64,000 bases of DNA from an uncultured Synergistales bacterium (GTDB lineage Bacteria > Synergistota > Synergistia > Synergistales > Aminobacteriaceae): contig CAJOMU010000007.1 in assembly GCA_905235735.1 (NCBI GenBank), forward strand, positions 1-64,000, written 5' to 3'. Positions 1 to 64,000 of the stretch are shown piece after piece. How positions within the stretch are numbered: the stretch's first letter is position 1; the number at the start of each line of letters is the position of its first letter. The notes beneath the pieces are model-generated. The model did no database searches, was not told where the DNA came from, and worked only from the letters and a program-made list of their open reading frames with translations. A program made the position numbers and the translations under genes.

Positions 1-90
1 AAATGTACAACCATCAATGAGCAAAAAATTATGTACCCGTACGTTAGCGGGGAATTGAAGCCTTCGGAGCGTTACACCAAACGTGAGTAG
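1..90 (+). CDS. possible 3' end of an upstream gene (rpoB expected)
   Basis: One forward frame is open from the first base of the window to a TAG at 88-90, giving 29 residues. In most bacteria rpoB lies directly upstream of rpoC, so this could be its tail. The residues do not resemble the usual RpoB C-terminus and the other forward frames close sooner. It may equally be non-coding spacer. Only the neighbouring sequence can decide. Confidence 0.25.
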   Translation, partial: KCTTINEQKIMYPYVSGELKPSERYTKRE

Positions 91-187
91 CGAGTAAAAG
101 CAGCGAAAGCGGACGCGTAGAACAAGGAAGGGAACATAAAAGTTAGTTTATAGCTTTTTATAAGTTTTCTGTAACGGAAAATTAGAC

Positions 188-3100
188 TTGGCCAAGAGAA
201 AAGAAATAACCGGCGTAAGAATTAAACTTGCGACCCCTGAAAGAATACATGCAATATCAAACGGAGAAGTCTTGAAGCCCGAAACGATAAACTACAGGAC
301 ACTTAGACCAGAAACAGACGGATTATTCTGCGAAAAGATATTCGGCCCGACACGAAGTTACGAATGCAGATGCGGAAAATATAAACGTTCAGGCCCAAAA
401 TTTAAGGGAGTAATCTGCGAACACTGCGGAGTTGAGGTTACGGACAACAGAGTACGACGTGAGAGAATGGGACATATAGACCTTGCTGTTCCTGTCGTAC
501 ACATCTGGTATCTTCGAGGAATTCCAAGCAGATTAAGTTTGCTTCTTGGGACGAGTGCAAAAGACCTTGAGAAGGTTATATATTTTGCGCCTTCAAGAAA
601 GACAGAGGACGGATTCAAAGTTGTAGCGTCATCAAGACCTGATATAGTTTCTATCGGAAGTGTAGTGTACGAAAGTGCGAAGAAGATTCACGAGTTCTAT
701 CAGGGCAAAGAGAATTTCCTGTGCGAACCCGCATATCAGCTTGAAGGCATAGAGAGTGTTCCTGTTGAAATCGGAGATATTATTTCGGATTCTCAGTTGT
801 CGAACTTCAAGACTCATTACGGAGATGAAAGCATAAAGGCTGAACCTGCATTCATACTCAGTGAGGCAAATGAAGAACTCGGTCTTGATGCAGGAGCAAT
901 AGTTCCCGAATCAAAAGCTGACGAAAATGCAGAACGTGCAAAGACAGGCAACAATGATGCATTCATAGTAACTGATGTCGTCAGGCTTCCATATGCAAAG
1001 GGAAAAGTGTTATCGCGTTCTGAGCTTACGATACTTGAGCATGAATACACTTCAGGAAGATTCAAGGTTACACCTCATCAGAAACAGATAGATGACCCAA
1101 GTCATTTGGTAATTGAGCCTGGAAAATCACAGTTTGCACAGGGAGATGTTATCTTTGAACATCAGGCTGAAATATGCAGGAGATATGACAGCAATTTTGA
1201 ATCAGGTATTGGTGCAGACGGTGTGCAGACGTTAATCAACAGGTTAGATTTAGACTTGCTTACGGATTCATTGCGTGAACAGATTGCAGATACGACAGGA
1301 CAGAAAAAACGCAAACTCATTAAGCGTCTTCAGGTTGCGGAGGATTTCAGGAAGAGCGATTCAAAACCTCAGTCGATGATTCTGAATGTCCTTCCTGTTA
1401 TACCGCCTGACCTGAGGCCATTGGTTCAGCTTGACGGAGGAAGATTCGCAACAAGCGACCTCAACGATTTATATCGCAGGGTCATCAACAGAAACAACAG
1501 GCTCAAAAAGTTACAGGCACTCAATGCACCCGAAATAATCATACGAAATGAAAAACGAATGCTTCAGGAATGCGTTGATGCATTAATCGATAACGGCAGA
1601 GTAGGAAAGGCTGTACTCGGTGCAGGTAACCGACCATTGAAGAGCTTGACGGATTTACTTCGAGGCAAAAAGGGACGCTTCCGTCAGAATTTACTCGGAA
1701 AACGTGTAGACTATTCTGGGCGTTCAGTCATAGTGATTGGGCCTCAGCTGAAAATCTATCAGTGCGGATTGCCAAAGCAAATGGCTCTTGAACTCTTCAA
1801 ACCGTTCGTTATCCGCAGACTTGTTGAAGGCGGACTTGCTCCTAACGTTAAGAATGCAAAGCGTAAAATCGAAAAGGGCGGCGGTGAGGTCTGGGAGATT
1901 TTAGAGAACATCATCAAAGATCATCCCGTCATGCTGAACAGAGCACCCACGCTTCACAGGTTAGGCATTCAGGCATTTGAACCCGTACTCATGGAGGGCA
2001 AAGCAATTCGTCTTCACCCTATGGTATGCACCGCATTCAACGCTGACTTCGACGGCGATCAAATGGCAGTACATGTACCATTGAGCATTGAAGCACAAGC
2101 TGAAGCAAGACTGCTAATGTTGTCTGCAAATAATTTGCTCTCACCTGCAAGCGGAAGACCCGTTGTTACTCCGACACAGGATATAGTTCTCGGTGTCTAT
2201 TACCTTACTGACATGCGCGAAGGTCTCAAGGGAGACGGAAGGCATTTCATGAGCATGGATGATGTGTTATCGGCAATCTCGCACGGAACTGTTCACGTGA
2301 ACGCTCGTATATGGCTCAAGGAAAACGAAGAAGAGTTCGGTCATCCCAAAGGCAGAAGGAAATATACGCTCAATAATGAGGCGGCATTCGCAGATGATTT
2401 TGATTCTGTTCAGGGTAATCCTCATATCGTGTTCTTTGAGACCAGTCCGGGACGCGTGATGTTCAACAACAGAATCGCGAAGAAATTACGTTATGTGAAT
2501 GAACAGCTCGACAAGAAGAAAATCGGAAGACTCCTCGATGATGCCTATGACAAAATAGACAGACCCGGAGTTGTTGAGATGCTCGATGAGATTAAATCAC
2601 TCGGCTATCACTGGGCGGCACGTTCAGGAATATCATTCGGAGTTCAGGCAGTGAGAATCCCAGATGAAAAAGTAACCATTACCCGCGAAACTCAGGCAGA
2701 AGATGACATTGCAAAAGAAAATTACGAAATGGGATTATTGACCTACGATGAATATCTTGACCAGAAGAGCAAACTTTGGGCTGATGCTACGAAGAATGTC
2801 GCCGACAAGATAAAAGAACATATGAGCGAAGATAATCCTGTTCGTATGATGGTCGAATCAGGTGCAAGAGGTTCACTCGGTCAGATGGGACAGATGGCAG
2901 GCATTCGCGGATTAATGGCTGACCCAACAGGAAAGACTATCGACTACCCGATAACTGCGAACTTCAGAGAGGGAATGAATATGCTTGAGTATTTCATTTC
3001 AACTCACGGTGCAAGAAAGGGACTTGCTGATACTGCACTTAGAACGGCCAAGTCAGGTTATCTCACACGAAGGCTCGTTGATGTATCGCAGGACTTAATC

Positions 3101-5407
3101 ATCACCGAACATGACTGCGGAACAGATAAAGGCATATGCATACGTCCTCTTCTCAGTGAAGGAAAAGTTATGATAGGCATTGCAGAACGTATTGCAGGAA
3201 GAACAGCACTTCATGATATTGAATCAAACGGTGAAGTTCTGATTAAAGCCGGAGACATAATCACGGAAGCAATTGCGAAGAAAATTGAAGCTGCTGGTTT
3301 CAATGAAGTCTGGGTACGAAGTCCTTTAGCGTGTGCATTGAAGAAGGGCGTGTGTCAGAAATGCTACGGTCATGATTTGTCTTCGCGTAAACTCGTCCCA
3401 ATCGGTGAAGCTGTCGGTGTAGTTGCCGCACAGTCAATCGGTGAACCTGGAACTCAGCTCACAATGAGAACGTTCCATACTGGAGGAGTACGTTCAGCAG
3501 AGGATATTACGCAGGGTCTTCCCAGAATCGAACAGCTATTTGAAGTCCGAAGACCTCGAAAGGTCTGCATACTCGCAGGTCATGACGGCGTTATCAGTGA
3601 GGTAATCACGCAGGGTAAACGCAAAGTAATAATCGAAACTGAAGACGGTAAACTTGAAACAGTTCCGATTCCTTCAGGGCAGGATCTCAAAGAAGGAATT
3701 GAACCCGGAATGCCGGTAGACAAACTCACGCCTTTAACCGAAGGAAGCATTGAGCCTCAGCAGTTGTTAGAGGTAAGCGGAATTGATGCTGTTCAGAGAA
3801 TGCTCGTTGATGAGATTCAATACGTCTATCATTCTCAGGGTGTCAGCATAAACAATAAGCACATAGAAGTTATATTGCGTAAGGTTGCACCGCTGAACAA
3901 AGTCCGTGTAATTGAAGAAGGCGATACGAATTTTGTTGCTGGCGATATGGTATGGGAAGATGAAGTTGAGAAGGTTGAACGCGAGATTACAACAGACAAT
4001 AACAAGAGAATCCTTAATGCTGTAAGTGCTTTCGGAGATGATATTCTCGTTAGTGCAGACAGACCAGAGGAGGCAGGTATTCAGGATTTCTTTGGTCAGG
4101 AATTGAACGAAGATATTCTCAGAAAGATTCTCACACCTGGAGTTCAGATAAAGATGCTGACGGTTAGACATGCAGATCAGGAAGTTGATGTTGTGATAGG
4201 CAGGTCAGCATTCCGCAAGAAAATGGAAGGTCTTAGACTTGAAACTGGAATCAAATTAGGAAAGTTAAGACTGAACAAAGGCGCAAGGCTCGGACGCGAA
4301 GACTTAAAGAAAATAACTTCAGGCGGAATTTCAGTTATATGCGTCAGAGACAGAGAACTCCTCGACAGCATGAAGAATGTGAAATGGTCTGCTGAAGATG
4401 TCGTATCAGGAGACAAAAGAGTTGTCCCTCATGATACCCTGATAAGCGACAAGTATGCATCCGACATGGCCAGCAGCAGTGTACGTGATGTAAAAGTGTG
4501 GTCATCAGTTGAACACATCGATGTGGTTGCGCTGATGCGTAAGAACTTCGACAGCAAAGAATACAAAGAGTATCTTGGACGTGAGATATTCGAGGACGGA
4601 GAATCAACCGGCAGACGCATTGACACTGATATTTTCGAGGGATTAGCTAACGGAAGCATCATGCAGGTTGAATTTGAAGATGAAGATTCAGAAGACGGAA
4701 CGGAGATTCTTTCACGCTCAGAGATCATCAGGAAACTTCTTGCCATAAAGCTCAAGAACAAAGTCCTTCTTGGTGTTAAGTTTGCAAATTCTGACCAGCT
4801 GATTCAGGGAATTCCTGAAGAGATTGAAGAAGAGCATGATAAAGGCAAAGATAACATCGATGAACTTCTTGCAGAGTTTGAAGAGCTGACCGACTTTGAA
4901 GACGACAAAGAAGAATCTGATGATTCAATTATGAGTTTCCCGACAGGATTTGAAATCAACGCAGAGACCATAGCGGAACTTGCAGAGAAGAATCCAATTG
5001 AAATTTTCACGAGACCGGCATCAGGAACAAGAACAGAAACATATCATCTGATTCGGGATTATTCGTTCGTTCAGAAACTTCGTGAACTTCCTGAATGCAA
5101 ACCTTTCATTCATGGAATTACGAAGGCAGCACTTGCTACGGAGAGTTTCCTTAGTGCGGCATCATTCCAGCAGACCGCACAGGTTCTCGCAGGTGCAGCT
5201 GTGAAAGGTGAATTAGATCCGTTACATGGCCTCAAGGAAAACGTAATCATAGGTCATCTCATTCCTGCAGGAACAGGAGCAGAAGCCTTCAGGGGAATAG
5301 TCTACAAAGGAGACGGAAGACCTAGAAGACCACGACCAAAAGTTAATACTGAAGTGCCACAGGAACAACAGGCAATAGCGAGCGAAGATCTATTCATTTC
5401 GCAATAA
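188..5407 (+). CDS. rpoC: DNA-directed RNA polymerase subunit beta'
   Basis: This is the largest catalytic subunit of RNA polymerase. The N-terminal zinc ribbon is visible near residues 60-80 (CRCGK...CEHCG). The active-site motif NADFDGD lies at 618-624, with Mg-binding aspartates at 620, 622 and 624. The second zinc site (CGT...CQKCYG) and the SIGEPGTQLTMRTFHTGG segment follow in the last third. At 1739 residues it is longer than the roughly 1400 of E. coli; extra sequence is visible around residues 190-300 and in an acidic stretch near 1500-1590. The start is a TTG followed by AKRKEI; no strong ribosome site precedes it, only a weak purine run (ACGGAAAATTAG), so translation may be coupled to the gene before. 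A terminator follows the stop at once. The identification is secure. Confidence 0.98.
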   Translation: MAKRKEITGVRIKLATPERIHAISNGEVLKPETINYRTLRPETDGLFCEKIFGPTRSYECRCGKYKRSGPKFKGVICEHCGVEVTDNRVRRERMGHIDLAVPVVHIWYLRGIPSRLSLLLGTSAKDLEKVIYFAPSRKTEDGFKVVASSRPDIVSIGSVVYESAKKIHEFYQGKENFLCEPAYQLEGIESVPVEIGDIISDSQLSNFKTHYGDESIKAEPAFILSEANEELGLDAGAIVPESKADENAERAKTGNNDAFIVTDVVRLPYAKGKVLSRSELTILEHEYTSGRFKVTPHQKQIDDPSHLVIEPGKSQFAQGDVIFEHQAEICRRYDSNFESGIGADGVQTLINRLDLDLLTDSLREQIADTTGQKKRKLIKRLQVAEDFRKSDSKPQSMILNVLPVIPPDLRPLVQLDGGRFATSDLNDLYRRVINRNNRLKKLQALNAPEIIIRNEKRMLQECVDALIDNGRVGKAVLGAGNRPLKSLTDLLRGKKGRFRQNLLGKRVDYSGRSVIVIGPQLKIYQCGLPKQMALELFKPFVIRRLVEGGLAPNVKNAKRKIEKGGGEVWEILENIIKDHPVMLNRAPTLHRLGIQAFEPVLMEGKAIRLHPMVCTAFNADFDGDQMAVHVPLSIEAQAEARLLMLSANNLLSPASGRPVVTPTQDIVLGVYYLTDMREGLKGDGRHFMSMDDVLSAISHGTVHVNARIWLKENEEEFGHPKGRRKYTLNNEAAFADDFDSVQGNPHIVFFETSPGRVMFNNRIAKKLRYVNEQLDKKKIGRLLDDAYDKIDRPGVVEMLDEIKSLGYHWAARSGISFGVQAVRIPDEKVTITRETQAEDDIAKENYEMGLLTYDEYLDQKSKLWADATKNVADKIKEHMSEDNPVRMMVESGARGSLGQMGQMAGIRGLMADPTGKTIDYPITANFREGMNMLEYFISTHGARKGLADTALRTAKSGYLTRRLVDVSQDLIITEHDCGTDKGICIRPLLSEGKVMIGIAERIAGRTALHDIESNGEVLIKAGDIITEAIAKKIEAAGFNEVWVRSPLACALKKGVCQKCYGHDLSSRKLVPIGEAVGVVAAQSIGEPGTQLTMRTFHTGGVRSAEDITQGLPRIEQLFEVRRPRKVCILAGHDGVISEVITQGKRKVIIETEDGKLETVPIPSGQDLKEGIEPGMPVDKLTPLTEGSIEPQQLLEVSGIDAVQRMLVDEIQYVYHSQGVSINNKHIEVILRKVAPLNKVRVIEEGDTNFVAGDMVWEDEVEKVEREITTDNNKRILNAVSAFGDDILVSADRPEEAGIQDFFGQELNEDILRKILTPGVQIKMLTVRHADQEVDVVIGRSAFRKKMEGLRLETGIKLGKLRLNKGARLGREDLKKITSGGISVICVRDRELLDSMKNVKWSAEDVVSGDKRVVPHDTLISDKYASDMASSSVRDVKVWSSVEHIDVVALMRKNFDSKEYKEYLGREIFEDGESTGRRIDTDIFEGLANGSIMQVEFEDEDSEDGTEILSRSEIIRKLLAIKLKNKVLLGVKFANSDQLIQGIPEEIEEEHDKGKDNIDELLAEFEELTDFEDDKEESDDSIMSFPTGFEINAETIAELAEKNPIEIFTRPASGTRTETYHLIRDYSFVQKLRELPECKPFIHGITKAALATESFLSAASFQQTAQVLAGAAVKGELDPLHGLKENVIIGHLIPAGTGAEAFRGIVYKGDGRPRRPRPKVNTEVPQEQQAIASEDLFISQ

Positions 5408-5422
5408 ACGCAAAAATAAAAA

Positions 5423-5453
5423 CCCTCCTGTAAAAATGCAGGGGGGCTTTTTG
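5423..5453 (+). terminator. intrinsic terminator after rpoC
   Basis: The hairpin CCCTCCTG / CAGGGGGG (one G-U pair) has an 8-base loop and is followed by a T-rich run. An A-rich run on the other side could make it work for the convergent regulator gene too. Confidence 0.85.
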
Positions 5454-5468
5454 TTGTACTTACTGCAA

Positions 5469-6350
5469 TTAATATCTCAGTCCGTATGATGGGTAATACA
5501 CACGCTCGTCTTCAAGTCCTTCTTTCTGTTCCTCAAGTGCCGCACGTCCTTCATTGCCCATCTCTCTGGCTAAAAGTGAAGTCAGAACATGAACAGTAAA
5601 CATTGAGCCTATAAGACTGCTCCCGAATAACGGAGATGAATCGCTGACGAAGAAATTCATTTGCGAATATGAACATACTGGTGCCGCAGGACTGTCCGTT
5701 ATTACCGCTATACGTGCATTGAATGATGCTATTTTCTTCACTGCCTCCGCAACTTCTATCACGTAACTCGGAAGCTCGCATACTATCAGCATGTCCTCAT
5801 CAGTGATTCCCCTTGACTGTTCAACCAATGAGAGTGAACCCCTTCTCATTAATACGCTCTTCAGGCCAAGCTCAGAAAAACGCGTGTATAACCATTCTGC
5901 AGGAAGCGCAGAGATTCCCCAGCCCATACAGTATATCGTGTTTGAAGTCATTGCTGCTTCACAGAACACCTGCATTAAATCACTGTTCAGTTTCAAGTTG
6001 TTGTATGTCTCATCGATATTTGCCTGTTCGAGCCTGCATAACTCAAATGCTATATTCGATCCCGATTCTAGTTCTGGCTGTGATTGCATTGCTGAAGGAA
6101 TAACCTGATTCAATAATTTATTCTTCAGCGTGTTCTTGAGGTCAGCATAACCGTTGAAGCCGAGCATACGTGCAACACGAACTAACTGTGCTCTCGAAAC
6201 TGATAATTTTTCTGCCGTCTCACTTATTGAACGAAACGCTATCTCTGATGAATTGCTCAATATGTATTCAGCAACTCTTCTTGTCTTCGCAGGAAACTCC
6301 TTTAAATTTCCCCTTATCCTTTCTTCCAGTATTTGAACGTCCATTTTCAT
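5469..6350 (-). CDS. RpiR/MurR-family transcriptional regulator
   Basis: A 293-residue regulator. The N-terminal RpiR-type helix-turn-helix spans about residues 1-80 (FPAKTRRVAEYILSNSS; ISETAEKLSVSRAQLVRVARMLGFNGYADLK). A C-terminal SIS sugar-phosphate-binding domain runs from about 105 to 275. Members of this family sense phosphosugars and control carbohydrate genes. The effector cannot be read from the sequence, and no sugar operon lies beside it. It begins 10 bases after the stop of the tandem OB-fold gene, so the two are probably co-transcribed. A second in-frame ATG lies two codons inside. Confidence 0.9.
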   Translation of the reverse strand: MKMDVQILEERIRGNLKEFPAKTRRVAEYILSNSSEIAFRSISETAEKLSVSRAQLVRVARMLGFNGYADLKNTLKNKLLNQVIPSAMQSQPELESGSNIAFELCRLEQANIDETYNNLKLNSDLMQVFCEAAMTSNTIYCMGWGISALPAEWLYTRFSELGLKSVLMRRGSLSLVEQSRGITDEDMLIVCELPSYVIEVAEAVKKIASFNARIAVITDSPAAPVCSYSQMNFFVSDSSPLFGSSLIGSMFTVHVLTSLLAREMGNEGRAALEEQKEGLEDERVYYPSYGLRY

Positions 6351-6360
6351 TTACATGTTT

Positions 6361-6927
6361 TTATTTTGCGATCTCCCCGCACCGCACGTAATTCACTCCG
6401 CTTCCCCTCGATGAACGAAGTGTACCCTTCACTGTTACAGGGTCTCCGTCATTCATTCCTGAGAGTACTTCACGAAGTTTTTCATCATATACACGGACAA
6501 CTATAAAATCTCGTCCTGTCTCTGCATCTTCCTGACGAACTGCAAATCTAGTATATTTTCCTGTTCCTGTCTCTCCTTCATTCTGTGCCTTTATCACATG
6601 CACATATCCCGTGAGCATAACCTGATTCTCTGGCGTGTCTGAAAGTCTTTCAAGCACTTCGAGTTCTCTGACATCAAGATATAACTCTCCGCTGCCCTTT
6701 GAGGAACGCAGCACACCTTTCACTTTGACGGGTGTATTCTCATCGAGGGATTTCAATATTTCCTGAATGCTTTCGGAAAATGCACGGGCATTGAGAAAAT
6801 CTTTTCTGGTTGTTCCGTCTGACCATAAATTTTCGTGTCTGACTGAAAACGGAAAGTATGCGTGTTCTTTCCTGCGGTTAAGATGATGAATGAGACCGGT
6901 TAATTCTACGGAGTTTAAATAATTCAT
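6361..6927 (-). CDS. tandem OB-fold (SSB-like) protein
   Basis: This 188-residue protein is built from two copies of the same ~85-residue unit, at about 7-90 and 103-186. The copies share V.LTG at the start and V.VKG.LRSS.GSG near the end (residues 67-80 and 164-177). The beta-rich pattern and the LTG...V.G.LR layout resemble SSB/PriB-type nucleic-acid-binding OB folds. A DNA- or RNA-binding role is therefore inferred but not shown. It lacks the acidic C-terminal tip of canonical SSB. A ribosome site (AAGGGTGA) precedes the ATG, and the gene heads a two-gene unit with the RpiR-type regulator. I know of no named family with this architecture. Confidence 0.6.
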   Translation of the reverse strand: MNYLNSVELTGLIHHLNRRKEHAYFPFSVRHENLWSDGTTRKDFLNARAFSESIQEILKSLDENTPVKVKGVLRSSKGSGELYLDVRELEVLERLSDTPENQVMLTGYVHVIKAQNEGETGTGKYTRFAVRQEDAETGRDFIVVRVYDEKLREVLSGMNDGDPVTVKGTLRSSRGSGVNYVRCGEIAK

Positions 6928-7052
6928 TGGCTATCACCCTTTGTATCCATAAATATAAAATGCTGTATTATATTTTACATCTTCAATTAATGTACTTCCT
7001 CGTGTCTTAGCACATAATATTTATGAAGCCGGTTGAATGCCCAGAATAATTA

Positions 7053-7080
7053 TTGCATAATTCATAAAAGCTGATAGAAT
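7053..7080 (+). promoter_or_regulatory. sigma-70-type promoter of the HU gene
   Basis: TTGCAT and TAGAAT are separated by 16 bases, about 32 bases before the HU start codon. The strong ribosome site AGGAGGTG lies between them and the gene. Confidence 0.6.
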
Positions 7081-7111
7081 GCAGAAAAGTTTTTATCAGG
7101 AGGTGTAAACA

Positions 7112-7405
7112 ATGACCAAAGCAGAACTTATTGATGCCATCACTGCGAAACTCGGAATGCGCAAGAAAGACATAGCACCTGTAGTTGATGAAGTTTTTGC
7201 AGAGATTCAGGGTGCATTATCCAAAGGCGATAAATGTACTTTCGTAGGATTCGGAGTGTTCGAAGTCAGAGAGAGAGCTGCCAGAGAAGGACGTAATCCT
7301 CAGGACCCGACGAAAATCGTCAAAATTCCTGCGAAGAAAATTCCTGTCTTCAGACCTGGCAAGGATCTTAAAGACGCAGTTGTTGATGTCAAAATCAGCA
7401 AGTAA
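7112..7405 (+). CDS. HU-family nucleoid DNA-binding protein
   Basis: A 97-residue histone-like protein that bends and compacts DNA as a dimer. The order is typical: MTKAELIDAIT at the N-terminus, then GFGVFEVRERAAREGRNP leading into the flexible DNA-binding arm, and FRPGKDLKDAV at the end. The Pro at the arm tip is in the usual place. AGGAGGTG sits 6 bases before the ATG, predicting strong translation. The gene has its own promoter and terminator, so it is monocistronic. HU cannot be separated from IHF by eye alone, but the sequence is more HU-like. Confidence 0.95.
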   Translation: MTKAELIDAITAKLGMRKKDIAPVVDEVFAEIQGALSKGDKCTFVGFGVFEVRERAAREGRNPQDPTKIVKIPAKKIPVFRPGKDLKDAVVDVKISK

Positions 7406-7419
7406 TATTTCAGGCTTCA

Positions 7420-7468
7420 TGCACAATATTAGGCGGCCCTAATCAAACAGAGCCGCTTTTTTGTGCAT
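7420..7468 (+). terminator. intrinsic terminator after HU
   Basis: The GC-rich stem GCGGC (7433-7437) / GCCGC (7452-7456) is followed by six T. It sits inside a longer outer inverted repeat, ATGCACAA / TTGTGCAT. Confidence 0.85.
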
Positions 7469-7502
7469 AATACTTCATTCAGGAAAGGACTTATATAATC
7501 AT

Positions 7503-8384
7503 ATGCTGGATTTCAGAAAATTCACATGGCAGGATAAAGACAGATACACGCAGTACTATCAGCAAACCCCCGTTCACTACGCAAAGTATTCATTCTTTGG
7601 ATTATGGGCATGGCTTCACGTTTACCCTCTCGAAATTGCATACACGGATCATCTTTGCTGGTTAAAATCATCCGGGAACTTTCCGGGAATCTTCGGGCCT
7701 TCTGGAAACTGGGACGCAATAACTGACTGGGAAAAAGAATTATCACACTTCAAGACAGGAGACGTAATCTATGAAGTTCCTGCTGGATTTAAAGAAAAAT
7801 TATCAGGGGATTCAAGATTCAGATTCACACTTGAGAGAGACCAGAGCGAATATGTCTATGCGGTTAAGGATTTAGTATCGCTGAAGGGTAAAGCATTTGC
7901 ACACAAACGTAATCGTGTACGCGCATTCCTTGACGGTTACGAATGGGATTATTACGACATGAGACCTGAATTCTTTGATGAAGTCTTAGACTTCCAGGAG
8001 AGATGGAGAGTTCACAGAGACGAAAGCATGACGGAAGATGAAGCTGCATCTCTTTATGATGAGGACATAGCGATACGGAACGCATTAGACAAATGGGACG
8101 AATTCAATTTTTCAGGAGGCATAATAAAAATTGACGGGAAAATTATCGCATACACAATCGCAGAAGAACTTGATGATAAGAATATAGATGTGAGATTTGA
8201 AAAAGCGTTCGGTGAGTATGCAGGAAGCTATCAGGCAATAAATTACATGTTCATGAAGCAATGCGGGTATAAATACGAATGGGCAAATCGTGAGGAGGAT
8301 ATGGGTGAACCAGGTCTCAGAGAAGCAAAGATGTCTTATAATCCTTCAAAGATGCTTGAGAAATTCCAGTTTGAAATTTTGTAG
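7503..8384 (+). CDS. DUF2156 (LPG-synthetase C-terminal-like) protein
   Basis: A 293-residue soluble protein of the DUF2156 type, the GNAT-like fold found in the catalytic half of lysyl-phosphatidylglycerol synthases. Visible signs are the N-terminal SFFGLWAW...Y block, KGKAFAHKRNRVRAFL in the middle, and IKIDGKIIAYTIAEEL...INYMFMKQ...YEWANREEDMGEPGLREAKMSY in the second half. No membrane part is present, so it is the stand-alone form whose substrate is unknown. I take the ATG at 7503, preceded by AGGAAAGGA. A longer frame begins inside the HU terminator and is unlikely. It is followed 21 bases later by the TerB-N protein gene. Confidence 0.85.
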   Translation: MLDFRKFTWQDKDRYTQYYQQTPVHYAKYSFFGLWAWLHVYPLEIAYTDHLCWLKSSGNFPGIFGPSGNWDAITDWEKELSHFKTGDVIYEVPAGFKEKLSGDSRFRFTLERDQSEYVYAVKDLVSLKGKAFAHKRNRVRAFLDGYEWDYYDMRPEFFDEVLDFQERWRVHRDESMTEDEAASLYDEDIAIRNALDKWDEFNFSGGIIKIDGKIIAYTIAEELDDKNIDVRFEKAFGEYAGSYQAINYMFMKQCGYKYEWANREEDMGEPGLREAKMSYNPSKMLEKFQFEIL

Positions 8385-8405
8385 AAGGCAGGCGGATAAT
8401 CAAAC

Positions 8406-10298
8406 ATGATATTTATCGTTATAGGCTTATTCGTGGTCGTAGCAGTCGGAGCGTTCTTACGTCAGCAGGCACAGCAGAATAAAAATCAGGAATCAGAATC
8501 TCAGACACCAGTAGATCCCCATTCGCTTGATTTGCCTGATGAAGATGCAGCAGTAGTGGTTGAAGAAGATGACGATGAAACCGGATTCGTTCTATCGGCC
8601 AAGCAGATAACAGACCCGGAAAAGGCATCAGGTGCAACGTATTCATCGCATGCACCTGCCGGAGAAGAGTCACCGTATGGAAGATCATCTGAACCTAAGC
8701 AGCAGGCACAGGCAAAAGTGAATCTCCTACGATGGTGCGGACGTTCAGGAAATATTCAGCTGGATAATATGACAGTTTCAGGCCCGGTTGCTTATTGGTC
8801 GAACGGTGAGAGTTCTACTCCAGAACCTTCATGCATAGACATAACTCTTCCCGTTGAATTCCCGAAACAGGGCGATACACTTCCCGCAGACGGAGCAGAA
8901 TCATACGCATCAATGTCGCCTCTTCAACGTGGAATATATCTTACGTGGCTTGCAGGTGCACGAATTCAGCCGCCTCTTCACATATGCTACCCAACTATTT
9001 GGCTTTACGGAATCGAACGCAGAACTATCATCGACAAACTCGACCTCACAATGTGCATCAACGAGGCATTTCGACTTCTTCCATTACTGAGGTGGGAAGC
9101 GTTATCGAAGAGCGTAATTGATTTCATAACATGGCTTGCGATTCGTGTGTGGCTTCCTGATGAAGAACTTCTCGGTTACTGCAAGCGAATGAATGTTGTC
9201 CCTGAAGGTCTGCTTGATATTCTCCTGAATTCATACGCGAATTCAATGCTGCCTTTGCCATCAGCAGTAGCATTCACGGTGGTACGAACGTCAGCAAAAT
9301 TACGCCGTGAGAATGACCAGCAGGTTTATCATTCAGAAGAGGCATTGCAGAAATTCACGCCAATCTACAAGGACATATGCAAGGGAGGATTAATCTTCAA
9401 GAAACCAGAGAACATACTGAAGATTTCATATCAGCCGTCGAACCCGTCAGTCTCACTCGGAAAGAAGGATAATGACACTGTAGAAATTCCTGACTTCTTT
9501 GATGATCTTTCGGTCTTCAAGCCCCTTTTAGATTCATGGGAAGTGTTCTTACTCGCAAATAAGCCCGCTGAACCTGAAACTGATTTAGCTGACATATCAG
9601 AACGTCCTGACTTTGAAGGATTCATCTCAACACTCAGACCTGAAGGAAGCGATTTGCCTTTGATTGCGACACTTGAGAACATAGGAAAGCTAATGAAGTT
9701 CGACACATCACCGAAATCCAAAATCACAGGGAAAGAACGAAAAGCTATCGTTGATGTTGCACAGGTTGAAGGCTGGCAGATTTTGCCTGACTTGGGCGTT
9801 TCAGGAAGACAATATAACTGGAACGACAGAATCCTTCTGCTTGAACTTGAACCCGGAACTCTCTTATCGCAGAGTTATCGTGTCGCATCGTTCATTCTTG
9901 AGTTCATGTGCGCATCACTCGCCGTTGATGAAGACAGAGTATTTGAGCCTTTGAGACAGCGAATGAATGACTTCTTTACGCTAACTGAGAATGACAATAT
10001 ACGTCTTGAGGCACAGAAGCCTTTGTGTATGTCAACGCAGTACGGGCCTGAATATTACGGTGATTTTCTATGTTCGTGGCTGTCTGAAGGTGAACGTAAG
10101 AGCGTGAAGAATCTCGTGATTGATGCCGTGAAAGTCATTCCTGAATTCGCAGATAATCCTGAAGTGAATTCGGTGCTCTGTGAGGTACTCAAACTTCGCG
10201 AGGATGAAGAAGAATCACAAGGTGAAGCGTTGAAATCGTCATCTAATCGAGGAAATGATGTGCTAAATCTCATGACACTTTTATTCAAGAGTAACTGA
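8406..10298 (+). CDS. membrane-anchored TerB-N / TerB-C domain protein
   Basis: A 630-residue protein. An N-terminal membrane anchor (about residues 2-17, IFIVIGLFVVVAVGAF) is followed by an acidic, low-complexity linker to about residue 85. The next section carries a block typical of TerB-N: RGIYLTWLAGAR near 175-186 and LYGIERR near 203-209. The last 200 residues (after a KSKITGKERKAI segment) fit the TerB-C region that normally accompanies TerB-N. These domains belong to the tellurite/stress-response Ter network, where they are thought to act as membrane-associated scaffolds. No other ter genes are nearby, and a real role in tellurite resistance is not implied. The TerB core metal-binding domain is not obvious. 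Confidence 0.65.
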   Translation: MIFIVIGLFVVVAVGAFLRQQAQQNKNQESESQTPVDPHSLDLPDEDAAVVVEEDDDETGFVLSAKQITDPEKASGATYSSHAPAGEESPYGRSSEPKQQAQAKVNLLRWCGRSGNIQLDNMTVSGPVAYWSNGESSTPEPSCIDITLPVEFPKQGDTLPADGAESYASMSPLQRGIYLTWLAGARIQPPLHICYPTIWLYGIERRTIIDKLDLTMCINEAFRLLPLLRWEALSKSVIDFITWLAIRVWLPDEELLGYCKRMNVVPEGLLDILLNSYANSMLPLPSAVAFTVVRTSAKLRRENDQQVYHSEEALQKFTPIYKDICKGGLIFKKPENILKISYQPSNPSVSLGKKDNDTVEIPDFFDDLSVFKPLLDSWEVFLLANKPAEPETDLADISERPDFEGFISTLRPEGSDLPLIATLENIGKLMKFDTSPKSKITGKERKAIVDVAQVEGWQILPDLGVSGRQYNWNDRILLLELEPGTLLSQSYRVASFILEFMCASLAVDEDRVFEPLRQRMNDFFTLTENDNIRLEAQKPLCMSTQYGPEYYGDFLCSWLSEGERKSVKNLVIDAVKVIPEFADNPEVNSVLCEVLKLREDEEESQGEALKSSSNRGNDVLNLMTLLFKSN

Positions 10299-10374
10299 GA
10301 ACGTAAACTTTGTGGTTCATACAACATATCAGACAGAGATGATAAAACGAAGAAAACATGTGCAATAATATATT

Positions 10375-10407
10375 TCAGGAAGTTAATCACGGCTTCCTGA
10401 TTTTTTT
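10375..10407 (+). terminator. terminator or attenuator just upstream of the DEAD-box gene
   Basis: A perfect 8-bp stem TCAGGAAG (10375-10382) / CTTCCTGA (10393-10400) is followed by seven T. It can end the TerB-N transcript. It also lies only 22 bases before the helicase start codon, leaving no room for a separate promoter between them. Confidence 0.8.
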
Positions 10408-10429
10408 ACCAGGAGAGATTTATATTTTC

Positions 10430-12037
10430 ATGAATGATTTTGATTCATACGGACTGAGAAAAGAATTATTATCTGCACTCAATGAACACGGATTCAATTC
10501 GCCTATGGAAGTTCAGGACAGAGTATTATCATGTGAATGGAACAATGATTTAATCGTGAGAGCAAAGACAGGTTCAGGAAAGACACTCGCATTCTTACTG
10601 CCATTGATGCAGGAAATGAAGATAGGTGAGAAGAACCCAAGAGTGTTAGTGTTAGCCCCAACAAGAGAACTCGCTCAGCAGACAGCAGAAGAAGCAGAAT
10701 TTCTCGGTCGTTTCCTAAGAATAAATGTTGCATCACTCGTCGGAGGAATGGACATATACCCGCAGTTACGAACATTGAAACACGGAGCAGCAATCATAAC
10801 AGGTACTCCGGGAAGAGTACGCGACCATGTTCAACGCGGTACACTCATAACAGATGATATTGATTCAGTTGTACTTGATGAAGGAGATCTTATGCTCGAT
10901 ATGGGATTTCGTGAGGAACTCGAAGACATTCTTGACGCAATGCCCAAAGGAAGACGATGGTTATTCTCCGCGACAATGCCCGAAGAAGTCCGCGAACTTG
11001 CAGAACGTTATCTCGATGAACCTGTTACGCTTTCAGTTGATGAGGAAGACTCACAGCATGAAGATATTCTGCATCGTGTATATCGAATCCCCTCGAATAA
11101 ACGCTTTGAGGGGTTAGTTGATGTGCTGCTGTGGGAGCACCCTTCAAGAAGTCTTGTGTTCTGTCATACGAAAATGGAATCAATCGAGATTGCACAGAGA
11201 TTGCAGGATCATGGATTCAGTGCTGCGGCGTTGCAGGGTGATATGACTCAGACAGAACGTAATGCAGTTCTAGCGTCATTCAAATCAGGTTCAGTTCCTT
11301 TTCTTGTCGCTACGAATGTTGCAGCAAGAGGTCTCGATATTGAAGGCGTAAGTCATGTCATTCAGCTTGGCCTGCCTGATGACAAAGAGACATTCATTCA
11401 CAGGAGTGGCAGAACTGGAAGAGCTGGACATGAAGGAATAAATTTGATTCTCTTATCGCCTCCAGAAATTCGAAGGTTCAAGGAAATGCTGAAGGGTACG
11501 CAGATTAAAACGGAATGGCAGAACATACCAGGCATAGCAGAGATACGCAGTGCATGGAGAGATTCGGCTGAACAGGATATATTCGCAGCTCCAGTTGATG
11601 CTGACTTCGGAGAGTGCGTGAAATGGGCAGAAGATTTAATCACACGGGCTGAACCTAAAGTGATAATCGCAAAGTTACTCGCGGTATTAAGCACACGCAA
11701 TAAAGGTTACAGTTTAGACCGTGAACTTGAACGTGAAGAAGAAAAACGTAACAGGAAACCCTCACGTACAATCGCAAAGAGCAAATCATCATCATCATCG
11801 AAACCTAAAGGAGCATTCATGAGATTCAGAAGCAATAAGTCTCAGGATGTAGGCCATGTACTGAATGCAATGTGCAGGGCATTGAAGGTTGAACGTTCAG
11901 AAATAGGAGCAATAAGACTGAAGGATAATCATGTTATCGTTGAACTTATGCCGCTTGCAGTATCGAGACTTGAGAAGAGTGCAAAAGGGTTATCGAAGTT
12001 CGGATTGTACCCTGATGAAGAGAAAAGGAAACGTTAA
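10430..12037 (+). CDS. DEAD-box ATP-dependent RNA helicase, CsdA/DbpA type
   Basis: A 535-residue RNA helicase expected to unwind structured RNA in ribosome assembly or cold adaptation. Motif I AKTGSGKT is at 45-52, PTRELAQQ near 80, motif II DEGD at 150-153, SAT near 181, and ARGLDIEGV and HRSGRTGRAG near 300-335. A DbpA-type RNA-binding domain occupies about 465-530 after a Lys/Ser-rich linker. Motif II reads DEGD rather than DEAD; the Asp-Glu pair needed for ATP hydrolysis is kept. I use the ATG at 10430 because AGGAGAGA lies 12 bases ahead of it; the longer frame starts inside the hairpin. Expression must come through that hairpin or from a promoter overlapping it. Confidence 0.93.
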   Translation: MNDFDSYGLRKELLSALNEHGFNSPMEVQDRVLSCEWNNDLIVRAKTGSGKTLAFLLPLMQEMKIGEKNPRVLVLAPTRELAQQTAEEAEFLGRFLRINVASLVGGMDIYPQLRTLKHGAAIITGTPGRVRDHVQRGTLITDDIDSVVLDEGDLMLDMGFREELEDILDAMPKGRRWLFSATMPEEVRELAERYLDEPVTLSVDEEDSQHEDILHRVYRIPSNKRFEGLVDVLLWEHPSRSLVFCHTKMESIEIAQRLQDHGFSAAALQGDMTQTERNAVLASFKSGSVPFLVATNVAARGLDIEGVSHVIQLGLPDDKETFIHRSGRTGRAGHEGINLILLSPPEIRRFKEMLKGTQIKTEWQNIPGIAEIRSAWRDSAEQDIFAAPVDADFGECVKWAEDLITRAEPKVIIAKLLAVLSTRNKGYSLDRELEREEEKRNRKPSRTIAKSKSSSSSKPKGAFMRFRSNKSQDVGHVLNAMCRALKVERSEIGAIRLKDNHVIVELMPLAVSRLEKSAKGLSKFGLYPDEEKRKR

Positions 12038-12103
12038 GTATTGATTGAAGTTTAAGTTAGCGTGCTAATATACATAAATTCAAAAATTTTATGAGAGGAG
12101 TAA

Positions 12104-13234
12104 ATGTTTATGTTAGGAGATGACATAAAGAAGCTAGGCTTTGGGTTAATGCGTCTTCCTAGAATTGAAGGCAGTGATGACGTAATTGACATTGAGCAGA
12201 CGAAACAAATGGTTGATGAATTCCTTGCGGCAGGGTTCACATACTTCGACACTGCGTGGGCATATCCCGGAAGTGAGGACGCAGCACGTCAGGCACTCGT
12301 TGAACGTTATCCGAGAGAGAAATTCCAGCTTGCGACGAAAAATGCAGTGTGGATAGGACGAAAGACGAAAGAAGATGCGATTGAACAATACAATACTTCA
12401 CTTCGCAGGACAGGAGCAGGATATTTCGATTTCTATCTTCTTCACAATCTCGGAGATTCACGGACGAAAGTATTTGATGATCTTGATCTCTGGAATTATT
12501 TTCTCGGCGAGAAGGAAAAAGGCAAAATTAAGCATTTGGGATTTTCATTTCATTCGACACCTGAACAGTTAGATGAAATTCTGAATGCACACCCTGAAGC
12601 GGAGTTCGTACAGTTACAGATAAATTATGCGGACTGGGATAGTCATTCGATTCAGTCGGGGAAATGCTATGAGGTTGCACGCAGACATAATAAGCCCGTC
12701 ATAATCATGGAGCCCGTCAAAGGAGGCAACTTAGCGAGTCCTCCTGAGAGTGTGGAGAAAATCTTCAAGGATGCAGACCCGAAATCATCATGTGCATCAT
12801 GGGCATTGAGATTCGCCGCAGACCTTGAAGGAGTGATTACGGTTTTGTCTGGAATGTCGAGCATTGAGCAGATGAGGGATAATCTTTCGTTCATGAAGGA
12901 ATTTACGCACTTAACGCCCGAACAGAAGAATGTGATTGAACGTGCACGCATTGAACTCGCAAATCTTCCCGTCATACCCTGCACGACATGCAATTACTGC
13001 TCGAAGGTCTGCCCAATGGATATAGGTATCTCAGGTTCATTCGGGGCACTGAACATGTACACTCTCTACAAGAATTACGGCCTCGCAAAGATGAGACATG
13101 ACTGGGACGTTATGGGTCATGGGCACAAGAGAGCGAATGAATGCATAAAGTGCGGTGCATGTGAAGGTGTATGTCCTCAGCACATCGAGATTCGCAAGGA
13201 ACTTGAACGTGTAGCAGAGACATTCAAAGACTAG
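12104..13234 (+). CDS. aldo/keto reductase with C-terminal 4Fe-4S domain
   Basis: A 376-residue oxidoreductase. Residues 1-285 form an aldo/keto reductase barrel (LGFGLMRLP; TYFDTAWAYPGSE with the catalytic Asp/Tyr; LATKN with the Lys; FYLLHNL with the His). The tail carries two ferredoxin-type cysteine groups: C293, C296, C299, C303 and C347, C350, C353, C357. This is the common anaerobe-type fused AKR, likely acting in redox metabolism with an unknown substrate. A ribosome site (GAGAGGAG) precedes the ATG. An extended -10 (TGCTAATAT, 12063-12071) upstream may be its promoter, and a terminator follows. Confidence 0.93.
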   Translation: MFMLGDDIKKLGFGLMRLPRIEGSDDVIDIEQTKQMVDEFLAAGFTYFDTAWAYPGSEDAARQALVERYPREKFQLATKNAVWIGRKTKEDAIEQYNTSLRRTGAGYFDFYLLHNLGDSRTKVFDDLDLWNYFLGEKEKGKIKHLGFSFHSTPEQLDEILNAHPEAEFVQLQINYADWDSHSIQSGKCYEVARRHNKPVIIMEPVKGGNLASPPESVEKIFKDADPKSSCASWALRFAADLEGVITVLSGMSSIEQMRDNLSFMKEFTHLTPEQKNVIERARIELANLPVIPCTTCNYCSKVCPMDIGISGSFGALNMYTLYKNYGLAKMRHDWDVMGHGHKRANECIKCGACEGVCPQHIEIRKELERVAETFKD

Positions 13235-13248
13235 AAGAAAATTATTGT

Positions 13249-13277
13249 TCCCCTCGTTTTATTGCGGGGGGATTTTT
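13249..13277 (+). terminator. intrinsic terminator after the aldo/keto reductase
   Basis: The stem TCCCCTCG / CGGGGGGA has an 8-base loop and is followed by six T. Confidence 0.85.
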
Positions 13278-13333
13278 TATGCATATATTATAATAATCAA
13301 CAAATATATTTTTTATTCAAGGGGGTTTTTATT

Positions 13334-16300
13334 ATGCGCAATAACAAGTTTTTTGTCTCTCTTCTGCTTGTGTTTGCACTCTTTGCAGCTGCATTTGTAA
13401 TGAACGGCTGCGGCGGAAGCAGTAATAATACAGGAAGGAGGGATGAGGCAGAAATACCTGTTAATGATGACATTTTCACAGTAACTTTCAATTCAAACGG
13501 CGGCACTGATATTCCCTCTCAGCAGATTGAATACGGCGGCATTGCACAAATGCCCGAAGCTCCAGTAAGAAGCGGCTATATTTTCGTAGGCTGGTACACA
13601 GACAATAACACTTTCAGAAATATGTTCCTGTTCGGCGAAAACGGCGACAAAATCACACAGAATATCACTCTCAATGCGCAGTGGCTTGAAGACAATCCGG
13701 AGCTTTACCGTGCTGAATATGCCTTGAGTGAAATCGTCATAGGCTATGCAGACGGAGACAATTCAAAGCATGTTACCAGAGACCTCACGCTTCAGGAAAA
13801 TTCAGGCGGCACAGCAATAACATGGACTAGCAGCAATCCCGGAGTAGTCTCTACAGCAGGCAGGGTGAACAGGCCGCAGGGCAGCGATACAGACGTAACT
13901 TTGACCGCAGCAGTCTCAACCGGAAATGCCTCACGCAGCAGAGAGTTCACAGTGAAAGTTATTCATGCACATACACGACAGCGTGAAGAGATTCATAACA
14001 GTACTATAGCCGACATTGAGAACATGAACGTCAGCAATGACGAGCTGTATATCTCCTACAACAGCGACAGGACTCAGGTTACTAACATTGAGGGCAAATA
14101 CAGCGATATTGTGATTGAAAATGCCGATGATGCACTTGATGCAGTTTACGGTGTGAGGAGTATTTTAGGACTCAGCAATCCGTATGAAGAGCTTGAAAGC
14201 AGCGTAACGACTTCTGACTCTTACGGAGGGGAGTATTCATTCAGGCAGGTGTATAACGGCGTGAGGGTTTACGGAAGGAGCGTTATGGCTTCGGCTAATG
14301 CGTCAGGAGAGGCGGATTTTTTGAGTTCGAGCGTGATTGCCAGTGATGTTCTTGACGGTGCAGATATGAGGGCGGTGCTGACGGCGGAACAGGCAGAAGA
14401 AGCAGCTTTGAAAAATTACACTGGCGATGTCGTAACATTGTCTTCAGATACTGAGCTTGTGGTGTTCTCGCTGCCGATAGATTCGGAGCATGATTATCAG
14501 GCAAGTCCAGTATATGCGTACTGCGTTAATGTATGCGGCATTACGGAAGACAAGAATTATGTGAGCGAAACAGTTTTCGTTAGTGCTTCCAGCGGAGAGC
14601 CCCTTATCGCTGTCCCGAATATACTCACTGCTTCTAATATGGATTACGTAGGTAGAATGGTCTCTGCAAAGGGCATAGATGAACTCCGAAACACTGTATC
14701 ATTTGACGTAGCATACAAAGCTGATTTCGTTCCTCAGTATAGGCAATATGTTCAAGCGTATCACATGCATGATATTGATACGAACGTGAAAGTCTACAGA
14801 ATGGATATGTCTAACAGCATATACTTTTCAGACAACTATTCTTGGAATTCTGATTTCAACTATGAGTTTCTTGGCATCCCAGTTATGACAATTTCTGAAG
14901 ACGGACAACATATTTCTGCGTACAGGAATATGGTAAGGATTTTACGATGGTGGAAGGATATCTTTAACAGAGATTCACTAAACGACAAGGGAATGGAAGT
15001 CTCACTGATTGTTCATGCTTCAATTCCGTCGACCGCGATGGATTTTATTAGAATCCTTAACCCTCTTATGAAGGAAAATGTAAAAATAATATACAACAAC
15101 GCTCTCTGGGATCCTTTGACACAAACAATAGCCGTTTACGACAAGGACGAGAGATATAATTATTCATTTGCCGTAGCCTTGGATGTACTTACTCATGAAT
15201 CGGCGCATGCGGTTATGCAGTACATGACTTACTGCCCTGTCTGGGGAATAATCAATAAAGTTTCAGGAGCTATTTCCGAAGGCTATGCTGATGTTTTTGG
15301 CTGTCTTATAGAGGGCTACGAGTACGACGAGCAAAAACAATCTTGGAAGCTGAAGAACGATCCTCCAGAAACGGCTTGGCAGTTTGGAGAAATATTGTAT
15401 CAGAATAACTGCATGAGAAATGCTGCCGATCCTCACGATGAAAGGATAAAAGCCGAAGACCAAGGCATATCCCACGTATCTGAATACTCAAATAAAATTG
15501 ACATCCATCAGGCAGGGACGCTCATTCCTCACTGCGCATACCTAATGTACAAAGGCGGGCTTGACTGGCAGACTCTCGGACAGGTTTGGTACAGATCTAT
15601 GCGATTTGGCTTGAACCTGTTATCAAATTTTCAAGATGTTCGTCGCTGTGTAGTAAGAGCCGCTAGAAAACTGAATCTCTCTGCAGAACAGCTCGCAGTC
15701 ATCAAAAACGCTTTTGACGAGGTCGGCATTGAGGGAGCTTCAGGAACTCTCAGCGGCAAAATCACTGATAAGGCTTCAGGCTACGCAGTTCAGGGTGCAT
15801 CAGTAAATGCAATTCTGAACTCAGTAATTCCTCTCAACGCAGGACGACAGACTACAGGCTCAGACGGCAAATATTCACTAACGCTCGAATATTCACGCAG
15901 CAAATACCTGATTAATATATCCGCCGCAAATTACGTTGAATTTTTTGCTATGCAGGCCGTTGAGGAGAATGAAGATACACAGATGGATGTTGCACTAGTT
16001 AGGCCCGGCACAGGCTCAGGCAGCCTCATCGTCCGCAGTGCCGTCGACGACTCGCCCATAAGCGGAGTTACACTGAATTTCCGCAGCGGCTGGAACATGC
16101 GCCCGGAAAACTCTTCACCCTTCAGGACTGGAGACCTCACCGGCGAAAACGGACAGTTCAGCTTTGAGAATATCCCTTCAGGCTACTACACTGTTGAAAT
16201 GATAAAGGACGGTTACGCTGTATCATATGCAAATATTACGATCGCTCCAGGCAGCAATTCCACGCAGACTGGCTATCTTTCACCAACAATGAGCGATTCT

Positions 16301-16699
16301 GAGTACAGAATAGTCCTCAGCTGGGGAGCAAACCCGAGCGATTTGGACTCTCACCTCGAAGGGACGCACCCAAACGGAGATTATGCACACGTCTACTTCG
16401 GAAATCAATCCGGCTCTGTGAACGGCAAGGATATTTATCTCGACATCGATGATACTTCAAGCTACGGCCCTGAAACAATAACATTCGAGGCTGACCCGGA
16501 AAGCTCATATGAATATTATATTGTGTGGTATGCGGGCTCAGGCACATGGAAAGATTCAGAGGCAGTTATCAACGTCTATAACGGGACTCGTCATGTTGCC
16601 GTGTATACTGTACCCGAAGCAGATAACTCTTCAGGACGTTGGAGCGTCTTCAAGATAACGAGAGGAATATTCGCTCCGACTAACGAGATAATTTATTAG
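13334..16699 (+). CDS. modular lipoprotein metalloprotease, M4-like
   Basis: A 1121-residue exported lipoprotein: signal peptide with lipobox MNGC and lipidated Cys26. After it comes a Listeria-Bacteroides (InlB B) repeat (about 38-115, FNSNGG...GYIFVGWYTD...LNAQW) and a bacterial Ig-like unit (about 120-215). An FTP-type propeptide region follows (SFRQVYNGVRVYGRSV). The peptidase domain has the zinc motif H621-E622-S-A-H625 and the third ligand E649 in SEGYADVFG. Two carboxypeptidase-regulatory-like beta units come near 810-985, then a C-terminal module with WGANPSDLDSHL. The ATG at 13334 with GGGGG ahead gives a clean signal peptide; the longer frame does not. GGC and AGC codons look commoner here than in neighbouring genes. 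It probably digests external protein. Confidence 0.85.
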   Translation: MRNNKFFVSLLLVFALFAAAFVMNGCGGSSNNTGRRDEAEIPVNDDIFTVTFNSNGGTDIPSQQIEYGGIAQMPEAPVRSGYIFVGWYTDNNTFRNMFLFGENGDKITQNITLNAQWLEDNPELYRAEYALSEIVIGYADGDNSKHVTRDLTLQENSGGTAITWTSSNPGVVSTAGRVNRPQGSDTDVTLTAAVSTGNASRSREFTVKVIHAHTRQREEIHNSTIADIENMNVSNDELYISYNSDRTQVTNIEGKYSDIVIENADDALDAVYGVRSILGLSNPYEELESSVTTSDSYGGEYSFRQVYNGVRVYGRSVMASANASGEADFLSSSVIASDVLDGADMRAVLTAEQAEEAALKNYTGDVVTLSSDTELVVFSLPIDSEHDYQASPVYAYCVNVCGITEDKNYVSETVFVSASSGEPLIAVPNILTASNMDYVGRMVSAKGIDELRNTVSFDVAYKADFVPQYRQYVQAYHMHDIDTNVKVYRMDMSNSIYFSDNYSWNSDFNYEFLGIPVMTISEDGQHISAYRNMVRILRWWKDIFNRDSLNDKGMEVSLIVHASIPSTAMDFIRILNPLMKENVKIIYNNALWDPLTQTIAVYDKDERYNYSFAVALDVLTHESAHAVMQYMTYCPVWGIINKVSGAISEGYADVFGCLIEGYEYDEQKQSWKLKNDPPETAWQFGEILYQNNCMRNAADPHDERIKAEDQGISHVSEYSNKIDIHQAGTLIPHCAYLMYKGGLDWQTLGQVWYRSMRFGLNLLSNFQDVRRCVVRAARKLNLSAEQLAVIKNAFDEVGIEGASGTLSGKITDKASGYAVQGASVNAILNSVIPLNAGRQTTGSDGKYSLTLEYSRSKYLINISAANYVEFFAMQAVEENEDTQMDVALVRPGTGSGSLIVRSAVDDSPISGVTLNFRSGWNMRPENSSPFRTGDLTGENGQFSFENIPSGYYTVEMIKDGYAVSYANITIAPGSNSTQTGYLSPTMSDSEYRIVLSWGANPSDLDSHLEGTHPNGDYAHVYFGNQSGSVNGKDIYLDIDDTSSYGPETITFEADPESSYEYYIVWYAGSGTWKDSEAVINVYNGTRHVAVYTVPEADNSSGRWSVFKITRGIFAPTNEIIY

Positions 16700-16738
16700 T
16701 ATACATAGTTAGGCAAGAAGTTATTTATGCGTTAAGAT

Positions 16739-16775
16739 TTCTGCAGGGATGAAAAAAGTCCTGCGGAATTTTTTT
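16739..16775 (+). terminator. intrinsic terminator after the M4-like protease
   Basis: A 9-bp stem TTCTGCAGG / CCTGCGGAA (one G-U pair) is followed by seven T. The next gene's apparent start lies only a few bases downstream. Confidence 0.8.
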
Positions 16776-16780
16776 GCTTA

Positions 16781-17551
16781 TTGCGTAGAGGAAGTGCATA
16801 TAGAATTTTTGCCTCGTTGATTATTGTATTATCATTCGTATCAATAATTCCTGTTCCGAAAAAATTTATTCCCGTCTGGAACTCTCAGAATATCAGATAC
16901 TTTTGTGTCATGCTTCCCATTGCAGGAATCATATTCTCGTTCTTCTGGTTCATATTGTGGTTCACACTTTCACATCTCGAAATGCTCTCATGCAGTCTTC
17001 GGGGATTCATCATGATGCTTCTCACACTCGCATTAACCGGCGGGCTTCACATGGACGGCTTAATGGATACATGCGATGCAATATTCTCACACATGGACAG
17101 AGAGACACGCATTAAGATTCTGTCAGACACTCATGCAGGAAGTTTCGCAGTTATGGGCTGTATTATTATTCTCATGGCCAAGTCATTACTCTTCGCTGAA
17201 CTCTTAATGTCTCACACTGACATTCTCACACTCTCATTCATACCGTCATATTCGCGTCTTGGAATGTCATTGATACTCGTTAATCTTCCATTTGCAAAAG
17301 ATTCAGGTCTTGCAGTCATGTTAGGTTCATCACGGAATAAGCGCGATAACATTTCACTTGTCATTATGCTTCTGGTATTCTCACTCTTCACACATAAGAT
17401 TATTCCCCTCATTATGATTCTGTTTTCATTCTTGTGGGGTAAACTGTGCATGAAAATCTTCGGAGGCATAACGGGTGATTTACTCGGAGCATTCGTTGAG
17501 CTTTCTGAAGTCATAATGCTAATGGGATTGGTGATACTGAATTGCATCTGA
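16781..17551 (+). CDS. cobS: adenosylcobinamide-GDP ribazoletransferase (cobalamin synthase)
   Basis: A 256-residue integral membrane enzyme that joins activated cobinamide to the lower-ligand nucleoside in the last stage of B12 assembly. Hallmarks are SFVSIIPVPKKF near the N-terminus, GLHMDGLMDTCDAIF with the metal-binding acidic residues near 88-102, and DTHAGSFAVMG near 112-122. About six hydrophobic segments are visible. The start is uncertain: the TTG at 16781 gives the length expected for the family, but its only ribosome site would be GCGGAA inside the preceding terminator. The end overlaps the cobU-like gene by 10 bases. Confidence 0.9.
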   Translation: MRRGSAYRIFASLIIVLSFVSIIPVPKKFIPVWNSQNIRYFCVMLPIAGIIFSFFWFILWFTLSHLEMLSCSLRGFIMMLLTLALTGGLHMDGLMDTCDAIFSHMDRETRIKILSDTHAGSFAVMGCIIILMAKSLLFAELLMSHTDILTLSFIPSYSRLGMSLILVNLPFAKDSGLAVMLGSSRNKRDNISLVIMLLVFSLFTHKIIPLIMILFSFLWGKLCMKIFGGITGDLLGAFVELSEVIMLMGLVILNCI

Positions 17552-17916
17552 TACTTGGAGGTCGTTACATGGGCAAGAGGGCCTATGCATTGAAGCTCTA
17601 CGGACATTTTGATTATGAGTGCGATTTTGAGAATGAAGACGATATAACAGGCTCAGGATTAATCACGAACATACATATAGGAATCAAAAAACTCATGCTT
17701 AGAGATATAAATCCTCGTGAGTTCTTCATGTCCAGGATTGATTTGCTCAGGCAGTGCGTCATAATCGGCGATGATATTTCCTGCGGAGTGATTCCGATTG
17801 ATGAGTTCGGACGTAAATGGCGTGATGAGACCGGCAAGATATATCAGGAATTAGCGAGGGAAGCAGAGATTGTAGACAGGATATTTGCAGGGTTATCATT
17901 AAGGCTGAAAGGGTGA
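17542..17916 (+). CDS. short CobU-like (adenosylcobinamide kinase/guanylyltransferase-like) protein
   Basis: A 124-residue protein resembling the two ends of CobU: a P-loop-like LILGGRYMGKR at 3-13, and IGDDISCGVIPIDEFGRKWRDETGKIYQELA near 73-104, matching the conserved C-terminal part of that enzyme. CobU is normally about 170-180 residues, and the usual GGxRSGKS Ser/Thr is Arg here, so kinase activity is doubtful. It overlaps cobS, supporting a B12 role. The TTG start at 17542 keeps the P-loop. An ATG at 17569 follows GGAGGT at good spacing and would remove it. The true start decides whether this is a degenerate enzyme or a shortened relative. Confidence 0.6.
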   Translation: MHLILGGRYMGKRAYALKLYGHFDYECDFENEDDITGSGLITNIHIGIKKLMLRDINPREFFMSRIDLLRQCVIIGDDISCGVIPIDEFGRKWRDETGKIYQELAREAEIVDRIFAGLSLRLKG

Positions 17917-17922
17917 GATGAT

Positions 17923-18696
17923 ATGTATGTATTCTTTGACATAGACGGAACGCTGATTAGCCATAGAGGGATTAGCCACATACCAGATGAAACACGAATT
18001 GCAGTGAATGAACTCAAAGCACATGGCCATGTTCCGGCAATCGCAACAGGACGCACGTATTTCCTCGCAAAGAACGCGGCGAAAGAATTCGGAATTGAAT
18101 ATCTAGTGTGTTCGGGAGGATCAGAAGTGATTGTGAGAGGCGAAAAGATTTACGAGAAGTATTTTCCTGATGAGTACATTGAATCGTTCAGGAAGGTTGC
18201 AGATAGATTCCCGAAGGTTAGTGCTGCGGTTGACGATAACTATTTATACGCTGGCAATGCATTCGAGGATTTCTTCGCATACTTCAATTCACAGGCAGGT
18301 TACGACTGTATACGTCCGTTAAGCGAGATGAAACGTGCAATAATTTGTTACATCATGCTTCCTCATGCGATACTTACTCCTGAACACGGGATATTCTATT
18401 CACCTCCTGAAGGTGTACGTCTTGAACTCATGCATCAGTTCACGGAGGCGAGACATGCAAGTGCATCGAAATGGAACGGAATAGAAATGCTGATTGCGAG
18501 TGAAGGTGCAAGTCTTGATGATGTGATTGTGTTCGGAGACGGCCCTAATGATATTGAGATGATTGAACGTGCGAAGATTGGTGTTGCTGTTGAACGTGCA
18601 AGTGAAGACGTGAAGATACATGCAGATTATGTATGTGAAGATATTGATGACGGAGGAATATTGAAGGCATGTAAATATCTTGGCCTGATTGCATAA
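17923..18696 (+). CDS. HAD-superfamily (Cof-type) phosphatase
   Basis: A 257-residue haloacid-dehalogenase hydrolase of the Cof type. The nucleophile motif DIDGTL is at residues 5-10, the motif II Ser/Thr region ATGR near 42-45, a cap domain in the middle, and the motif IV segment FGDGPNDIEM near 204-213. The expected reaction is hydrolysis of a small phosphorylated metabolite. It starts 6 bases after the cobU-like gene with an AAGGGTGAG ribosome site, so it is in the same unit as cobS. That position allows, but does not prove, a role as the missing cobalamin-phosphate phosphatase. Confidence 0.85.
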   Translation: MYVFFDIDGTLISHRGISHIPDETRIAVNELKAHGHVPAIATGRTYFLAKNAAKEFGIEYLVCSGGSEVIVRGEKIYEKYFPDEYIESFRKVADRFPKVSAAVDDNYLYAGNAFEDFFAYFNSQAGYDCIRPLSEMKRAIICYIMLPHAILTPEHGIFYSPPEGVRLELMHQFTEARHASASKWNGIEMLIASEGASLDDVIVFGDGPNDIEMIERAKIGVAVERASEDVKIHADYVCEDIDDGGILKACKYLGLIA

Positions 18697-18880
18697 ATAG
18701 CCTCCGCAGAAACCGTGTAATGAGTGTTCTGACCCGTCCCTAATAAGACATTTAAGCCTGTGGCATCAGCCTGAAGTAAACGAGTGTTGGCTCAGAACGT
18801 AATCACCATCACGTGAATCCGCAGAAGCATGTGATAAATTATATCAGGTTTTGAAAATTTTCAATGCGAGGTTTTGAATC
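18697..18880 (+). other. 184-base intergenic region with strong secondary-structure potential
   Basis: No open frame fits here. GTTCTGA (18725-18731) pairs exactly with TCAGAAC (18792-18798). ATCACGTG (18808-18815) pairs with CATGTGAT (18828-18835, one G-U) around a 12-base loop. TCCGCAGAA occurs twice as a direct repeat (18703-18711 and 18818-18826). It may be a small RNA or a leader of the gene at 18881. I could not match it to a known riboswitch, and a 6S-like fold is not convincing. Confidence 0.35.
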
Positions 18881-20338
18881 ATGATAAAAAACTTCAGACG
18901 TGCCTTTGTTCTCTCTCTTTCTATCTTTCTGTTGAACTTTGGCACAGCACATTCAGTAACACGTTATGAGTTCCTCTCGAACTTAGTCACTGCAAGAGGA
19001 TTAGACTGGAGCGATTCAGAAGAAGCACAGTACAATGACGGTGCAGGTTTCATTCTCAAAAGCGGATACGTAACTGATGATGTAGAACGTCTTGACGGCA
19101 ATGTAACTAGGCGTGAAGTACTTCGCTGGTGCATTCAGTCTCTCGGTTTAACGTTCGAGGCAGAATTACTTTCTGATTATCCGTTACCCTTTGAAGATGC
19201 AAAGAAGCTGACAGAATTCGAGCGGGGATGTCTTGTAGTTGCGTCCAACATGAACCCTCCGATATTCACTTACGATGATAAGTTCAGAGGGAATGACGCA
19301 TTAACTCCCAATGAAGCCAGAGACATCTATAATGCTGTCAGGAATGCAAGCAGAAATTTCACGTTCGATATGGTTCGCAATCCACTTAAAGGTCTTCGTG
19401 TATTCATTCACCGTGAAGGAGTTCCCACAGGCTACCCTCAATGGAGAGTATACGTTACAGGACTGAGCACTAAAGGCAGTGCAGAAGACGCGAAGAATGT
19501 CCTCAAGACACAGGGATATGATGTCAGCGTGATATATTCAGAAGGTTCATACGGATTCAGGACACAGAAGATTGATGACTATAATAAGGTCAGAAGGTTA
19601 CTTGCATACGTGAAGCTGAGAAAATTACGCGCAAGAGTTTTACCCTCAATGACGAACACGAACATGCAAATAGTTCCAAAGTTCTGGGTTATGCTGGTGA
19701 TCGATCCGTCTTACTGGAAGATTCAGCCAATCGCATCATATCTTGGCCCTAACGATTTAGCTCCGCTCTCACGAATCAATTCAGAGAATGAAGCAGGTGC
19801 ATCAATCAATGCAGGTTTCTTCGCTGTAACCAAAGGCGGCAAAGGTTATCCGATTGGAATACTGAAGGTATCAGGAAGGCTTGTGAATGAAGCATACGAG
19901 AATCGCGGCTGTCTAGGCTGGAATAATGATAATGACGAAGCTGTATTTGCAGTTGCATCTGAGGAAGCTCATTCATGGTTCGACATGAACAATGTCATTC
20001 AGGCAGGCCCGTTACTGCTCGAAAATGGAATACCTTCAATGCATGATGAGGGTTTCAATAATTCATTCATATCAGCAAGACATCCTAGATCTGCTGTAGG
20101 TCTCACGAATAAAGGTGAATGGGTTTTCCTGGCAGTAGACGGCAGGAATGGAATGCATTCATCAGGAGCAACGATAAGCGAACTCACAGATATATTAAGA
20201 GCCAGAAACATAGTGTATGCATTGAATCTCGACGGAGGCGGCTCAACTGAGATAATAATCAACGGAAGGATATACAACATGCCTTCTGATGGCCATGAAC
20301 GCAATATAAGTTACGCATTAGGTGCCTTATCTCGTTAA
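18881..20338 (+). CDS. secreted protein with C-terminal phosphodiester glycosidase (NAGPA) domain
   Basis: A 485-residue exported protein with a signal peptide (about 1-24). Residues 27-150 look like divergent S-layer-homology units (TRYEFLSNLVTARGL; GNVTRREVLRWCIQSLGL). A SPOR-like stretch (WRVYVTGLSTKGSAEDAKNVLKTQGY) lies near 185-240. The C-terminal half is a phosphodiester glycosidase domain (NAGPA, formerly DUF2233): INAGFF near 305, RHPRSAVGL near 400, DGR, and YALNLDGGGSTE near 445-456. This suggests an enzyme acting on a wall or surface glycan. A GAGG ribosome site precedes the ATG. Confidence 0.8.
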   Translation: MIKNFRRAFVLSLSIFLLNFGTAHSVTRYEFLSNLVTARGLDWSDSEEAQYNDGAGFILKSGYVTDDVERLDGNVTRREVLRWCIQSLGLTFEAELLSDYPLPFEDAKKLTEFERGCLVVASNMNPPIFTYDDKFRGNDALTPNEARDIYNAVRNASRNFTFDMVRNPLKGLRVFIHREGVPTGYPQWRVYVTGLSTKGSAEDAKNVLKTQGYDVSVIYSEGSYGFRTQKIDDYNKVRRLLAYVKLRKLRARVLPSMTNTNMQIVPKFWVMLVIDPSYWKIQPIASYLGPNDLAPLSRINSENEAGASINAGFFAVTKGGKGYPIGILKVSGRLVNEAYENRGCLGWNNDNDEAVFAVASEEAHSWFDMNNVIQAGPLLLENGIPSMHDEGFNNSFISARHPRSAVGLTNKGEWVFLAVDGRNGMHSSGATISELTDILRARNIVYALNLDGGGSTEIIINGRIYNMPSDGHERNISYALGALSR

Positions 20339-20398
20339 TCAGAAAAATGTGCTACAATACACGAAAATTTATAGACAATTGAAAGGTTGTGTAAATTT

Positions 20399-20953
20399 AT
20401 GAAAAAATTTGTAGTATTCGCTTTACTTATTGCACTTATAGCGGCTCTGTCAGTTCCAGCAATGGCATGGGATGCATCAAAACAGAAGGAACTCGGTCAG
20501 GACAGGAACAAAATGACATGGTATATTCTCGATTACGGCAAGGATTCAAACGGTGTACCCTTCGCAGTAGCAAGGAAATATTACACCAACACCACGATCA
20601 AGAATGAGACGATTGAACTTCTCATGTCAAAGTTCGGAATTTCTCCTGAAGTTGCCGGCAGTTTATACTTCACTGAGTACGGCTATGAGTACACGGCTGA
20701 CGGAAAGCAGTTCGCACAGACGTATGTGCGTCATTATGACATGCTTGGCAATGAGATTCACGGAACTGTTTACGATGACAGCACAGAGGCAACCAAGAAG
20801 AATTTTATCGCTCTTTCAGCAGTTGCAGGATCAACACCAGCGAAGGCAGCAAACTATGTGTTCGGAAGGAATGTAGCACCAGCGAAGAAATCAGCACCAG
20901 CAAAGAGCAGCACAGTCCCTGCAAAGAGAGTAGTACGCTCAAAGCAGAAGTAA
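20399..20953 (+). CDS. small secreted protein of unknown function
   Basis: A 184-residue protein with a clear signal peptide ending VPAMA (about residue 21). The mature part is unrecognised: WYILDYGKDSNGVPFAVARKYY, then a Tyr-rich section. The tail from about 150 is rich in Ala, Pro and Lys (PAKKSAPAKSS) and strongly basic, like tails that bind nucleic acid or cell-wall polymers. The ATG at 20399 with AAAGG ahead is preferred over an upstream TTG. A TACAAT (20353-20358) preceded by TG may be its -10. It has its own terminator. Confidence 0.75.
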   Translation: MKKFVVFALLIALIAALSVPAMAWDASKQKELGQDRNKMTWYILDYGKDSNGVPFAVARKYYTNTTIKNETIELLMSKFGISPEVAGSLYFTEYGYEYTADGKQFAQTYVRHYDMLGNEIHGTVYDDSTEATKKNFIALSAVAGSTPAKAANYVFGRNVAPAKKSAPAKSSTVPAKRVVRSKQK

Positions 20954-20978
20954 TATAGGACTGAAAGAACCTTCACAG

Positions 20979-21014
20979 CTCCTCCTGAAATAAATTCGGG
21001 GGGAGTTTTTTTTT
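20979..21014 (+). terminator. intrinsic terminator after the small secreted protein
   Basis: An 11-bp stem CTCCTCCTGAA / TTCGGGGGGAG (two G-U pairs) is followed by nine T. Confidence 0.9.
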
Positions 21015-21035
21015 ATGAGAGAATTAATGAGGGGA

Positions 21036-22466
21036 TTAATACGCTCCTTTTTTGCTTATTACAGCGTGTACTGTCTTCATAAGAATGACTATATCAAGCC
21101 ATAATGACCAGTTCCTTATGTAGTATAAATTCATTTCACGGCGTATCTCTGTATCAATATCACTTCTTCCGCTTACCTGCCAGAAACCAGTCATGCCGGG
21201 TTTAACTGTGTATATCTTTCTTGCAATGTAATCACCATACGCAAAATCTACATCCTTCTGCATTAATGGTCTTGGCCCTACGAGGCTCATTTCTCCTCTG
21301 AGAACGTTGAATATCTGCGGAAGTTCATCTATGCTTGTCCTTCTGAGAAGTGCTCCTATTTTTGTGAGTCTTGGATCGTGTTTAAGTTTTATGCCCTTCT
21401 GATAGTCTGCTAATATCTTAGGGTCTTTGAATAATTCTTCCGTACGTTTATCTGCATCAGTGTACATCGTCCTGAACTTGTAGACTTTGAACTTCTTAAC
21501 CTTCCAGCCAACTCTTTCCTGAATGAATAATGCAGGCCCTCCGTCTTCACGCTTTATCCTCCATGCTGCCCATAACATTACGGGTGAAAAGATTATCAGC
21601 GCAACTAACGCACCAGTGTAATCCATGATGCCCTTGATGAATCGATTTAAAGGATTTAATAATCCCTGTGAGGCAGAGATTACCGGCATTCCGTCAACGT
21701 CTCTGATTGATGCTGAAAATGTTGTGAGCATATACATGTCAGGAATATAATGCACCTGTCTCACATGAAACTCTACCATGTCGAGAATGTGCGTTAAAAG
21801 ATTTCGTGATGCTGTCGATATTGCAACTGCTGCCTCATCTATTCTGTGCTCACTGTAGATTCTCTCGAACTCATCAAGACGGCCAAGTACAGGAAAGCCT
21901 GCGATTAATTTTTCCTGTTTGCTTTCATCATCATCAAGGAAGCCTACAACTTTACATGCTGTGAATGGATGCTCAATGATTTTTTCTGCAAATATCTCTC
22001 CTGTTCTGCCTGCACCAAGTATGATTATGTTCGTTGAGAGAATTCCGAGTGCAAAGAATATCCTTCTGAATGCATAACGAGCGGTTAAACATAATGGAAC
22101 GAAGATTAATATTCCAGACGCAATAATGAAACGGGACATATTAAATTTCTGTGAGTAGAGATACAGGACAATCACGAGCAGAATCAACGCAGCAGATTTA
22201 AGAATAGCTTTAAGTTCATCCCATAGAATCCAATTTCTGAAATCATATAACGAATTGAAATAGAAAACTGCGAGCATAGTACCAGTAAAAAAGGCTCTTG
22301 TCTCAAAACTGAATTCGCGAGGCTCTCTTCCTGAAAGCCAGAATGTCATTATTATTGAGAAACTGAACCAGTAAATCGCTGTATCAATGACAGCCTGTGA
22401 AAATGCAAGAATGCTTCTAATAAATCCTGAATTATTCTTCACAATCAAGATTGTTATGCCTTTCAT
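21036..22466 (-). CDS. undecaprenyl-phosphate sugar phosphotransferase (WbaP/CpsE type)
   Basis: A membrane enzyme that loads the first sugar phosphate onto the lipid carrier in surface polysaccharide synthesis. About five N-terminal membrane segments are followed by a CoA-binding/Rossmann-like section ([18 protein letters not shown]). The C-terminal bacterial sugar-transferase domain carries KRLDYTGAL-like membrane entry, [49 protein letters not shown] and [14 protein letters not shown]. The frame is open to an ATG at 22538, but that would overlap the divergent MATE promoter. I use the ATG at 22466; a TTG at 22448 behind AAAGG is also possible. Confidence 0.9.
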
Positions 22467-22538
22467 AATTATAAAACGATTTTTAGGTAGTATATCACGA
22501 TCAGTTTTTGCTATACCAGTTATATCTCTGCATAACAT

Positions 22539-22547
22539 TGCTATAAT
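22539..22547 (+). promoter_or_regulatory. extended -10 promoter of the MATE gene
   Basis: TGCTATAAT is a perfect extended -10, about 34 bases before the MATE start. The -35 is weak, as is common for this class. Confidence 0.55.
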
Positions 22548-22580
22548 GAACTAAATCATTCTCAGGAGAAATGAATCACA

Positions 22581-23930
22581 ATGCAGAAGAATATATTAGG
22601 TGCTCAGGATAAGAAGTTTATCATGATGACCACGCAGTCAGTCGAAAAATTAGTGTGCCGTCTTGCAGTCCCCTCAATAATCACAATGATGATAAGTGCA
22701 ATATACAACATGGCCGACACGTTTTATGTCGCAAGGATAGATGTGCAATCACCTGCCGCAGTCGGAATAGTATTCTCGTACATGGCATTCATACAGGCAA
22801 TAGCATTCTTCTTCGGACACGGAAGCGCAAATTACATCTCGCGTGCATTGGGAGCAAAGAACCGTGAAGGTGCAGCAGTGATAGCATCAACAGGATTCTT
22901 CACGTCATTCATTGCAGGGGTTTTAATTGCATCATTGGGATTCATCTTCATGGAACCTCTGCTTAAACTCTTAGGCTCAACTGAAACTATCATGCCTCAT
23001 GCACGAGCATACTTCAGATATATTTTAATTGGAACACCGTTAATCATGTCGTCATTCGTGATGAACAATCAAATGCGCTTTCAGGGTAATGCATTCACAT
23101 CAATGCTGGGAATAACCTTCGGAGCAGTGCTGAATATAATTTTAGATCCGATATTCATATTCACGTTCGGAATGGGCGTATCAGGTGCATCATTTGCTAC
23201 TATGCTGTCTCAATGTGTGAGCTTCGTGATTCTCTTCTGGCTTACAGGACGAGGAGACGGAATAAAACTCAACATCAGGAACTTCAGGCCTACGTTTGCA
23301 CATTACAGGGAGATAACCGCAGGAGGATTCCCTTCATTAGGTCGTCAGGGGCTTGCGAGTTTTGCACTTGCGTACATGAATCAGCTTGCGGGTATTTATG
23401 GTGATGCTGCTATAGCTGCGTTATCCATAGTGAACAGGGTAATAATGTTCTCAACGTCAATGGTCTTAGGGTTCGGTCAAGGGTTTCAACCTGTATGCGG
23501 ATTCAATTACGGGGCAAAGGAATTCTTGCGTGTGAAGCGGGCATTTTGGTTCACGATAATGGTAACGAGTGTATATTGTTTAGTGCTGAGTGTATTGGGA
23601 TATATCTTCGCTGAGAATATCATTGCAGTCTTCAGACCTGACGACACAGCTTTAATCTCTCTGGCTTCACGTGCCTTACGATATGAATGCATAGTCTACA
23701 CTACAGTAGGATTCGTTACTATCTCGAACATGTACCTTCAGAGCATACGCAAGACAGTGAGAGCTAGTATACTTGCGGCCTCACGTCAGGGATTCTTGCT
23801 GTTCATTTCACTTCACATCGGGATGATGTTCTTCGGTCTGACTGGAATAATCACAGCACAGCCTATGTCTGATGCATTGACGTTTCTGATTGCGATTCCG
23901 TTTTCATTCAGTGCACTCAATGAGAGTTAA
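22581..23930 (+). CDS. MATE-family efflux transporter
   Basis: A 449-residue multidrug/cation antiporter with about twelve membrane helices in two similar halves. The N-terminal half shows LAVPSIITMMISAIYNMADTFYVAR and GHGSANYISRALGAKN; the second half shows GGFPSLGRQGLASFALAYMNQLAG and GFGQGFQPVCGFNYGAK. The substrate is unknown. AGGAGA lies 12 bases before the ATG. It is divergent from the sugar transferase. A second, only distantly similar MATE gene lies at 61025-62377. Confidence 0.93.
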   Translation: MQKNILGAQDKKFIMMTTQSVEKLVCRLAVPSIITMMISAIYNMADTFYVARIDVQSPAAVGIVFSYMAFIQAIAFFFGHGSANYISRALGAKNREGAAVIASTGFFTSFIAGVLIASLGFIFMEPLLKLLGSTETIMPHARAYFRYILIGTPLIMSSFVMNNQMRFQGNAFTSMLGITFGAVLNIILDPIFIFTFGMGVSGASFATMLSQCVSFVILFWLTGRGDGIKLNIRNFRPTFAHYREITAGGFPSLGRQGLASFALAYMNQLAGIYGDAAIAALSIVNRVIMFSTSMVLGFGQGFQPVCGFNYGAKEFLRVKRAFWFTIMVTSVYCLVLSVLGYIFAENIIAVFRPDDTALISLASRALRYECIVYTTVGFVTISNMYLQSIRKTVRASILAASRQGFLLFISLHIGMMFFGLTGIITAQPMSDALTFLIAIPFSFSALNES

Positions 23931-23962
23931 TGAGAGCTGAAGAAAAATGTTTCTCCTTTTAT

Positions 23963-23991
23963 TTTACAGATAACTAGAGTAGTATTATTAT
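23963..23991 (+). promoter_or_regulatory. sigma-70-type promoter of the papain-like protease gene
   Basis: TTTACA and TATTAT are separated by 17 bases, followed by an AAGGAGG ribosome site just before the ATG. Confidence 0.55.
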
Positions 23992-24028
23992 TGCAGTTGA
24001 TACTATGTAAAAGCAAGGAGGTTTTATC

Positions 24029-26746
24029 ATGTACACTCTAAGGAAACATACAAAGACTTTAATCCTCGCATTCTTATTTTGTGTTTTGTATTCATTCTCA
24101 GCGTTTGCAGATGTCGTTACAGTACGTGAATCTGCACCGTTAAACCCAGAATTCTTGCAATGGCAGGAAGATCAGCAGTCAGTATCAGTGAATAGCCATG
24201 TGTACAACGTCAATTCTTCTGCATCAGGCAAGACTTATGCAAAAGGTTACATACCTTCACCTGTGAATCGTTCTCATCTTTCAGCCAGCACTCCGAAAGT
24301 TAATGCAGGCATTTATAATGTGAAGGCTTCTGCGTTACCTTCAGCATATGATCTCAGAACTTATAGCAAAGTTACTCCCGTCAGAGATCAGAATCCTTAC
24401 GGGACATGCTGGGCGTTCGCTTCAATCGGAGCAATTGAGAGCAATTATTTGTCTCAAGGTTTGTCATCTTCCTCTAACATAGACTTATCTGAACTTCATT
24501 TATCATGGTTCGCCTACAAAGACCCTGAAAGAGGAAACAGTTTCACTATCAGTCAGTCAGGTTACTACTATACCAATAGCACTGTCCTTAATTACGGAGG
24601 CAACGTTGATATTAGTATCGCTTATCTCTCACGAATGGCAGGGCCTGTGAAAGAATCGTCAATGCCATATTTATCAGCTCAATTCGTCCGAAGCGATGCG
24701 AAACCTTCCGATTATTTTCCTCTCGCACTCAGGCTTAAAGATGCATACACTCTCGGTGATATAACGACAGCAAGCGAAAGAGTAACTCGAATTCCAGTAC
24801 TCAAGGAATTTATCATGAATAACGGAGCTGCTGTGATAAATTATTATGCAGGAAATGGCGCATATACATCATCAGGTACGAGTGTGCCAGCATACTTCGA
24901 TAATTCAGGAAGTTATCCAGATCATGCAGTTCTTGCTGTTGGGTGGGACGATAACTTTTCACGCAATAATTTCACTGGACGCACTAAACCTTCATCTAAT
25001 GGAGCATGGCTTGTGAAAAATTCATGGGGATCGAACTGGGGAGATTCGGGTTACTTCTGGATATCGTATGAGCAGAATATTTATTCAATTACATCATTCT
25101 GTGTTGGTGAACCCAATGATGACATCAAACACTACGGACATGATGCACTTGGCCATATAGGAAGCATGAGCGATAACTGGGCAGCAAATGTATTCAAGGC
25201 TGAACGTGATAATGAAGCGGTCGGTGAAGCAGGCTTTTACACACTGGATAACAATGTGAACTACGAGATATATATTTATGACTTAGGAACAGCTAAACCT
25301 TCATATCCTGTTCCCTCAAACCTGAACTCGTACAAAGCAAAAATTTCCGGCACAGAGACATATGCAGGTTATCATACGAAGAGCTTCAATAAACTTATAC
25401 CGATAAGCAAGGATCATTATTTCTCTGTAGTCGTGAACATGAACACTTCGTACAGATACCCCACAGCAATAGAAGAAGCATATATGAATTACGCAAGTCC
25501 TGTCATAAATTCTGGTGAAAGCTGGTTTGCAAGCTACAGCAATGGAATTCCTCCACAAAGCAGATGGACAGACGGAACAGTGATTAGGTACACCGGAAGA
25601 TACTCACCTGCGAACGCATGCATAAAGGCATTTACATTTCTGACTGATACGAATACACCATCAGTTGAGCCTGCCTCAGCAGACACTGAACCAGAACCAA
25701 CACCGACACCTACACCAGAACCGACACCTGAGCCTAAGCCAACACCGACACCTACACCAACGCCTACACCTGAACCAGAACCAACGCCTGAACCTTTACC
25801 GTCATCATATAAGGCTCCGAAGATAAAAACATCCTCGCTTCCTCGTGCAGTAACAGGGACAGAATATACGGCACAGCTCAAAGCGTCTGGCAGTGAACCA
25901 ATGACATGGACAGCTGAAGGACTTCCTGAAGGACTAACGATAAATTCATCAACGGGTGCAATATCAGGAATACCTGTAAATGATTTCAGCGGAAAATTCA
26001 ACGCGTCTGTCTCAAACTTAGCGGGCACGTACACAAAGGCAGTACGTATTACGGTCAAATCAAAGAAGCCGTCAATCACGACGAAAACTCTTCCTCAAGG
26101 GACAGAGAATCAGAGCTACAATGTACAGCTCACAGCAACAGGAAGCCCAAGAATAACATGGTCGTATACCGGCACTTTACCCAAAGGTCTGACGCTTAAT
26201 TCTTCAGGATTGATTGAAGGAATACCAAAGGAATATGGCAAGTTCACAATCTATGCTATAGCCTCAAACAGTGCTGGCAAAGCTAAACGAAAATTAGTGC
26301 TTACGATTGAGGAAAATTACGATTTGTTTAGCGATGATGATTGGTTTAATGACGACTGGTTTAACGATGATTGGTGGTGGTGGTGGTTCTACGGAAAGCC
26401 AGCCTCAGTTTCAAGCGTTCCTGAAAACGTAAACAGCAATGGAGGGAACACTTCAATACGCATAACAGAACTTCATGTTGTGAGTGATGATGTATTGAAG
26501 CAAGGCACAGATCGTGATGAAGATATTGTTGAAGTGAGAGCAGGTATGCCTGTTAGATTCATTGCTGGAGATTCGGCGTATGACATGAAGGTTTACGTTG
26601 ATGATGAACTTATTGAAGACATAACCGTATCTGAAAATGGAGAGTTCACAGTTCCGGCAGATATTGTGCATAACGGATTCAAAGTTCAGGTTAAAGCCAA
26701 AGGATTTGAATCGCATGAGCTTTATGTCAACGCAATTGAACAGTAA
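24029..26746 (+). CDS. secreted papain-like (C1) cysteine protease with Pro-Thr linker and Ig-like repeats
   Basis: A 905-residue exported protease. After a signal peptide (about 1-27, ending SAFA) and a propeptide-like section, the C1 domain has C127 (in PYGTCWAFASIG), H299 (in DHAVLAVGWDD) and N331 (in LVKNSWGSNWG). A following beta-rich domain may be lectin-like. A Pro/Thr/Glu linker lies near 553-592. Two He_PIG Ig-like repeats follow (GLPEGLTINSSTGAISGIP; TLPKGLTLNSSGLIEGIP). A short acidic, Trp-rich block (about 769-788) joins a final beta domain. It probably works at the cell surface or in the medium on host or dietary protein. AAGGAGG sits before the ATG. Confidence 0.9.
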   Translation: MYTLRKHTKTLILAFLFCVLYSFSAFADVVTVRESAPLNPEFLQWQEDQQSVSVNSHVYNVNSSASGKTYAKGYIPSPVNRSHLSASTPKVNAGIYNVKASALPSAYDLRTYSKVTPVRDQNPYGTCWAFASIGAIESNYLSQGLSSSSNIDLSELHLSWFAYKDPERGNSFTISQSGYYYTNSTVLNYGGNVDISIAYLSRMAGPVKESSMPYLSAQFVRSDAKPSDYFPLALRLKDAYTLGDITTASERVTRIPVLKEFIMNNGAAVINYYAGNGAYTSSGTSVPAYFDNSGSYPDHAVLAVGWDDNFSRNNFTGRTKPSSNGAWLVKNSWGSNWGDSGYFWISYEQNIYSITSFCVGEPNDDIKHYGHDALGHIGSMSDNWAANVFKAERDNEAVGEAGFYTLDNNVNYEIYIYDLGTAKPSYPVPSNLNSYKAKISGTETYAGYHTKSFNKLIPISKDHYFSVVVNMNTSYRYPTAIEEAYMNYASPVINSGESWFASYSNGIPPQSRWTDGTVIRYTGRYSPANACIKAFTFLTDTNTPSVEPASADTEPEPTPTPTPEPTPEPKPTPTPTPTPTPEPEPTPEPLPSSYKAPKIKTSSLPRAVTGTEYTAQLKASGSEPMTWTAEGLPEGLTINSSTGAISGIPVNDFSGKFNASVSNLAGTYTKAVRITVKSKKPSITTKTLPQGTENQSYNVQLTATGSPRITWSYTGTLPKGLTLNSSGLIEGIPKEYGKFTIYAIASNSAGKAKRKLVLTIEENYDLFSDDDWFNDDWFNDDWWWWWFYGKPASVSSVPENVNSNGGNTSIRITELHVVSDDVLKQGTDRDEDIVEVRAGMPVRFIAGDSAYDMKVYVDDELIEDITVSENGEFTVPADIVHNGFKVQVKAKGFESHELYVNAIEQ

Positions 26747-26760
26747 CATCTGAATACTAA

Positions 26761-26793
26761 AGAGGCTCCGTTTAAAGCGGGGTCTCTTTTTTT
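26761..26793 (+). terminator. intrinsic terminator after the papain-like protease
   Basis: A 10-bp stem AGAGGCTCCG / CGGGGTCTCT (two G-U pairs) is followed by a run of T. Confidence 0.85.
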
Positions 26794-26799
26794 CATGAA

Positions 26800-27213
26800 T
26801 TATTCCTCCTGACTAAGAAGCTCATTCAGCCATTGTTCGAGTGCATTACCTTCACGCAATAATTTTCCGTCAGTTGATGTGAATGCATGTTTAGTATATC
26901 CTTCTGCCACAACTCTCTTTGTATCTGCATGAAGAATTCTGCATGTGAAAGTTACACTTACCTTTGAGAGTTTCGTTATGCTGGTCTCAATTTCAATCTC
27001 ATCATCATACAGCAATGGTGATTTGTATCTGCAATGAGCTTCAACAACAGGTAACATGATACCTTCTGCTTCCCATGAGCTGAAAGTTTTTCCTGAAGCC
27101 CTGCATAATTCAGTTCGTCCCATTTCGAACCAGTTCAAATAGTGCGCGTGATATGCAACTCCCATTTTATCGGTCTCACCGTATCGTACTCTCGTGCGTG
27201 TTATATGTTTCAT
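26800..27213 (-). CDS. acyl-CoA thioesterase, YbgC/4-hydroxybenzoyl-CoA thioesterase family
   Basis: A 137-residue single-domain hotdog-fold thioesterase. The family motif YGETDKMGVAYHAHYLNWFEMGR (shown here in part: TDKMGVAYHAHY) carries the catalytic Asp, near residues 11-33. Such enzymes hydrolyse short acyl-CoA or acyl-ACP. I start at the ATG 27213 because GAGGAGGCAG lies just ahead; an upstream ATG at 27249 has no ribosome site. It is divergent from gyrB. Confidence 0.9.
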   Translation of the reverse strand: MKHITRTRVRYGETDKMGVAYHAHYLNWFEMGRTELCRASGKTFSSWEAEGIMLPVVEAHCRYKSPLLYDDEIEIETSITKLSKVSVTFTCRILHADTKRVVAEGYTKHAFTSTDGKLLREGNALEQWLNELLSQEE

Positions 27214-27258
27214 ATGAACTGCCTCCTCTGAATGAGAGAATAATAACACATGGCCGTT

Positions 27259-27267
27259 TGATATAAT
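27259..27267 (+). promoter_or_regulatory. extended -10 promoter of gyrB
   Basis: TGATATAAT is a perfect extended -10, about 52 bases before the gyrB start. The best ribosome site (AGGAGA, 27295-27300) is unusually far (18 bases) from the ATG. Confidence 0.55.
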
Positions 27268-27318
27268 TCATGAGACGCTTTTTATTTTCATAAAAGGAGA
27301 CACACATATAATTACGAA

Positions 27319-29238
27319 ATGGCAGAAATAGAATCAGAGAAGCACATCAGCGATTACGGAGCAGAAAGCATAAAAGTTCTTGAAGGTCTTGAAGCAGTAC
27401 GCAAACGTCCCGGAATGTATATCGGTGATACAGGTGAACGTGGTCTTCATCATCTAGTGTATGAGGTTGTCGACAACTCAGTCGATGAAGCAATGGCCGG
27501 ATACTGCAACAAGATTCAGGTAATCATACATCAAGATGAAAGCATAACAGTGCAGGATAATGGTCGAGGAATCCCTACAGACCCTCACCCATATAACGGC
27601 AGGCCAACTAGCGAAGTTGTTCTGACGGTCTTACATGCAGGAGGAAAATTCGGAAACGGAGCATACAAAGTTTCAGGTGGACTTCATGGTGTAGGAGTAT
27701 CTGTCGTGAATGCATTATCGGAATGGCTCATCGTTACGATTGCACGAGACGGCATTGAACGTTCGCAGAGATTTGAACGTGGAATACCTGTTACGGATTT
27801 ATCTGAAGGAGTTTCGGCTGACTGGCAGGGAACAAGAATAGATTATCTTCCAGACGCAGAGATATTTGAAGACGTTCATCATTCACTGGATACGCTGAAA
27901 AGCAGGTTAATGGAACTCGCATTCCTGAATCCCGGACTGAGAATATCAGTTCTCGATGAGCGTACAAATGAATCACGTGAATATTTCTTCAAGGGCGGAA
28001 TAAGTGCATTCGTGAAATATATTGACCGCGACAGAACAGCGTTATTCGATAATCCTATAGTGCTTTCGGGTACACGCGATAACATTACGATTGATGTCGG
28101 ACTTCAATACAATGACGGCTACAACGAACACATGTACACGTATGCGAATTTGATTCACACGATTGAAGGCGGAACACATTTAGTCGGACTTCGTACAGCT
28201 CTCACTCGTGCAATCAATGAGGCAGCGAGAAACAACAAAGTCCTTCGCGATAAAGAAGACAATCTCAGCGGCGATGACCTCAAAGAAGGCTTAACGTGCG
28301 TATTGTCAGTTAGACTTAGTGAACCTCAGTTTGAAGGACAGACTAAGACTAAGCTCGGAAACAGTGAAGTTAGAGGTGCAGTTGATTCGGTCGTGTATGA
28401 AGGTCTGCTTTCAGTCTTCGAGGATAGGCCCGAAATTGTGAAACCTATCGTTGAGAAGGCAATACGTGCAAGACGTGCAAGAGAAGCCGCAAAGAAAGCT
28501 CGTGAACTCGTCCGGAAAAGTGCAATGTCGGGAATGAGCCTGCCCGGAAAACTCGCTGATTGTTCATCAAAGCAGGCAGAGAATACTGAACTCTATATAG
28601 TCGAAGGAGATTCAGCAGGAGGTTCGGCCAAGCAGGGAAGGAACAGAACATTTCAGGCTATACTCCCGTTACGAGGAAAGATTCTGAATGTCGAAAAAGC
28701 TCAAATGGATAAAATGCTTGCTAACCGTGAAATTCAGACAATCATAACGGCATTGGGATGCGGAATAGGAGACGAATTTGATGCAACGAAACTGCGCTAT
28801 CATAAGATAATCATCATGACAGATGCTGATGTTGACGGTGCACATATAAGCACGTTATTGCTTACGTTCTTTTATAGACACATGCCCGAATTGTTATCGC
28901 AGGGTTATCTTTATCTCGCACAGCCTCCTTTGTATCGTGTGCAGTATGGGAAAGAAGTGAACTACTGCTACACCGACAAGGAATTACGCAAACATGTAGA
29001 CAGTGCACCAGACCCTTCGAAAGTGAGTGTACAGCGTTACAAGGGATTAGGCGAAATGAATCCCGAACAGTTATGGGAGACTACAATGGATCCGGCGAAT
29101 CGAATCTTGAAACAGGTTGAACTCGATGATAATTTCCTTGCTGATGAATACTTTGATATTCTCATGGGCGATAAGGTAGAACCTCGAAGACAATTCATTA
29201 TATCGAATGCTCATGAAGTGAAAAATCTTGACGTTTAG
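27319..29238 (+). CDS. gyrB: DNA gyrase subunit B
   Basis: A 639-residue ATPase subunit of gyrase, which introduces negative supercoils into DNA. The GHKL ATPase part has VYEVVDNSVDEAMAG, DNGRGIP and GGLHGVGVSVVNALS. The TOPRIM part has EGDSAGG (E429) and the acidic triplet DADVD (D502, D504, D506). The C-terminal QRYKGLGEMNPEQLW block is present, and the length suits the non-enterobacterial form without the long insert. EGDSAGGSAKQGRNR favours GyrB over ParE. gyrA is not in the window. Confidence 0.97.
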   Translation: MAEIESEKHISDYGAESIKVLEGLEAVRKRPGMYIGDTGERGLHHLVYEVVDNSVDEAMAGYCNKIQVIIHQDESITVQDNGRGIPTDPHPYNGRPTSEVVLTVLHAGGKFGNGAYKVSGGLHGVGVSVVNALSEWLIVTIARDGIERSQRFERGIPVTDLSEGVSADWQGTRIDYLPDAEIFEDVHHSLDTLKSRLMELAFLNPGLRISVLDERTNESREYFFKGGISAFVKYIDRDRTALFDNPIVLSGTRDNITIDVGLQYNDGYNEHMYTYANLIHTIEGGTHLVGLRTALTRAINEAARNNKVLRDKEDNLSGDDLKEGLTCVLSVRLSEPQFEGQTKTKLGNSEVRGAVDSVVYEGLLSVFEDRPEIVKPIVEKAIRARRAREAAKKARELVRKSAMSGMSLPGKLADCSSKQAENTELYIVEGDSAGGSAKQGRNRTFQAILPLRGKILNVEKAQMDKMLANREIQTIITALGCGIGDEFDATKLRYHKIIIMTDADVDGAHISTLLLTFFYRHMPELLSQGYLYLAQPPLYRVQYGKEVNYCYTDKELRKHVDSAPDPSKVSVQRYKGLGEMNPEQLWETTMDPANRILKQVELDDNFLADEYFDILMGDKVEPRRQFIISNAHEVKNLDV

Positions 29239-29251
29239 CTTAAAATGTGCT

Positions 29252-29278
29252 TAAGGTATTTGATACCCTGACCGATAA
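29252..29278 (+). promoter_or_regulatory. sigma-28 (FliA) type promoter of fliS-flgN
   Basis: TAAG (29252-29255) and ACCGATAA (29271-29278) are separated by 15 bases, close to the flagellar sigma-28 consensus TAAA-N15-GCCGATAA. It lies 58 bases before fliS, which is exactly the class of gene expected under this factor. Confidence 0.7.
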
Positions 29279-29336
29279 TGACAGCAGGAAATGAGAAAAG
29301 AAAAATGCAAAAACAATTCAGGGGGTTAGTATCAGG

Positions 29337-29912
29337 ATGATAAATAACAATGCACAGTTCACATACCAGGCCACAAGAATTTCAACAGCTACGAAGGAAC
29401 AGTTACTCCTCATAACATACGACATAGGAATTAAGTCATGCAGGACTGCGGAGAATGCACTCTCTGCAAAGAACGGAAAAGCTCCAGATTATGACTTGGC
29501 CAACAGGGAAATAATCCGTGCTCAGGAAGTAATCCGTGAACTCATGGTTACGCTGAACAGGGATAAAGCCGGTGAGATGGGTGATAAGCTCATGCAGTTG
29601 TATGAGTACATGTACCAGCAGCTTGTTGACGCGAACATCAAGAAAGAAACTGAGAACATCAAGGCAGTACGTGAGATGCTCGAAGAACTCAAAGCGACAT
29701 GGGAGAATGCACTCGTTCAGTTACTGCATGAATATCAAGAGGCTCATCCAGAGGATAAAGACCTTCAGAACGCGATGAATGAGATTGAAGGCAAGAAAAC
29801 TGAACAGTCAGCATCACCTGCAAAACCGTCAGCACCTACAGCACCTTCGGCATATAAGGCACCTGCACAATCAGCACAAGCACCGAAGAGGAGTTTTACG
29901 CTTGCAGGATAA
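29337..29912 (+). CDS. fliS: flagellin export chaperone FliS
   Basis: A 191-residue chaperone that binds flagellin in the cytoplasm and keeps it unpolymerised until export. The N-terminal Y.A..I.TAT.EQLLLITYDIGIKSC block and the helical body (ELMVTLNRDKAGEMGDKLMQLYEYMYQQLVDAN) are typical. The core ends near residue 130. A Pro/Ala-rich tail of about 40 residues (PAKPSAPTAPSAYKAPAQ) makes it longer than most. It is first in a unit with the flgN-like gene, behind a sigma-28 promoter. Confidence 0.92.
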   Translation: MINNNAQFTYQATRISTATKEQLLLITYDIGIKSCRTAENALSAKNGKAPDYDLANREIIRAQEVIRELMVTLNRDKAGEMGDKLMQLYEYMYQQLVDANIKKETENIKAVREMLEELKATWENALVQLLHEYQEAHPEDKDLQNAMNEIEGKKTEQSASPAKPSAPTAPSAYKAPAQSAQAPKRSFTLAG

Positions 29913-30384
29913 CAGTGCAAAAAGGATATTAGCTGAAGCAAAAGAGTTAATATCACGCGAGATTAATTTATGCAAAACTTTGAGGGCGATGATTTCGAGG
30001 GAACTTGAAGCCATCGTCCTTGATGGTGATATGGATGCATTGTTTGAGATACTTGAACAGAAAGATAAAATCATCTCACAGCTTCAACTCTTAGCTGACG
30101 GCTGGAGAGATTTGCTCTCTGATGCAGGCATAAATTCATCACCGAACAATAACTTTCCTGAAGGCTTTGGGAAATACCTCCTCTCACTTTATCCTAATGA
30201 CACAGAACTTCCTGAATTGATTCAAGAGAGCAGAGACATTGCAGAGAGCATAATGAAAGCGGAAAATGAAGCAGTATCTGAACTCGATAAATTATCTTCA
30301 AGTCTGAGAGGACAAATGATTACCCGCGTTCATGGAAAGAATGCCGCCGCTAGTTATGCACGGATGGGAGGCTCAATGATATAG
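29902..30384 (+). CDS. FlgN-like flagellar export chaperone
   Basis: A 160-residue, almost entirely helical protein fitting the FlgN family, which chaperones hook-associated proteins FlgK and FlgL. Visible: LCKTLRAMISRELEAIVLDGDMDALFEILEQKDKIISQLQLL and a C-terminal MITRVHGKNAAASYARMGG, a typical FlgN ending. The start is a TTG at 29902 with AGAGGAG 8 bases upstream, overlapping the end of fliS by 11 bases. An upstream ATG in the same frame merely reads through the fliS tail in another frame and is rejected. Confidence 0.75.
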   Translation: MQDNSAKRILAEAKELISREINLCKTLRAMISRELEAIVLDGDMDALFEILEQKDKIISQLQLLADGWRDLLSDAGINSSPNNNFPEGFGKYLLSLYPNDTELPELIQESRDIAESIMKAENEAVSELDKLSSSLRGQMITRVHGKNAAASYARMGGSMI

Positions 30385-30385
30385 C

Positions 30386-31450
30386 ATGAAGAGATTCACT
30401 AACGTAATAATTGTTCTTATGTTATCGATGTTATCCGTGAGTGCCGCATTTTCAGCTGAACCTGACCCCGACTTAGCGAAAGAACGTCAGATAGGACGAA
30501 AGGCAATTGAGCAGATAGAAAAGGAATGGCCTCTCACTAAAGACCCCGCGATAGAATCAAAACTTGAACTCATTCTGAATCATCTTGAGCCTTTCATGGA
30601 ACGCCGCATTGACTGGGAGATTCGATTAGTTAAGACCGAAGAGATGAATGCGTTCTGTATTCCAGGAGGATTCATATTCTTCACGACAGGTATCATTGAT
30701 GCACTGAAAACTGATTCGGAACTTGCTGCTGTCATGGCACACGAAATGATTCATGCTGACAGGAAACATTCTTTGCGCATGGCCGCTGAATCCAACAAAG
30801 TAACTCTCGGTGCACTTGCCGTAATGTTACTCAGTGGAGGTTCTGCTGCTCCGATAATACTTGCTCAGGTTGCACAGGTCGCGATTACGAGTGCATACAC
30901 AATGGAACTTGAAGCTGAAGCTGACAGATTAGGACTTGATGCTCTGATTAGGTCAGGGTATTCACCGACTGGAATGATAACACTGTTTGAGCACTTCATG
31001 TACGAGGAATACAAACAGCCTATCCACGAATACGGCATATACATGAATCACCCTAATACTCCTAAGAGACTTGATGCCGCTGTAAAAATTCTTCATGACA
31101 GAAACATCCCCATTGAACGCAAATATTCGCTCGGTATCCTCAGAACTGACATAAAAGAAAGCACATCAGATATACGTCTAACAGTTGACGGTATTACTGT
31201 AGTATCAGGCAGCAATACATCAGAGAATAAGAACATCATAATGAGAATTCGTGAAGCTCTCGATAAGTATCTTCAGGCTGAACTTGCTCCTTATGATTTG
31301 CATATCGTGAATGGGGCTTTATACATTGGAAATCATTTCACCGCAGGAAATGTGAAAGGCTTAACTCCTCCTCAGGATATACGTGCTAATCTCATGAAGG
31401 CGATTAACAGTGCGAGGGCAAAATTCCCAACATCAAAATTCTTCAAATAG
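30386..31450 (+). CDS. M48-family metalloprotease
   Basis: A 354-residue exported zinc protease. A signal peptide (about 1-23) is followed by the M48 domain with H119-E120-M-I-H123 and the third-ligand segment MELEAEADRLG near 172-182. Relatives include BepA/YfgC, which handle outer-membrane assembly quality control in diderms, so the periplasm is the likely site. The C-terminal 100 residues are an unassigned extension. It starts one base after the flgN-like stop and may share its transcript. Its 3' end overlaps the convergent kinase-like gene by 8 bases. Confidence 0.88.
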   Translation: MKRFTNVIIVLMLSMLSVSAAFSAEPDPDLAKERQIGRKAIEQIEKEWPLTKDPAIESKLELILNHLEPFMERRIDWEIRLVKTEEMNAFCIPGGFIFFTTGIIDALKTDSELAAVMAHEMIHADRKHSLRMAAESNKVTLGALAVMLLSGGSAAPIILAQVAQVAITSAYTMELEAEADRLGLDALIRSGYSPTGMITLFEHFMYEEYKQPIHEYGIYMNHPNTPKRLDAAVKILHDRNIPIERKYSLGILRTDIKESTSDIRLTVDGITVVSGSNTSENKNIIMRIREALDKYLQAELAPYDLHIVNGALYIGNHFTAGNVKGLTPPQDIRANLMKAINSARAKFPTSKFFK

Positions 31451-32282
31451 CAGATATAAGAAGCTGCCTCAGCTTATCGACCGCAAGCCTGACCATAAAA
31501 CTATCAGGTAATGAAATCTCGATTATCACAACATGAAGAAAACTCAGCAACCCTAGAAGCTGTATGTCCCTGCTATTGGCTTCAACTCCGCATAATTCTG
31601 ATGTACGGTAATATATCTTCCGTGCAATATTCTCTGATATTCCGAGAAATCTATCTGAGTTTCCAGGATCAAAATCATTGAAGGCTATGTATGTCCTGTA
31701 GAGACCCGCAAATTCAAACAGATTGCTTCCTGCACTGATCGTGTTCATATCAATCAGAAACATCTCTTTGTTTGAGAGCATAATATTCTTCACCTGTATG
31801 TCTCCGTGAACAAGTCCTCTTGATTCAGGAATTGACCTCACTAAATCCAAAAGAGACGTGTATATCTTCTCTGGCAGTTTATCTCTTATGTCCTCCAGAT
31901 AATTCACGTACACTTCACGGGCATCGGGAAATTCTCCGGGTTCTGATTGCACAGCATTAAATCTCATGATGAAGTCTGCATATTCGGATACTATGCTGTC
32001 GAATTTTTCAGGATGTGAGATAAGAAAGTCACTGCAGTTACGAGCGTCTATAAGTTCAAATATTGAACCGTAAGTGTCGCCTACCTTCGCAATTCCAAAC
32101 GGTATAGCTGTAGGAATTCCCTTGATGAATGCACGCCTTGAACGTTCCTGTTCTGTCTCAATCAATGGAAGGTTTGAAGGATTATCATAGACTTTTACAA
32201 CTGTATCAGCGTCAATCCTGTAGACTTTTCCGAATGCTCCAGTGCCTATGACTTGACACCCTTCAATGTTTATTTCCCTCAT
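31443..32282 (-). CDS. aminoglycoside-phosphotransferase/protein-kinase-like protein
   Basis: A 279-residue protein with the protein-kinase-like fold of small-molecule kinases. A Gly-rich loop (GTGAFGKVYRI, 12-22) and a VVKVY Lys near 30 are followed by the catalytic loop HGDIQVKNIML near 157-167. The metal-binding motif reads IDMN instead of DFD/DFG. The Asp is kept, so activity is possible. It resembles APH-family and Fibrobacter-type paralogues of unknown substrate. It ends convergently on the M48 gene, and the tRNA gene lies just upstream. Confidence 0.7.
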   Translation of the reverse strand: MREINIEGCQVIGTGAFGKVYRIDADTVVKVYDNPSNLPLIETEQERSRRAFIKGIPTAIPFGIAKVGDTYGSIFELIDARNCSDFLISHPEKFDSIVSEYADFIMRFNAVQSEPGEFPDAREVYVNYLEDIRDKLPEKIYTSLLDLVRSIPESRGLVHGDIQVKNIMLSNKEMFLIDMNTISAGSNLFEFAGLYRTYIAFNDFDPGNSDRFLGISENIARKIYYRTSELCGVEANSRDIQLLGLLSFLHVVIIEISLPDSFMVRLAVDKLRQLLISAI

Positions 32283-32316
32283 GTGATACTCCTTTCTCTA
32301 CATTCCTGTGAGAGAA

Positions 32317-32389
32317 CGACCCCGGGGTGATTCGAACACCCGACCTACGGCTTAGGAGGCAGTCGCTCTATCCACTGAGCTACGGGGCC
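32317..32389 (-). tRNA. tRNA-Arg (anticodon CCU)
   Basis: The complement folds as a full cloverleaf. A 7-bp acceptor stem (GGCCCCG / CGGGGTC, one G-U), GCTC/GAGC D stem, anticodon loop CTCCTAA with CCT at 34-36, and GGGTG/CACCC T stem with TTCGAAT are all present. The anticodon stem ACTGC / GCCGT has one T-C mismatch in the middle. The CCA end is not encoded. Confidence 0.95.
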
Positions 32390-32429
32390 GTGTTTAACTT
32401 TGAAAATATAACAACAAAAATAATTTTTG

Positions 32430-33140
32430 TCAAACGTTTAAGGCTCTCATGATTCTTTCCCGACCGGCATTAAAATATTCTTCGTCTATTTCTATTCCGA
32501 TGAAATTACGTTTTAATCTCACTGCCGCAGTCCCAGTTGAACCTACTCCTGAAAACATATCACATACTGTTCCACCTTCAGGTGAGGCTATACTGATTAT
32601 GTGTTCAAGAATTTTTATAGGTTTCTGCGTTGGGTGTTTAGGTTTCTTTATGCGTTCACCTCCCATGCATATAGGCGACTCTATGAAGTTATGCATCTCT
32701 CTCTGACTCTTGAAGTTCCAGATATGTCCTTTGTTCCAGCAGCATATAATCAGTTCACAGCTGTTAAGGAAAGATGACTTTCTGAAATTCGGAGTTGGAT
32801 TAGTCTTGTGCCATACCATAAATTGAAATGTATCGAACTCCGAATCAAAAACTTTGTGATATTCTCCAATTAAGTTATATGAACAGAAAATGAAAATATT
32901 TCCATTGGGCTTTATTATGCGCTTGAATTCAGGGAGAAGCATTGAGGGAATTAAAATTTTTCTGTCCCATTTTGCGAGGTCATTATTTATCTCACTGCGC
33001 CATTTGAATTTCATGTTCCCTCTGCTGTAATTTGCTATGTTATACGGAGGGTCTGTTAGTATCAGGTCTACGCTTCTGTCTGGAATATTCTTCATGAGTT
33101 CAAAGCAATCTCCTTTTAGCAGGATAACATTTTCTTTCAT
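32430..33140 (-). CDS. DNA adenine/cytosine-N4 methyltransferase, beta class, orphan
   Basis: A 236-residue amino-methyltransferase of the N6/N4 family. The catalytic motif LTDPPYN lies near 26-32, ahead of the SAM-binding region CDMFSGVGSTG near 195-205, the beta-class order. HPTQKP near 176 is also typical. It modifies adenine-N6 or cytosine-N4 in a short target that cannot be read here. No restriction endonuclease is adjacent, so it looks like a solitary methylase. I start at the ATG 33140 with AGGAAG ahead; a longer frame begins at 33182. Confidence 0.85.
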   Translation of the reverse strand: MKENVILLKGDCFELMKNIPDRSVDLILTDPPYNIANYSRGNMKFKWRSEINNDLAKWDRKILIPSMLLPEFKRIIKPNGNIFIFCSYNLIGEYHKVFDSEFDTFQFMVWHKTNPTPNFRKSSFLNSCELIICCWNKGHIWNFKSQREMHNFIESPICMGGERIKKPKHPTQKPIKILEHIISIASPEGGTVCDMFSGVGSTGTAAVRLKRNFIGIEIDEEYFNAGRERIMRALNV

Positions 33141-33248
33141 GTGCATCACTTCCTTAAAAATTATCTCATAGTGTATAATCACTCTAAAAATATTTTTCTG
33201 ACAGGAAAGAGATTTATCTGACCTGCAAGAAGGAGGACAAAAACTATA

Positions 33249-34703
33249 ATGCAGACTTTCACATATAATCCCAAATCATCGGACGCAAACGAGTTCATTA
33301 ATCATGATGAAATTCTTGATACTCTCATTTACGCTGAGGCTCACAAGAATGATTCTGAACTCATAGATTCACTCCTCGAAAAAGCAAGACCGAAATATAA
33401 TGCATCAGGCTGTACGTGTTCCGGTTTAACGCACAGAGAAGCATCAGTATTGCTTGCGTGTGAAGACCCAGAGAAGATTAAACGCATTTACGAAGTTGCA
33501 GAAGAAATTAAACTCGCGTTCTACGGAAACCGAATCGTCCTCTTTGCCCCGTTGTATCTCTCGAATTACTGCATCAACGGTTGTCTCTATTGTCCGTATC
33601 ACACGAAGAACAAGACAATCCCCAGAAAGAAACTCACTCAGGATGAAATTCGTGCAGAGGTTATCGCATTGCAGAATATGGGACATAAACGCCTCGCTAT
33701 TGAAGCAGGTGAAGACCCCGTGAATAATCCGATTGAATACATCCTCGAAAGCATAAAAACAATCTACAGTGTTCACCATAAGAACGGAGACATAAGACGC
33801 GTCAATGTGAATATCGCCGCAACTACAGTTGAGAATTTCAGAAAGCTCAAGGAAGCAGGAATCGGAACATACATTCTGTTTCAGGAGACGTATAACAGAA
33901 AACGTTATGAGGAACTTCATCCCACAGGGCCGAAACATGATTACGCATATCACACTGAAGCTCATGACAGAGCAATGCAGGGAGGGATTGATGATGTAGG
34001 TCTCGGAGTTCTCTTTGGGCTTGAAGGTTACAAGTACGAGTTCGCAGGTTTGCTCATGCACGCAGAACATCTTGAAGCTGTCTTCGGAGTTGGGCCTCAC
34101 ACAATAAGCGTACCGAGAGTGAAACCCGCAGATGATATTGACCCTGAAGAGTTCAACAATTCCATTCCCGATGAAATTTTCACGAAGATTGCCGCATGCA
34201 TAAGAGTTGCTGTGCCCTACACAGGAATGATCATCTCAACGCGTGAGAGTGAAGAAGTTCGTGCAAAAATGCTTCAGGTTGGAATTTCACAGATAAGCGG
34301 AGGTTCACGAACGTCTGTAGGAGGTTACACTGAAGAAGAAAGACCTCACGATACAGAACAGTTTGATGTTTCTGACCAGAGAACACTAGATGAAGTAGTT
34401 CAATGGCTTATGAAACAGAATCATATTCCTTCATTCTGTACTGCATGTTACAGAGCTGGCAGGACTGGTGATAGGTTCATGGCCTTGTGCAAGTCAGGGC
34501 AGATTCTCAACTGCTGTCATCCGAATGCGTTAATGACACTCACGGAATATCTCGAAGATTACGCTTCACCAGAGACGAAACGAATCGGTTATGAGATGAT
34601 TGAACGTGAACTCATGAGAATTCCTCGTGAGAATGTTCGTGAGATTGCACGCAATAATATCGAGGCCATGAAAAATGGTAATGCACGAGATTTCAGGTTC
34701 TAG
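33249..34703 (+). CDS. hydG: [FeFe]-hydrogenase maturase HydG (radical SAM tyrosine lyase)
   Basis: A 484-residue radical-SAM enzyme that cleaves tyrosine to make the CO and CN ligands of the [FeFe]-hydrogenase active site. The SAM cluster motif is C108-x3-C112-x2-C115 (NYCINGCLYCPYH). The second-cluster cysteines appear near the C-terminus (CTACYRAG...GQILNCCHPNA), which separates HydG from ThiH. AAGGAGG sits before the ATG. A TATAAT (33174-33179) framed by AGTG/CACT may be its -10. The hydF gene overlaps its end by about 25 bases. hydE is not in the window. Confidence 0.95.
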   Translation: MQTFTYNPKSSDANEFINHDEILDTLIYAEAHKNDSELIDSLLEKARPKYNASGCTCSGLTHREASVLLACEDPEKIKRIYEVAEEIKLAFYGNRIVLFAPLYLSNYCINGCLYCPYHTKNKTIPRKKLTQDEIRAEVIALQNMGHKRLAIEAGEDPVNNPIEYILESIKTIYSVHHKNGDIRRVNVNIAATTVENFRKLKEAGIGTYILFQETYNRKRYEELHPTGPKHDYAYHTEAHDRAMQGGIDDVGLGVLFGLEGYKYEFAGLLMHAEHLEAVFGVGPHTISVPRVKPADDIDPEEFNNSIPDEIFTKIAACIRVAVPYTGMIISTRESEEVRAKMLQVGISQISGGSRTSVGGYTEEERPHDTEQFDVSDQRTLDEVVQWLMKQNHIPSFCTACYRAGRTGDRFMALCKSGQILNCCHPNALMTLTEYLEDYASPETKRIGYEMIERELMRIPRENVREIARNNIEAMKNGNARDFRF

Positions 34704-35886
34704 TCTCAACGATACACCTTCGGGTGAAAGAGTTCACATAGCATTCTTCGGATTGAGGAACGCAGGTAAATCTTCACTAGTCAATGCTGTAACTGGTCAG
34801 GAACTTTCAGTTGTGTCTGATGTTAAAGGCACAACTACTGACCCTGTTCGCAAGGCTATGGAACTTCTTCCTCTTGGCCCTGTCGTTATCATCGATACAC
34901 CTGGACTTGATGATGAAGGTGCACTCGGTGAACTCAGAGTTAAACGCGCTTTGAATGTGCTATCGAATTGTGATGTCGCGGTACTCGTTCATGATTCGAC
35001 GAGTGAGTTTACGCAGGCTGAAATCGATTTAGTGAATATCTTTCAGTCTCGTAAACTTCCGTATGTCGTTGCATACAACAAATCTGATTTGCTGAATGAC
35101 ATTCCCAATGATGATAACGTTTATGTGAGTGCAGTTACAGGTTTCAACGTGAACGTACTGAAGGAAAAGATTGCGAGCTTGGCCAAGAAGAATGTATCCG
35201 AGAAAAGGCTAGTCTCTGATTTGCTATCGAAAGGAGATGTTGTGATTCTCGTTGTGCCTATCGATAAGGCTGCTCCAAAAGGAAGATTGATTCTCCCTCA
35301 GCAGCAGACTATTCGCGACATTCTTGATTCAGGTTGCAATGCGTTCGTGTGTCAGGAAGACGAACTTGCACATGTTCTTGATACTCTGAAAGTTAAACCT
35401 AAACTCGTAATCACTGATTCACAAGTATTCGGGAAAGTTGATGCCATTGTTCCGAAAGATATTTTGCTGACTTCATTTTCGATTCTGTTTGCTCGATACA
35501 AAGGAGACCTTAATACGCTGGTCAATGGTTCAGAGAAATTATCATGCCTCAATGACGGCGACAAAGTCCTAATCTCCGAAGGCTGTACTCATCACAGGCA
35601 ATGCGGCGATATTGGCACTGAGAAAATGCCCGCGTGGATTAGAGCATTCTCACATTCAAACCCTGAGTTCAGATTCACTTCGGGCGGTGAGTTTCCTGAT
35701 TCTGAATCATTGAAGGAATATGCATTAGTCGTTCACTGCGGAGGATGTATGCTCAATGAACAGGAAATGAAATCGAGACTTGAACGCGCTAATCTTGCCG
35801 GAGTTCCGATTGTGAATTACGGCATTGCGATTGCGGAAATGCATGGAATATTACGCAGGAGTTTAGAACCCTTCAATATCTTATGA
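34675..35886 (+). CDS. hydF: [FeFe]-hydrogenase maturation GTPase HydF
   Basis: A 403-residue scaffold that builds the 2Fe subcluster and hands it to the hydrogenase. The N-terminal GTPase has GLRNAGKSSL, TTTDPV, DTPGLDDEG and NKSD. The C-terminal cluster domain carries C304-T-H306 and HCGGC (H354, C355, C358), the CxH...HCxxC pattern of HydF. It begins inside the end of hydG (ATG 34675, or 34681 two codons later), so the two are translationally coupled. It overlaps the next gene by 4 bases. Confidence 0.95.
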   Translation: MVMHEISGSSLNDTPSGERVHIAFFGLRNAGKSSLVNAVTGQELSVVSDVKGTTTDPVRKAMELLPLGPVVIIDTPGLDDEGALGELRVKRALNVLSNCDVAVLVHDSTSEFTQAEIDLVNIFQSRKLPYVVAYNKSDLLNDIPNDDNVYVSAVTGFNVNVLKEKIASLAKKNVSEKRLVSDLLSKGDVVILVVPIDKAAPKGRLILPQQQTIRDILDSGCNAFVCQEDELAHVLDTLKVKPKLVITDSQVFGKVDAIVPKDILLTSFSILFARYKGDLNTLVNGSEKLSCLNDGDKVLISEGCTHHRQCGDIGTEKMPAWIRAFSHSNPEFRFTSGGEFPDSESLKEYALVVHCGGCMLNEQEMKSRLERANLAGVPIVNYGIAIAEMHGILRRSLEPFNIL

Positions 35887-37664
35887 GACGCAATAACCTC
35901 TTCAGACTCCTGCACGATATATTTTCGTTCTTCCCCGTTAAACTCCCTTTTGTTGTCTTCATTATTCTCTTCTGTGCCGCTGTTAATACATTGCCGTCAA
36001 TCTTCATTCAGAAAGTTATCGCTCTCATTGAGAATTCAGATGCTAATGCTTCATGGCCTGACTTAAGCTATCAACTCGTAAGGCTGCTTGTCATTCTAGG
36101 AGGCTTATATGTCTTGTCGCTTATGGGAGTATTATTGCAGGGTCAGATTGGTGCAGAGATTACACAAGGTGTATTGATGAGATTCAGAAAGAAAATGTTC
36201 GATAGAATGCAGAACCTTCCGATTAAATTCTTTGACTCGAACTCTCACGGAGACATCATGAGCCATTATACGAATGATGTAGATTCATTGAGACAATTAG
36301 TATCGCAGGCCATGCCTCAAATGCTCACGTCCATTATCACAATCACGTCTATTCTCTCAATCATGCTCTGGTTCTCACTATGGCTCACTCTCGTTACTAT
36401 GGTTGGTATCACCGCAATGTTCATCGTAACGAAACGTACAGGCGGACGCAGTGCTCATCATTTCAGGAGACAGCAGAAGAATACAGGCAAACTTGAAGGA
36501 TTCGCTGAGGAAATCATGAACGGTCAGAAGGTCGTCAAAGTATTCTGTCATGAAGAGGAATGCATAAAGGATTTTGAGCGTCTCAATGAGGAACTGTTCA
36601 CCGAATCAGAGAATGCCAACAAGAGAGCTAATACGCTTGGCCCAATCCTGAATAACATCGGGAATATTCTCTATGCATCAATAGCACTCTCTGGAGGCAT
36701 ATTGATTCTCTCAGGTGTTCGGAACATCAGCATATCGGGATTGCCCATGAGCATTAGTGTCGCAGTTCCATTCCTGAACATGACGAAACAGTTCGCAATG
36801 AATATCAATCATTTCTCAATGCACATTAACGCAATCGTATCTGGTCTTGCAGGTGCAGGTAGAATATATGCTGTCATTGATTCTGAACCTGAAGATGATA
36901 ACGGAAAGATTGAAGTTGAACGTGAACACACTCAGGGCAGAATTGAATTCAGACATGTAAACTTCGGTTACACTGATGATGTCGATGTTCTTCATGATAT
37001 TACTATCTCTGCAATGCCCGGACAGAAGACAGCTCTTGTAGGTTCAACAGGAGCAGGAAAAACTACAATCGCGAATCTAATTCCGAGATTTTATGATGTC
37101 CATTCAGGAGAGATATTCTATGACGGAATTAATATTCAGGACATAAAGAAGTCATCGCTGAGACGGAATTTAGGAATCGTTCTTCAGGATACTAATCTGT
37201 TCACAGGTTCAGTTCTCGAAAATATTCGTTACGGTAGGCTTGATGCAACAGATAATGAATGCATTAATGCCGCAAAGTTATCGGGTGCAGATGATTTTAT
37301 CTCACGGCTTCCTGAAGGTTACAATACTATCCTCACTGGTAACGGCGCAAATCTCTCACAGGGTCAGCGTCAGTTAATCGCTATTTCACGTGCGGCTGTT
37401 GCAGACCCAGCTGTTATGATTCTCGATGAGGCTACATCTTCAATTGATACTCGAACTGAGGCACTCGTTCAAAGAGGTATGGATGCACTCATGAAAGGCA
37501 GAACTGTATTTGTGATTGCTCATAGGCTCTCAACGGTAAGGAATTCGGATTTAATTCTTGTTATGGAACACGGAAGAATAATTGAACGCGGAACTCATGA
37601 TGAATTAATTGCTATGAAGGGCAGGTACTATAAGCTGTACACTGGAGCTTTTGAGCTATCATAG
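35883..37664 (+). CDS. ABC exporter, fused membrane and ATPase domains
   Basis: A 593-residue half-transporter of the MsbA/multidrug type. Six membrane helices fill about 1-320. The ATPase domain has Walker A GSTGAGKTT near 384-392, the signature LSQGQRQLI near 490, Walker B VMILDEATSS near 510 and AHRLST near 545. It probably exports a lipid, peptide or drug as a homodimer, or with a partner encoded elsewhere. Its ATG overlaps the hydF stop (ATGA). This is tight coupling to hydrogenase maturation, which may be only positional. Confidence 0.92.
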   Translation: MRRNNLFRLLHDIFSFFPVKLPFVVFIILFCAAVNTLPSIFIQKVIALIENSDANASWPDLSYQLVRLLVILGGLYVLSLMGVLLQGQIGAEITQGVLMRFRKKMFDRMQNLPIKFFDSNSHGDIMSHYTNDVDSLRQLVSQAMPQMLTSIITITSILSIMLWFSLWLTLVTMVGITAMFIVTKRTGGRSAHHFRRQQKNTGKLEGFAEEIMNGQKVVKVFCHEEECIKDFERLNEELFTESENANKRANTLGPILNNIGNILYASIALSGGILILSGVRNISISGLPMSISVAVPFLNMTKQFAMNINHFSMHINAIVSGLAGAGRIYAVIDSEPEDDNGKIEVEREHTQGRIEFRHVNFGYTDDVDVLHDITISAMPGQKTALVGSTGAGKTTIANLIPRFYDVHSGEIFYDGINIQDIKKSSLRRNLGIVLQDTNLFTGSVLENIRYGRLDATDNECINAAKLSGADDFISRLPEGYNTILTGNGANLSQGQRQLIAISRAAVADPAVMILDEATSSIDTRTEALVQRGMDALMKGRTVFVIAHRLSTVRNSDLILVMEHGRIIERGTHDELIAMKGRYYKLYTGAFELS

Positions 37665-37703
37665 AGATATAATGAGAAAAATTTTCATGCTGGAGTGATT
37701 GTT

Positions 37704-37928
37704 ATGCACTGTAACGTTAAATTCTTCTGGGACAGCGATTCTAAAGTATGGGTTGCTACGTGTAAAGAAATACCAAGCCTCATGCTTGAATCTGGTTCTT
37801 TTGACGCACTAATTGAAAGAGTGAAATATACATTGCCGGAGATGCTTGAATTAGATGACGTAGATGTGGATTATTGTGATTTGGAATTCATATCGCAAAG
37901 GCTCGACAGGGTGCGTATAGTTGGCTGA
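37704..37928 (+). CDS. HicB-like / DUF1902 antitoxin
   Basis: A 74-residue protein of the DUF1902/HicB type: NVKFFWDSDSKVWVATCKEIPSL at the N-terminus is the partly degraded RNase-H-like fold of these antitoxins. No obvious DNA-binding domain follows, so it may act only by binding its toxin. I start at the ATG 37704, 8 bases after GGAG. Its end overlaps the HicA-like gene by 8 bases, the usual pairing with antitoxin first. Confidence 0.75.
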   Translation: MHCNVKFFWDSDSKVWVATCKEIPSLMLESGSFDALIERVKYTLPEMLELDDVDVDYCDLEFISQRLDRVRIVG

Positions 37929-38118
37929 ATTTGAGAAGAAAATACGAAAGATTTTAGCTAAACACGGATGCTTCTTCGTAAGACACGGCAAGGGAGATCA
38001 TGATATATGGTTCAGTCCTGTCTCAAACCGTGAGTTTGTTGTTGACGGGAAAATAAAATCACGACACATTGCTAATGCGATAATGAAGCAGGCGGGCTTG
38101 TCGTATAAATTTGATTAA
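37921..38118 (+). CDS. HicA-like mRNA interferase toxin
   Basis: A 65-residue protein with the double-stranded-RNA-binding-like HicA fold: KIRKILAKHGCFFVRHGKGDHDIW, where the His after GKGD is at the catalytic position, and HIANAIMKQAG at the end. HicA toxins cleave mRNA. The start is a TTG at 37921 inside the antitoxin gene. Its stop overlaps the rarA start (TAATG), so toxin, antitoxin and rarA are read from one message. Confidence 0.8.
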   Translation: MAEFEKKIRKILAKHGCFFVRHGKGDHDIWFSPVSNREFVVDGKIKSRHIANAIMKQAGLSYKFD

Positions 38119-39434
38119 TGGCATATTCACTGTTTACGAATTCAATTGATGAACCTTTAGCCGCTAGAATGAGACCCGAATCACTTGAAGATTTCGCAGG
38201 TCAGGAACACTTAATCGCAGAAGGAAAAATCCTACGAAGAATCATCGACAGCGATAAAATTCCTTCAATGATATTCTGGGGGCCTCCTGGTGTTGGTAAG
38301 ACAAGTTTAGCCGGAATCATCGCAAAGAAAACTCGTGCGTCATTCATCAACTTCTCGGCAGTAACAAGCGGCATAAAAGAAATTCGCGAGATAATGAAAC
38401 AATCTGAAGCTAACAGAAATTTCGGTGAACGTACAATCTTATTCATCGATGAGATTCATAGATTCAATAAGGCACAGCAGGACGCATTCTTACCGTTTGT
38501 TGAGAAGGGAAGCATTATATTAATCGGAGCTACAACTGAGAACCCTTCATTTGAGATTAACAGCGCATTGCTATCAAGGTGCAAAGTGTTCGTTCTGAAG
38601 CCTCTCAGCATTAATGACATCGTGAAGCTATTGAAGAGGGCATTGAATTTTCTCGGAGGCACAATCTCAATCACTGATGATGTTTTACATTCAGTCGCAA
38701 ATTTTTCAAATGGTGATGCTCGAACTGCAATATCATTAATCGAGATGATGCATTCAAATTCAGAAATTATTGACGGGAGAATCACAATCACATCAGAAAT
38801 ATTTGAGCAATGCACATCACGAAAATCACTCTTATACGATAAGAACGGTGAAGAACATTACAACCTAATCTCAGCACTTCATAAGTCTATGCGCAATTCT
38901 GATCCTGATGCTGCGGTCTACTGGTTAGCTCGAATGTTAGAGGCAGGTGAAGACCCTTTATATATTGCAAGAAGGGTTGTACGTTTCGCGAGTGAAGATG
39001 TCGGACTTTCAGACCCTAATGCGTTATCTATGGCTGTTGCGGCTTATCATGCATGTCATTTCATCGGTATGCCCGAATGTTCCGTTAATCTCGCTCAGGC
39101 TGTCATTCACCTTTCCATAACTCCGAAATCCAATTCCGTCTACATGGCCTACAATGCAGCACGTGATGACGCATTGAAACATTCAAATGAACCTGTGCCT
39201 CTTCACATCAGGAATGCTCCCACGAGTTTAATGCGTGAACTCAATTACGGGAAAGGCTATCAGTATGCTCATGATTACGATGATAAGATTACAGCTATGC
39301 AATGTCTTCCTGATTCACTAATTGGCAGAGAGTATTACGTTCCGACAGAACAAGGAAGTGAATCGCGATACAAGAATCGACTCGAACAAATTAAATCATG
39401 GAAAGCAGAACATACAAAAAATCCCCCGCCATAA
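38118..39434 (+). CDS. rarA: replication-associated recombination protein A (AAA+ ATPase)
   Basis: A 438-residue AAA+ ATPase (MgsA/RarA) that works at stalled replication forks. Walker A GPPGVGKT lies near 55-62, Walker B FIDEIHRFNKAQQDAFLPF near 113-131, sensor GATTENPSFE near 143, and the C-terminal tetramerisation region ends with YGKGYQYAHDY. The start ATG overlaps the hicA-like stop. The 3' end contains a hairpin that serves the convergent EAL gene. Confidence 0.95.
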   Translation: MAYSLFTNSIDEPLAARMRPESLEDFAGQEHLIAEGKILRRIIDSDKIPSMIFWGPPGVGKTSLAGIIAKKTRASFINFSAVTSGIKEIREIMKQSEANRNFGERTILFIDEIHRFNKAQQDAFLPFVEKGSIILIGATTENPSFEINSALLSRCKVFVLKPLSINDIVKLLKRALNFLGGTISITDDVLHSVANFSNGDARTAISLIEMMHSNSEIIDGRITITSEIFEQCTSRKSLLYDKNGEEHYNLISALHKSMRNSDPDAAVYWLARMLEAGEDPLYIARRVVRFASEDVGLSDPNALSMAVAAYHACHFIGMPECSVNLAQAVIHLSITPKSNSVYMAYNAARDDALKHSNEPVPLHIRNAPTSLMRELNYGKGYQYAHDYDDKITAMQCLPDSLIGREYYVPTEQGSESRYKNRLEQIKSWKAEHTKNPPP

Positions 39435-39445
39435 TAACAGGGGAT
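39415..39445 (-). terminator. intrinsic terminator of the EAL gene
   Basis: On the minus strand ATCCCC / GGGGAT forms a stem followed by six T. It overlaps the last codons of the convergent rarA. Confidence 0.75.
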
Positions 39446-39456
39446 AGTTTACATTC

Positions 39457-41118
39457 TTAGTTTCGTATATGCGGTGCTGGCTTACCGAATAAATATCCCT
39501 GCGCTAAATCACAGCCTGCCTTCTTCAGGAATTCAAGTTGTTCTTCAGTCTCAACTCCTTTGGTCAATGCCGGTATACCCAATCGTCTCGCCATTTCTAT
39601 TATCGCCGAGATTATCACATACGCTTTCTCATCGTTCGTTGAACTTATCATGTCCATATCAATCTTCAGTCCGTCCAGCGTGAAATCTTTCAGAACTTTC
39701 AATGATGAATACCCTGCTCCGAATGCGTCCATCCATACATTGAAACCATGTTTGCGAAGTCTTTCTGATTCGTGTTTCATCACTTCCATATCTACAGCGA
39801 TTAAGCTCTCTGTGAGTTCAAATCTCAGCATCTCATGGGGAATTCCATTCTTCTCTACTGCATCTTCAATCACCTGAACTATATCCGTAAGCTCAAAGTC
39901 CAGACGAGAGAGATTCAATGATACAGGTACAAGTTCTTCACCGTGATCTCTGCGTTCCCTTAAACCCTCGCAGACCTCATTTATCATGAAGCTGTCCAGT
40001 TTATGAATCATATGTTGTTCCTCAAGCACATGCAGAAAGTCCGCAGGTGATAATCTTCCGTACTTCTTGTCTTCCCACCTCGTTAATGCTTCTAATGATG
40101 AAACTTTACCTGTACGAACATCAACAACAGGCTGAAAGTATACCTTTATATGTCCTGAACTCAATGCTTCATCGAACGACGCAAGTATATGTTCCTGAAG
40201 ATTAAGTTTCTCCGCCATCTTTCCATCGTAGAACTGAACCGTTGAACCGTATTCGCGCTTTATCGAATCACATGCTAATTTTGCACAGTCGCATGTTACT
40301 ATTATGTCTTGTGCCGCATCTCTTATCTTGTATACTCCGGCTTTGATTTCTACTATTACTCCCCTTCGTATGTTGTTGATTCTCACTGTCATTCTCTTTA
40401 TTCTCTCGGCCAGATCGTCCTGACATGTAAGAACAACAAAGTGATCGCATTCAAACCTTGCAGCCATTTCACCTGGAAACGTATCCTGCAATATTCTCGC
40501 AATCGACTTCAGCATCCTGTCTCCGCCGCTGAAACCGTATGTCTCATTGTACGTGTGAAAATTCCTAATGTTGAAGTACACACAGTAAGGTGTCTTGCCG
40601 TTCTCAATGAGCCTCTTGATTACTTCAGGTGCTTTCAGCCGGAAATGTTTTATGTTGTACAGTCCAGTCAGTTCATCAGTGTCATATTCTTTCGGCTGAG
40701 GTGCAGTCTGTCCGGAATGTTCGAGAAGTTTCTCGCGTAAATCCATGTCGTGAAGATACACGTAGAATATATCTCCCAGTTCATCATCATGCACGAACCT
40801 TCCCCAGTCTTCAACTTCCTTAATGCGTCCGTTCTTCGTGATTATCCTGTACGTTATGTAGTCGTACCCTTTGCTGTGCTTTATCTGGTCATTGATAATC
40901 TTGTCTACTTCTTCAATATCTTCTGGGTAAACTACGTTCGCAAAACTTCCTCCCGTGAATCTCATGAAATCCTGAGCCGAATCGCATTCAAATATAATTG
41001 AGATGTCATCACTCACAAATATTATGTCGTATGTCTCATTGGCTCTGTAAACCAGAAGTGTACCAGGCATATTTTCGGCAAGTTTTCTAATCGTTATGCT
41101 GTCGTTCTCATTGTACAT
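39457..41118 (-). CDS. PAS-GGDEF(degenerate)-EAL signalling protein
   Basis: A 553-residue c-di-GMP-type protein. A PAS sensor domain (about 1-130) is followed by a GGDEF domain whose active site reads ECDHF (223-227), so cyclase activity is very unlikely. The EAL domain keeps the catalytic E343 in EALTRW, ELTES, LKIDMD and GVETEEQ. The usual Asp-Asp pair before FG is D464-A465, which may weaken metal binding. It could hydrolyse c-di-GMP or only bind it. It is last in a unit with two hybrid kinases. Confidence 0.88.
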   Translation of the reverse strand: MYNENDSITIRKLAENMPGTLLVYRANETYDIIFVSDDISIIFECDSAQDFMRFTGGSFANVVYPEDIEEVDKIINDQIKHSKGYDYITYRIITKNGRIKEVEDWGRFVHDDELGDIFYVYLHDMDLREKLLEHSGQTAPQPKEYDTDELTGLYNIKHFRLKAPEVIKRLIENGKTPYCVYFNIRNFHTYNETYGFSGGDRMLKSIARILQDTFPGEMAARFECDHFVVLTCQDDLAERIKRMTVRINNIRRGVIVEIKAGVYKIRDAAQDIIVTCDCAKLACDSIKREYGSTVQFYDGKMAEKLNLQEHILASFDEALSSGHIKVYFQPVVDVRTGKVSSLEALTRWEDKKYGRLSPADFLHVLEEQHMIHKLDSFMINEVCEGLRERRDHGEELVPVSLNLSRLDFELTDIVQVIEDAVEKNGIPHEMLRFELTESLIAVDMEVMKHESERLRKHGFNVWMDAFGAGYSSLKVLKDFTLDGLKIDMDMISSTNDEKAYVIISAIIEMARRLGIPALTKGVETEEQLEFLKKAGCDLAQGYLFGKPAPHIRN

Positions 41119-41144
41119 TACGCACTATCTCTCCTCTGTGATTT

Positions 41145-43112
41145 TTATGACCGTATCTTTAAGTTCTCTGGAAGATATTTCGCCAGTATCTTTTTAAGCG
41201 CATCCGTCTTTATAGGTTTCGGCATGTAATCATTAAAACCGTAAGACATATATTCCTCACGGAGACCTGAACCTGAATTCGCAGTGAGTGCAATATATTT
41301 CGCAAGCCTCGAAGGCCCGTCAATATCTCTTGCCTGCTTCAGCGTTTCAATACCGTCCATGCCCGGCATCTTATGATCCAGAAATATTATGTCGTAATGA
41401 TTATCCTGAATGAGTGAAAGACATTCCTCACCTGATTCGCATGTATGAACCTGAGCCTGCGATTCCTTAAGCATTCCCTTCGCTACAACGAGATTAACGG
41501 GTGTATCATCGACTATCAGAATCTTTGCGTCAGGACACGTGAACGGTCTGTCATCATCAGGAAGAACACCTGCGGGCAATTCAGGTACATTCTGCAACAT
41601 AGTTTCGTATTCGCTGATCGTTCCCTGAAAACCGTCCTGCGATAACTGCTGTTTAAGTTCAAATGTAAATGTGCTTCCTTTTCCGTATTCACTCGATGCC
41701 TCTATCTTTCCTCCCATAAGCTCAAGAAGATAACGTACAAGCGTAAGGCCAAGTCCTGCACCCTGAATATTCTGTGTCTCATTGAGATTAACACGCTCAA
41801 ACGATTTGAAGAGTTTCGGTATGTCATCTTCCCTTATGCCTATACCTGTATCACTCACTGAGATTTTCAGCTTTACCCTTGAATGTTCTATCATCTCACC
41901 TGTTACGCTGAGTGTAATCGTTCCCTTCTTCGTATATTTCACGGCGTTATCGATAAGGTTCACGAGGACTTGTCTGATATGATCTTCATCACCGTACAAA
42001 TGTTCAGGAAGTTTTTTATCGACATCAAGAATGAAATCCAAACCCTTATTGTGTATCGTTTCAAAATTTCCTTCTTCAATATCCTTCAGGAGCTGCCACA
42101 GATGATAGTCTGCATTGTAGAGTTCCATTTTGCCGGATTCAATCTTTGATATGTCCAGAATGTTATTTATGATTGCGAGCAAATGATTGCCTGCGTTCCG
42201 AATATCAAGTGATGCCTGATGAACTGCCTGATCTCTGCTCTCACGTAGAATCATCTCATTCATTCCGAGTATTGCGTTCATTGGTGTGCGTATCTCGTGT
42301 GAAGTGTTAGCGAGGAAATCACTTTTTGCACGGTTAGCGGCGTTTGTTATTCTAGTTGATTGTTCTGCACGTTCACGTGATTCTTCGAGTTCCTTTTCAA
42401 CCGTAAGCATTCGTCTGTAAGTCGGTGCCTCATAGTAGAAGAACGTTACGAAGAGAACAACAGCGGCAACAGTATACGTGAATAGAATAGTGCGCAGGAA
42501 CATGTACTGAATCACGAATGAAGCGATAAGCATAATGCCGAGTATATTCATGACGAAATACTGAGACTTCGCTGTATAGTAACTCTTATGCGTAAGCTGA
42601 AGATAAGCCGCCATTGCAATGAAGTAGAGCACATAAACAGTCTGCCATAATGTTCCGTAGTGTCCGTGAATCAATTCTCCGTATGTTGAGATCGTAAATG
42701 AGAAACCGGCAAAAGGTGGAATGAGATTCAGAATCAGCACAACGAAACTCGATAACAGAAGAAATCTGTTGAACAGATCAAAATGTTTATTATCAACATG
42801 AACATATGCCTCAACGTAACGCATTAGATGATATGCATTGATATTCACTACAGCATAGAATAATGTCCTGACTGCTACATTAACTGCATAGACGTAATTC
42901 CATCCGCCTAGAATAGCATGTGTCCAGCCATCAATGAATAGTACCGATACGACATCAAGAAGAGCGGCCAGAAATGTTGAGAGTGTTAAATGTCTAAATC
43001 GTTTATTAATCTCCGCGTTAGTTGCGTATCGTAAGAACAGAAAGGCAGTGATAACTCCGAGAAATGGAATCATCGTTGCCTCAAGCCCAACGTCAAAACC
43101 GTAAGTCAGCAT
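41145..43112 (-). CDS. hybrid sensor histidine kinase with C-terminal receiver
   Basis: A 655-residue membrane sensor. Six or seven N-terminal helices (about 1-225) are followed by HisKA with phospho-accepting H272 (TSHEIRTPMNAILGMNEMIL) and a HATPase (NLIDNAVKYT; DTGIGI; GAGLGLTL). The receiver domain has D579 in IIFLDHKMPGMDG. There is no Hpt domain, so phosphate must leave via another protein. AGGAGG precedes the ATG, 5 bases after the stop of the kinase at 43118. Confidence 0.93.
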   Translation of the reverse strand: MLTYGFDVGLEATMIPFLGVITAFLFLRYATNAEINKRFRHLTLSTFLAALLDVVSVLFIDGWTHAILGGWNYVYAVNVAVRTLFYAVVNINAYHLMRYVEAYVHVDNKHFDLFNRFLLLSSFVVLILNLIPPFAGFSFTISTYGELIHGHYGTLWQTVYVLYFIAMAAYLQLTHKSYYTAKSQYFVMNILGIMLIASFVIQYMFLRTILFTYTVAAVVLFVTFFYYEAPTYRRMLTVEKELEESRERAEQSTRITNAANRAKSDFLANTSHEIRTPMNAILGMNEMILRESRDQAVHQASLDIRNAGNHLLAIINNILDISKIESGKMELYNADYHLWQLLKDIEEGNFETIHNKGLDFILDVDKKLPEHLYGDEDHIRQVLVNLIDNAVKYTKKGTITLSVTGEMIEHSRVKLKISVSDTGIGIREDDIPKLFKSFERVNLNETQNIQGAGLGLTLVRYLLELMGGKIEASSEYGKGSTFTFELKQQLSQDGFQGTISEYETMLQNVPELPAGVLPDDDRPFTCPDAKILIVDDTPVNLVVAKGMLKESQAQVHTCESGEECLSLIQDNHYDIIFLDHKMPGMDGIETLKQARDIDGPSRLAKYIALTANSGSGLREEYMSYGFNDYMPKPIKTDALKKILAKYLPENLKIRS

Positions 43113-43117
43113 TTGCT

Positions 43118-45043
43118 TTATTCACCTGCCTCCTGTGTAATTTTCTCTGAGGGAATATATTTCGCAAGCATCTCTTCAAGTTCTTTACCGTTAACTGGTT
43201 TGCTGAGGAAGTCATCGAAACCTGCCGCAAGAAGTTCAGCTCTCACACCTACAAGAGCATTTGCCGTACACACTATCACTTTTGCCTTTGCACCTGGAGC
43301 ATCGTGCATCTCTTTTATGCGGGATAAAGTTTCTTTTCCGTCCATGTGAGGCATCATGTAATCCATAAGGATAATGTCATAAGGATTTGCGGCAATTTTC
43401 TTCAGGCATTCCTCACCTGATTCAGCTTCATCTACTTTAACTTTGTTCTCCTTCATCAATGAACGCAGGACTATTCTGTTCATGTCATTGTCATCAACAA
43501 CTAACACTCTTGCACTCGGAGCAATGAGAATCTTACGTGCTTTTTTCTTTGCATGTGAGGCTTCAAGTTCGTATTCATGAATCGTTTTCGTTCCGACTAT
43601 CTTCTGAGGTATAACTACATGGAACGTTGAACCCATTCCGTATGTCGATGTAACTTCAACAGTTCCTCCCATAAGTTCAATTAGTCTTCCTGTTATCGCG
43701 AGACCTAAACCAGTTCCCTCTATGTTATGCGTCTCTTTTGCGTCTATCCTGCTGAATGACTTGAAGAGTTTCGGAATATCCTCAGCATGAATTCCTATGC
43801 CCGTATCAGTAACCGTTATGTGAAGAACAATCAATGAAGGGTCATCACCTTTAACGCCCGTTAATGTGAATTTAACGCTGCCCTTCTTCGTATACTTCAC
43901 TGCATTGTTGAGGATGTTCACCATAACCTGATGTACGCGGATACGATCGCCGAAGAGTTCATCAGGAAGAGAGTCATCAATCTGCGGAATATATTTCAAG
44001 CCTTTCTGTTCAGCACGAATTCTCACCATGTTATCTACATCTTTAAGCACTCTGCCCAAGTCATAATTTCTCAAAGCGAGTTCAAGCTGACCAGATTCAA
44101 TTTTCGAGAAGTCCAGGATGTCATTGATGATGTGAAGAAGAGTATTACCTGCACTGTGAATGTCTCTTGCGTATTCGTATATTGGGCCTGATTCGTATTT
44201 TCTCAGAATGACTTCATCCATTCCAAGAATAGTAGTGAGAGGAGTTCTGATTTCGTGAGACATATTTGCGAGGAATTCTCCTTTTGCGGCATCGGCGGCA
44301 ACTGCGGAAGCATTAGCTTCATCTGCAATTTCTTTAGCTTTTCGTAAACGTTCAAGAGTGCGTTCAATGTCTCTGTATGCAGGAGTCTCAAGCAGGAAGA
44401 AGAAGTAATAAACGTTCACGGAAATTATGATGTAGTTGACGGGGATATGAGGGAAAAATTGATAGTGTGCCGTCTGAATGCACCCGCATATTATGAAGTC
44501 CGCAATCAATGCCCAAAGTTGTCCCCGCGTGAATGCCTTCCTGTACATATAGAGTTCTATCCATGTCCATACAGCCCATGCCCATAAAAATCCAAATGTA
44601 AGCAATCCATAGAGAGGCCCTGTTGTTATAGTAGAACCGTCAAACGAAATTGAATAATTTGCTCCTGTGAGTAGTCCTACTAATTGAAGATAGAAAAATA
44701 TTCCGAGCATTATGTTTTGAGCGTAAATCATTCTCTCTCTGCCGCGTGTGTTAGGCCCGAAGTCGCCGATGTAACGCATGAACATGAAATACACTCCGTT
44801 TGCTGCAATCTGCCATAAGACAGAACAGGAGTATCGTGCTGATACAGAGAATGTTGAATCCTTAGAGAGTACGATAGATATTACGACATCAAGAATGCTG
44901 CTTATGGTGGTCATGTAGCAGTAACGCAGTAAGCCTTTTTTATCGCTTGAAGTTCCTGAATATATCACATGGAGATACACACAGAGAGTAATGCTGAGGA
45001 ATATGACAGCTATTTCCGATTCAATGATGTAATGAGTTTCCAA
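43118..45043 (-). CDS. hybrid sensor histidine kinase with C-terminal receiver
   Basis: A 641-residue kinase of the same plan as the gene after it: about seven N-terminal membrane helices, HisKA with H263 (MSHEIRTPLTTILGMDE), HATPase (NILNNAVKYT; DTGIGI; GTGLGLAI) and receiver D561 in IILMDYMMPHMDG. The start appears to be a TTG at 45043, 11 bases after AAGGGG. It heads the minus-strand unit and probably arose with its neighbour by duplication. A TGCTATACT extended -10 lies about 120 bases upstream. Confidence 0.92.
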   Translation of the reverse strand: METHYIIESEIAVIFLSITLCVYLHVIYSGTSSDKKGLLRYCYMTTISSILDVVISIVLSKDSTFSVSARYSCSVLWQIAANGVYFMFMRYIGDFGPNTRGRERMIYAQNIMLGIFFYLQLVGLLTGANYSISFDGSTITTGPLYGLLTFGFLWAWAVWTWIELYMYRKAFTRGQLWALIADFIICGCIQTAHYQFFPHIPVNYIIISVNVYYFFFLLETPAYRDIERTLERLRKAKEIADEANASAVAADAAKGEFLANMSHEIRTPLTTILGMDEVILRKYESGPIYEYARDIHSAGNTLLHIINDILDFSKIESGQLELALRNYDLGRVLKDVDNMVRIRAEQKGLKYIPQIDDSLPDELFGDRIRVHQVMVNILNNAVKYTKKGSVKFTLTGVKGDDPSLIVLHITVTDTGIGIHAEDIPKLFKSFSRIDAKETHNIEGTGLGLAITGRLIELMGGTVEVTSTYGMGSTFHVVIPQKIVGTKTIHEYELEASHAKKKARKILIAPSARVLVVDDNDMNRIVLRSLMKENKVKVDEAESGEECLKKIAANPYDIILMDYMMPHMDGKETLSRIKEMHDAPGAKAKVIVCTANALVGVRAELLAAGFDDFLSKPVNGKELEEMLAKYIPSEKITQEAGE

Positions 45044-45190
45044 ATTTGCATAAACCCCTTCGTTAATGAGAATAAGATTCTGAGAAAAAATTCTATGAGT
45101 GTGAATTCAATCTTACACAATTTTTGCTGTGCATCAGAAAAATTAATGCAAGTATAGCACCTACGAATTAAATGTGATATTATTCAGGCC

Positions 45191-47629
45191 ATGAACACAC
45201 AATCACTTAGACAATTTATATTTGAACCTGACACCTCTGGAATGAACATTACGGCATTATGTTTCTGTGCATTAGGAGGAATATTAGCTCTGTCTATGTC
45301 TCTGATATGTATTCTGAGACTTGCGGAAGGTTTTCATGTTCCTGCAACTGCATATGCTGTTATGGCTTTCATGTCCTTATGTCTGTTCGTATACTCCGTT
45401 TATTGTGTAAGCACGGGCAATGTGTCATCACTTTCAAAGTTTTCATATCCTCTTGTTGGAGGAGGATTTATTTTCGGATTGACGATTCTCTTCTTCCTTG
45501 ACGGCGGACGTATGGGAGGAGTTCCGATATTCTTCATACTTGCGGTTGTAGCAACTCCTGTATTCCTTGATTTGTGGGAAGCAATCATAATGGTAATACT
45601 TGAGGTTAGTGCTTATATACTCAATGGAATTTTCGCCGCATACTATCCTGAATCAATTGACCCTCTGCTTGCTGTTCCGATGAATGCATTCGTTCCTGTC
45701 GTGATAGTTGCATTGTCTTTATGTGTCTTCTGTCTGCTCTACACGTATTCATACAGACATCAGCAGGTACGTCTTGACCGTGCAATCTCTGAGGCGAATT
45801 CTGCAAATGAAGCAAAGAGTTCATTCCTAGATAACATGTCGCATGAGATTCGTACACCAATGAATTCGATATTAGGCATGAACGAGATGATTTTACGCGA
45901 AGAAAATCGTCCTGAGATTAAAGAGTATGCACTTGTGATTCAGAGGAGCGGACGTGCGTTACTGGGCATAATAAATGACATACTTGATTTCTCAAAACTT
46001 CAGGACAGGAAAATGGAAATCGTAACAATACGTTATGATTTAAGCTCACTCATCAATGACTTAATCAACATGGCCGCAGAACAGGCCAAGAAGAAATCAC
46101 TGACATTCACGGTGAATGTGGACAAGACAATTCCGAGAATACTAGACGGTGATGAATATCACATAAGACAGGTCATGATGAATATTCTGAACAACGCAAT
46201 CAAATATACAGAACGAGGCAGTGTTACAGTAACAATTGGATATGAGAGCATAGACAACTACACGATACTTTTGAAGTGTTCGGTCTCTGATACAGGAATA
46301 GGAATCAAAGCGGAAGACCTTGAATATATCTTCCAGCCGTTTGAACATATAGAAGCCTCAAGGAGATTTAGTGCGGACGGTTCAGGACTTGGCCTGTCGA
46401 TAGTGAAGAAACTTCTTCAGCTTATGGATTCAGATTTGAAGGTTGAGAGTGTATTTCGTAAAGGCTCTACGTTCTCATTCGATGTGCGTCAGACTGTAAT
46501 CAAATGGGAACCAATCGGAGATTATGAGCGTGCATTCACGGAGGCGGTTGCACATCAGGCGAAGACATTCAAGCAGTCATTCACAGCACCAAATGCGAAA
46601 GTATTAGTTGTAGATGATGCAGACGTGAACCTTTTAGTATTTGCGAATTTGCTCAAGAAGACGAAGATTAAAATTGATACGGCATCAAGCGGAGTAGAAA
46701 TGCTCCAAATGGTGAGAATGAATCACTACAACATGATATTCTTAGATCATCGTATGCCCGGCATGGACGGAATAGAAGCGTTCCATAGCATGAGGAAGAT
46801 GACGGACGGCTTGAACTTCAATACGCCTGTAGTCGCTCTTACAGCAAATGCAGTACTAGGAGCAAGACAGTTATATATTGATGAAGGTTTCAGCGATTAC
46901 ATCTCGAAGCCGGTAGACACAGTTCGACTTGAACAGATATTGCTCGAATATCTTCCACCTGATTTGGTGATAAGAGGCGACGATACGGCAGACGAAGAAG
47001 AACCCGAAGCATTAGATGCAGAAGTATCAGATGTATCAGACGAAGCAGAGACATCACCGTACAAGAACATTCCGGGAATAGATTATGAAGCGGCAGTAAC
47101 GAACTGCGGAACAGAAGATACATTTGTTCAGGCACTTGAGATATTCTATAACACGCTGGACAAGAAAGCAGATGACATTGAACGCTTTGAACGCGAAAAG
47201 GACATCAAGAATTACACGGTGTTAGTACATGCGTTAAAGAGTGCGGCGCGTCTTGTGGGAGCATTGAAGCTCTCAGATGATGCGAAATATCTTGAGGCGT
47301 GTGGAGACAAGCAGGACATTTCGGAGATTGAAGCGAAGACACCTGCACTGCTCTCACAGTATCGGGGATATAAGCCTGTACTCGAAAAGGTGTTCGGTAA
47401 GAAGGACGAACCTGATATGTCATTGCCTGAAATGTCAGTTGAAGATTTGCATGAAATGTATTCACTGATTAAAGGCTTTGCGGCAGATTTTGATCTCGAC
47501 AACATAGACAACATGATAGCGGAGACGAAGAACTATCGAATCCCTGAATCAGAACGTGAAAAATTCGAGAAGGTGAAAGAATGCGTAACAAATGCTGACT
47601 GGGGAACATTAGAAGAGTTGTTATCATAA
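45191..47629 (+). CDS. hybrid histidine kinase with receiver and Hpt domain
   Basis: An 812-residue complete phosphorelay protein. About six membrane helices are followed by HisKA H218 (NMSHEIRTPMNSILGMNEMIL), HATPase (NILNNAIKYT; DTGIGI; GSGLGLSI) and receiver D519 (IFLDHRMPGMDG). The C-terminal Hpt domain has H680 (VHALKSAARLVGA). Having an Hpt, it could serve as the phosphate exit for the two divergent kinases as well. The ribosome site is weak, and an extended-type -10 (TGATATTAT, 45175-45183) ends only 7 bases before the ATG. Confidence 0.93.
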   Translation: MNTQSLRQFIFEPDTSGMNITALCFCALGGILALSMSLICILRLAEGFHVPATAYAVMAFMSLCLFVYSVYCVSTGNVSSLSKFSYPLVGGGFIFGLTILFFLDGGRMGGVPIFFILAVVATPVFLDLWEAIIMVILEVSAYILNGIFAAYYPESIDPLLAVPMNAFVPVVIVALSLCVFCLLYTYSYRHQQVRLDRAISEANSANEAKSSFLDNMSHEIRTPMNSILGMNEMILREENRPEIKEYALVIQRSGRALLGIINDILDFSKLQDRKMEIVTIRYDLSSLINDLINMAAEQAKKKSLTFTVNVDKTIPRILDGDEYHIRQVMMNILNNAIKYTERGSVTVTIGYESIDNYTILLKCSVSDTGIGIKAEDLEYIFQPFEHIEASRRFSADGSGLGLSIVKKLLQLMDSDLKVESVFRKGSTFSFDVRQTVIKWEPIGDYERAFTEAVAHQAKTFKQSFTAPNAKVLVVDDADVNLLVFANLLKKTKIKIDTASSGVEMLQMVRMNHYNMIFLDHRMPGMDGIEAFHSMRKMTDGLNFNTPVVALTANAVLGARQLYIDEGFSDYISKPVDTVRLEQILLEYLPPDLVIRGDDTADEEEPEALDAEVSDVSDEAETSPYKNIPGIDYEAAVTNCGTEDTFVQALEIFYNTLDKKADDIERFEREKDIKNYTVLVHALKSAARLVGALKLSDDAKYLEACGDKQDISEIEAKTPALLSQYRGYKPVLEKVFGKKDEPDMSLPEMSVEDLHEMYSLIKGFAADFDLDNIDNMIAETKNYRIPESEREKFEKVKECVTNADWGTLEELLS

Positions 47630-47722
47630 ATGTCATGAAATGAGAGATAAAAGCACAGTGGGTTGGCTGTGCAGTTAAGTATAATAAAGATACATGAAAG
47701 AAAGAAGGCAGTGAGACGGAAA

Positions 47723-48580
47723 ATGAGCAAGATATTATTCATAACAGAAAAGACGAGCTTCATATCAGAAGGCATAATCAATCACCTCAAGGCACAGGAC
47801 TTTGAAGTTCTGACAGTGAAGCCAGACGTAACAGCGATATCGAATTTCCTGAAGGAAGGCAATTCAGGTGAAGAAGGCGAAGCAATAGATCCTGAAGTTG
47901 CGGCGTTACTGAGTCAGGAAGGCGGAGAGGACGCTTCATCAGGCGAGGAAAAGAAAGATGACATTCCGAGAATCTTCATACTGTATTTGCAGGGTGAAGA
48001 CAACCTTATGATTGATGTGCTCGGATACATTCGCGACCTTGTAGAGGACAGAGGAATTCGTTTCTTCGTGATTGGAACGCAGGAAGAACTCGATGAAGTT
48101 ATCGGCAAGAAGGCAGACTATGTTGCGGAGAAATACACGAGACCTGTGGACATTGCAGAACTCCTCAAGAGATTGCAGAAGGAAGGCGAAGCTGTAGACA
48201 AGCTGAAGGAATTCAAGAGCATACTGATAGTTGATGATGATGCAACAGCACTGCGGTCAATGAAGAGCCTGTTATCGACACACTATAAGATACTGGTTGC
48301 GAACTCAGGAATGAATGCGATAACGATACTTGCGAAGAACAAAGTAGATTTAATTCTTCTTGATTTCGAGATGCCGATAGTAAACGGGCCGAAGGTACTT
48401 GAAATGATTCGTTCAGACCCTAACACTGCGAATATACCTGTTATGTTCCTGACGGCGAAAGGTGATAAGCGGAGTATAATGGAAGTGCTTAGATTTAAGC
48501 CAGAGAAGTATTTACTGAAAACGATGCTTCCGAAAGATATACTCGACAGTATAGATGAATTCTTCAAGACGAGACGCTAA
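47723..48580 (+). CDS. two-domain response regulator
   Basis: A 285-residue protein. The C-terminal receiver (about 165-285) is complete, with VDDD at its start, D214 in LILLDFEMPIVNG, and LTAKG. The N-terminal half looks like a second, degenerate receiver with an acidic insert (about 50-90, EEGEAIDPEV...ASSGEEKKDD). No output domain follows, so it likely acts by protein contact. It follows the Hpt-containing kinase by 93 bases and is the natural partner. I start at the ATG 47723; the longer frame adds a basic stretch without support. Confidence 0.85.
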   Translation: MSKILFITEKTSFISEGIINHLKAQDFEVLTVKPDVTAISNFLKEGNSGEEGEAIDPEVAALLSQEGGEDASSGEEKKDDIPRIFILYLQGEDNLMIDVLGYIRDLVEDRGIRFFVIGTQEELDEVIGKKADYVAEKYTRPVDIAELLKRLQKEGEAVDKLKEFKSILIVDDDATALRSMKSLLSTHYKILVANSGMNAITILAKNKVDLILLDFEMPIVNGPKVLEMIRSDPNTANIPVMFLTAKGDKRSIMEVLRFKPEKYLLKTMLPKDILDSIDEFFKTRR

Positions 48581-48625
48581 TCTTCATTTCTTCATTTGCT
48601 CTCATCAATAAAACACTCCTTTCTC

Positions 48626-48666
48626 AAAGAAGCTCCTGACATTGAAAAGTGCCAGGAGTTTCTTTA
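48626..48666. terminator. bidirectional terminator between convergent genes
   Basis: A long stem, AAGAAGCTCCTG / CAGGAGTTTCTT with small irregularities, has A-rich and T-rich flanks. It lies between the response regulator and era. Confidence 0.7.
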
Positions 48667-48675
48667 CATTTAGGC

Positions 48676-49563
48676 TTAGGCATAACCCAGACGTTTTAAT
48701 GCGGTCTGATTTTTTCTCCAATCCGGAAGTACTTTAACCCATAAATCGAGAAATACTTTATGACCTGTAGCCTTTTCAAGTTCAGTTCTCGATAACATGC
48801 CAATCTTTTTTATCATGTTTCCGTCTGAACCGATTAGAATTTTTTTATGTCCTTCAGTCTCAGCGATTAATGATGCGCGAATATAGAGAGTTTTGCGTTC
48901 AGGATATTCATCGGGACTTTTGTACTCGTCAATCACAACGGCAATCCTATGCGGAATTTCATCATGTAACAGCATGAGTAACTTTTCGCGAATGATTTCA
49001 CTTGCCACGAATCTTTCTGTCGTGTCCATGAGTATATCAGGGTCATATATAGGTGTGCCGTCAGGAAGAACTCTCTTTAATGCAGTAAGGAGAGTATCGA
49101 GGCCACGCTTCAGCCTTGAGGAAACGGAAATTTTTGCGGTGAACTTGAAGATATTATCATAGAGAGCAAATGCTAAATCTGGATTTGAACGGTCAGATTT
49201 ACTTGCAACGAGAATGACAGGAACATTAGGAAGCATAACGGCAATTTCATAATCATCCTGAGCGAGTTTTCGTGTTCCAGCATCAACGAGCCATAAGATT
49301 ACATCTGAATCTTCAACAGCACCAGCGATTGCATTATTGAGGAAAATTCCGAGCTTATCACGAGAATTATTAATCCGATAAAGTCCGGGAGTATCAGTGA
49401 AAACAATCTGCGAATCATTATCGTTATATATGCACCTGATTGAATTTCTCGTAGTCTGAGGTTTAGGTGAGACGATAACGGCACGGGTTCTGAGGAGAGC
49501 ATTAATCAGAGAGGACTTGCCAACGTTGGGCCTTCCGATGAGAGAAACAGTACCGCACTTCAT
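48676..49563 (-). CDS. era: ribosome-maturation GTPase Era
   Basis: A 295-residue GTPase that binds the 3' end of 16S rRNA during 30S assembly. GRPNVGKSSL near 8-17, TTRNSIRCI and DTPG are present. The fourth GTPase motif reads SKSD instead of NKxD. The C-terminal KH domain shows ILIGSDGNMIKKIG. The gene starts on the stop of cdd (overlapping TAATG), giving a cdd-era unit, an arrangement also seen in other bacteria. Confidence 0.95.
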   Translation of the reverse strand: MKCGTVSLIGRPNVGKSSLINALLRTRAVIVSPKPQTTRNSIRCIYNDNDSQIVFTDTPGLYRINNSRDKLGIFLNNAIAGAVEDSDVILWLVDAGTRKLAQDDYEIAVMLPNVPVILVASKSDRSNPDLAFALYDNIFKFTAKISVSSRLKRGLDTLLTALKRVLPDGTPIYDPDILMDTTERFVASEIIREKLLMLLHDEIPHRIAVVIDEYKSPDEYPERKTLYIRASLIAETEGHKKILIGSDGNMIKKIGMLSRTELEKATGHKVFLDLWVKVLPDWRKNQTALKRLGYA

Positions 49564-50006
49564 TATTCTTCGGGGTCGAGTGTGAATGAATGAGGCAATA
49601 ACTTTTTCAGCTCGTACACTTTAGCACCGTCTTTAGAGGCCATGACGATGAGCATATCCTTGTTGAATTCCATCAATGCCTGACGACACGCTCCACACGG
49701 AGGACATGCAATCGTGAAGTAATCATCTTTGTCCTCATATGAACCTGTTACTGCGATTGCCAGAGGATTACGTTTACCCTGTGAGACCATGATGACGACA
49801 CCTGCACGTTCAGCACAAATAGTGATGCCGTAAGATGCATTCTCGACGTTGCAAGACAGAATCACTTCGTCATTGGGCATAAGCATGGCCGCACCGACGT
49901 GAAAATGTGAATAAGGAACATAAGCTCTTCTAGCAGCTTCTCTAGCATGAAGTAATAGAGCTTCGGGAGTAATTTTTTCTGAAGGCCAGTTATCTCTCGC
50001 TGACAT
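49563..50006 (-). CDS. cdd: cytidine deaminase
   Basis: A 147-residue zinc enzyme that deaminates cytidine and deoxycytidine to the uracil forms in pyrimidine salvage. The zinc and catalytic residues sit in CNVENASYGITICAERAG (Cys and Glu of CAE) and PPCGACRQAL (two Cys). The length suits the small homotetrameric class. The ribosome site is weak; a hairpin-forming CTCATATCC / GGTATGAG lies just ahead of the start. Confidence 0.94.
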   Translation of the reverse strand: MSARDNWPSEKITPEALLLHAREAARRAYVPYSHFHVGAAMLMPNDEVILSCNVENASYGITICAERAGVVIMVSQGKRNPLAIAVTGSYEDKDDYFTIACPPCGACRQALMEFNKDMLIVMASKDGAKVYELKKLLPHSFTLDPEE

Positions 50007-50072
50007 TTAATTTTCTCATACCTGCCTTTAATGGATATGAGAGATATTTTAACACTAAGAATGCGATTCCTG

Positions 50073-51311
50073 TTATGAGTAAGCCTTCAATAAACCTTCA
50101 GCGACTTTTTCGAGTGAATGTTCCGTTATCATAATTTCGCGGAGTTTTTCACCTTTTGCTTTCACTGATGCTTCATCACGTTTGAAGTCCTCATAGAATT
50201 TCATGATTGCATTCCTGAGACGTGATACATGTTCGGCTTCATCGTCTGTATCATCGTAGCAATACACAAGATTTGGGTCGTTAAGGTCTCGCGTTGTGCC
50301 TGTCCAAGTGCCTATAACTGTTCGTCCGAATGAGAATGCGAGAAATGCAGAACCAGAATTAAGTGCTGATACTGTATTGTACGGAATAAGCAAGACATCA
50401 GAGAGCTTGAGCAGTGAAGGGATTTCTTCTTCTTCAATGAATCTGAAATCTGCCGTAACGTTGTTTCCTTCTATCATTGAGCGCAATTGATTATGATACT
50501 CTTCATTTCCTCGTCCGCATATAAGGAAGTGTATATCTGTTATTCCCTGAAGTTGATTTGCAGCTTGAATCAATATCTCAATGTTCTTATAGGGACTTAT
50601 TGACCCCATAAACAGCAAAACAATTTCATTTTCCTTCTTGACATAGGTTGTGTAAGGCTTTGTTCCACGATAAGCACAATTAAAGTCAGGATGAGGTATA
50701 TAGACTATCTTGCCCAAATCAATATCAGGTACAAGGCTTTTTATGAATGATATACTTTCTTGACCATATACCAATATTTTGTCTGAGTATTTCAACATGA
50801 ATAACATTATCTTCTCATTCTCTGTACTTCTGCTGCGTTTGTCATGATTAACTTTATCATGAACAGCAAAGACGATTTTACCGCCCTTCAATTTTATAGC
50901 ATGCATAATAAGAATTCTGCTCATGTATTTTATTTTTCTCATTATGAAGCATCGTCTTCCTATGAACACATTCCAATTGAAATGAAAAATTTTACATTTC
51001 AAAAATGCTAGGAAATGATTCTTACCTGTATAAAGATTGAACCCAGCGAGTTTAATAGCTTCCTGAATTAGGCCTATAGAAGCATTAGCATCATACTCCG
51101 GAGTAAAACTTACCCATATGTTTCCTGTTTCCTGTTTCCTGTTTCCTGTTTCCTGTTTCCTGTTTCCTGTTTCCTGTTTCCTGTTTCCTGTTTCCTGTTT
51201 CCTGTTTCCTGTTTCCTTCCTGTTTCCTGTTTCCTGTTTCCTGTTTCCTGTTTCCTGTTTCCTGTTTCCTGTTTCCTGTTTCCTGTTTCCTGTTTCTATT
51301 ATATTATTCAT
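50073..51311 (-). CDS. glycosyltransferase (GT4-like) with N-terminal heptanucleotide repeat
   Basis: A 412-residue glycosyltransferase whose first ~65 residues are a repeated ETGNRKQ peptide encoded by a 7-bp tandem array. The true enzyme begins at IWVSFTPEYDANASIGLI. The C-terminal half is a GT4-type domain: VLLFMGSISPYKNIEILIQAA, FLICGRGNEEY, FIEEEEIPSLLKLSDVLLIPY and NSGSAFLAFSFGRTVI. It probably transfers a sugar to a surface glycan. The ATG at 51311 has GAAGG 10 bases upstream and lies outside the repeat, so slippage would switch the gene on and off. In this sequence it is in frame. Confidence 0.85.
   Translation of the reverse strand: MNNIIETGNRKQETGNRKQETGNRKQETGNRKETGNRKQETGNRKQETGNRKQETGNRKQETGNIWVSFTPEYDANASIGLIQEAIKLAGFNLYTGKNHFLAFLKCKIFHFNWNVFIGRRCFIMRKIKYMSRILIMHAIKLKGGKIVFAVHDKVNHDKRSRSTENEKIMLFMLKYSDKILVYGQESISFIKSLVPDIDLGKIVYIPHPDFNCAYRGTKPYTTYVKKENEIVLLFMGSISPYKNIEILIQAANQLQGITDIHFLICGRGNEEYHNQLRSMIEGNNVTADFRFIEEEEIPSLLKLSDVLLIPYNTVSALNSGSAFLAFSFGRTVIGTWTGTTRDLNDPNLVYCYDDTDDEAEHVSRLRNAIMKFYEDFKRDEASVKAKGEKLREIMITEHSLEKVAEGLLKAYS
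51120..51296. repeat. heptanucleotide tandem repeat (GTTTCCT / AGGAAAC)
   Basis: Fourteen exact 7-bp units (51120-51217), a 4-base partial TCCT (51218-51221), then ten exact units (51222-51291) and a partial end. Because 7 is not a multiple of 3, all frames encode the same heptapeptide and contain no stop, while any change of one or two units shifts the frame of the gene beyond. Confidence 0.97.
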
Positions 51312-51377
51312 ACTTTGTCAACCTTCATTACTCTGATTTTGACTCCTTCACAAATATCTTATGGATTTTTGTCCGTT

Positions 51378-51386
51378 ATTATATCA
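51378..51386 (-). promoter_or_regulatory. extended -10 promoter of the glycosyltransferase
   Basis: The minus strand reads TGATATAAT, about 65 bases before the start codon. The start of transcription would thus lie outside the repeat. Confidence 0.5.
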
Positions 51387-51391
51387 GTTTG

Positions 51392-51400
51392 TGTTAAAAT
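51392..51400 (+). promoter_or_regulatory. extended -10 promoter of the lipoprotein gene
   Basis: TGTTAAAAT, about 35 bases before the ATG at 51435. It is divergent from, and only a few bases away from, the glycosyltransferase -10. Confidence 0.45.
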
Positions 51401-51434
51401 TTATTATATTATCCCAAAAGGAGAATATGACATA

Positions 51435-51977
51435 ATGAAAAAATTTCTCGCACTCATTATTTCAGTTGCCTTTATACTTTCATGCACCACAGCAGAATCC
51501 GCAAAACGTAAATCAAGACGCAGTACCCCATCATCACCAGCACCAGCCGCAGGAATATCTTCTCTTCCTGGTACATGGACAGCTTACGGTAACGGCGCAG
51601 GAGCATACGCACGCAATCCAGGCGAAAACATCGAGATATATACGCACGATGTATTATTCACTATTGAAAGCATAAAATTCTATGAGGCTTCCGGCGAAGG
51701 TACTGCTGATATAATCTTCAAGTGCGAAATTTACGACAACAGAAATCAGCTCAGACATAAACGAAGCTGGGAATATGCACTCCCTTATGATGTTAAACGT
51801 GATGGCAATAACACATGGATTTTCAGCAGTGAGTTCCTTGATGGTGAAGACAAAATTACATTTACATTAATATCAGACAGAAAAGCACGAATCAGACTTC
51901 AAGGTTCAGACTGGAATGAAGAATATCCTGAAGAAGTATCTGCTTTCGATGTGATGTGTGAGGCAGTAAAAAAATAA
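51435..51977 (+). CDS. predicted lipoprotein of unknown function
   Basis: A 180-residue exported protein. The short signal ends in a lipobox (FILSC, Cys17). A basic Ser/Pro-rich linker (about 22-45) leads to a beta-rich domain (SLPGTWTAYGNG...IEIYTHDVLFTIESIKFY), similar in style to lipocalin-like or DUF4488-like folds, though I cannot assign it. I start at the ATG 51435 behind AGGAGA; the longer frame is without a ribosome site. It is divergent from the phase-variable glycosyltransferase. Confidence 0.75.
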   Translation: MKKFLALIISVAFILSCTTAESAKRKSRRSTPSSPAPAAGISSLPGTWTAYGNGAGAYARNPGENIEIYTHDVLFTIESIKFYEASGEGTADIIFKCEIYDNRNQLRHKRSWEYALPYDVKRDGNNTWIFSSEFLDGEDKITFTLISDRKARIRLQGSDWNEEYPEEVSAFDVMCEAVKK

Positions 51978-52008
51978 CCTCCCTGCTTCTTACAGAGAGG
52001 CTGTTTCA
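51968..52008. terminator. terminator between the lipoprotein and NYN genes
   Basis: CCTCCCTG (51978-51985) / CAGAGAGG (51993-52000) pair with G-U wobble. A run of A on the left gives a strong T tract for the minus-strand gene, and the right side is T-rich for the other. Confidence 0.75.
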
Positions 52009-52009
52009 T

Positions 52010-53524
52010 TTAATACTTCAATGCTGGTTTGTTTTGCAGCACTGCACTTCCATTCTTTGCAAAAGCTATGTTCATTGGTGAAATATATTTTTCATAAAAT
52101 TGTCCGGCTTCACTCTCATTCATCTTTAAATCAAGTTTCATCAATGCCCTGTTTATTATCGAGAATACATTCATCTTGCTCAGGTAACCCTCTTCAATCT
52201 CTCGTATCACCTCCTGCAATACAATTTCTGTCTTGAGTTCAAGATTACCAGACATGAAATATTCATCAATGTAGAAGAACGGAACATCATTATTCTGTAA
52301 TCGCTGATAGTATGCCTGTGAGCAGTTATCATATTCAAGCATGACGAGGAATTTCACTTCAGGTGTGAGTTCGATTAACGGCCAGAAGTCGCAATCACTC
52401 GAAATTATGATAGCCGAATCTATTGGTTTACCTTCTGCTTTTGCCGATACAATCTCACGGTAAAACTTAATCGTTAAGGCAACATCTACAGCAGATTTCT
52501 CATCCTTCACTCTGTCAGTAAGATAATATTCAAGCGGAAGATTCTCATTGCGTCTGAGTGCCCTCCATTGTGATGAAGTATGTTCGTCATCAACGAGAAG
52601 TATCTTTGAGATTTTGCTTATCAGTCCTCGTGCATCAAGTTCCTTAATGATCCCGATAACTTTGCAGGGGTCAGCATTCTCACAGTCAATCGCAACAAGA
52701 ATACGTTCAGACCTCGCAAAGAAATCTTCAGGGTCATCAATTGCATCATCACCTGCCTCTGTTACTTTGCTCATGTCGTAGAATCTATCACGGTTGCGTT
52801 CATACAATATGGGAATGAATTTCGCATCATCCCTCAGAATATTTCCGTCTGCATCTTCAGGATACCAGTTGATATATGACTGATACGGATACAAATCACG
52901 GAACTCACTGTATGACTTGGCCGCTTCCTTGTTGCCTTCAACAGTGTTGCCTTTTGGAATGAAGAATAAGTTGCGAATGTATGCCCACTTAATCCATTCA
53001 GGCATGAATTTCTGACAGTTAGGTACATGCGGTAAAAGGTAATTATGAACATCAACAATGTAATCTTCAAGTCTTCTTCGTGCCCTAACAAAGGGAATGC
53101 CATCACGTTCAAGTGTCCGTAAAATTTCGGGCGGAACTAAATCGGGAATAGCATCTATGTTCTTGATGTCTGAATTCATTTCTGTGAATATTGCCCGAAA
53201 GTTCCTCTGTAATTTTGTTCTGAGCATACAGAGGTTACGTACTATTCTTGCTTCTCTGTCCTGATTCATCTCATCGTAGACACTGCGATAAAACTGCGGG
53301 TTCATGTTTTCAGTCTGGCCAAGTCCGAAGTGTTTATCCTCAACTCCTATGAGATATGCAACCCTTGATACAATATCGCGTTTTGAACGAGGCGAATCAA
53401 TCTGTGCTTTAGATGTAGGCGGCAAATTCTCAGAGAAATTCTGAAGCATTGCACGTTTATCATCATCTAACATACTTCCTATACTTGTTTCACTCATCTT
53501 TAATTCATCATCTCCATATATCAT
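52010..53524 (-). CDS. NYN-domain (PIN-like) putative ribonuclease
   Basis: A 504-residue protein. Residues about 275-430 form a NYN/LabA-type PIN-like domain: LVAIDCENADP with D280, an Asp in DEKSAVDVAL, and IISSDCDFWPL with D377 and D379, which would bind the catalytic metal. The N-terminal 250 residues and the C-terminal tail are unassigned and may recognise RNA. The ATG at 53524 overlaps the yitT-like stop (ATGA), so translation is probably coupled. An ATG at 53497 with GGAG ahead is an alternative. Confidence 0.75.
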   Translation of the reverse strand: MIYGDDELKMSETSIGSMLDDDKRAMLQNFSENLPPTSKAQIDSPRSKRDIVSRVAYLIGVEDKHFGLGQTENMNPQFYRSVYDEMNQDREARIVRNLCMLRTKLQRNFRAIFTEMNSDIKNIDAIPDLVPPEILRTLERDGIPFVRARRRLEDYIVDVHNYLLPHVPNCQKFMPEWIKWAYIRNLFFIPKGNTVEGNKEAAKSYSEFRDLYPYQSYINWYPEDADGNILRDDAKFIPILYERNRDRFYDMSKVTEAGDDAIDDPEDFFARSERILVAIDCENADPCKVIGIIKELDARGLISKISKILLVDDEHTSSQWRALRRNENLPLEYYLTDRVKDEKSAVDVALTIKFYREIVSAKAEGKPIDSAIIISSDCDFWPLIELTPEVKFLVMLEYDNCSQAYYQRLQNNDVPFFYIDEYFMSGNLELKTEIVLQEVIREIEEGYLSKMNVFSIINRALMKLDLKMNESEAGQFYEKYISPMNIAFAKNGSAVLQNKPALKY

Positions 53525-54405
53525 AATGAACGCCAGCTCTTGAATCCATTTCCGAGAACTTCTGACGCATCGCATATCGACACAAATGCTTTCTCGTCAT
53601 GTTCTTTAAGAAATTGTTTCAGCAATACGACCTGTCTGGTATTCAACAATGTAATCAGAATTGGTCTTGTCTGACCTGTATAGCCTCCTTTACCCTCAAT
53701 GCGTGTAACTCCCTTATGCAATGAGTTAATGAACTTGCTGACTTCATCGGGAATGTTCGTGATTATGATTGCCTGTTTGCGTTTATCAAAGCTCCTTGTA
53801 ACATTGTCTACTGTGATTGCGTTCACATATAATCCAACTGCACCGTAAACTACAGCTTCAAGTCCAATGATGCCGATTGAGAAAGCGAAAATGAAGAGGT
53901 TGATGAACATTGAGAACTGTCCGACCTCAAGACCGTAACGCCTGCGCAATGCAACTGCTGCAATGTCCGTTCCACCTCCAGAACCTCCGACGTTGAGCAT
54001 CAATCCTCCTGCCGTGCCTTTCAGCACTCCGGTTATGACAGTGGCCATGAACTTATCATTGGGTAACGGAAGAGGGAAGTGTTCAAAGACAGAGAGCATA
54101 GTTGAGAAAGAGAAAACAGCAGTAATTGTGAGTGCGAGAAACCGAACGTTGAGATATTTCCATGCCCATAGAACAAGAAGAATGTTGCCGGTGAGAATTA
54201 CCCAGTTAGGAGAGATTCCGAACATGTAGTTTGTGAGTACAGCGATGCCTGCAACGCCCAAATCAGGAAAATGATAATGCAGAGTGAAATATCTGACAGC
54301 GAAAGCCTGAATTGAACTTGCGAATATAATTACTGCGACTGCTTTCCAGTCTTCTTTGAAGATTGTGATTGCGTGTGTGAAAAATTTTCTGATAAATTGT
54401 TTCAT
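53521..54405 (-). CDS. YitT-family membrane protein (DUF2179)
   Basis: A 294-residue membrane protein with about five or six helices in the first 200 residues (AVIIFASSIQAFAVRYF; GVAGIAVLTNYMFG; GGSGGGTDIAAVALRRRYG). A C-terminal cytoplasmic DUF2179 domain follows (FDKRKQAIIITNIPDEVSKFI; GYTGQTRPILITLLNTRQ). The family's transport or regulatory role is unknown. I start at the ATG 54405; the frame is open to 54450. AAGGAGG lies 14 bases upstream. Confidence 0.88.
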   Translation of the reverse strand: MKQFIRKFFTHAITIFKEDWKAVAVIIFASSIQAFAVRYFTLHYHFPDLGVAGIAVLTNYMFGISPNWVILTGNILLVLWAWKYLNVRFLALTITAVFSFSTMLSVFEHFPLPLPNDKFMATVITGVLKGTAGGLMLNVGGSGGGTDIAAVALRRRYGLEVGQFSMFINLFIFAFSIGIIGLEAVVYGAVGLYVNAITVDNVTRSFDKRKQAIIITNIPDEVSKFINSLHKGVTRIEGKGGYTGQTRPILITLLNTRQVVLLKQFLKEHDEKAFVSICDASEVLGNGFKSWRSL

Positions 54406-54473
54406 ATGTGCTAAATACGCCTCCTTTTGGATTAATATTAGCACAGTCATTTATTCCTTTATGTATGCGGGAA

Positions 54474-54506
54474 ATAAAAAAATCCCTCCCCGTTATTGAG
54501 GAGGGA
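54474..54506 (-). terminator. intrinsic terminator of the liv operon
   Basis: On the minus strand TCCCTCC / GGAGGGA forms a 7-bp stem followed by seven T, just after livF. Confidence 0.9.
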
Positions 54507-54514
54507 AAAATTTT

Positions 54515-55249
54515 TTATCCGCCTAAATATGCAGCTCTCACTTTGTTATCATTCAGAAGTTCCGAACCAGTTCCAGATAATCCGATTGTTCCGACCTCAA
54601 GAACATATGCCCTGTGTGCAGCCTTCAACGCCGCAAATGCATTCTGTTCCACAAGCAATATCGTTCTGCCCTGAGCGTTAATTGTTCTGATAATCTCGAA
54701 GACTTCCTCAACGAGTATAGGCGCAAGTCCGAGTGAAGGTTCATCAAGCATAAGCAAATCCGGCCTGCTCATCAATGCACGTCCAACCGCAAGCATCTGC
54801 TGTTCTCCTCCAGATAACGTACTGCCTTTCTGTCTGCGTCTCTCCTTCAGTCGGGGGAAGAGGGAATACACATATTCCATGTCATCGGCAATCCCATTCA
54901 CATCATCACGAATGTACGCACCAAGATTCAGATTCTCCTCAACCGTTAATTGCGGAAGTATGCGTCTTCCTTCGGGACTGAGTGATATTCCGAGCTTCAC
55001 ATGTGCTTCTGCGGGCTTACCCTGAATCGATACGGGCTTATTATCTCTGGGAGATATGAACGTCATCTCATCAGAACGCGATTTCACAAGTCCCATGATT
55101 GCACGTATGACGCTCGACTTCCCTGCACCATTCGCACCGATAAGCGTAACGATTTCGCCGCGATTAATTTCGATTGATACATCTCGAACTGCATGAATTG
55201 CACCGTAATTCACGTTCAGGTTCTTAATCTTCAGCATGGCCTCACTCAT
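54515..55249 (-). CDS. livF: branched-chain amino-acid ABC transporter ATPase LivF
   Basis: A 244-residue ATPase, one of the two that drive Liv-type uptake. Walker A GANGAGKSS lies near 38-46, the signature LSGGEQQML near 142, Walker B LLMLDEPSLGLAP near 160, and the LVEQN segment near 196 is typical of LivF. Its start codon is adjacent to the stop of livMG. It is the last gene of the operon. Confidence 0.94.
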   Translation of the reverse strand: MSEAMLKIKNLNVNYGAIHAVRDVSIEINRGEIVTLIGANGAGKSSVIRAIMGLVKSRSDEMTFISPRDNKPVSIQGKPAEAHVKLGISLSPEGRRILPQLTVEENLNLGAYIRDDVNGIADDMEYVYSLFPRLKERRRQKGSTLSGGEQQMLAVGRALMSRPDLLMLDEPSLGLAPILVEEVFEIIRTINAQGRTILLVEQNAFAALKAAHRAYVLEVGTIGLSGTGSELLNDNKVRAAYLGG

Positions 55250-57133
55250 TTACTTCTGTCCCTCCTTTTTAGCGTAATGCCTCTCAATTATCTGGTCAGT
55301 TTCCTTATCCGTATTCTCATGGCCAAGATATGCTTCAATGACTCTCGGATTAGCTTTTATCTCTTCAGGTGTTCCATGCGCAATATGAATCCCCTGATCC
55401 AATACCTGAATGTAATCGCAGACATTCATGACAACCTTCATATCATGTTCAATGAGTAATATAGTTAGGTCGAATTCATCTCTAAGTCTTCGGATAAACT
55501 TCATGAGTTCATCTGACTCCTGCGGGTTCATTCCTGCGGCAGGTTCATCAAGTAATAACAACTTCGGACGTGTTGCGAGTGCACGTGCAATTTCGAGCCT
55601 TCTCTGTGCACCGTAAGGCAATGACGATGCTTTTTCCTCTGCGAATTCAGAGAGACCGAGCTGTTCCAAAAGGTTCATGGCCTGAGCTTTAACGGCTGAA
55701 TCCTCGCGAAGTACATCAGTGAATACGAACGGCATTAACGACATCCACCACGAATATTTTTGTCTGATACGCGCACCTGTCATTACGTTCTGCAATACTG
55801 TTTCATGTCCGAACAGTCTTATGTTCTGGAACGTTCTGCTCATTCCTGCCTTGCATACTTCATCGGGGCTTAATCCTCCGATTGATTTCCCCAAGAATTT
55901 TATCGTGCCTGATGTTGGCTTATAGAATCCGCTTATGACATTGAACGCAGAAGTCTTGCCTGCACCGTTAGGCCCGATTAACCCGACTATCTGGCCATGT
56001 CTGATATTGAAGTTCAAACCGTCAATCGCTGAAAGTCCACCGAAACGCAGTACTATATCTTCAACTTCAAGAACTGATTCATGATTCGATTTTTCATGCT
56101 TAGGTTTGGGCTTGGCCTTTGGGAAGAATATATCCCATGAGAATTCACGCATACCCATAATGCCCTCACGTCTGAAGATGATTACGATGATGAGAAGTAA
56201 TGAGAAGATTACCATTCGCATACCAGGTATACCAGGAATGTTTATGCTTCCTATTGTGATTGGGTTTTCAACGAAACGTAACCATTCAAGCATGGTCGTA
56301 ACCAGAACAGAGCCTATGATAGATCCTGTTACGCTTCCTAGTCCGCCTACAACAATGATCATCAAGATATTATATGTCTGGGTTATCATGAACATTCGAG
56401 GGTCAATCGTTGTAATGAGATTTCCCATTAATGCACCGCCTAATCCTCCTCCGAAACAGCCGAGCGTGAATGCAATCACTTTAACCTTGAACGTATTGAT
56501 GCCCATCATCTTAGCTGCAACTTCATCATCACGTACTGCCCTCAATACGCCTCCGAAGTTTGAACGTAACATACAGACCATACATAGCAGAACTACACCT
56601 AAGCAGCCCCAGCTCATGAAGAGTGTTGTATATGCAGGAATACCTTTGAGGCCAAGTGAACCATTCGTTAATCTCGCAGTGTTCGTTATGAGAATGCGTA
56701 TGATTTCTGCGAAGCCTAATGTAGCTATTCCGAGATAATCACCGCCTAACCTCAGAACAGGCAATGCAACAATCAGACCAAAGAATGCCGCAACGATTCC
56801 CGCAATGATGATTGACGCAATGAACGGAGCATTAACGTTCAACAGCCACGGATAGATGTCCTCAAGAATCCACATCGCATTTTTCTGTGCAGGAGACAGA
56901 ACGAGTAATGCGGATACATATGCACCTATAGCCATGAATCCCGCATGACCTAACGAGAACATTCCAGTGATGCCGTAAATGAGATTGAGACTTAGTGCAA
57001 GAATTGCATTGATTGCGATTAGGTTCAATATTCTCTGCCAGTAACCGTTAAGGAGTTCAGGTGCTTTATCAAGGAAGAACGCAAATAGAACTACAGCTAT
57101 GATTGTGAGTATAAGATTTCGTATTCTCTGCAT
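55250..57133 (-). CDS. fused LivM permease and LivG ATPase
   Basis: A single 627-residue protein combining two subunits that are usually separate. Residues 1-330 are a LivM permease (ALSLNLIYGITGMFSLGHAGFMAIGAY; LGGDYLGIATLGFAEIIRI). A charged linker (KAKPKPKHEKSNHES, about 337-351) leads to a LivG ATPase with GPNGAGKTSAFNVISGF near 387-403, LPYGAQRRLEIARAL, LLLDEPAAGMNP and LLIEHDMKVVM. The frame is continuous with no sign of error, so the fusion appears real. It overlaps livH by a TAATG junction. Confidence 0.93.
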   Translation of the reverse strand: MQRIRNLILTIIAVVLFAFFLDKAPELLNGYWQRILNLIAINAILALSLNLIYGITGMFSLGHAGFMAIGAYVSALLVLSPAQKNAMWILEDIYPWLLNVNAPFIASIIIAGIVAAFFGLIVALPVLRLGGDYLGIATLGFAEIIRILITNTARLTNGSLGLKGIPAYTTLFMSWGCLGVVLLCMVCMLRSNFGGVLRAVRDDEVAAKMMGINTFKVKVIAFTLGCFGGGLGGALMGNLITTIDPRMFMITQTYNILMIIVVGGLGSVTGSIIGSVLVTTMLEWLRFVENPITIGSINIPGIPGMRMVIFSLLLIIVIIFRREGIMGMREFSWDIFFPKAKPKPKHEKSNHESVLEVEDIVLRFGGLSAIDGLNFNIRHGQIVGLIGPNGAGKTSAFNVISGFYKPTSGTIKFLGKSIGGLSPDEVCKAGMSRTFQNIRLFGHETVLQNVMTGARIRQKYSWWMSLMPFVFTDVLREDSAVKAQAMNLLEQLGLSEFAEEKASSLPYGAQRRLEIARALATRPKLLLLDEPAAGMNPQESDELMKFIRRLRDEFDLTILLIEHDMKVVMNVCDYIQVLDQGIHIAHGTPEEIKANPRVIEAYLGHENTDKETDQIIERHYAKKEGQK

Positions 57134-58029
57134 TATATTTTGTCCTCCAATCTTTCACCTAATAACCCTGTCGGCCTGAACAGAAGAATCAGAATCAGAA
57201 GACAAAACGCAAATGCATCTTTGTAACCCGATAACGTAGGGAAGAATGCGACCGACATAATTTCAACGAAGCCGAGTATTAACCCTCCAATCATTGCGCC
57301 TGGAACAGAACCAATTCCTCCAAAGACTGCCGCAATGAATGCCTTGATTCCCGGAGTCATTCCCATGAACGGCTCAACGCGAGGATAACGCAATGCCCAT
57401 AATATTCCTGCGACAGCCGCGAGTGCAGAACCCAATCCGAACGCAAGAGCAATGATTCGATTCACAGATACGCCCATCATTCGGGTAGTCTCAATGTCAA
57501 ATGATATTGCCCTCATAGCAAGTCCGGGTTTAGTTCGATATAACAGCCACAATAGACAACCAACGAGTACGAACGCAACAATAGGAACAAGAATACCAAG
57601 AGGAATTAATCTGACATCTCCGGGAAGTACTATCGGCTGCATGAGTATTGGAGGCTGTACTACTGGACGAGGCATACCAGTGAAAACGACAACTGCAAAA
57701 TTTTCGATGAAGAATGAAACTCCTATTGCGCTTATTAGTGCTGATATTCTTGGAGCTTCACGAAGAGGTTTGTATGCAATTCTGTCGACGAGAAGACCGC
57801 ATATTGTAGTTCCGATTATCGCGATAACTACTCCGACTGCCCAGGGGAGTTTATATACGATTGTTGCGAAGTAAACGAAATAAGCACCGAGCATGAATAT
57901 ATCACCGTGAGCGAAGTTAATTAGTCTCAGAATTCCGTAGACCATTGTATAGCCGACAGCAACGAGACCATAAAGAGACCCTAAGCTCAGAGCGTTAATG
58001 AAATGCTGAACGAAAATATTTAGATTCAA
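57133..58029 (-). CDS. livH: branched-chain amino-acid ABC transporter permease LivH
   Basis: A 298-residue inner-membrane permease with about eight helices: GSLYGLVAVGYTMVYGILRLINFAHGD at the N-terminus, RAISFDIETTRMMGVSVNRII, and VFGGIGSVPGAMIGGLILG near the C-terminus are all classic LivH. It follows livK after a hairpin and is coupled to the livMG fusion. Confidence 0.94.
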   Translation of the reverse strand: MNLNIFVQHFINALSLGSLYGLVAVGYTMVYGILRLINFAHGDIFMLGAYFVYFATIVYKLPWAVGVVIAIIGTTICGLLVDRIAYKPLREAPRISALISAIGVSFFIENFAVVVFTGMPRPVVQPPILMQPIVLPGDVRLIPLGILVPIVAFVLVGCLLWLLYRTKPGLAMRAISFDIETTRMMGVSVNRIIALAFGLGSALAAVAGILWALRYPRVEPFMGMTPGIKAFIAAVFGGIGSVPGAMIGGLILGFVEIMSVAFFPTLSGYKDAFAFCLLILILLFRPTGLLGERLEDKI

Positions 58030-58057
58030 TGATATAACGACCTTTCAATCATTCAAT

Positions 58058-58092
58058 ACAAAAAGAGAAGGGCAATCTCTCACCCTTCCCTT
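58058..58092 (-). terminator. hairpin terminator between livK and livH
   Basis: On the minus strand AAGGGAAGGG / CCCTTCTCTT (one G-U pair) forms a 10-bp stem followed by five T. Partial read-through would give more binding protein than permease. Confidence 0.75.
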
Positions 58093-58122
58093 AGAATTTA
58101 CGTTGTGTTACGAAGGTTGAGA

Positions 58123-59253
58123 TTATATTTCAGGTACAACGATACCTACGAACGTTTTCTTTCCGCCGCGAATCTCAACGATACCCATATCTTTTTCTGC
58201 ATCATGAGTAGCATTAATTGTGGTCATTCCCGTAACAGTTGGAAGATCTTTCGTTGTCTCCAATGCATCACGGATTTTCTGAGGCTCTGCGCTTCCTGCT
58301 CTTTCGATTGCATCCTTCAGAAGGATATATGCATCATAACCGAGTGCACAATTTACGTTCGGTGCTTTGTCTGGATGAATTTTATTCCATTCCGCTGTGA
58401 ATGCCTTTGCTGTTTCATTCATTTCCGGCATTGAAGGATCATATGCGAATGTCGTGTGCATGAATCCTTCAACGGCATCTCCACCGAGCGTAACGATTTC
58501 GGGGTTATCCATTGCATCAGCACCGATGAATCTGAATGTTGCACCGAGTTCTTTTGCCTGCTTGAGAACGATTGCTCCCTCTGCGAAGTATGCAGGAAGA
58601 AAAACGATGTCAGGTTTAGCATCGATTAAAGCTGTGAGCTGTGCAGTGAAGTCTGTATCGCCTGACTGATAGAAGAGACTTGCAACGATTTCTCCGCCCA
58701 TCTTCTTGAATGAATCTCTGAAGAATTTTCCGAGTCCTACGCTGTAGTCATTGGCCATGTCAACGAGAGTAGCTGCCTTTTTGAATCCAAGATTACGGAA
58801 TGCATATGTTGCTGCGCCTGCACCCTGAAACGGATCGATGAAGCATACACGGAAATAATATTTCTTATCCTGAGTTACGAGAGGGTTTGTGCATGATGTT
58901 CCGATTACGGGAACTCCTGCTTTCTCTGCAACTTCACCGCCTGCCATTGCGAGAGATGAACCGTATGTGCCGATGATAGCGTTCACTTTGTCGTTCTCGA
59001 TGAGACGTGTTACAGCGTTAGCCGCTTCAACTTTGTCTGATTTGTTGTCGACGATGACGAGTTCAACCTTCTTGCCGAGTATTGTGGGATTGAGAGTGTG
59101 AGCTAACATTGTGCCTTCGAGTTCGAGCTGACCGCCGAAAGCATTCTGACCAGTGAGGCAATTGAAGATTCCAACTTTGATTACGTCTTCATCAGCAGAC
59201 GCAACTGTACAGAGCATAAGTACGAGCATTAAAGCCGTGAGAAACTTACGCAT
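58123..59253 (-). CDS. livK: branched-chain amino-acid-binding protein LivK
   Basis: A 376-residue periplasmic binding protein of type I fold. A signal peptide (about 1-20, ending VASA) is followed by VIKVGIFNCLTGQNAFGG, AVTRLIENDKVNAIIGTYGSSLAMA, GTSCTNPLVT and DKYYFRVCFIDPFQG-like blocks. It delivers leucine-type amino acids to the LivHMGF complex. The ligand cannot be fixed by eye. AAAGGAG precedes the ATG. There is an extended -10 promoter just upstream. Confidence 0.93.
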   Translation of the reverse strand: MRKFLTALMLVLMLCTVASADEDVIKVGIFNCLTGQNAFGGQLELEGTMLAHTLNPTILGKKVELVIVDNKSDKVEAANAVTRLIENDKVNAIIGTYGSSLAMAGGEVAEKAGVPVIGTSCTNPLVTQDKKYYFRVCFIDPFQGAGAATYAFRNLGFKKAATLVDMANDYSVGLGKFFRDSFKKMGGEIVASLFYQSGDTDFTAQLTALIDAKPDIVFLPAYFAEGAIVLKQAKELGATFRFIGADAMDNPEIVTLGGDAVEGFMHTTFAYDPSMPEMNETAKAFTAEWNKIHPDKAPNVNCALGYDAYILLKDAIERAGSAEPQKIRDALETTKDLPTVTGMTTINATHDAEKDMGIVEIRGGKKTFVGIVVPEI

Positions 59254-59292
59254 AAAATAACAACTCCTTTGATTATTGTGAAATTTGCGAAA

Positions 59293-59301
59293 ATTATATC
59301 A
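59293..59301 (-). promoter_or_regulatory. extended -10 promoter of the liv operon
   Basis: The minus strand reads TGATATAAT about 40 bases before livK. Confidence 0.6.
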
Positions 59302-59304
59302 CGT

Positions 59305-59328
59305 GCTGAATTTTTTCATTAGTTCAGC
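59305..59328. promoter_or_regulatory. inverted repeat over the -35 region of livK
   Basis: GCTGAA-N12-TTCAGC is perfectly symmetrical in its arms and spans the -35 position. No T tract follows, so an operator is more likely than a terminator. Confidence 0.4.
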
Positions 59329-59346
59329 CATTATCGAAATCGATGA

Positions 59347-61011
59347 TTATATTTTTTCACGTTTCGACAGGATTCCGGCAATGCATAGCACGATAACTAT
59401 CACCGCAGGAATTCCAGCTGAACATCCTCCTGATGATGAACTTGATCTGCCCGTGTGAATACGTTCTCCGAGAATGTCATATGCCGCTTTCACATCAAGA
59501 AGTCCTGTTCTGCTTACCCTCGCTGTACCGTCAAACTGCTTGTAGGGAGCGTAAATTTCTTCAGCTTCACGTGTAACTTCCGCGATTGCCTCATCATGTG
59601 ATACAGGAGGGAGAATGCCTGCCTCTATTAGGCTGTCTATGAGGGAAATTGTTTCGGCCTGTCTGGCCACTTCCCTTTTCACGTAGCCGGCAAAAGGATA
59701 CACGAGAGGATTCTTGTCCCTGTTCGCGCCGTCAAGAAGTGCCGCCTTGATCTGGCCGGGTGTTGCGTCAGGATATGCAGACATAAGGAGTGCAGCTGCT
59801 CCTGTAACATGGGGTATCGCCTGTGAGGTGCCGCTCAAGCTGTTGTAGTACATGGCCGGGTTTCGTTCCGGGAGTGCAATGGGTGAATATGTGCTGAAAA
59901 TGTCGACTCCAGGAGCTGCTATGTCTACTTTTTCGCCCCAGTTCGTGGAGACTGCCGCTGTATCATCTGAAGCCATAGCCCCAACGACAATAAGATTATT
60001 CATGCCGGTGAATGATGTAGGATAAAAATAGTATCCCTTCTTGAATTTATTGCGGCCAGTAGGATCATCGAAAAGCGCAGGTTCTCCGGCCTCAACACCT
60101 GCATTTCCTGCCCCAACAACGATTAACGTTCTGTTGAGGGAGTCAAGCGCACGATAGGCCATGTAATATACATCATTCTGCATCTCTGACGGAGTAATGG
60201 GCAGAGCAGCACCGAGCGAGAAGTTCAGAGCAGCAAGTTTCATGCCGGGATTCTTCTGGAGAAGGCTGACAATGTAATTCAGAGCACGTATCTCATAGTT
60301 GATAGATTCATAAAGGTTCTCAACGTCAAAAACTCTCACGGGGATAATCTTAACGTTCCAGTTTACTCCTGTTACACCGATTCCGTTATTGCCTACCGCG
60401 CCTATTGTCCCTGCAACGTGAGTACCATGTCCTGCAAAATCAGCGTCCCAGCTTCCGAATCTCAAATCATATTCTCCGCTCACTGTCTGAGTGTTCAGGC
60501 CGTATTCAGCCGCTATGTTATCCACTAAATCAGGGTGTTCATATACTCCCGTATCGACAACACACACATAAATATCATAACTGCCTTTCGTATTCTCCCA
60601 TACAGCCGGAGCATTTATCGCTTTCAGTCCCCAGCATAAATCCGCGCTTGGGTCATTGGGCATAACTGATGCATTCACTGACTGAGTATGAGTATAATAA
60701 TTCGGTGATGCAGTGATTACGTCAGGACGTGATTTAAGCTCAGAGATTAACTGTTCAGTCGTCTTTGATGATGAACGTACAAGCACAAAGATTTTGCCTT
60801 CAATCTCCGATAACGTCTCGTAGGTCTCAGCAATTGACGCATCAATCTCACTCACCGAAGCAGAGACACTAACACCTGCTGCCGATACGCTCACGCCTTC
60901 AGGAACACGGAACACAGCAAGAGCTTCACCCTCCGCATAAATTTCCGCAAGTGCTGACGATGTGAATAACATAACTGCTATGAATGATACTGCAAAAATT
61001 TTTCTCTTCAT
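59347..61011 (-). CDS. subtilisin-like serine protease with Synergist-CTERM tail
   Basis: A 554-residue exported S8 protease. A signal peptide (about 1-24) and an inhibitor-like propeptide (about 30-105) are followed by the catalytic triad D153 (VVDTGVYEHPD), H195 (GHGTHVAGT) and S396 (SGTSQAIPHV), with the oxyanion Asn in the GAGNAG region. The C-terminus has a run of Ser, then GGCSAG, a hydrophobic helix (IPAVIVIVLCIAGIL) and SKREKI, the layout of the Synergist-CTERM surface-sorting signal. I start at the ATG 61011 with AAGGAGG ahead. It follows the MATE gene by 13 bases in one operon. Confidence 0.93.
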   Translation of the reverse strand: MKRKIFAVSFIAVMLFTSSALAEIYAEGEALAVFRVPEGVSVSAAGVSVSASVSEIDASIAETYETLSEIEGKIFVLVRSSSKTTEQLISELKSRPDVITASPNYYTHTQSVNASVMPNDPSADLCWGLKAINAPAVWENTKGSYDIYVCVVDTGVYEHPDLVDNIAAEYGLNTQTVSGEYDLRFGSWDADFAGHGTHVAGTIGAVGNNGIGVTGVNWNVKIIPVRVFDVENLYESINYEIRALNYIVSLLQKNPGMKLAALNFSLGAALPITPSEMQNDVYYMAYRALDSLNRTLIVVGAGNAGVEAGEPALFDDPTGRNKFKKGYYFYPTSFTGMNNLIVVGAMASDDTAAVSTNWGEKVDIAAPGVDIFSTYSPIALPERNPAMYYNSLSGTSQAIPHVTGAAALLMSAYPDATPGQIKAALLDGANRDKNPLVYPFAGYVKREVARQAETISLIDSLIEAGILPPVSHDEAIAEVTREAEEIYAPYKQFDGTARVSRTGLLDVKAAYDILGERIHTGRSSSSSGGCSAGIPAVIVIVLCIAGILSKREKI

Positions 61012-61024
61012 GAATCTTACCTCC

Positions 61025-62377
61025 TTATATACTTTTATCCCAACCTGCACGCTTTATGTGAAGAGTCATTAAAGTCGTACATACTATCCAGCCGATTGGG
61101 TATCCTATCGCAATAAAGTATACTGAACTTGTGAGCCTCGATATTATAAACAGGTATATCTGTCTGAATACAACGAATGAACCAAGCATAATTAACATGG
61201 GAGTACGTGAATCACCAACACCGCGCAAAGCACCTGCTTCAATTTGATTCACGGCATTCACAGGATCAAAAATGCTGTTGAGACGAATAAACAGAACTGC
61301 ATATCCCAGAACTGCGGTATCCTGATTGAATAGACTTGCAATATACGGAGCGAAGATGTACAGACACGTTATGATACATGCAGATATTCCCCATGATATA
61401 AACAGTCCGTTCATGACACCCTTATGAATCCTTTCAGGTTTACGTGCACCTGCATTCTGTCCGACGAACGTTGTTACAGACATGGCCATGCTCTGCGTGG
61501 GTAATATAACGAATGCATCAACACGCGAATATATTCCCCATCCAGCGGTTGAAGCTGCTCCGTATGAATTGATGTATGATTGCACGAATACGTTTGAGAA
61601 TGATGTTACTGCCATCTGAAAGCCTGCAGGGAATCCAACAGAGATTATGCGCATGAGAATCTTTCTGTCAATTTTCATTTCACGCCACGATAGACTATGC
61701 ACTTCATGACTTCTGAATAGTATCCAGAATATTATTGCTCCTGATACGAACTGAGAGATTATAGTTGCATATGCGACACCGGCAACACCAGACTCAAATT
61801 TAATCACGAAGAGCAAATCAAGAAAGATATTCAGGATTGACGCAAATATCAGAAAGTATAACGGCCTCTTTGAATCTCCTACTGCCCTTAATATTGCTCC
61901 TCCCATGTTGTACATCACTGTTCCCGTTAAACCAAGCGAGAATATGCGAAGATACACAACTGCTTCTTTATAGACGCTTTCGGGAGTATTCATCATTCTG
62001 AGGAGATAAGGAGTTGAATAGTAACCTGTAGCCGCGAATATAAGTGATAGTATGAACATTCCTGCGGTAGCTGTATGCGTTGATTTTCTGAGATTCTCTA
62101 TGTCCTTTGCTCCGAAGTATTGTGATATTACTACACTTGCTCCCATCGTGAAGCCTATGCATAATCCCAGCATTGTGATTACGATCGGGATTGTAGATGT
62201 TACTGCTCCGAGTGCATCTGCTCCTACGAAATTTCCGACTACTATGCTGTCTACTGTGTTATAGAGCTGCTGAAATATATTCCCAATGAACAACGGAAAC
62301 GCAAATGTGATGAGATGCTTCCAGATTGTTCCTTCTGTCATGTCTCTGACGTTTGATGATTTGATTCTTTCAGGCAA
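61025..62377 (-). CDS. MATE-family efflux transporter
   Basis: A 450-residue antiporter with about twelve membrane helices: FAFPLFIGNIFQQLYNTVDSIVVGNFVG and GASVVISQYFGAKD in the first half, SVGFPAGFQMAVTSFSNVFVQSYIN and GQNAGARKPERI in the second. I take the TTG at 62377, 7 bases after AAGGGGG, because the promoter at 62405-62433 puts the first frame ATG (62416) upstream of transcription. It leads the unit with the subtilase, so a link between export and the protease is possible. Confidence 0.92.
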   Translation of the reverse strand: MPERIKSSNVRDMTEGTIWKHLITFAFPLFIGNIFQQLYNTVDSIVVGNFVGADALGAVTSTIPIVITMLGLCIGFTMGASVVISQYFGAKDIENLRKSTHTATAGMFILSLIFAATGYYSTPYLLRMMNTPESVYKEAVVYLRIFSLGLTGTVMYNMGGAILRAVGDSKRPLYFLIFASILNIFLDLLFVIKFESGVAGVAYATIISQFVSGAIIFWILFRSHEVHSLSWREMKIDRKILMRIISVGFPAGFQMAVTSFSNVFVQSYINSYGAASTAGWGIYSRVDAFVILPTQSMAMSVTTFVGQNAGARKPERIHKGVMNGLFISWGISACIITCLYIFAPYIASLFNQDTAVLGYAVLFIRLNSIFDPVNAVNQIEAGALRGVGDSRTPMLIMLGSFVVFRQIYLFIISRLTSSVYFIAIGYPIGWIVCTTLMTLHIKRAGWDKSI

Positions 62378-62404
62378 GTTTATTCCCCCTTGTGATTTCA
62401 TGTG

Positions 62405-62433
62405 ATTGTATTTCATGAATTGAGGAGGGTCAA
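62405..62433 (-). promoter_or_regulatory. sigma-70-type promoter of the MATE-subtilase operon
   Basis: On the minus strand TTGACC and TACAAT are separated by 17 bases. Confidence 0.7.
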
Positions 62434-62445
62434 ATCTTCATATGC

Positions 62446-62482
62446 ATAAAAATACCGGGAGTTCTGTTTCACTTCCGGTATT
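62446..62482 (-). terminator. intrinsic terminator after the FkbM methyltransferase
   Basis: On the minus strand AATACCGG / CCGGTATT forms an 8-bp stem with a partly paired loop, followed by a short T run. Confidence 0.7.
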
Positions 62483-62506
62483 CTGTTATTCTTGATTGCG
62501 ATATTC

Positions 62507-63427
62507 TTATTTTGAAACTGATGCAAAGAGTTTCATTCTCTTCTGTACGATGTTGTATTTCGGATTAGCCTTGTGAATTAGTTCGGCCATGACTTGAGGA
62601 TCATCAGGAAGATGGTATGTACAAAGTGCGAGTTTGGGTGCAAATCGTGCGAGTGTTTCCTGCGCACCTGCTAGCATATGACGTTCAAAGCCTTCAATGT
62701 CGCATTTGATGAAGTCAACACGAGGAAGGTTGTTATCTCTCACGAAATCATCAAGCCTTACTGTATCGACCGATGTCGGAGCGATATTAGGTTTCAGTTC
62801 CTCAAGAAATGAACTGCCAGAAAAGTGCTGAGGGTCTATGAAGATATCTCGTCTTGTGTTTTCATCAGATAACCCCATGTTGTTCGTATTAATGTTCTTG
62901 TTGAGCTTTGCTGTTCTCTCAAGGTATGCAAAGTTTTCTGCTACAGGTTCAAATGCATAAGATACAGCACCCTTAGCTGAAGCATATGCAGAGAAAGTTC
63001 CGCAACAGCTTCCTGCATCTATGACTATATCGCCTGGTTCAACAGTAACATTAACCTTTTCATTTACAAGACCATATAAACCTTCACCAAGAAACTTTTC
63101 GCACAGATCAAAAGTCTTCTCGCTGTAATCATCATTGAAGTACAAGTACGATGATAATATATCTTCATCGAAAATATTTGCTACACGCATCGTTCTTTCC
63201 TCACCTTTATCTACGAAAGGAAGACGTATGCTTCTCAAAATATATGATTTGCTGTCTTTGGGGCTGCGTAGGAACTTCTTTCTGCGTTCTTCTGCAGCTA
63301 ATGACGATTTGAAGCCTGAAAGCCTTAACATTTTATCGAAACACGCAAATATAAATTCCCTGCGAGTATCAAAACCATAATGAACTCTTGTTATACGCCT
63401 TTTGATTTTGCCAATTATTGACAACAT
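62507..63427 (-). CDS. FkbM-family methyltransferase
   Basis: A 306-residue SAM-dependent O-methyltransferase. The SAM-binding core has PGDIVIDAGSCCGTFSAYAS near 130-150, AFEPVAENFAYLE near 158-170, and VDFIKCDIEGFERHMLAGA near 240-258, the hallmark of FkbM proteins. These often methylate sugars of surface polysaccharides. The N-terminal ~110 residues are an additional unassigned region. AGGAGGTGA precedes the ATG. Its 130-base leader contains a terminator-like hairpin. Confidence 0.88.
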   Translation of the reverse strand: MLSIIGKIKRRITRVHYGFDTRREFIFACFDKMLRLSGFKSSLAAEERRKKFLRSPKDSKSYILRSIRLPFVDKGEERTMRVANIFDEDILSSYLYFNDDYSEKTFDLCEKFLGEGLYGLVNEKVNVTVEPGDIVIDAGSCCGTFSAYASAKGAVSYAFEPVAENFAYLERTAKLNKNINTNNMGLSDENTRRDIFIDPQHFSGSSFLEELKPNIAPTSVDTVRLDDFVRDNNLPRVDFIKCDIEGFERHMLAGAQETLARFAPKLALCTYHLPDDPQVMAELIHKANPKYNIVQKRMKLFASVSK

Positions 63428-63455
63428 GAATCACCTCCTAAAAATTTTGTGCATG

Positions 63456-63491
63456 AAAAATGCCCCGCCGTGCAATACGCATAACGGAGCA
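63456..63491 (-). terminator. terminator-like hairpin in the fkbM leader
   Basis: On the minus strand TGCTCCG / CGGCGGGGCA pair with one bulged base, followed by five T. It lies between the promoter at 63564-63592 and the ribosome site, so it is placed as an attenuator. Confidence 0.65.
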
Positions 63492-63563
63492 ATAATTCTC
63501 TGTGATTAAATTGTGATTGGAATCTTTATGACAAGTTAGAAGACAAAATAATACCGATAACCG

Positions 63564-63592
63564 ATTTTACTGACTTTTGTTGATGTTGTCAA
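63564..63592 (-). promoter_or_regulatory. strong sigma-70-type promoter upstream of fkbM
   Basis: On the minus strand a perfect TTGACA and TAAAAT are separated by 17 bases, about 135 bases before the fkbM start. Confidence 0.75.
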
Positions 63593-63632
63593 GTTTTTTT
63601 CTATTTTCTTCATGTATTGAATTATAGCACAT

Positions 63633-64000
63633 CTAATAGTGAATTACATTCTCTGTCCCTCGTATCTTTCGTATCACACTCTCTGCTTCTTCACTCGCAA
63701 AAAACCTGTACGTGCTTTCAGGAACAAGTTCACGAATATCTTCAAGCCTTCCTTCCTTGATTGCCTGCCTCACATTTGATGCGCTTATAACCTTTTCTCC
63801 GTCATTCTCTTTCTTTCGCGGAACGATTACGCATTTGATTCCGTGTTCGGGAAGATGTGATGACATTATGCGATTGTATATCCCAGTAACTAAACTATTC
63901 GGTTCTTCTCCAACATAACGTGCATTAATTCCAAGTGCATTTGCGATTTTCACGAATACACTCAAATCTAATTTTGCATGGCTCTCAATTACTGCACTGT
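63633..64000 (-). CDS. citC: [citrate (pro-3S)-lyase] ligase, C-terminal part
   Basis: The C-terminal 122 residues of CitC, which acetylates the prosthetic group of citrate lyase and so activates it for citrate fermentation. SHAKLDLSVFVKIANALGI, RYVGEEPNSLVTGIYN, VPRKKEND and ISASNVRQAI are clear family blocks of the nucleotidyl-transferase-like domain. The frame stays open to the window edge, so the gene continues outside. The rest of the cit operon is expected there or elsewhere. Confidence 0.88.
   Translation of the reverse strand, partial: SAVIESHAKLDLSVFVKIANALGINARYVGEEPNSLVTGIYNRIMSSHLPEHGIKCVIVPRKKENDGEKVISASNVRQAIKEGRLEDIRELVPESTYRFFASEEAESVIRKIRGTENVIHY

Follow-up and report, generated by a model that had tools for sequence, protein, structure and literature searches.

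A translated heptanucleotide array as the probable phase switch of a glycosyltransferase gene in an uncultured Synergistales bacterium, and the array family of its genus

The glycosyltransferase gene located in the window, i.e., the whole stretch of 64,000 nucleotides analysed here, is very probably a phase-variable contingency locus whose reading frame is set by slippage on a (GGAAACA)n array. Slippage on this array, which occupies the 5' coding region, would add or remove 7-bp units. Because this length is not divisible by 3, such changes would decide whether the glycosyltransferase can be read from the upstream ATG. Of the three phases, one would give a 412-aa enzyme carrying an (ETGNRKQ)n N-terminal extension, and the other two peptides of 64-75 aa. 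The locus belongs to a genus-wide set in which a standard leader precedes outputs that are either fused to the array or, presumably, coupled to it via a leader ORF. The phase switch is supported by the recurrence of the same design before many glycan genes, by stop-free units that are never multiples of three, by a proportion of about one third of arrays in frame, and by whole-unit differences between paralogs.

The array and the frame of the enzyme

The whole ORF (50073..51311, minus strand) encodes 412 aa and, as assembled, reads through the array in the correct frame (ON). The start codon (51309..51311, minus strand) begins the five codons ATG AAT AAT ATA ATA (M N N I I) located 5' of the array (51119..51297, minus strand), which consists of 24 GGAAACA units and one 4-nt partial unit GGAA, 172 nt in all, preceded by a 5' partial unit GAAACA. 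With a period of 7 and 25.9 copies according to TRF (51119-51296), it is the strongest tandem repeat of the window. Twenty-four identical 7-mers cannot be due to chance. Their exact number may be imperfect, since the array exceeds the length of a short read and an N gap interrupts a different array of the assembly. The GGAA interruption equals one unit minus three bases and therefore leaves the frame undisturbed, and the encoded peptide, (ETGNRKQ)n, is identical in every frame. The succession proposed in the original prediction, an ATG plus four codons, 24 heptamers split by a 4-base partial unit and then a glycosyltransferase, is thus confirmed by the sequence, by TRF and by the exact count.

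The glycosyltransferase part (IWVSFTPEYD..., 50073..51119, minus strand) matches the Pfam family Glycos_transf_1 (PF00534) with an E-value of 2.5e-12 and 47.1 bits, against a Pfam cut-off of 26.4, which places it among the GT-B glycosyltransferases. The GC content of this part is 36.6%, versus 42.5% for the window. A search by sequence at E 0.01 gave no relative in the PDB, no close homologue occurs among 40 relatives, and the single-sequence structure prediction is poor (pLDDT 44).

Computed changes in unit number reproduce the expected on/off behaviour: the unchanged array gives 412 aa, the gain of one or two units 75 and 71 aa, and the loss of one or two units 64 and 68 aa, as anticipated for an enzyme turned off by such gains or losses. 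The array is free of stops in all three frames, and the off-frame stops, expected at a TAA within about 15 bases and a TGA within about 35 bases, occur at 7-9 and 26-28 bases past the array, respectively. The frame test also agrees exactly with the claim that the array sets the frame, that all frames encode the same peptide without a stop, and that the present copy is in frame. The repeat lies in the coding region, 3' of the start codon, with a unit that is not a multiple of 3, as befits a frame-setting array, and one phase yields the full protein while the other two stop early, as in genes of the neuO type.

A translation start downstream of the repeat had been named as the finding that would speak against the switch, but no in-frame ATG, GTG or TTG occurs within about 40 codons past the array, so that an upstream start is required for a complete N-terminal domain. 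Moreover, the enzyme sequence starts at the last base of the array, and a complete enzyme consequently needs a start located 5' of it. The ATG in CATATGGGT, considered as a possible restart 3' of the array, is out of frame and its frame stops after 8 codons. The frame arithmetic, the sole suitable start and the enzyme domain following the array can all be read from the DNA. Slippage would be the cause of changes in unit number, switching would take place in cells, and the target would presumably be a surface glycan.

Leader elements and genomic setting

The leader of the gene combines several short elements, all on the minus strand, whose assignment as ribosome site or promoter is made from sequence only. 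The Shine-Dalgarno-like GAAGG (51322..51326), recognized by inspection 10 nt 5' of the start codon, occupies the position of AGGAG in the cassettes of the genus described below. A -35-like TTGACA box (51316..51321), corresponding to the consensus of these cassettes, is followed after 12 nt by a TATAAT box (51298..51303) at the edge of the array. As in the cassettes, the start codon (ATG at 51311) lies between the two boxes and opens into the array, and the -10 box runs straight into the array, TATAAT being directly followed by A-GAAACAGG. The spacing is TTGACA-N12-TATAAT, versus N17-18 in the genus, outside the 16-19 nt accepted by the cassette pattern; the pattern search accordingly misses the locus, and the 12-nt spacing leads to its classification as a variant leader rather than a standard cassette. 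At this spacing the two boxes probably do not form a working promoter pair, which would imply that the TTGACA/TATAAT pair is not needed for the frame switch.

Besides the N12 spacing and the GAAGG ribosome site, the locus departs from the cassettes by an upstream promoter inherited from the cytidine deaminase gene (cdd). The TG-extended -10 element TGATATAAT (51378..51386, minus strand) is conserved in the sister species (G012), where it stands upstream of cdd, which identifies it as an older promoter; the inserted gene probably uses it. A local sigma-70 scan around the gene gave no more hits than shuffled sequences.

The gene is flanked on its 3' side by cdd (49563..50006, minus strand) and by an Era-like GTPase gene (MMR_HSR1 and KH_2 domains; 48676..49563, minus strand), and on the other side by a divergent lipoprotein-like gene of 183 aa without Pfam match (51426..51977, plus strand), which adjoins cdd in congeners. 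In the sister species, the closest relative, whose cdd is 97% identical, cdd and the lipoprotein gene are adjacent and the site is empty. The TGATATAATAAC element located between these two genes is common to the sister species and the window. Among 24 congeners sampled, 19 cdd loci were found, and the stretches read at these loci contain no such enzyme. The absence of the enzyme from the cdd loci of congeners, together with an empty site bearing the same TGATATAATAAC element, indicates that about 1.34 kb comprising leader, array and enzyme (approximately 50033..51374, minus strand; absent at the same place in the sister species) was inserted between the cdd promoter and cdd, and recently so.

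A few observations on the surroundings can be added. The empty site of the sister species, from cdd to the lipoprotein gene (G012:C138, L331), contains GAAACAG once, a word of the window's unit, possibly by coincidence. Upstream of the locus, a 521-aa ORF (52010-53575, minus strand) with a sub-threshold NYN nuclease-like domain is partly conserved beside the locus of the sister species. At 25682-25785 of the window, imperfect 18/24/42-bp tandem repeats rich in ACCGACACC-type words probably encode a Pro/Thr-rich protein segment.

The array family of the genus

Heptamer arrays in a coding region had been regarded as unusual, a view that does not hold for this genus, where they are common. In the window's genome, for which genome-wide numbers derive from 504 kb sampled and from pattern searches, runs of at least 3 units in the 504 kb comprise 13 of period 7, seven of period 4 (none above 3.2 units), one of period 5 and none of period 8; period 7 exceeds every other period. 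A search with the protein led to another array, made of CGAAACA, and on the surrounding contig a GT8 gene carries a third, made of AACGACC, at its 5' end. Arrays of AACGACC occur in four species of the genus and in none of 62 other genera of the phylum.

A scan of this genome for periodicity only, the one collection free of any requirement for promoter boxes, found 11 arrays, ten of which have a -35/-10 pair scoring at least 9 of 12 that ends at the array edge (background 3.2%), the pair being perfect (12/12) in five of the 11 (background 5e-5). The sole exception is the window's own array, where both boxes are present 12 nt apart. The remaining cassettes were mostly collected via a pattern that already requires the boxes, AGGA-TTGACA-N16-19-TANAAT, which gives 13 sites in the window's genome versus one for the reversed control; in most of the 13, an array abuts the -10 box and glycan genes follow. 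The pattern matches in 35 of the 43 species of the genus. Outside the genus, a stricter pattern occurs in only three of 145 genomes, and the two examples read lack an array. Ordinary TTGACA/TATAAT promoters of the same genome, e.g., two preceding tRNA-like genes, are devoid of arrays. A general link between promoters and arrays was discarded, since the GGAAACA arrays of other phyla score at background for -35/-10 boxes; the link is specific to the genus.

The standard leader consists, in this order, of a TG-extended -10, AGGAG as Shine-Dalgarno sequence, TTGACA, a start codon, TATAAT and the array. Among 79 distinct cassettes with arrays, 76 possess a leader start codon whose frame is open into the array, and 53 possess an ATG, versus 17.5 (maximum 28) with shuffled spacers. 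The TG-extended -10 occurs upstream in 55 of the 79 (background 3.5%), in nearly all cases 24-39 nt before TTGACA, and so placed it can, to judge from its position, supply an mRNA carrying both the ribosome site and the start codon. The units at the -10 edge measure 5 or 7 bases, with a single case of 8; no length is divisible by 3, and the 38 different units contain no stop triplet, for which the chance at their composition is about 3e-4 to 6e-3. The genus includes Synergistaceae bacterium RGIG3217, from goat reticulum, represented by G009 (JAFSKE010000133.1), in which the GGAAACA unit itself precedes an acyltransferase-like ORF in the OFF phase. Two arrays do not clearly fit the cassette, that of G015 (TGAAACA, 3.9 units) and one of G017. 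Both the absence of the window's gene from the sister species and the existence of this family of equivalent arrays are apparent from the sequences compared.

Depending on the cassette, two kinds of output can be distinguished. In the fused class, comprising 41 of the 79 cassettes, the array is continued by a long ORF, which is in frame in 15 cases, out of frame in 25 and devoid of a start in one; 15 of 41 is close to one third, which fits a freely drifting unit number. In the remaining cassettes the array lies within a short leader ORF, and 29 of these have an identifiable next gene. For this coupled class, the criterion adopted was a stop located between -8 and +11 nt relative to the start of the following gene, a limit of 40 nt being too loose. 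A frame ending within this interval, often as ATGA, exists in 27 of the 29, versus a mean of 10.7 and a maximum of 17 in 500 shuffles, and exactly one frame reaches the next start in 27 of the 29, the others stopping early. This arrangement suggests that the short-leader arrays act as phase-variable translational coupling. The products encoded downstream of the cassettes belong to the GT2, GT4 and GT8 glycosyltransferases, sugar transferases, acyltransferase 3, LicD, MBOAT and TupA-like ATP-grasp families, with a few others, e.g., radical SAM proteins and some without Pfam match.

Several arrays deserve separate mention. At G000:C15:1684-1819 (L127, L028), a KASIII-GNAT ORF ends in a CGAAACA array of about 19 units, and an FkbH-like gene follows immediately. 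Two frames of the array, out of three, terminate at the FkbH start codon or close to it (TAAATG); the array looks like a coupled-class switch overlapping the upstream gene. At G000:C4:25893-28548 (L172), three consecutive GT4-like genes possess their own leaders, with the heptamers GCAAACA, TCGAACA and CGACCAA. Pentanucleotide arrays of CCACA, CCAGT, CACAT, GTCAA and GACCA (L211, L238, L284, L290, L305, L202, L203) occupy the same leader position as the heptamers.

Evidence for changes in unit number is comparative, with one genome per species and counts taken from assemblies. GT8 paralogs of G054 whose leaders and flanks are identical or almost so carry 3.7 or 5.7 units, a near-identical pair of G052 carries 1.2 and 5.4 units, and two further pairs sharing a leader likewise differ. 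In addition, several cassettes lie within a few tens of bases of a contig end, and one other array of the window's genome contains an NNNN gap, as expected where arrays break short-read assemblies.

Known systems and alternative explanations

The closest parallel is neuO, the polysialic acid O-acetyltransferase gene of the Escherichia coli K1 prophage CUS-3, which contains an AAGACTC array in its 5' coding region (PMC3046976). In both genes, which encode glycan-modifying enzymes, a heptanucleotide array lies just 3' of the start codon and has no stop in any frame, and both yield the enzyme in one phase of three, with a basic heptapeptide tail (PMC3046976). The mechanism predicted for the window's gene is that of neuO. 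They differ in that the present gene encodes a glycosyltransferase, with another unit and in another phylum, and is a chromosomal insert before cdd rather than, as far as seen, part of a prophage. Furthermore, neuO is described as a single gene, whereas the window's gene is a member of a family that extends through the genus and has a leader in common. The lipopolysaccharide loci of Haemophilus influenzae resemble this family by the presence of many repeat-controlled surface-glycan genes per genome (PMC2651432), but rely on tetranucleotides, in contrast to the 5- and 7-base units, the shared promoter-like leader and the coupled output found here. Heptamer repeats are also abundant in single lineages such as Xanthomonas, Nostoc and Beggiatoaceae (PMC4692102, PMC4679880), where they are intergenic and built from one or a few related units, whereas the arrays of the genus comprise many units in translated leaders.

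Elsewhere in bacteria, GGAAACA arrays mostly lack a long ORF after them, so that the array alone proves nothing. A phage origin was rejected, as four consecutive GGAAACA units occur in only two viral contigs, neither with a long ORF after the array. In Frankia (L074, L081, L085, L107, L120) and Tamaricihabitans (L113), a conserved ORF (PHGAGYNK..array..VYGFAHDQL) carries GGAAACA arrays at one conserved position; the frame is maintained in certain species and lost in others, and the ORF may represent a phase-variable actinobacterial gene. In a Treponema sp. MAG (L086, 386-431), a GGAAACA array lies 7 nt after a TTGACA-N17-TAAAAT pair and precedes a 595-codon open frame with a signal-peptide-like start.

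The boxes at the array edge recall hmw1A and hmw2A of Haemophilus influenzae, in which an ATCTTTC array overlaps the -10 of promoter P2 and acts by its length, more repeats giving lower expression of hmw1A (PMC8262952). As in most cassettes of the genus, the heptamers start at a -10 box, but the hmw arrays lie outside the coding region, whereas the present one is part of the translated sequence and determines its frame, and the window's boxes are mis-spaced. If transcription started from TTGACA/TATAAT, the array would form the beginning of the 5' UTR and its length would tune expression regardless of frame. This explanation, favoured by the hmw1A precedent and by the pairs found at the edge of 10 of the 11 period-found arrays, five of them perfect, is nevertheless unlikely, since it leaves unexplained why the units are never multiples of 3 and lack stops, why start codons are enriched between the boxes, and why one frame reaches the start of the next gene; in the window, with boxes 12 nt apart, a transcript started at the array would lack the start codon of the enzyme. 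A graded effect of the N-terminal extension, in which the length of the (ETGNRKQ)n tail would alter enzyme activity and on/off switching would be secondary, draws on the heptads of NeuO, which raise catalytic efficiency linearly (PMC3046976), and on the two basic residues in seven that the window's peptide has in common with NeuO. It is very unlikely, because two of the three phases still leave the cell without enzyme, the 38 units differ greatly between loci so that no particular tail is conserved, and the array of the coupled class lies outside the enzyme altogether.

That the array is a neutral, slippage-prone repeat, expanded by chance within an ORF and without any switching role, would agree with the GGAAACA arrays of many phyla that usually lack a long ORF after them and with the few intergenic arrays of the genus without a fused ORF, e.g., in G015. 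It is extremely improbable in view of the recurrence of the genus arrays at one exact place of a standard leader preceding glycan genes, and of units whose lengths shift the frame and which lack stops. The frame switch by slippage thus remains the preferred explanation, and it may be extended, tentatively and as something possible rather than probable, to a dedicated switch module of the genus, in which a leader with TTGACA/TATAAT abutting a 5- or 7-base array would serve dozens of glycan genes through two outputs and the boxes themselves would serve the switch. Local melting at the boxes might, for instance, keep the array unstable, or a second transcript might be produced that is untranslatable or independent of the leader; an RNA begun at the boxes would not include the start codon of the leader.

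Most of what is known about repeat-driven phase variation comes from a small number of pathogens. In the full-text literature searched, from which most subscription journals are missing, no phase variation is described for Synergistaceae or Synergistetes, in agreement with the original prediction that it was undescribed in this lineage, nor is a leader reused across dozens of glycan genes, a coupled output or any such system of Synergistaceae; the standard leader and the coupled output appear to be new to the literature. If the proposed switch is true, it would be one of the principal ways in which a rumen-associated genus of Synergistaceae varies its surface, and with several glycan genes per genome switching independently, the number of possible surface combinations would be very large. 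The arrangement of the coupled class would be a clean natural solution for switching a gene while its protein stays unaltered, and the strict link between promoter boxes and arrays offers a testable case for how such arrays arise. The arrays also explain some of the contig breaks in the genomes of the genus.
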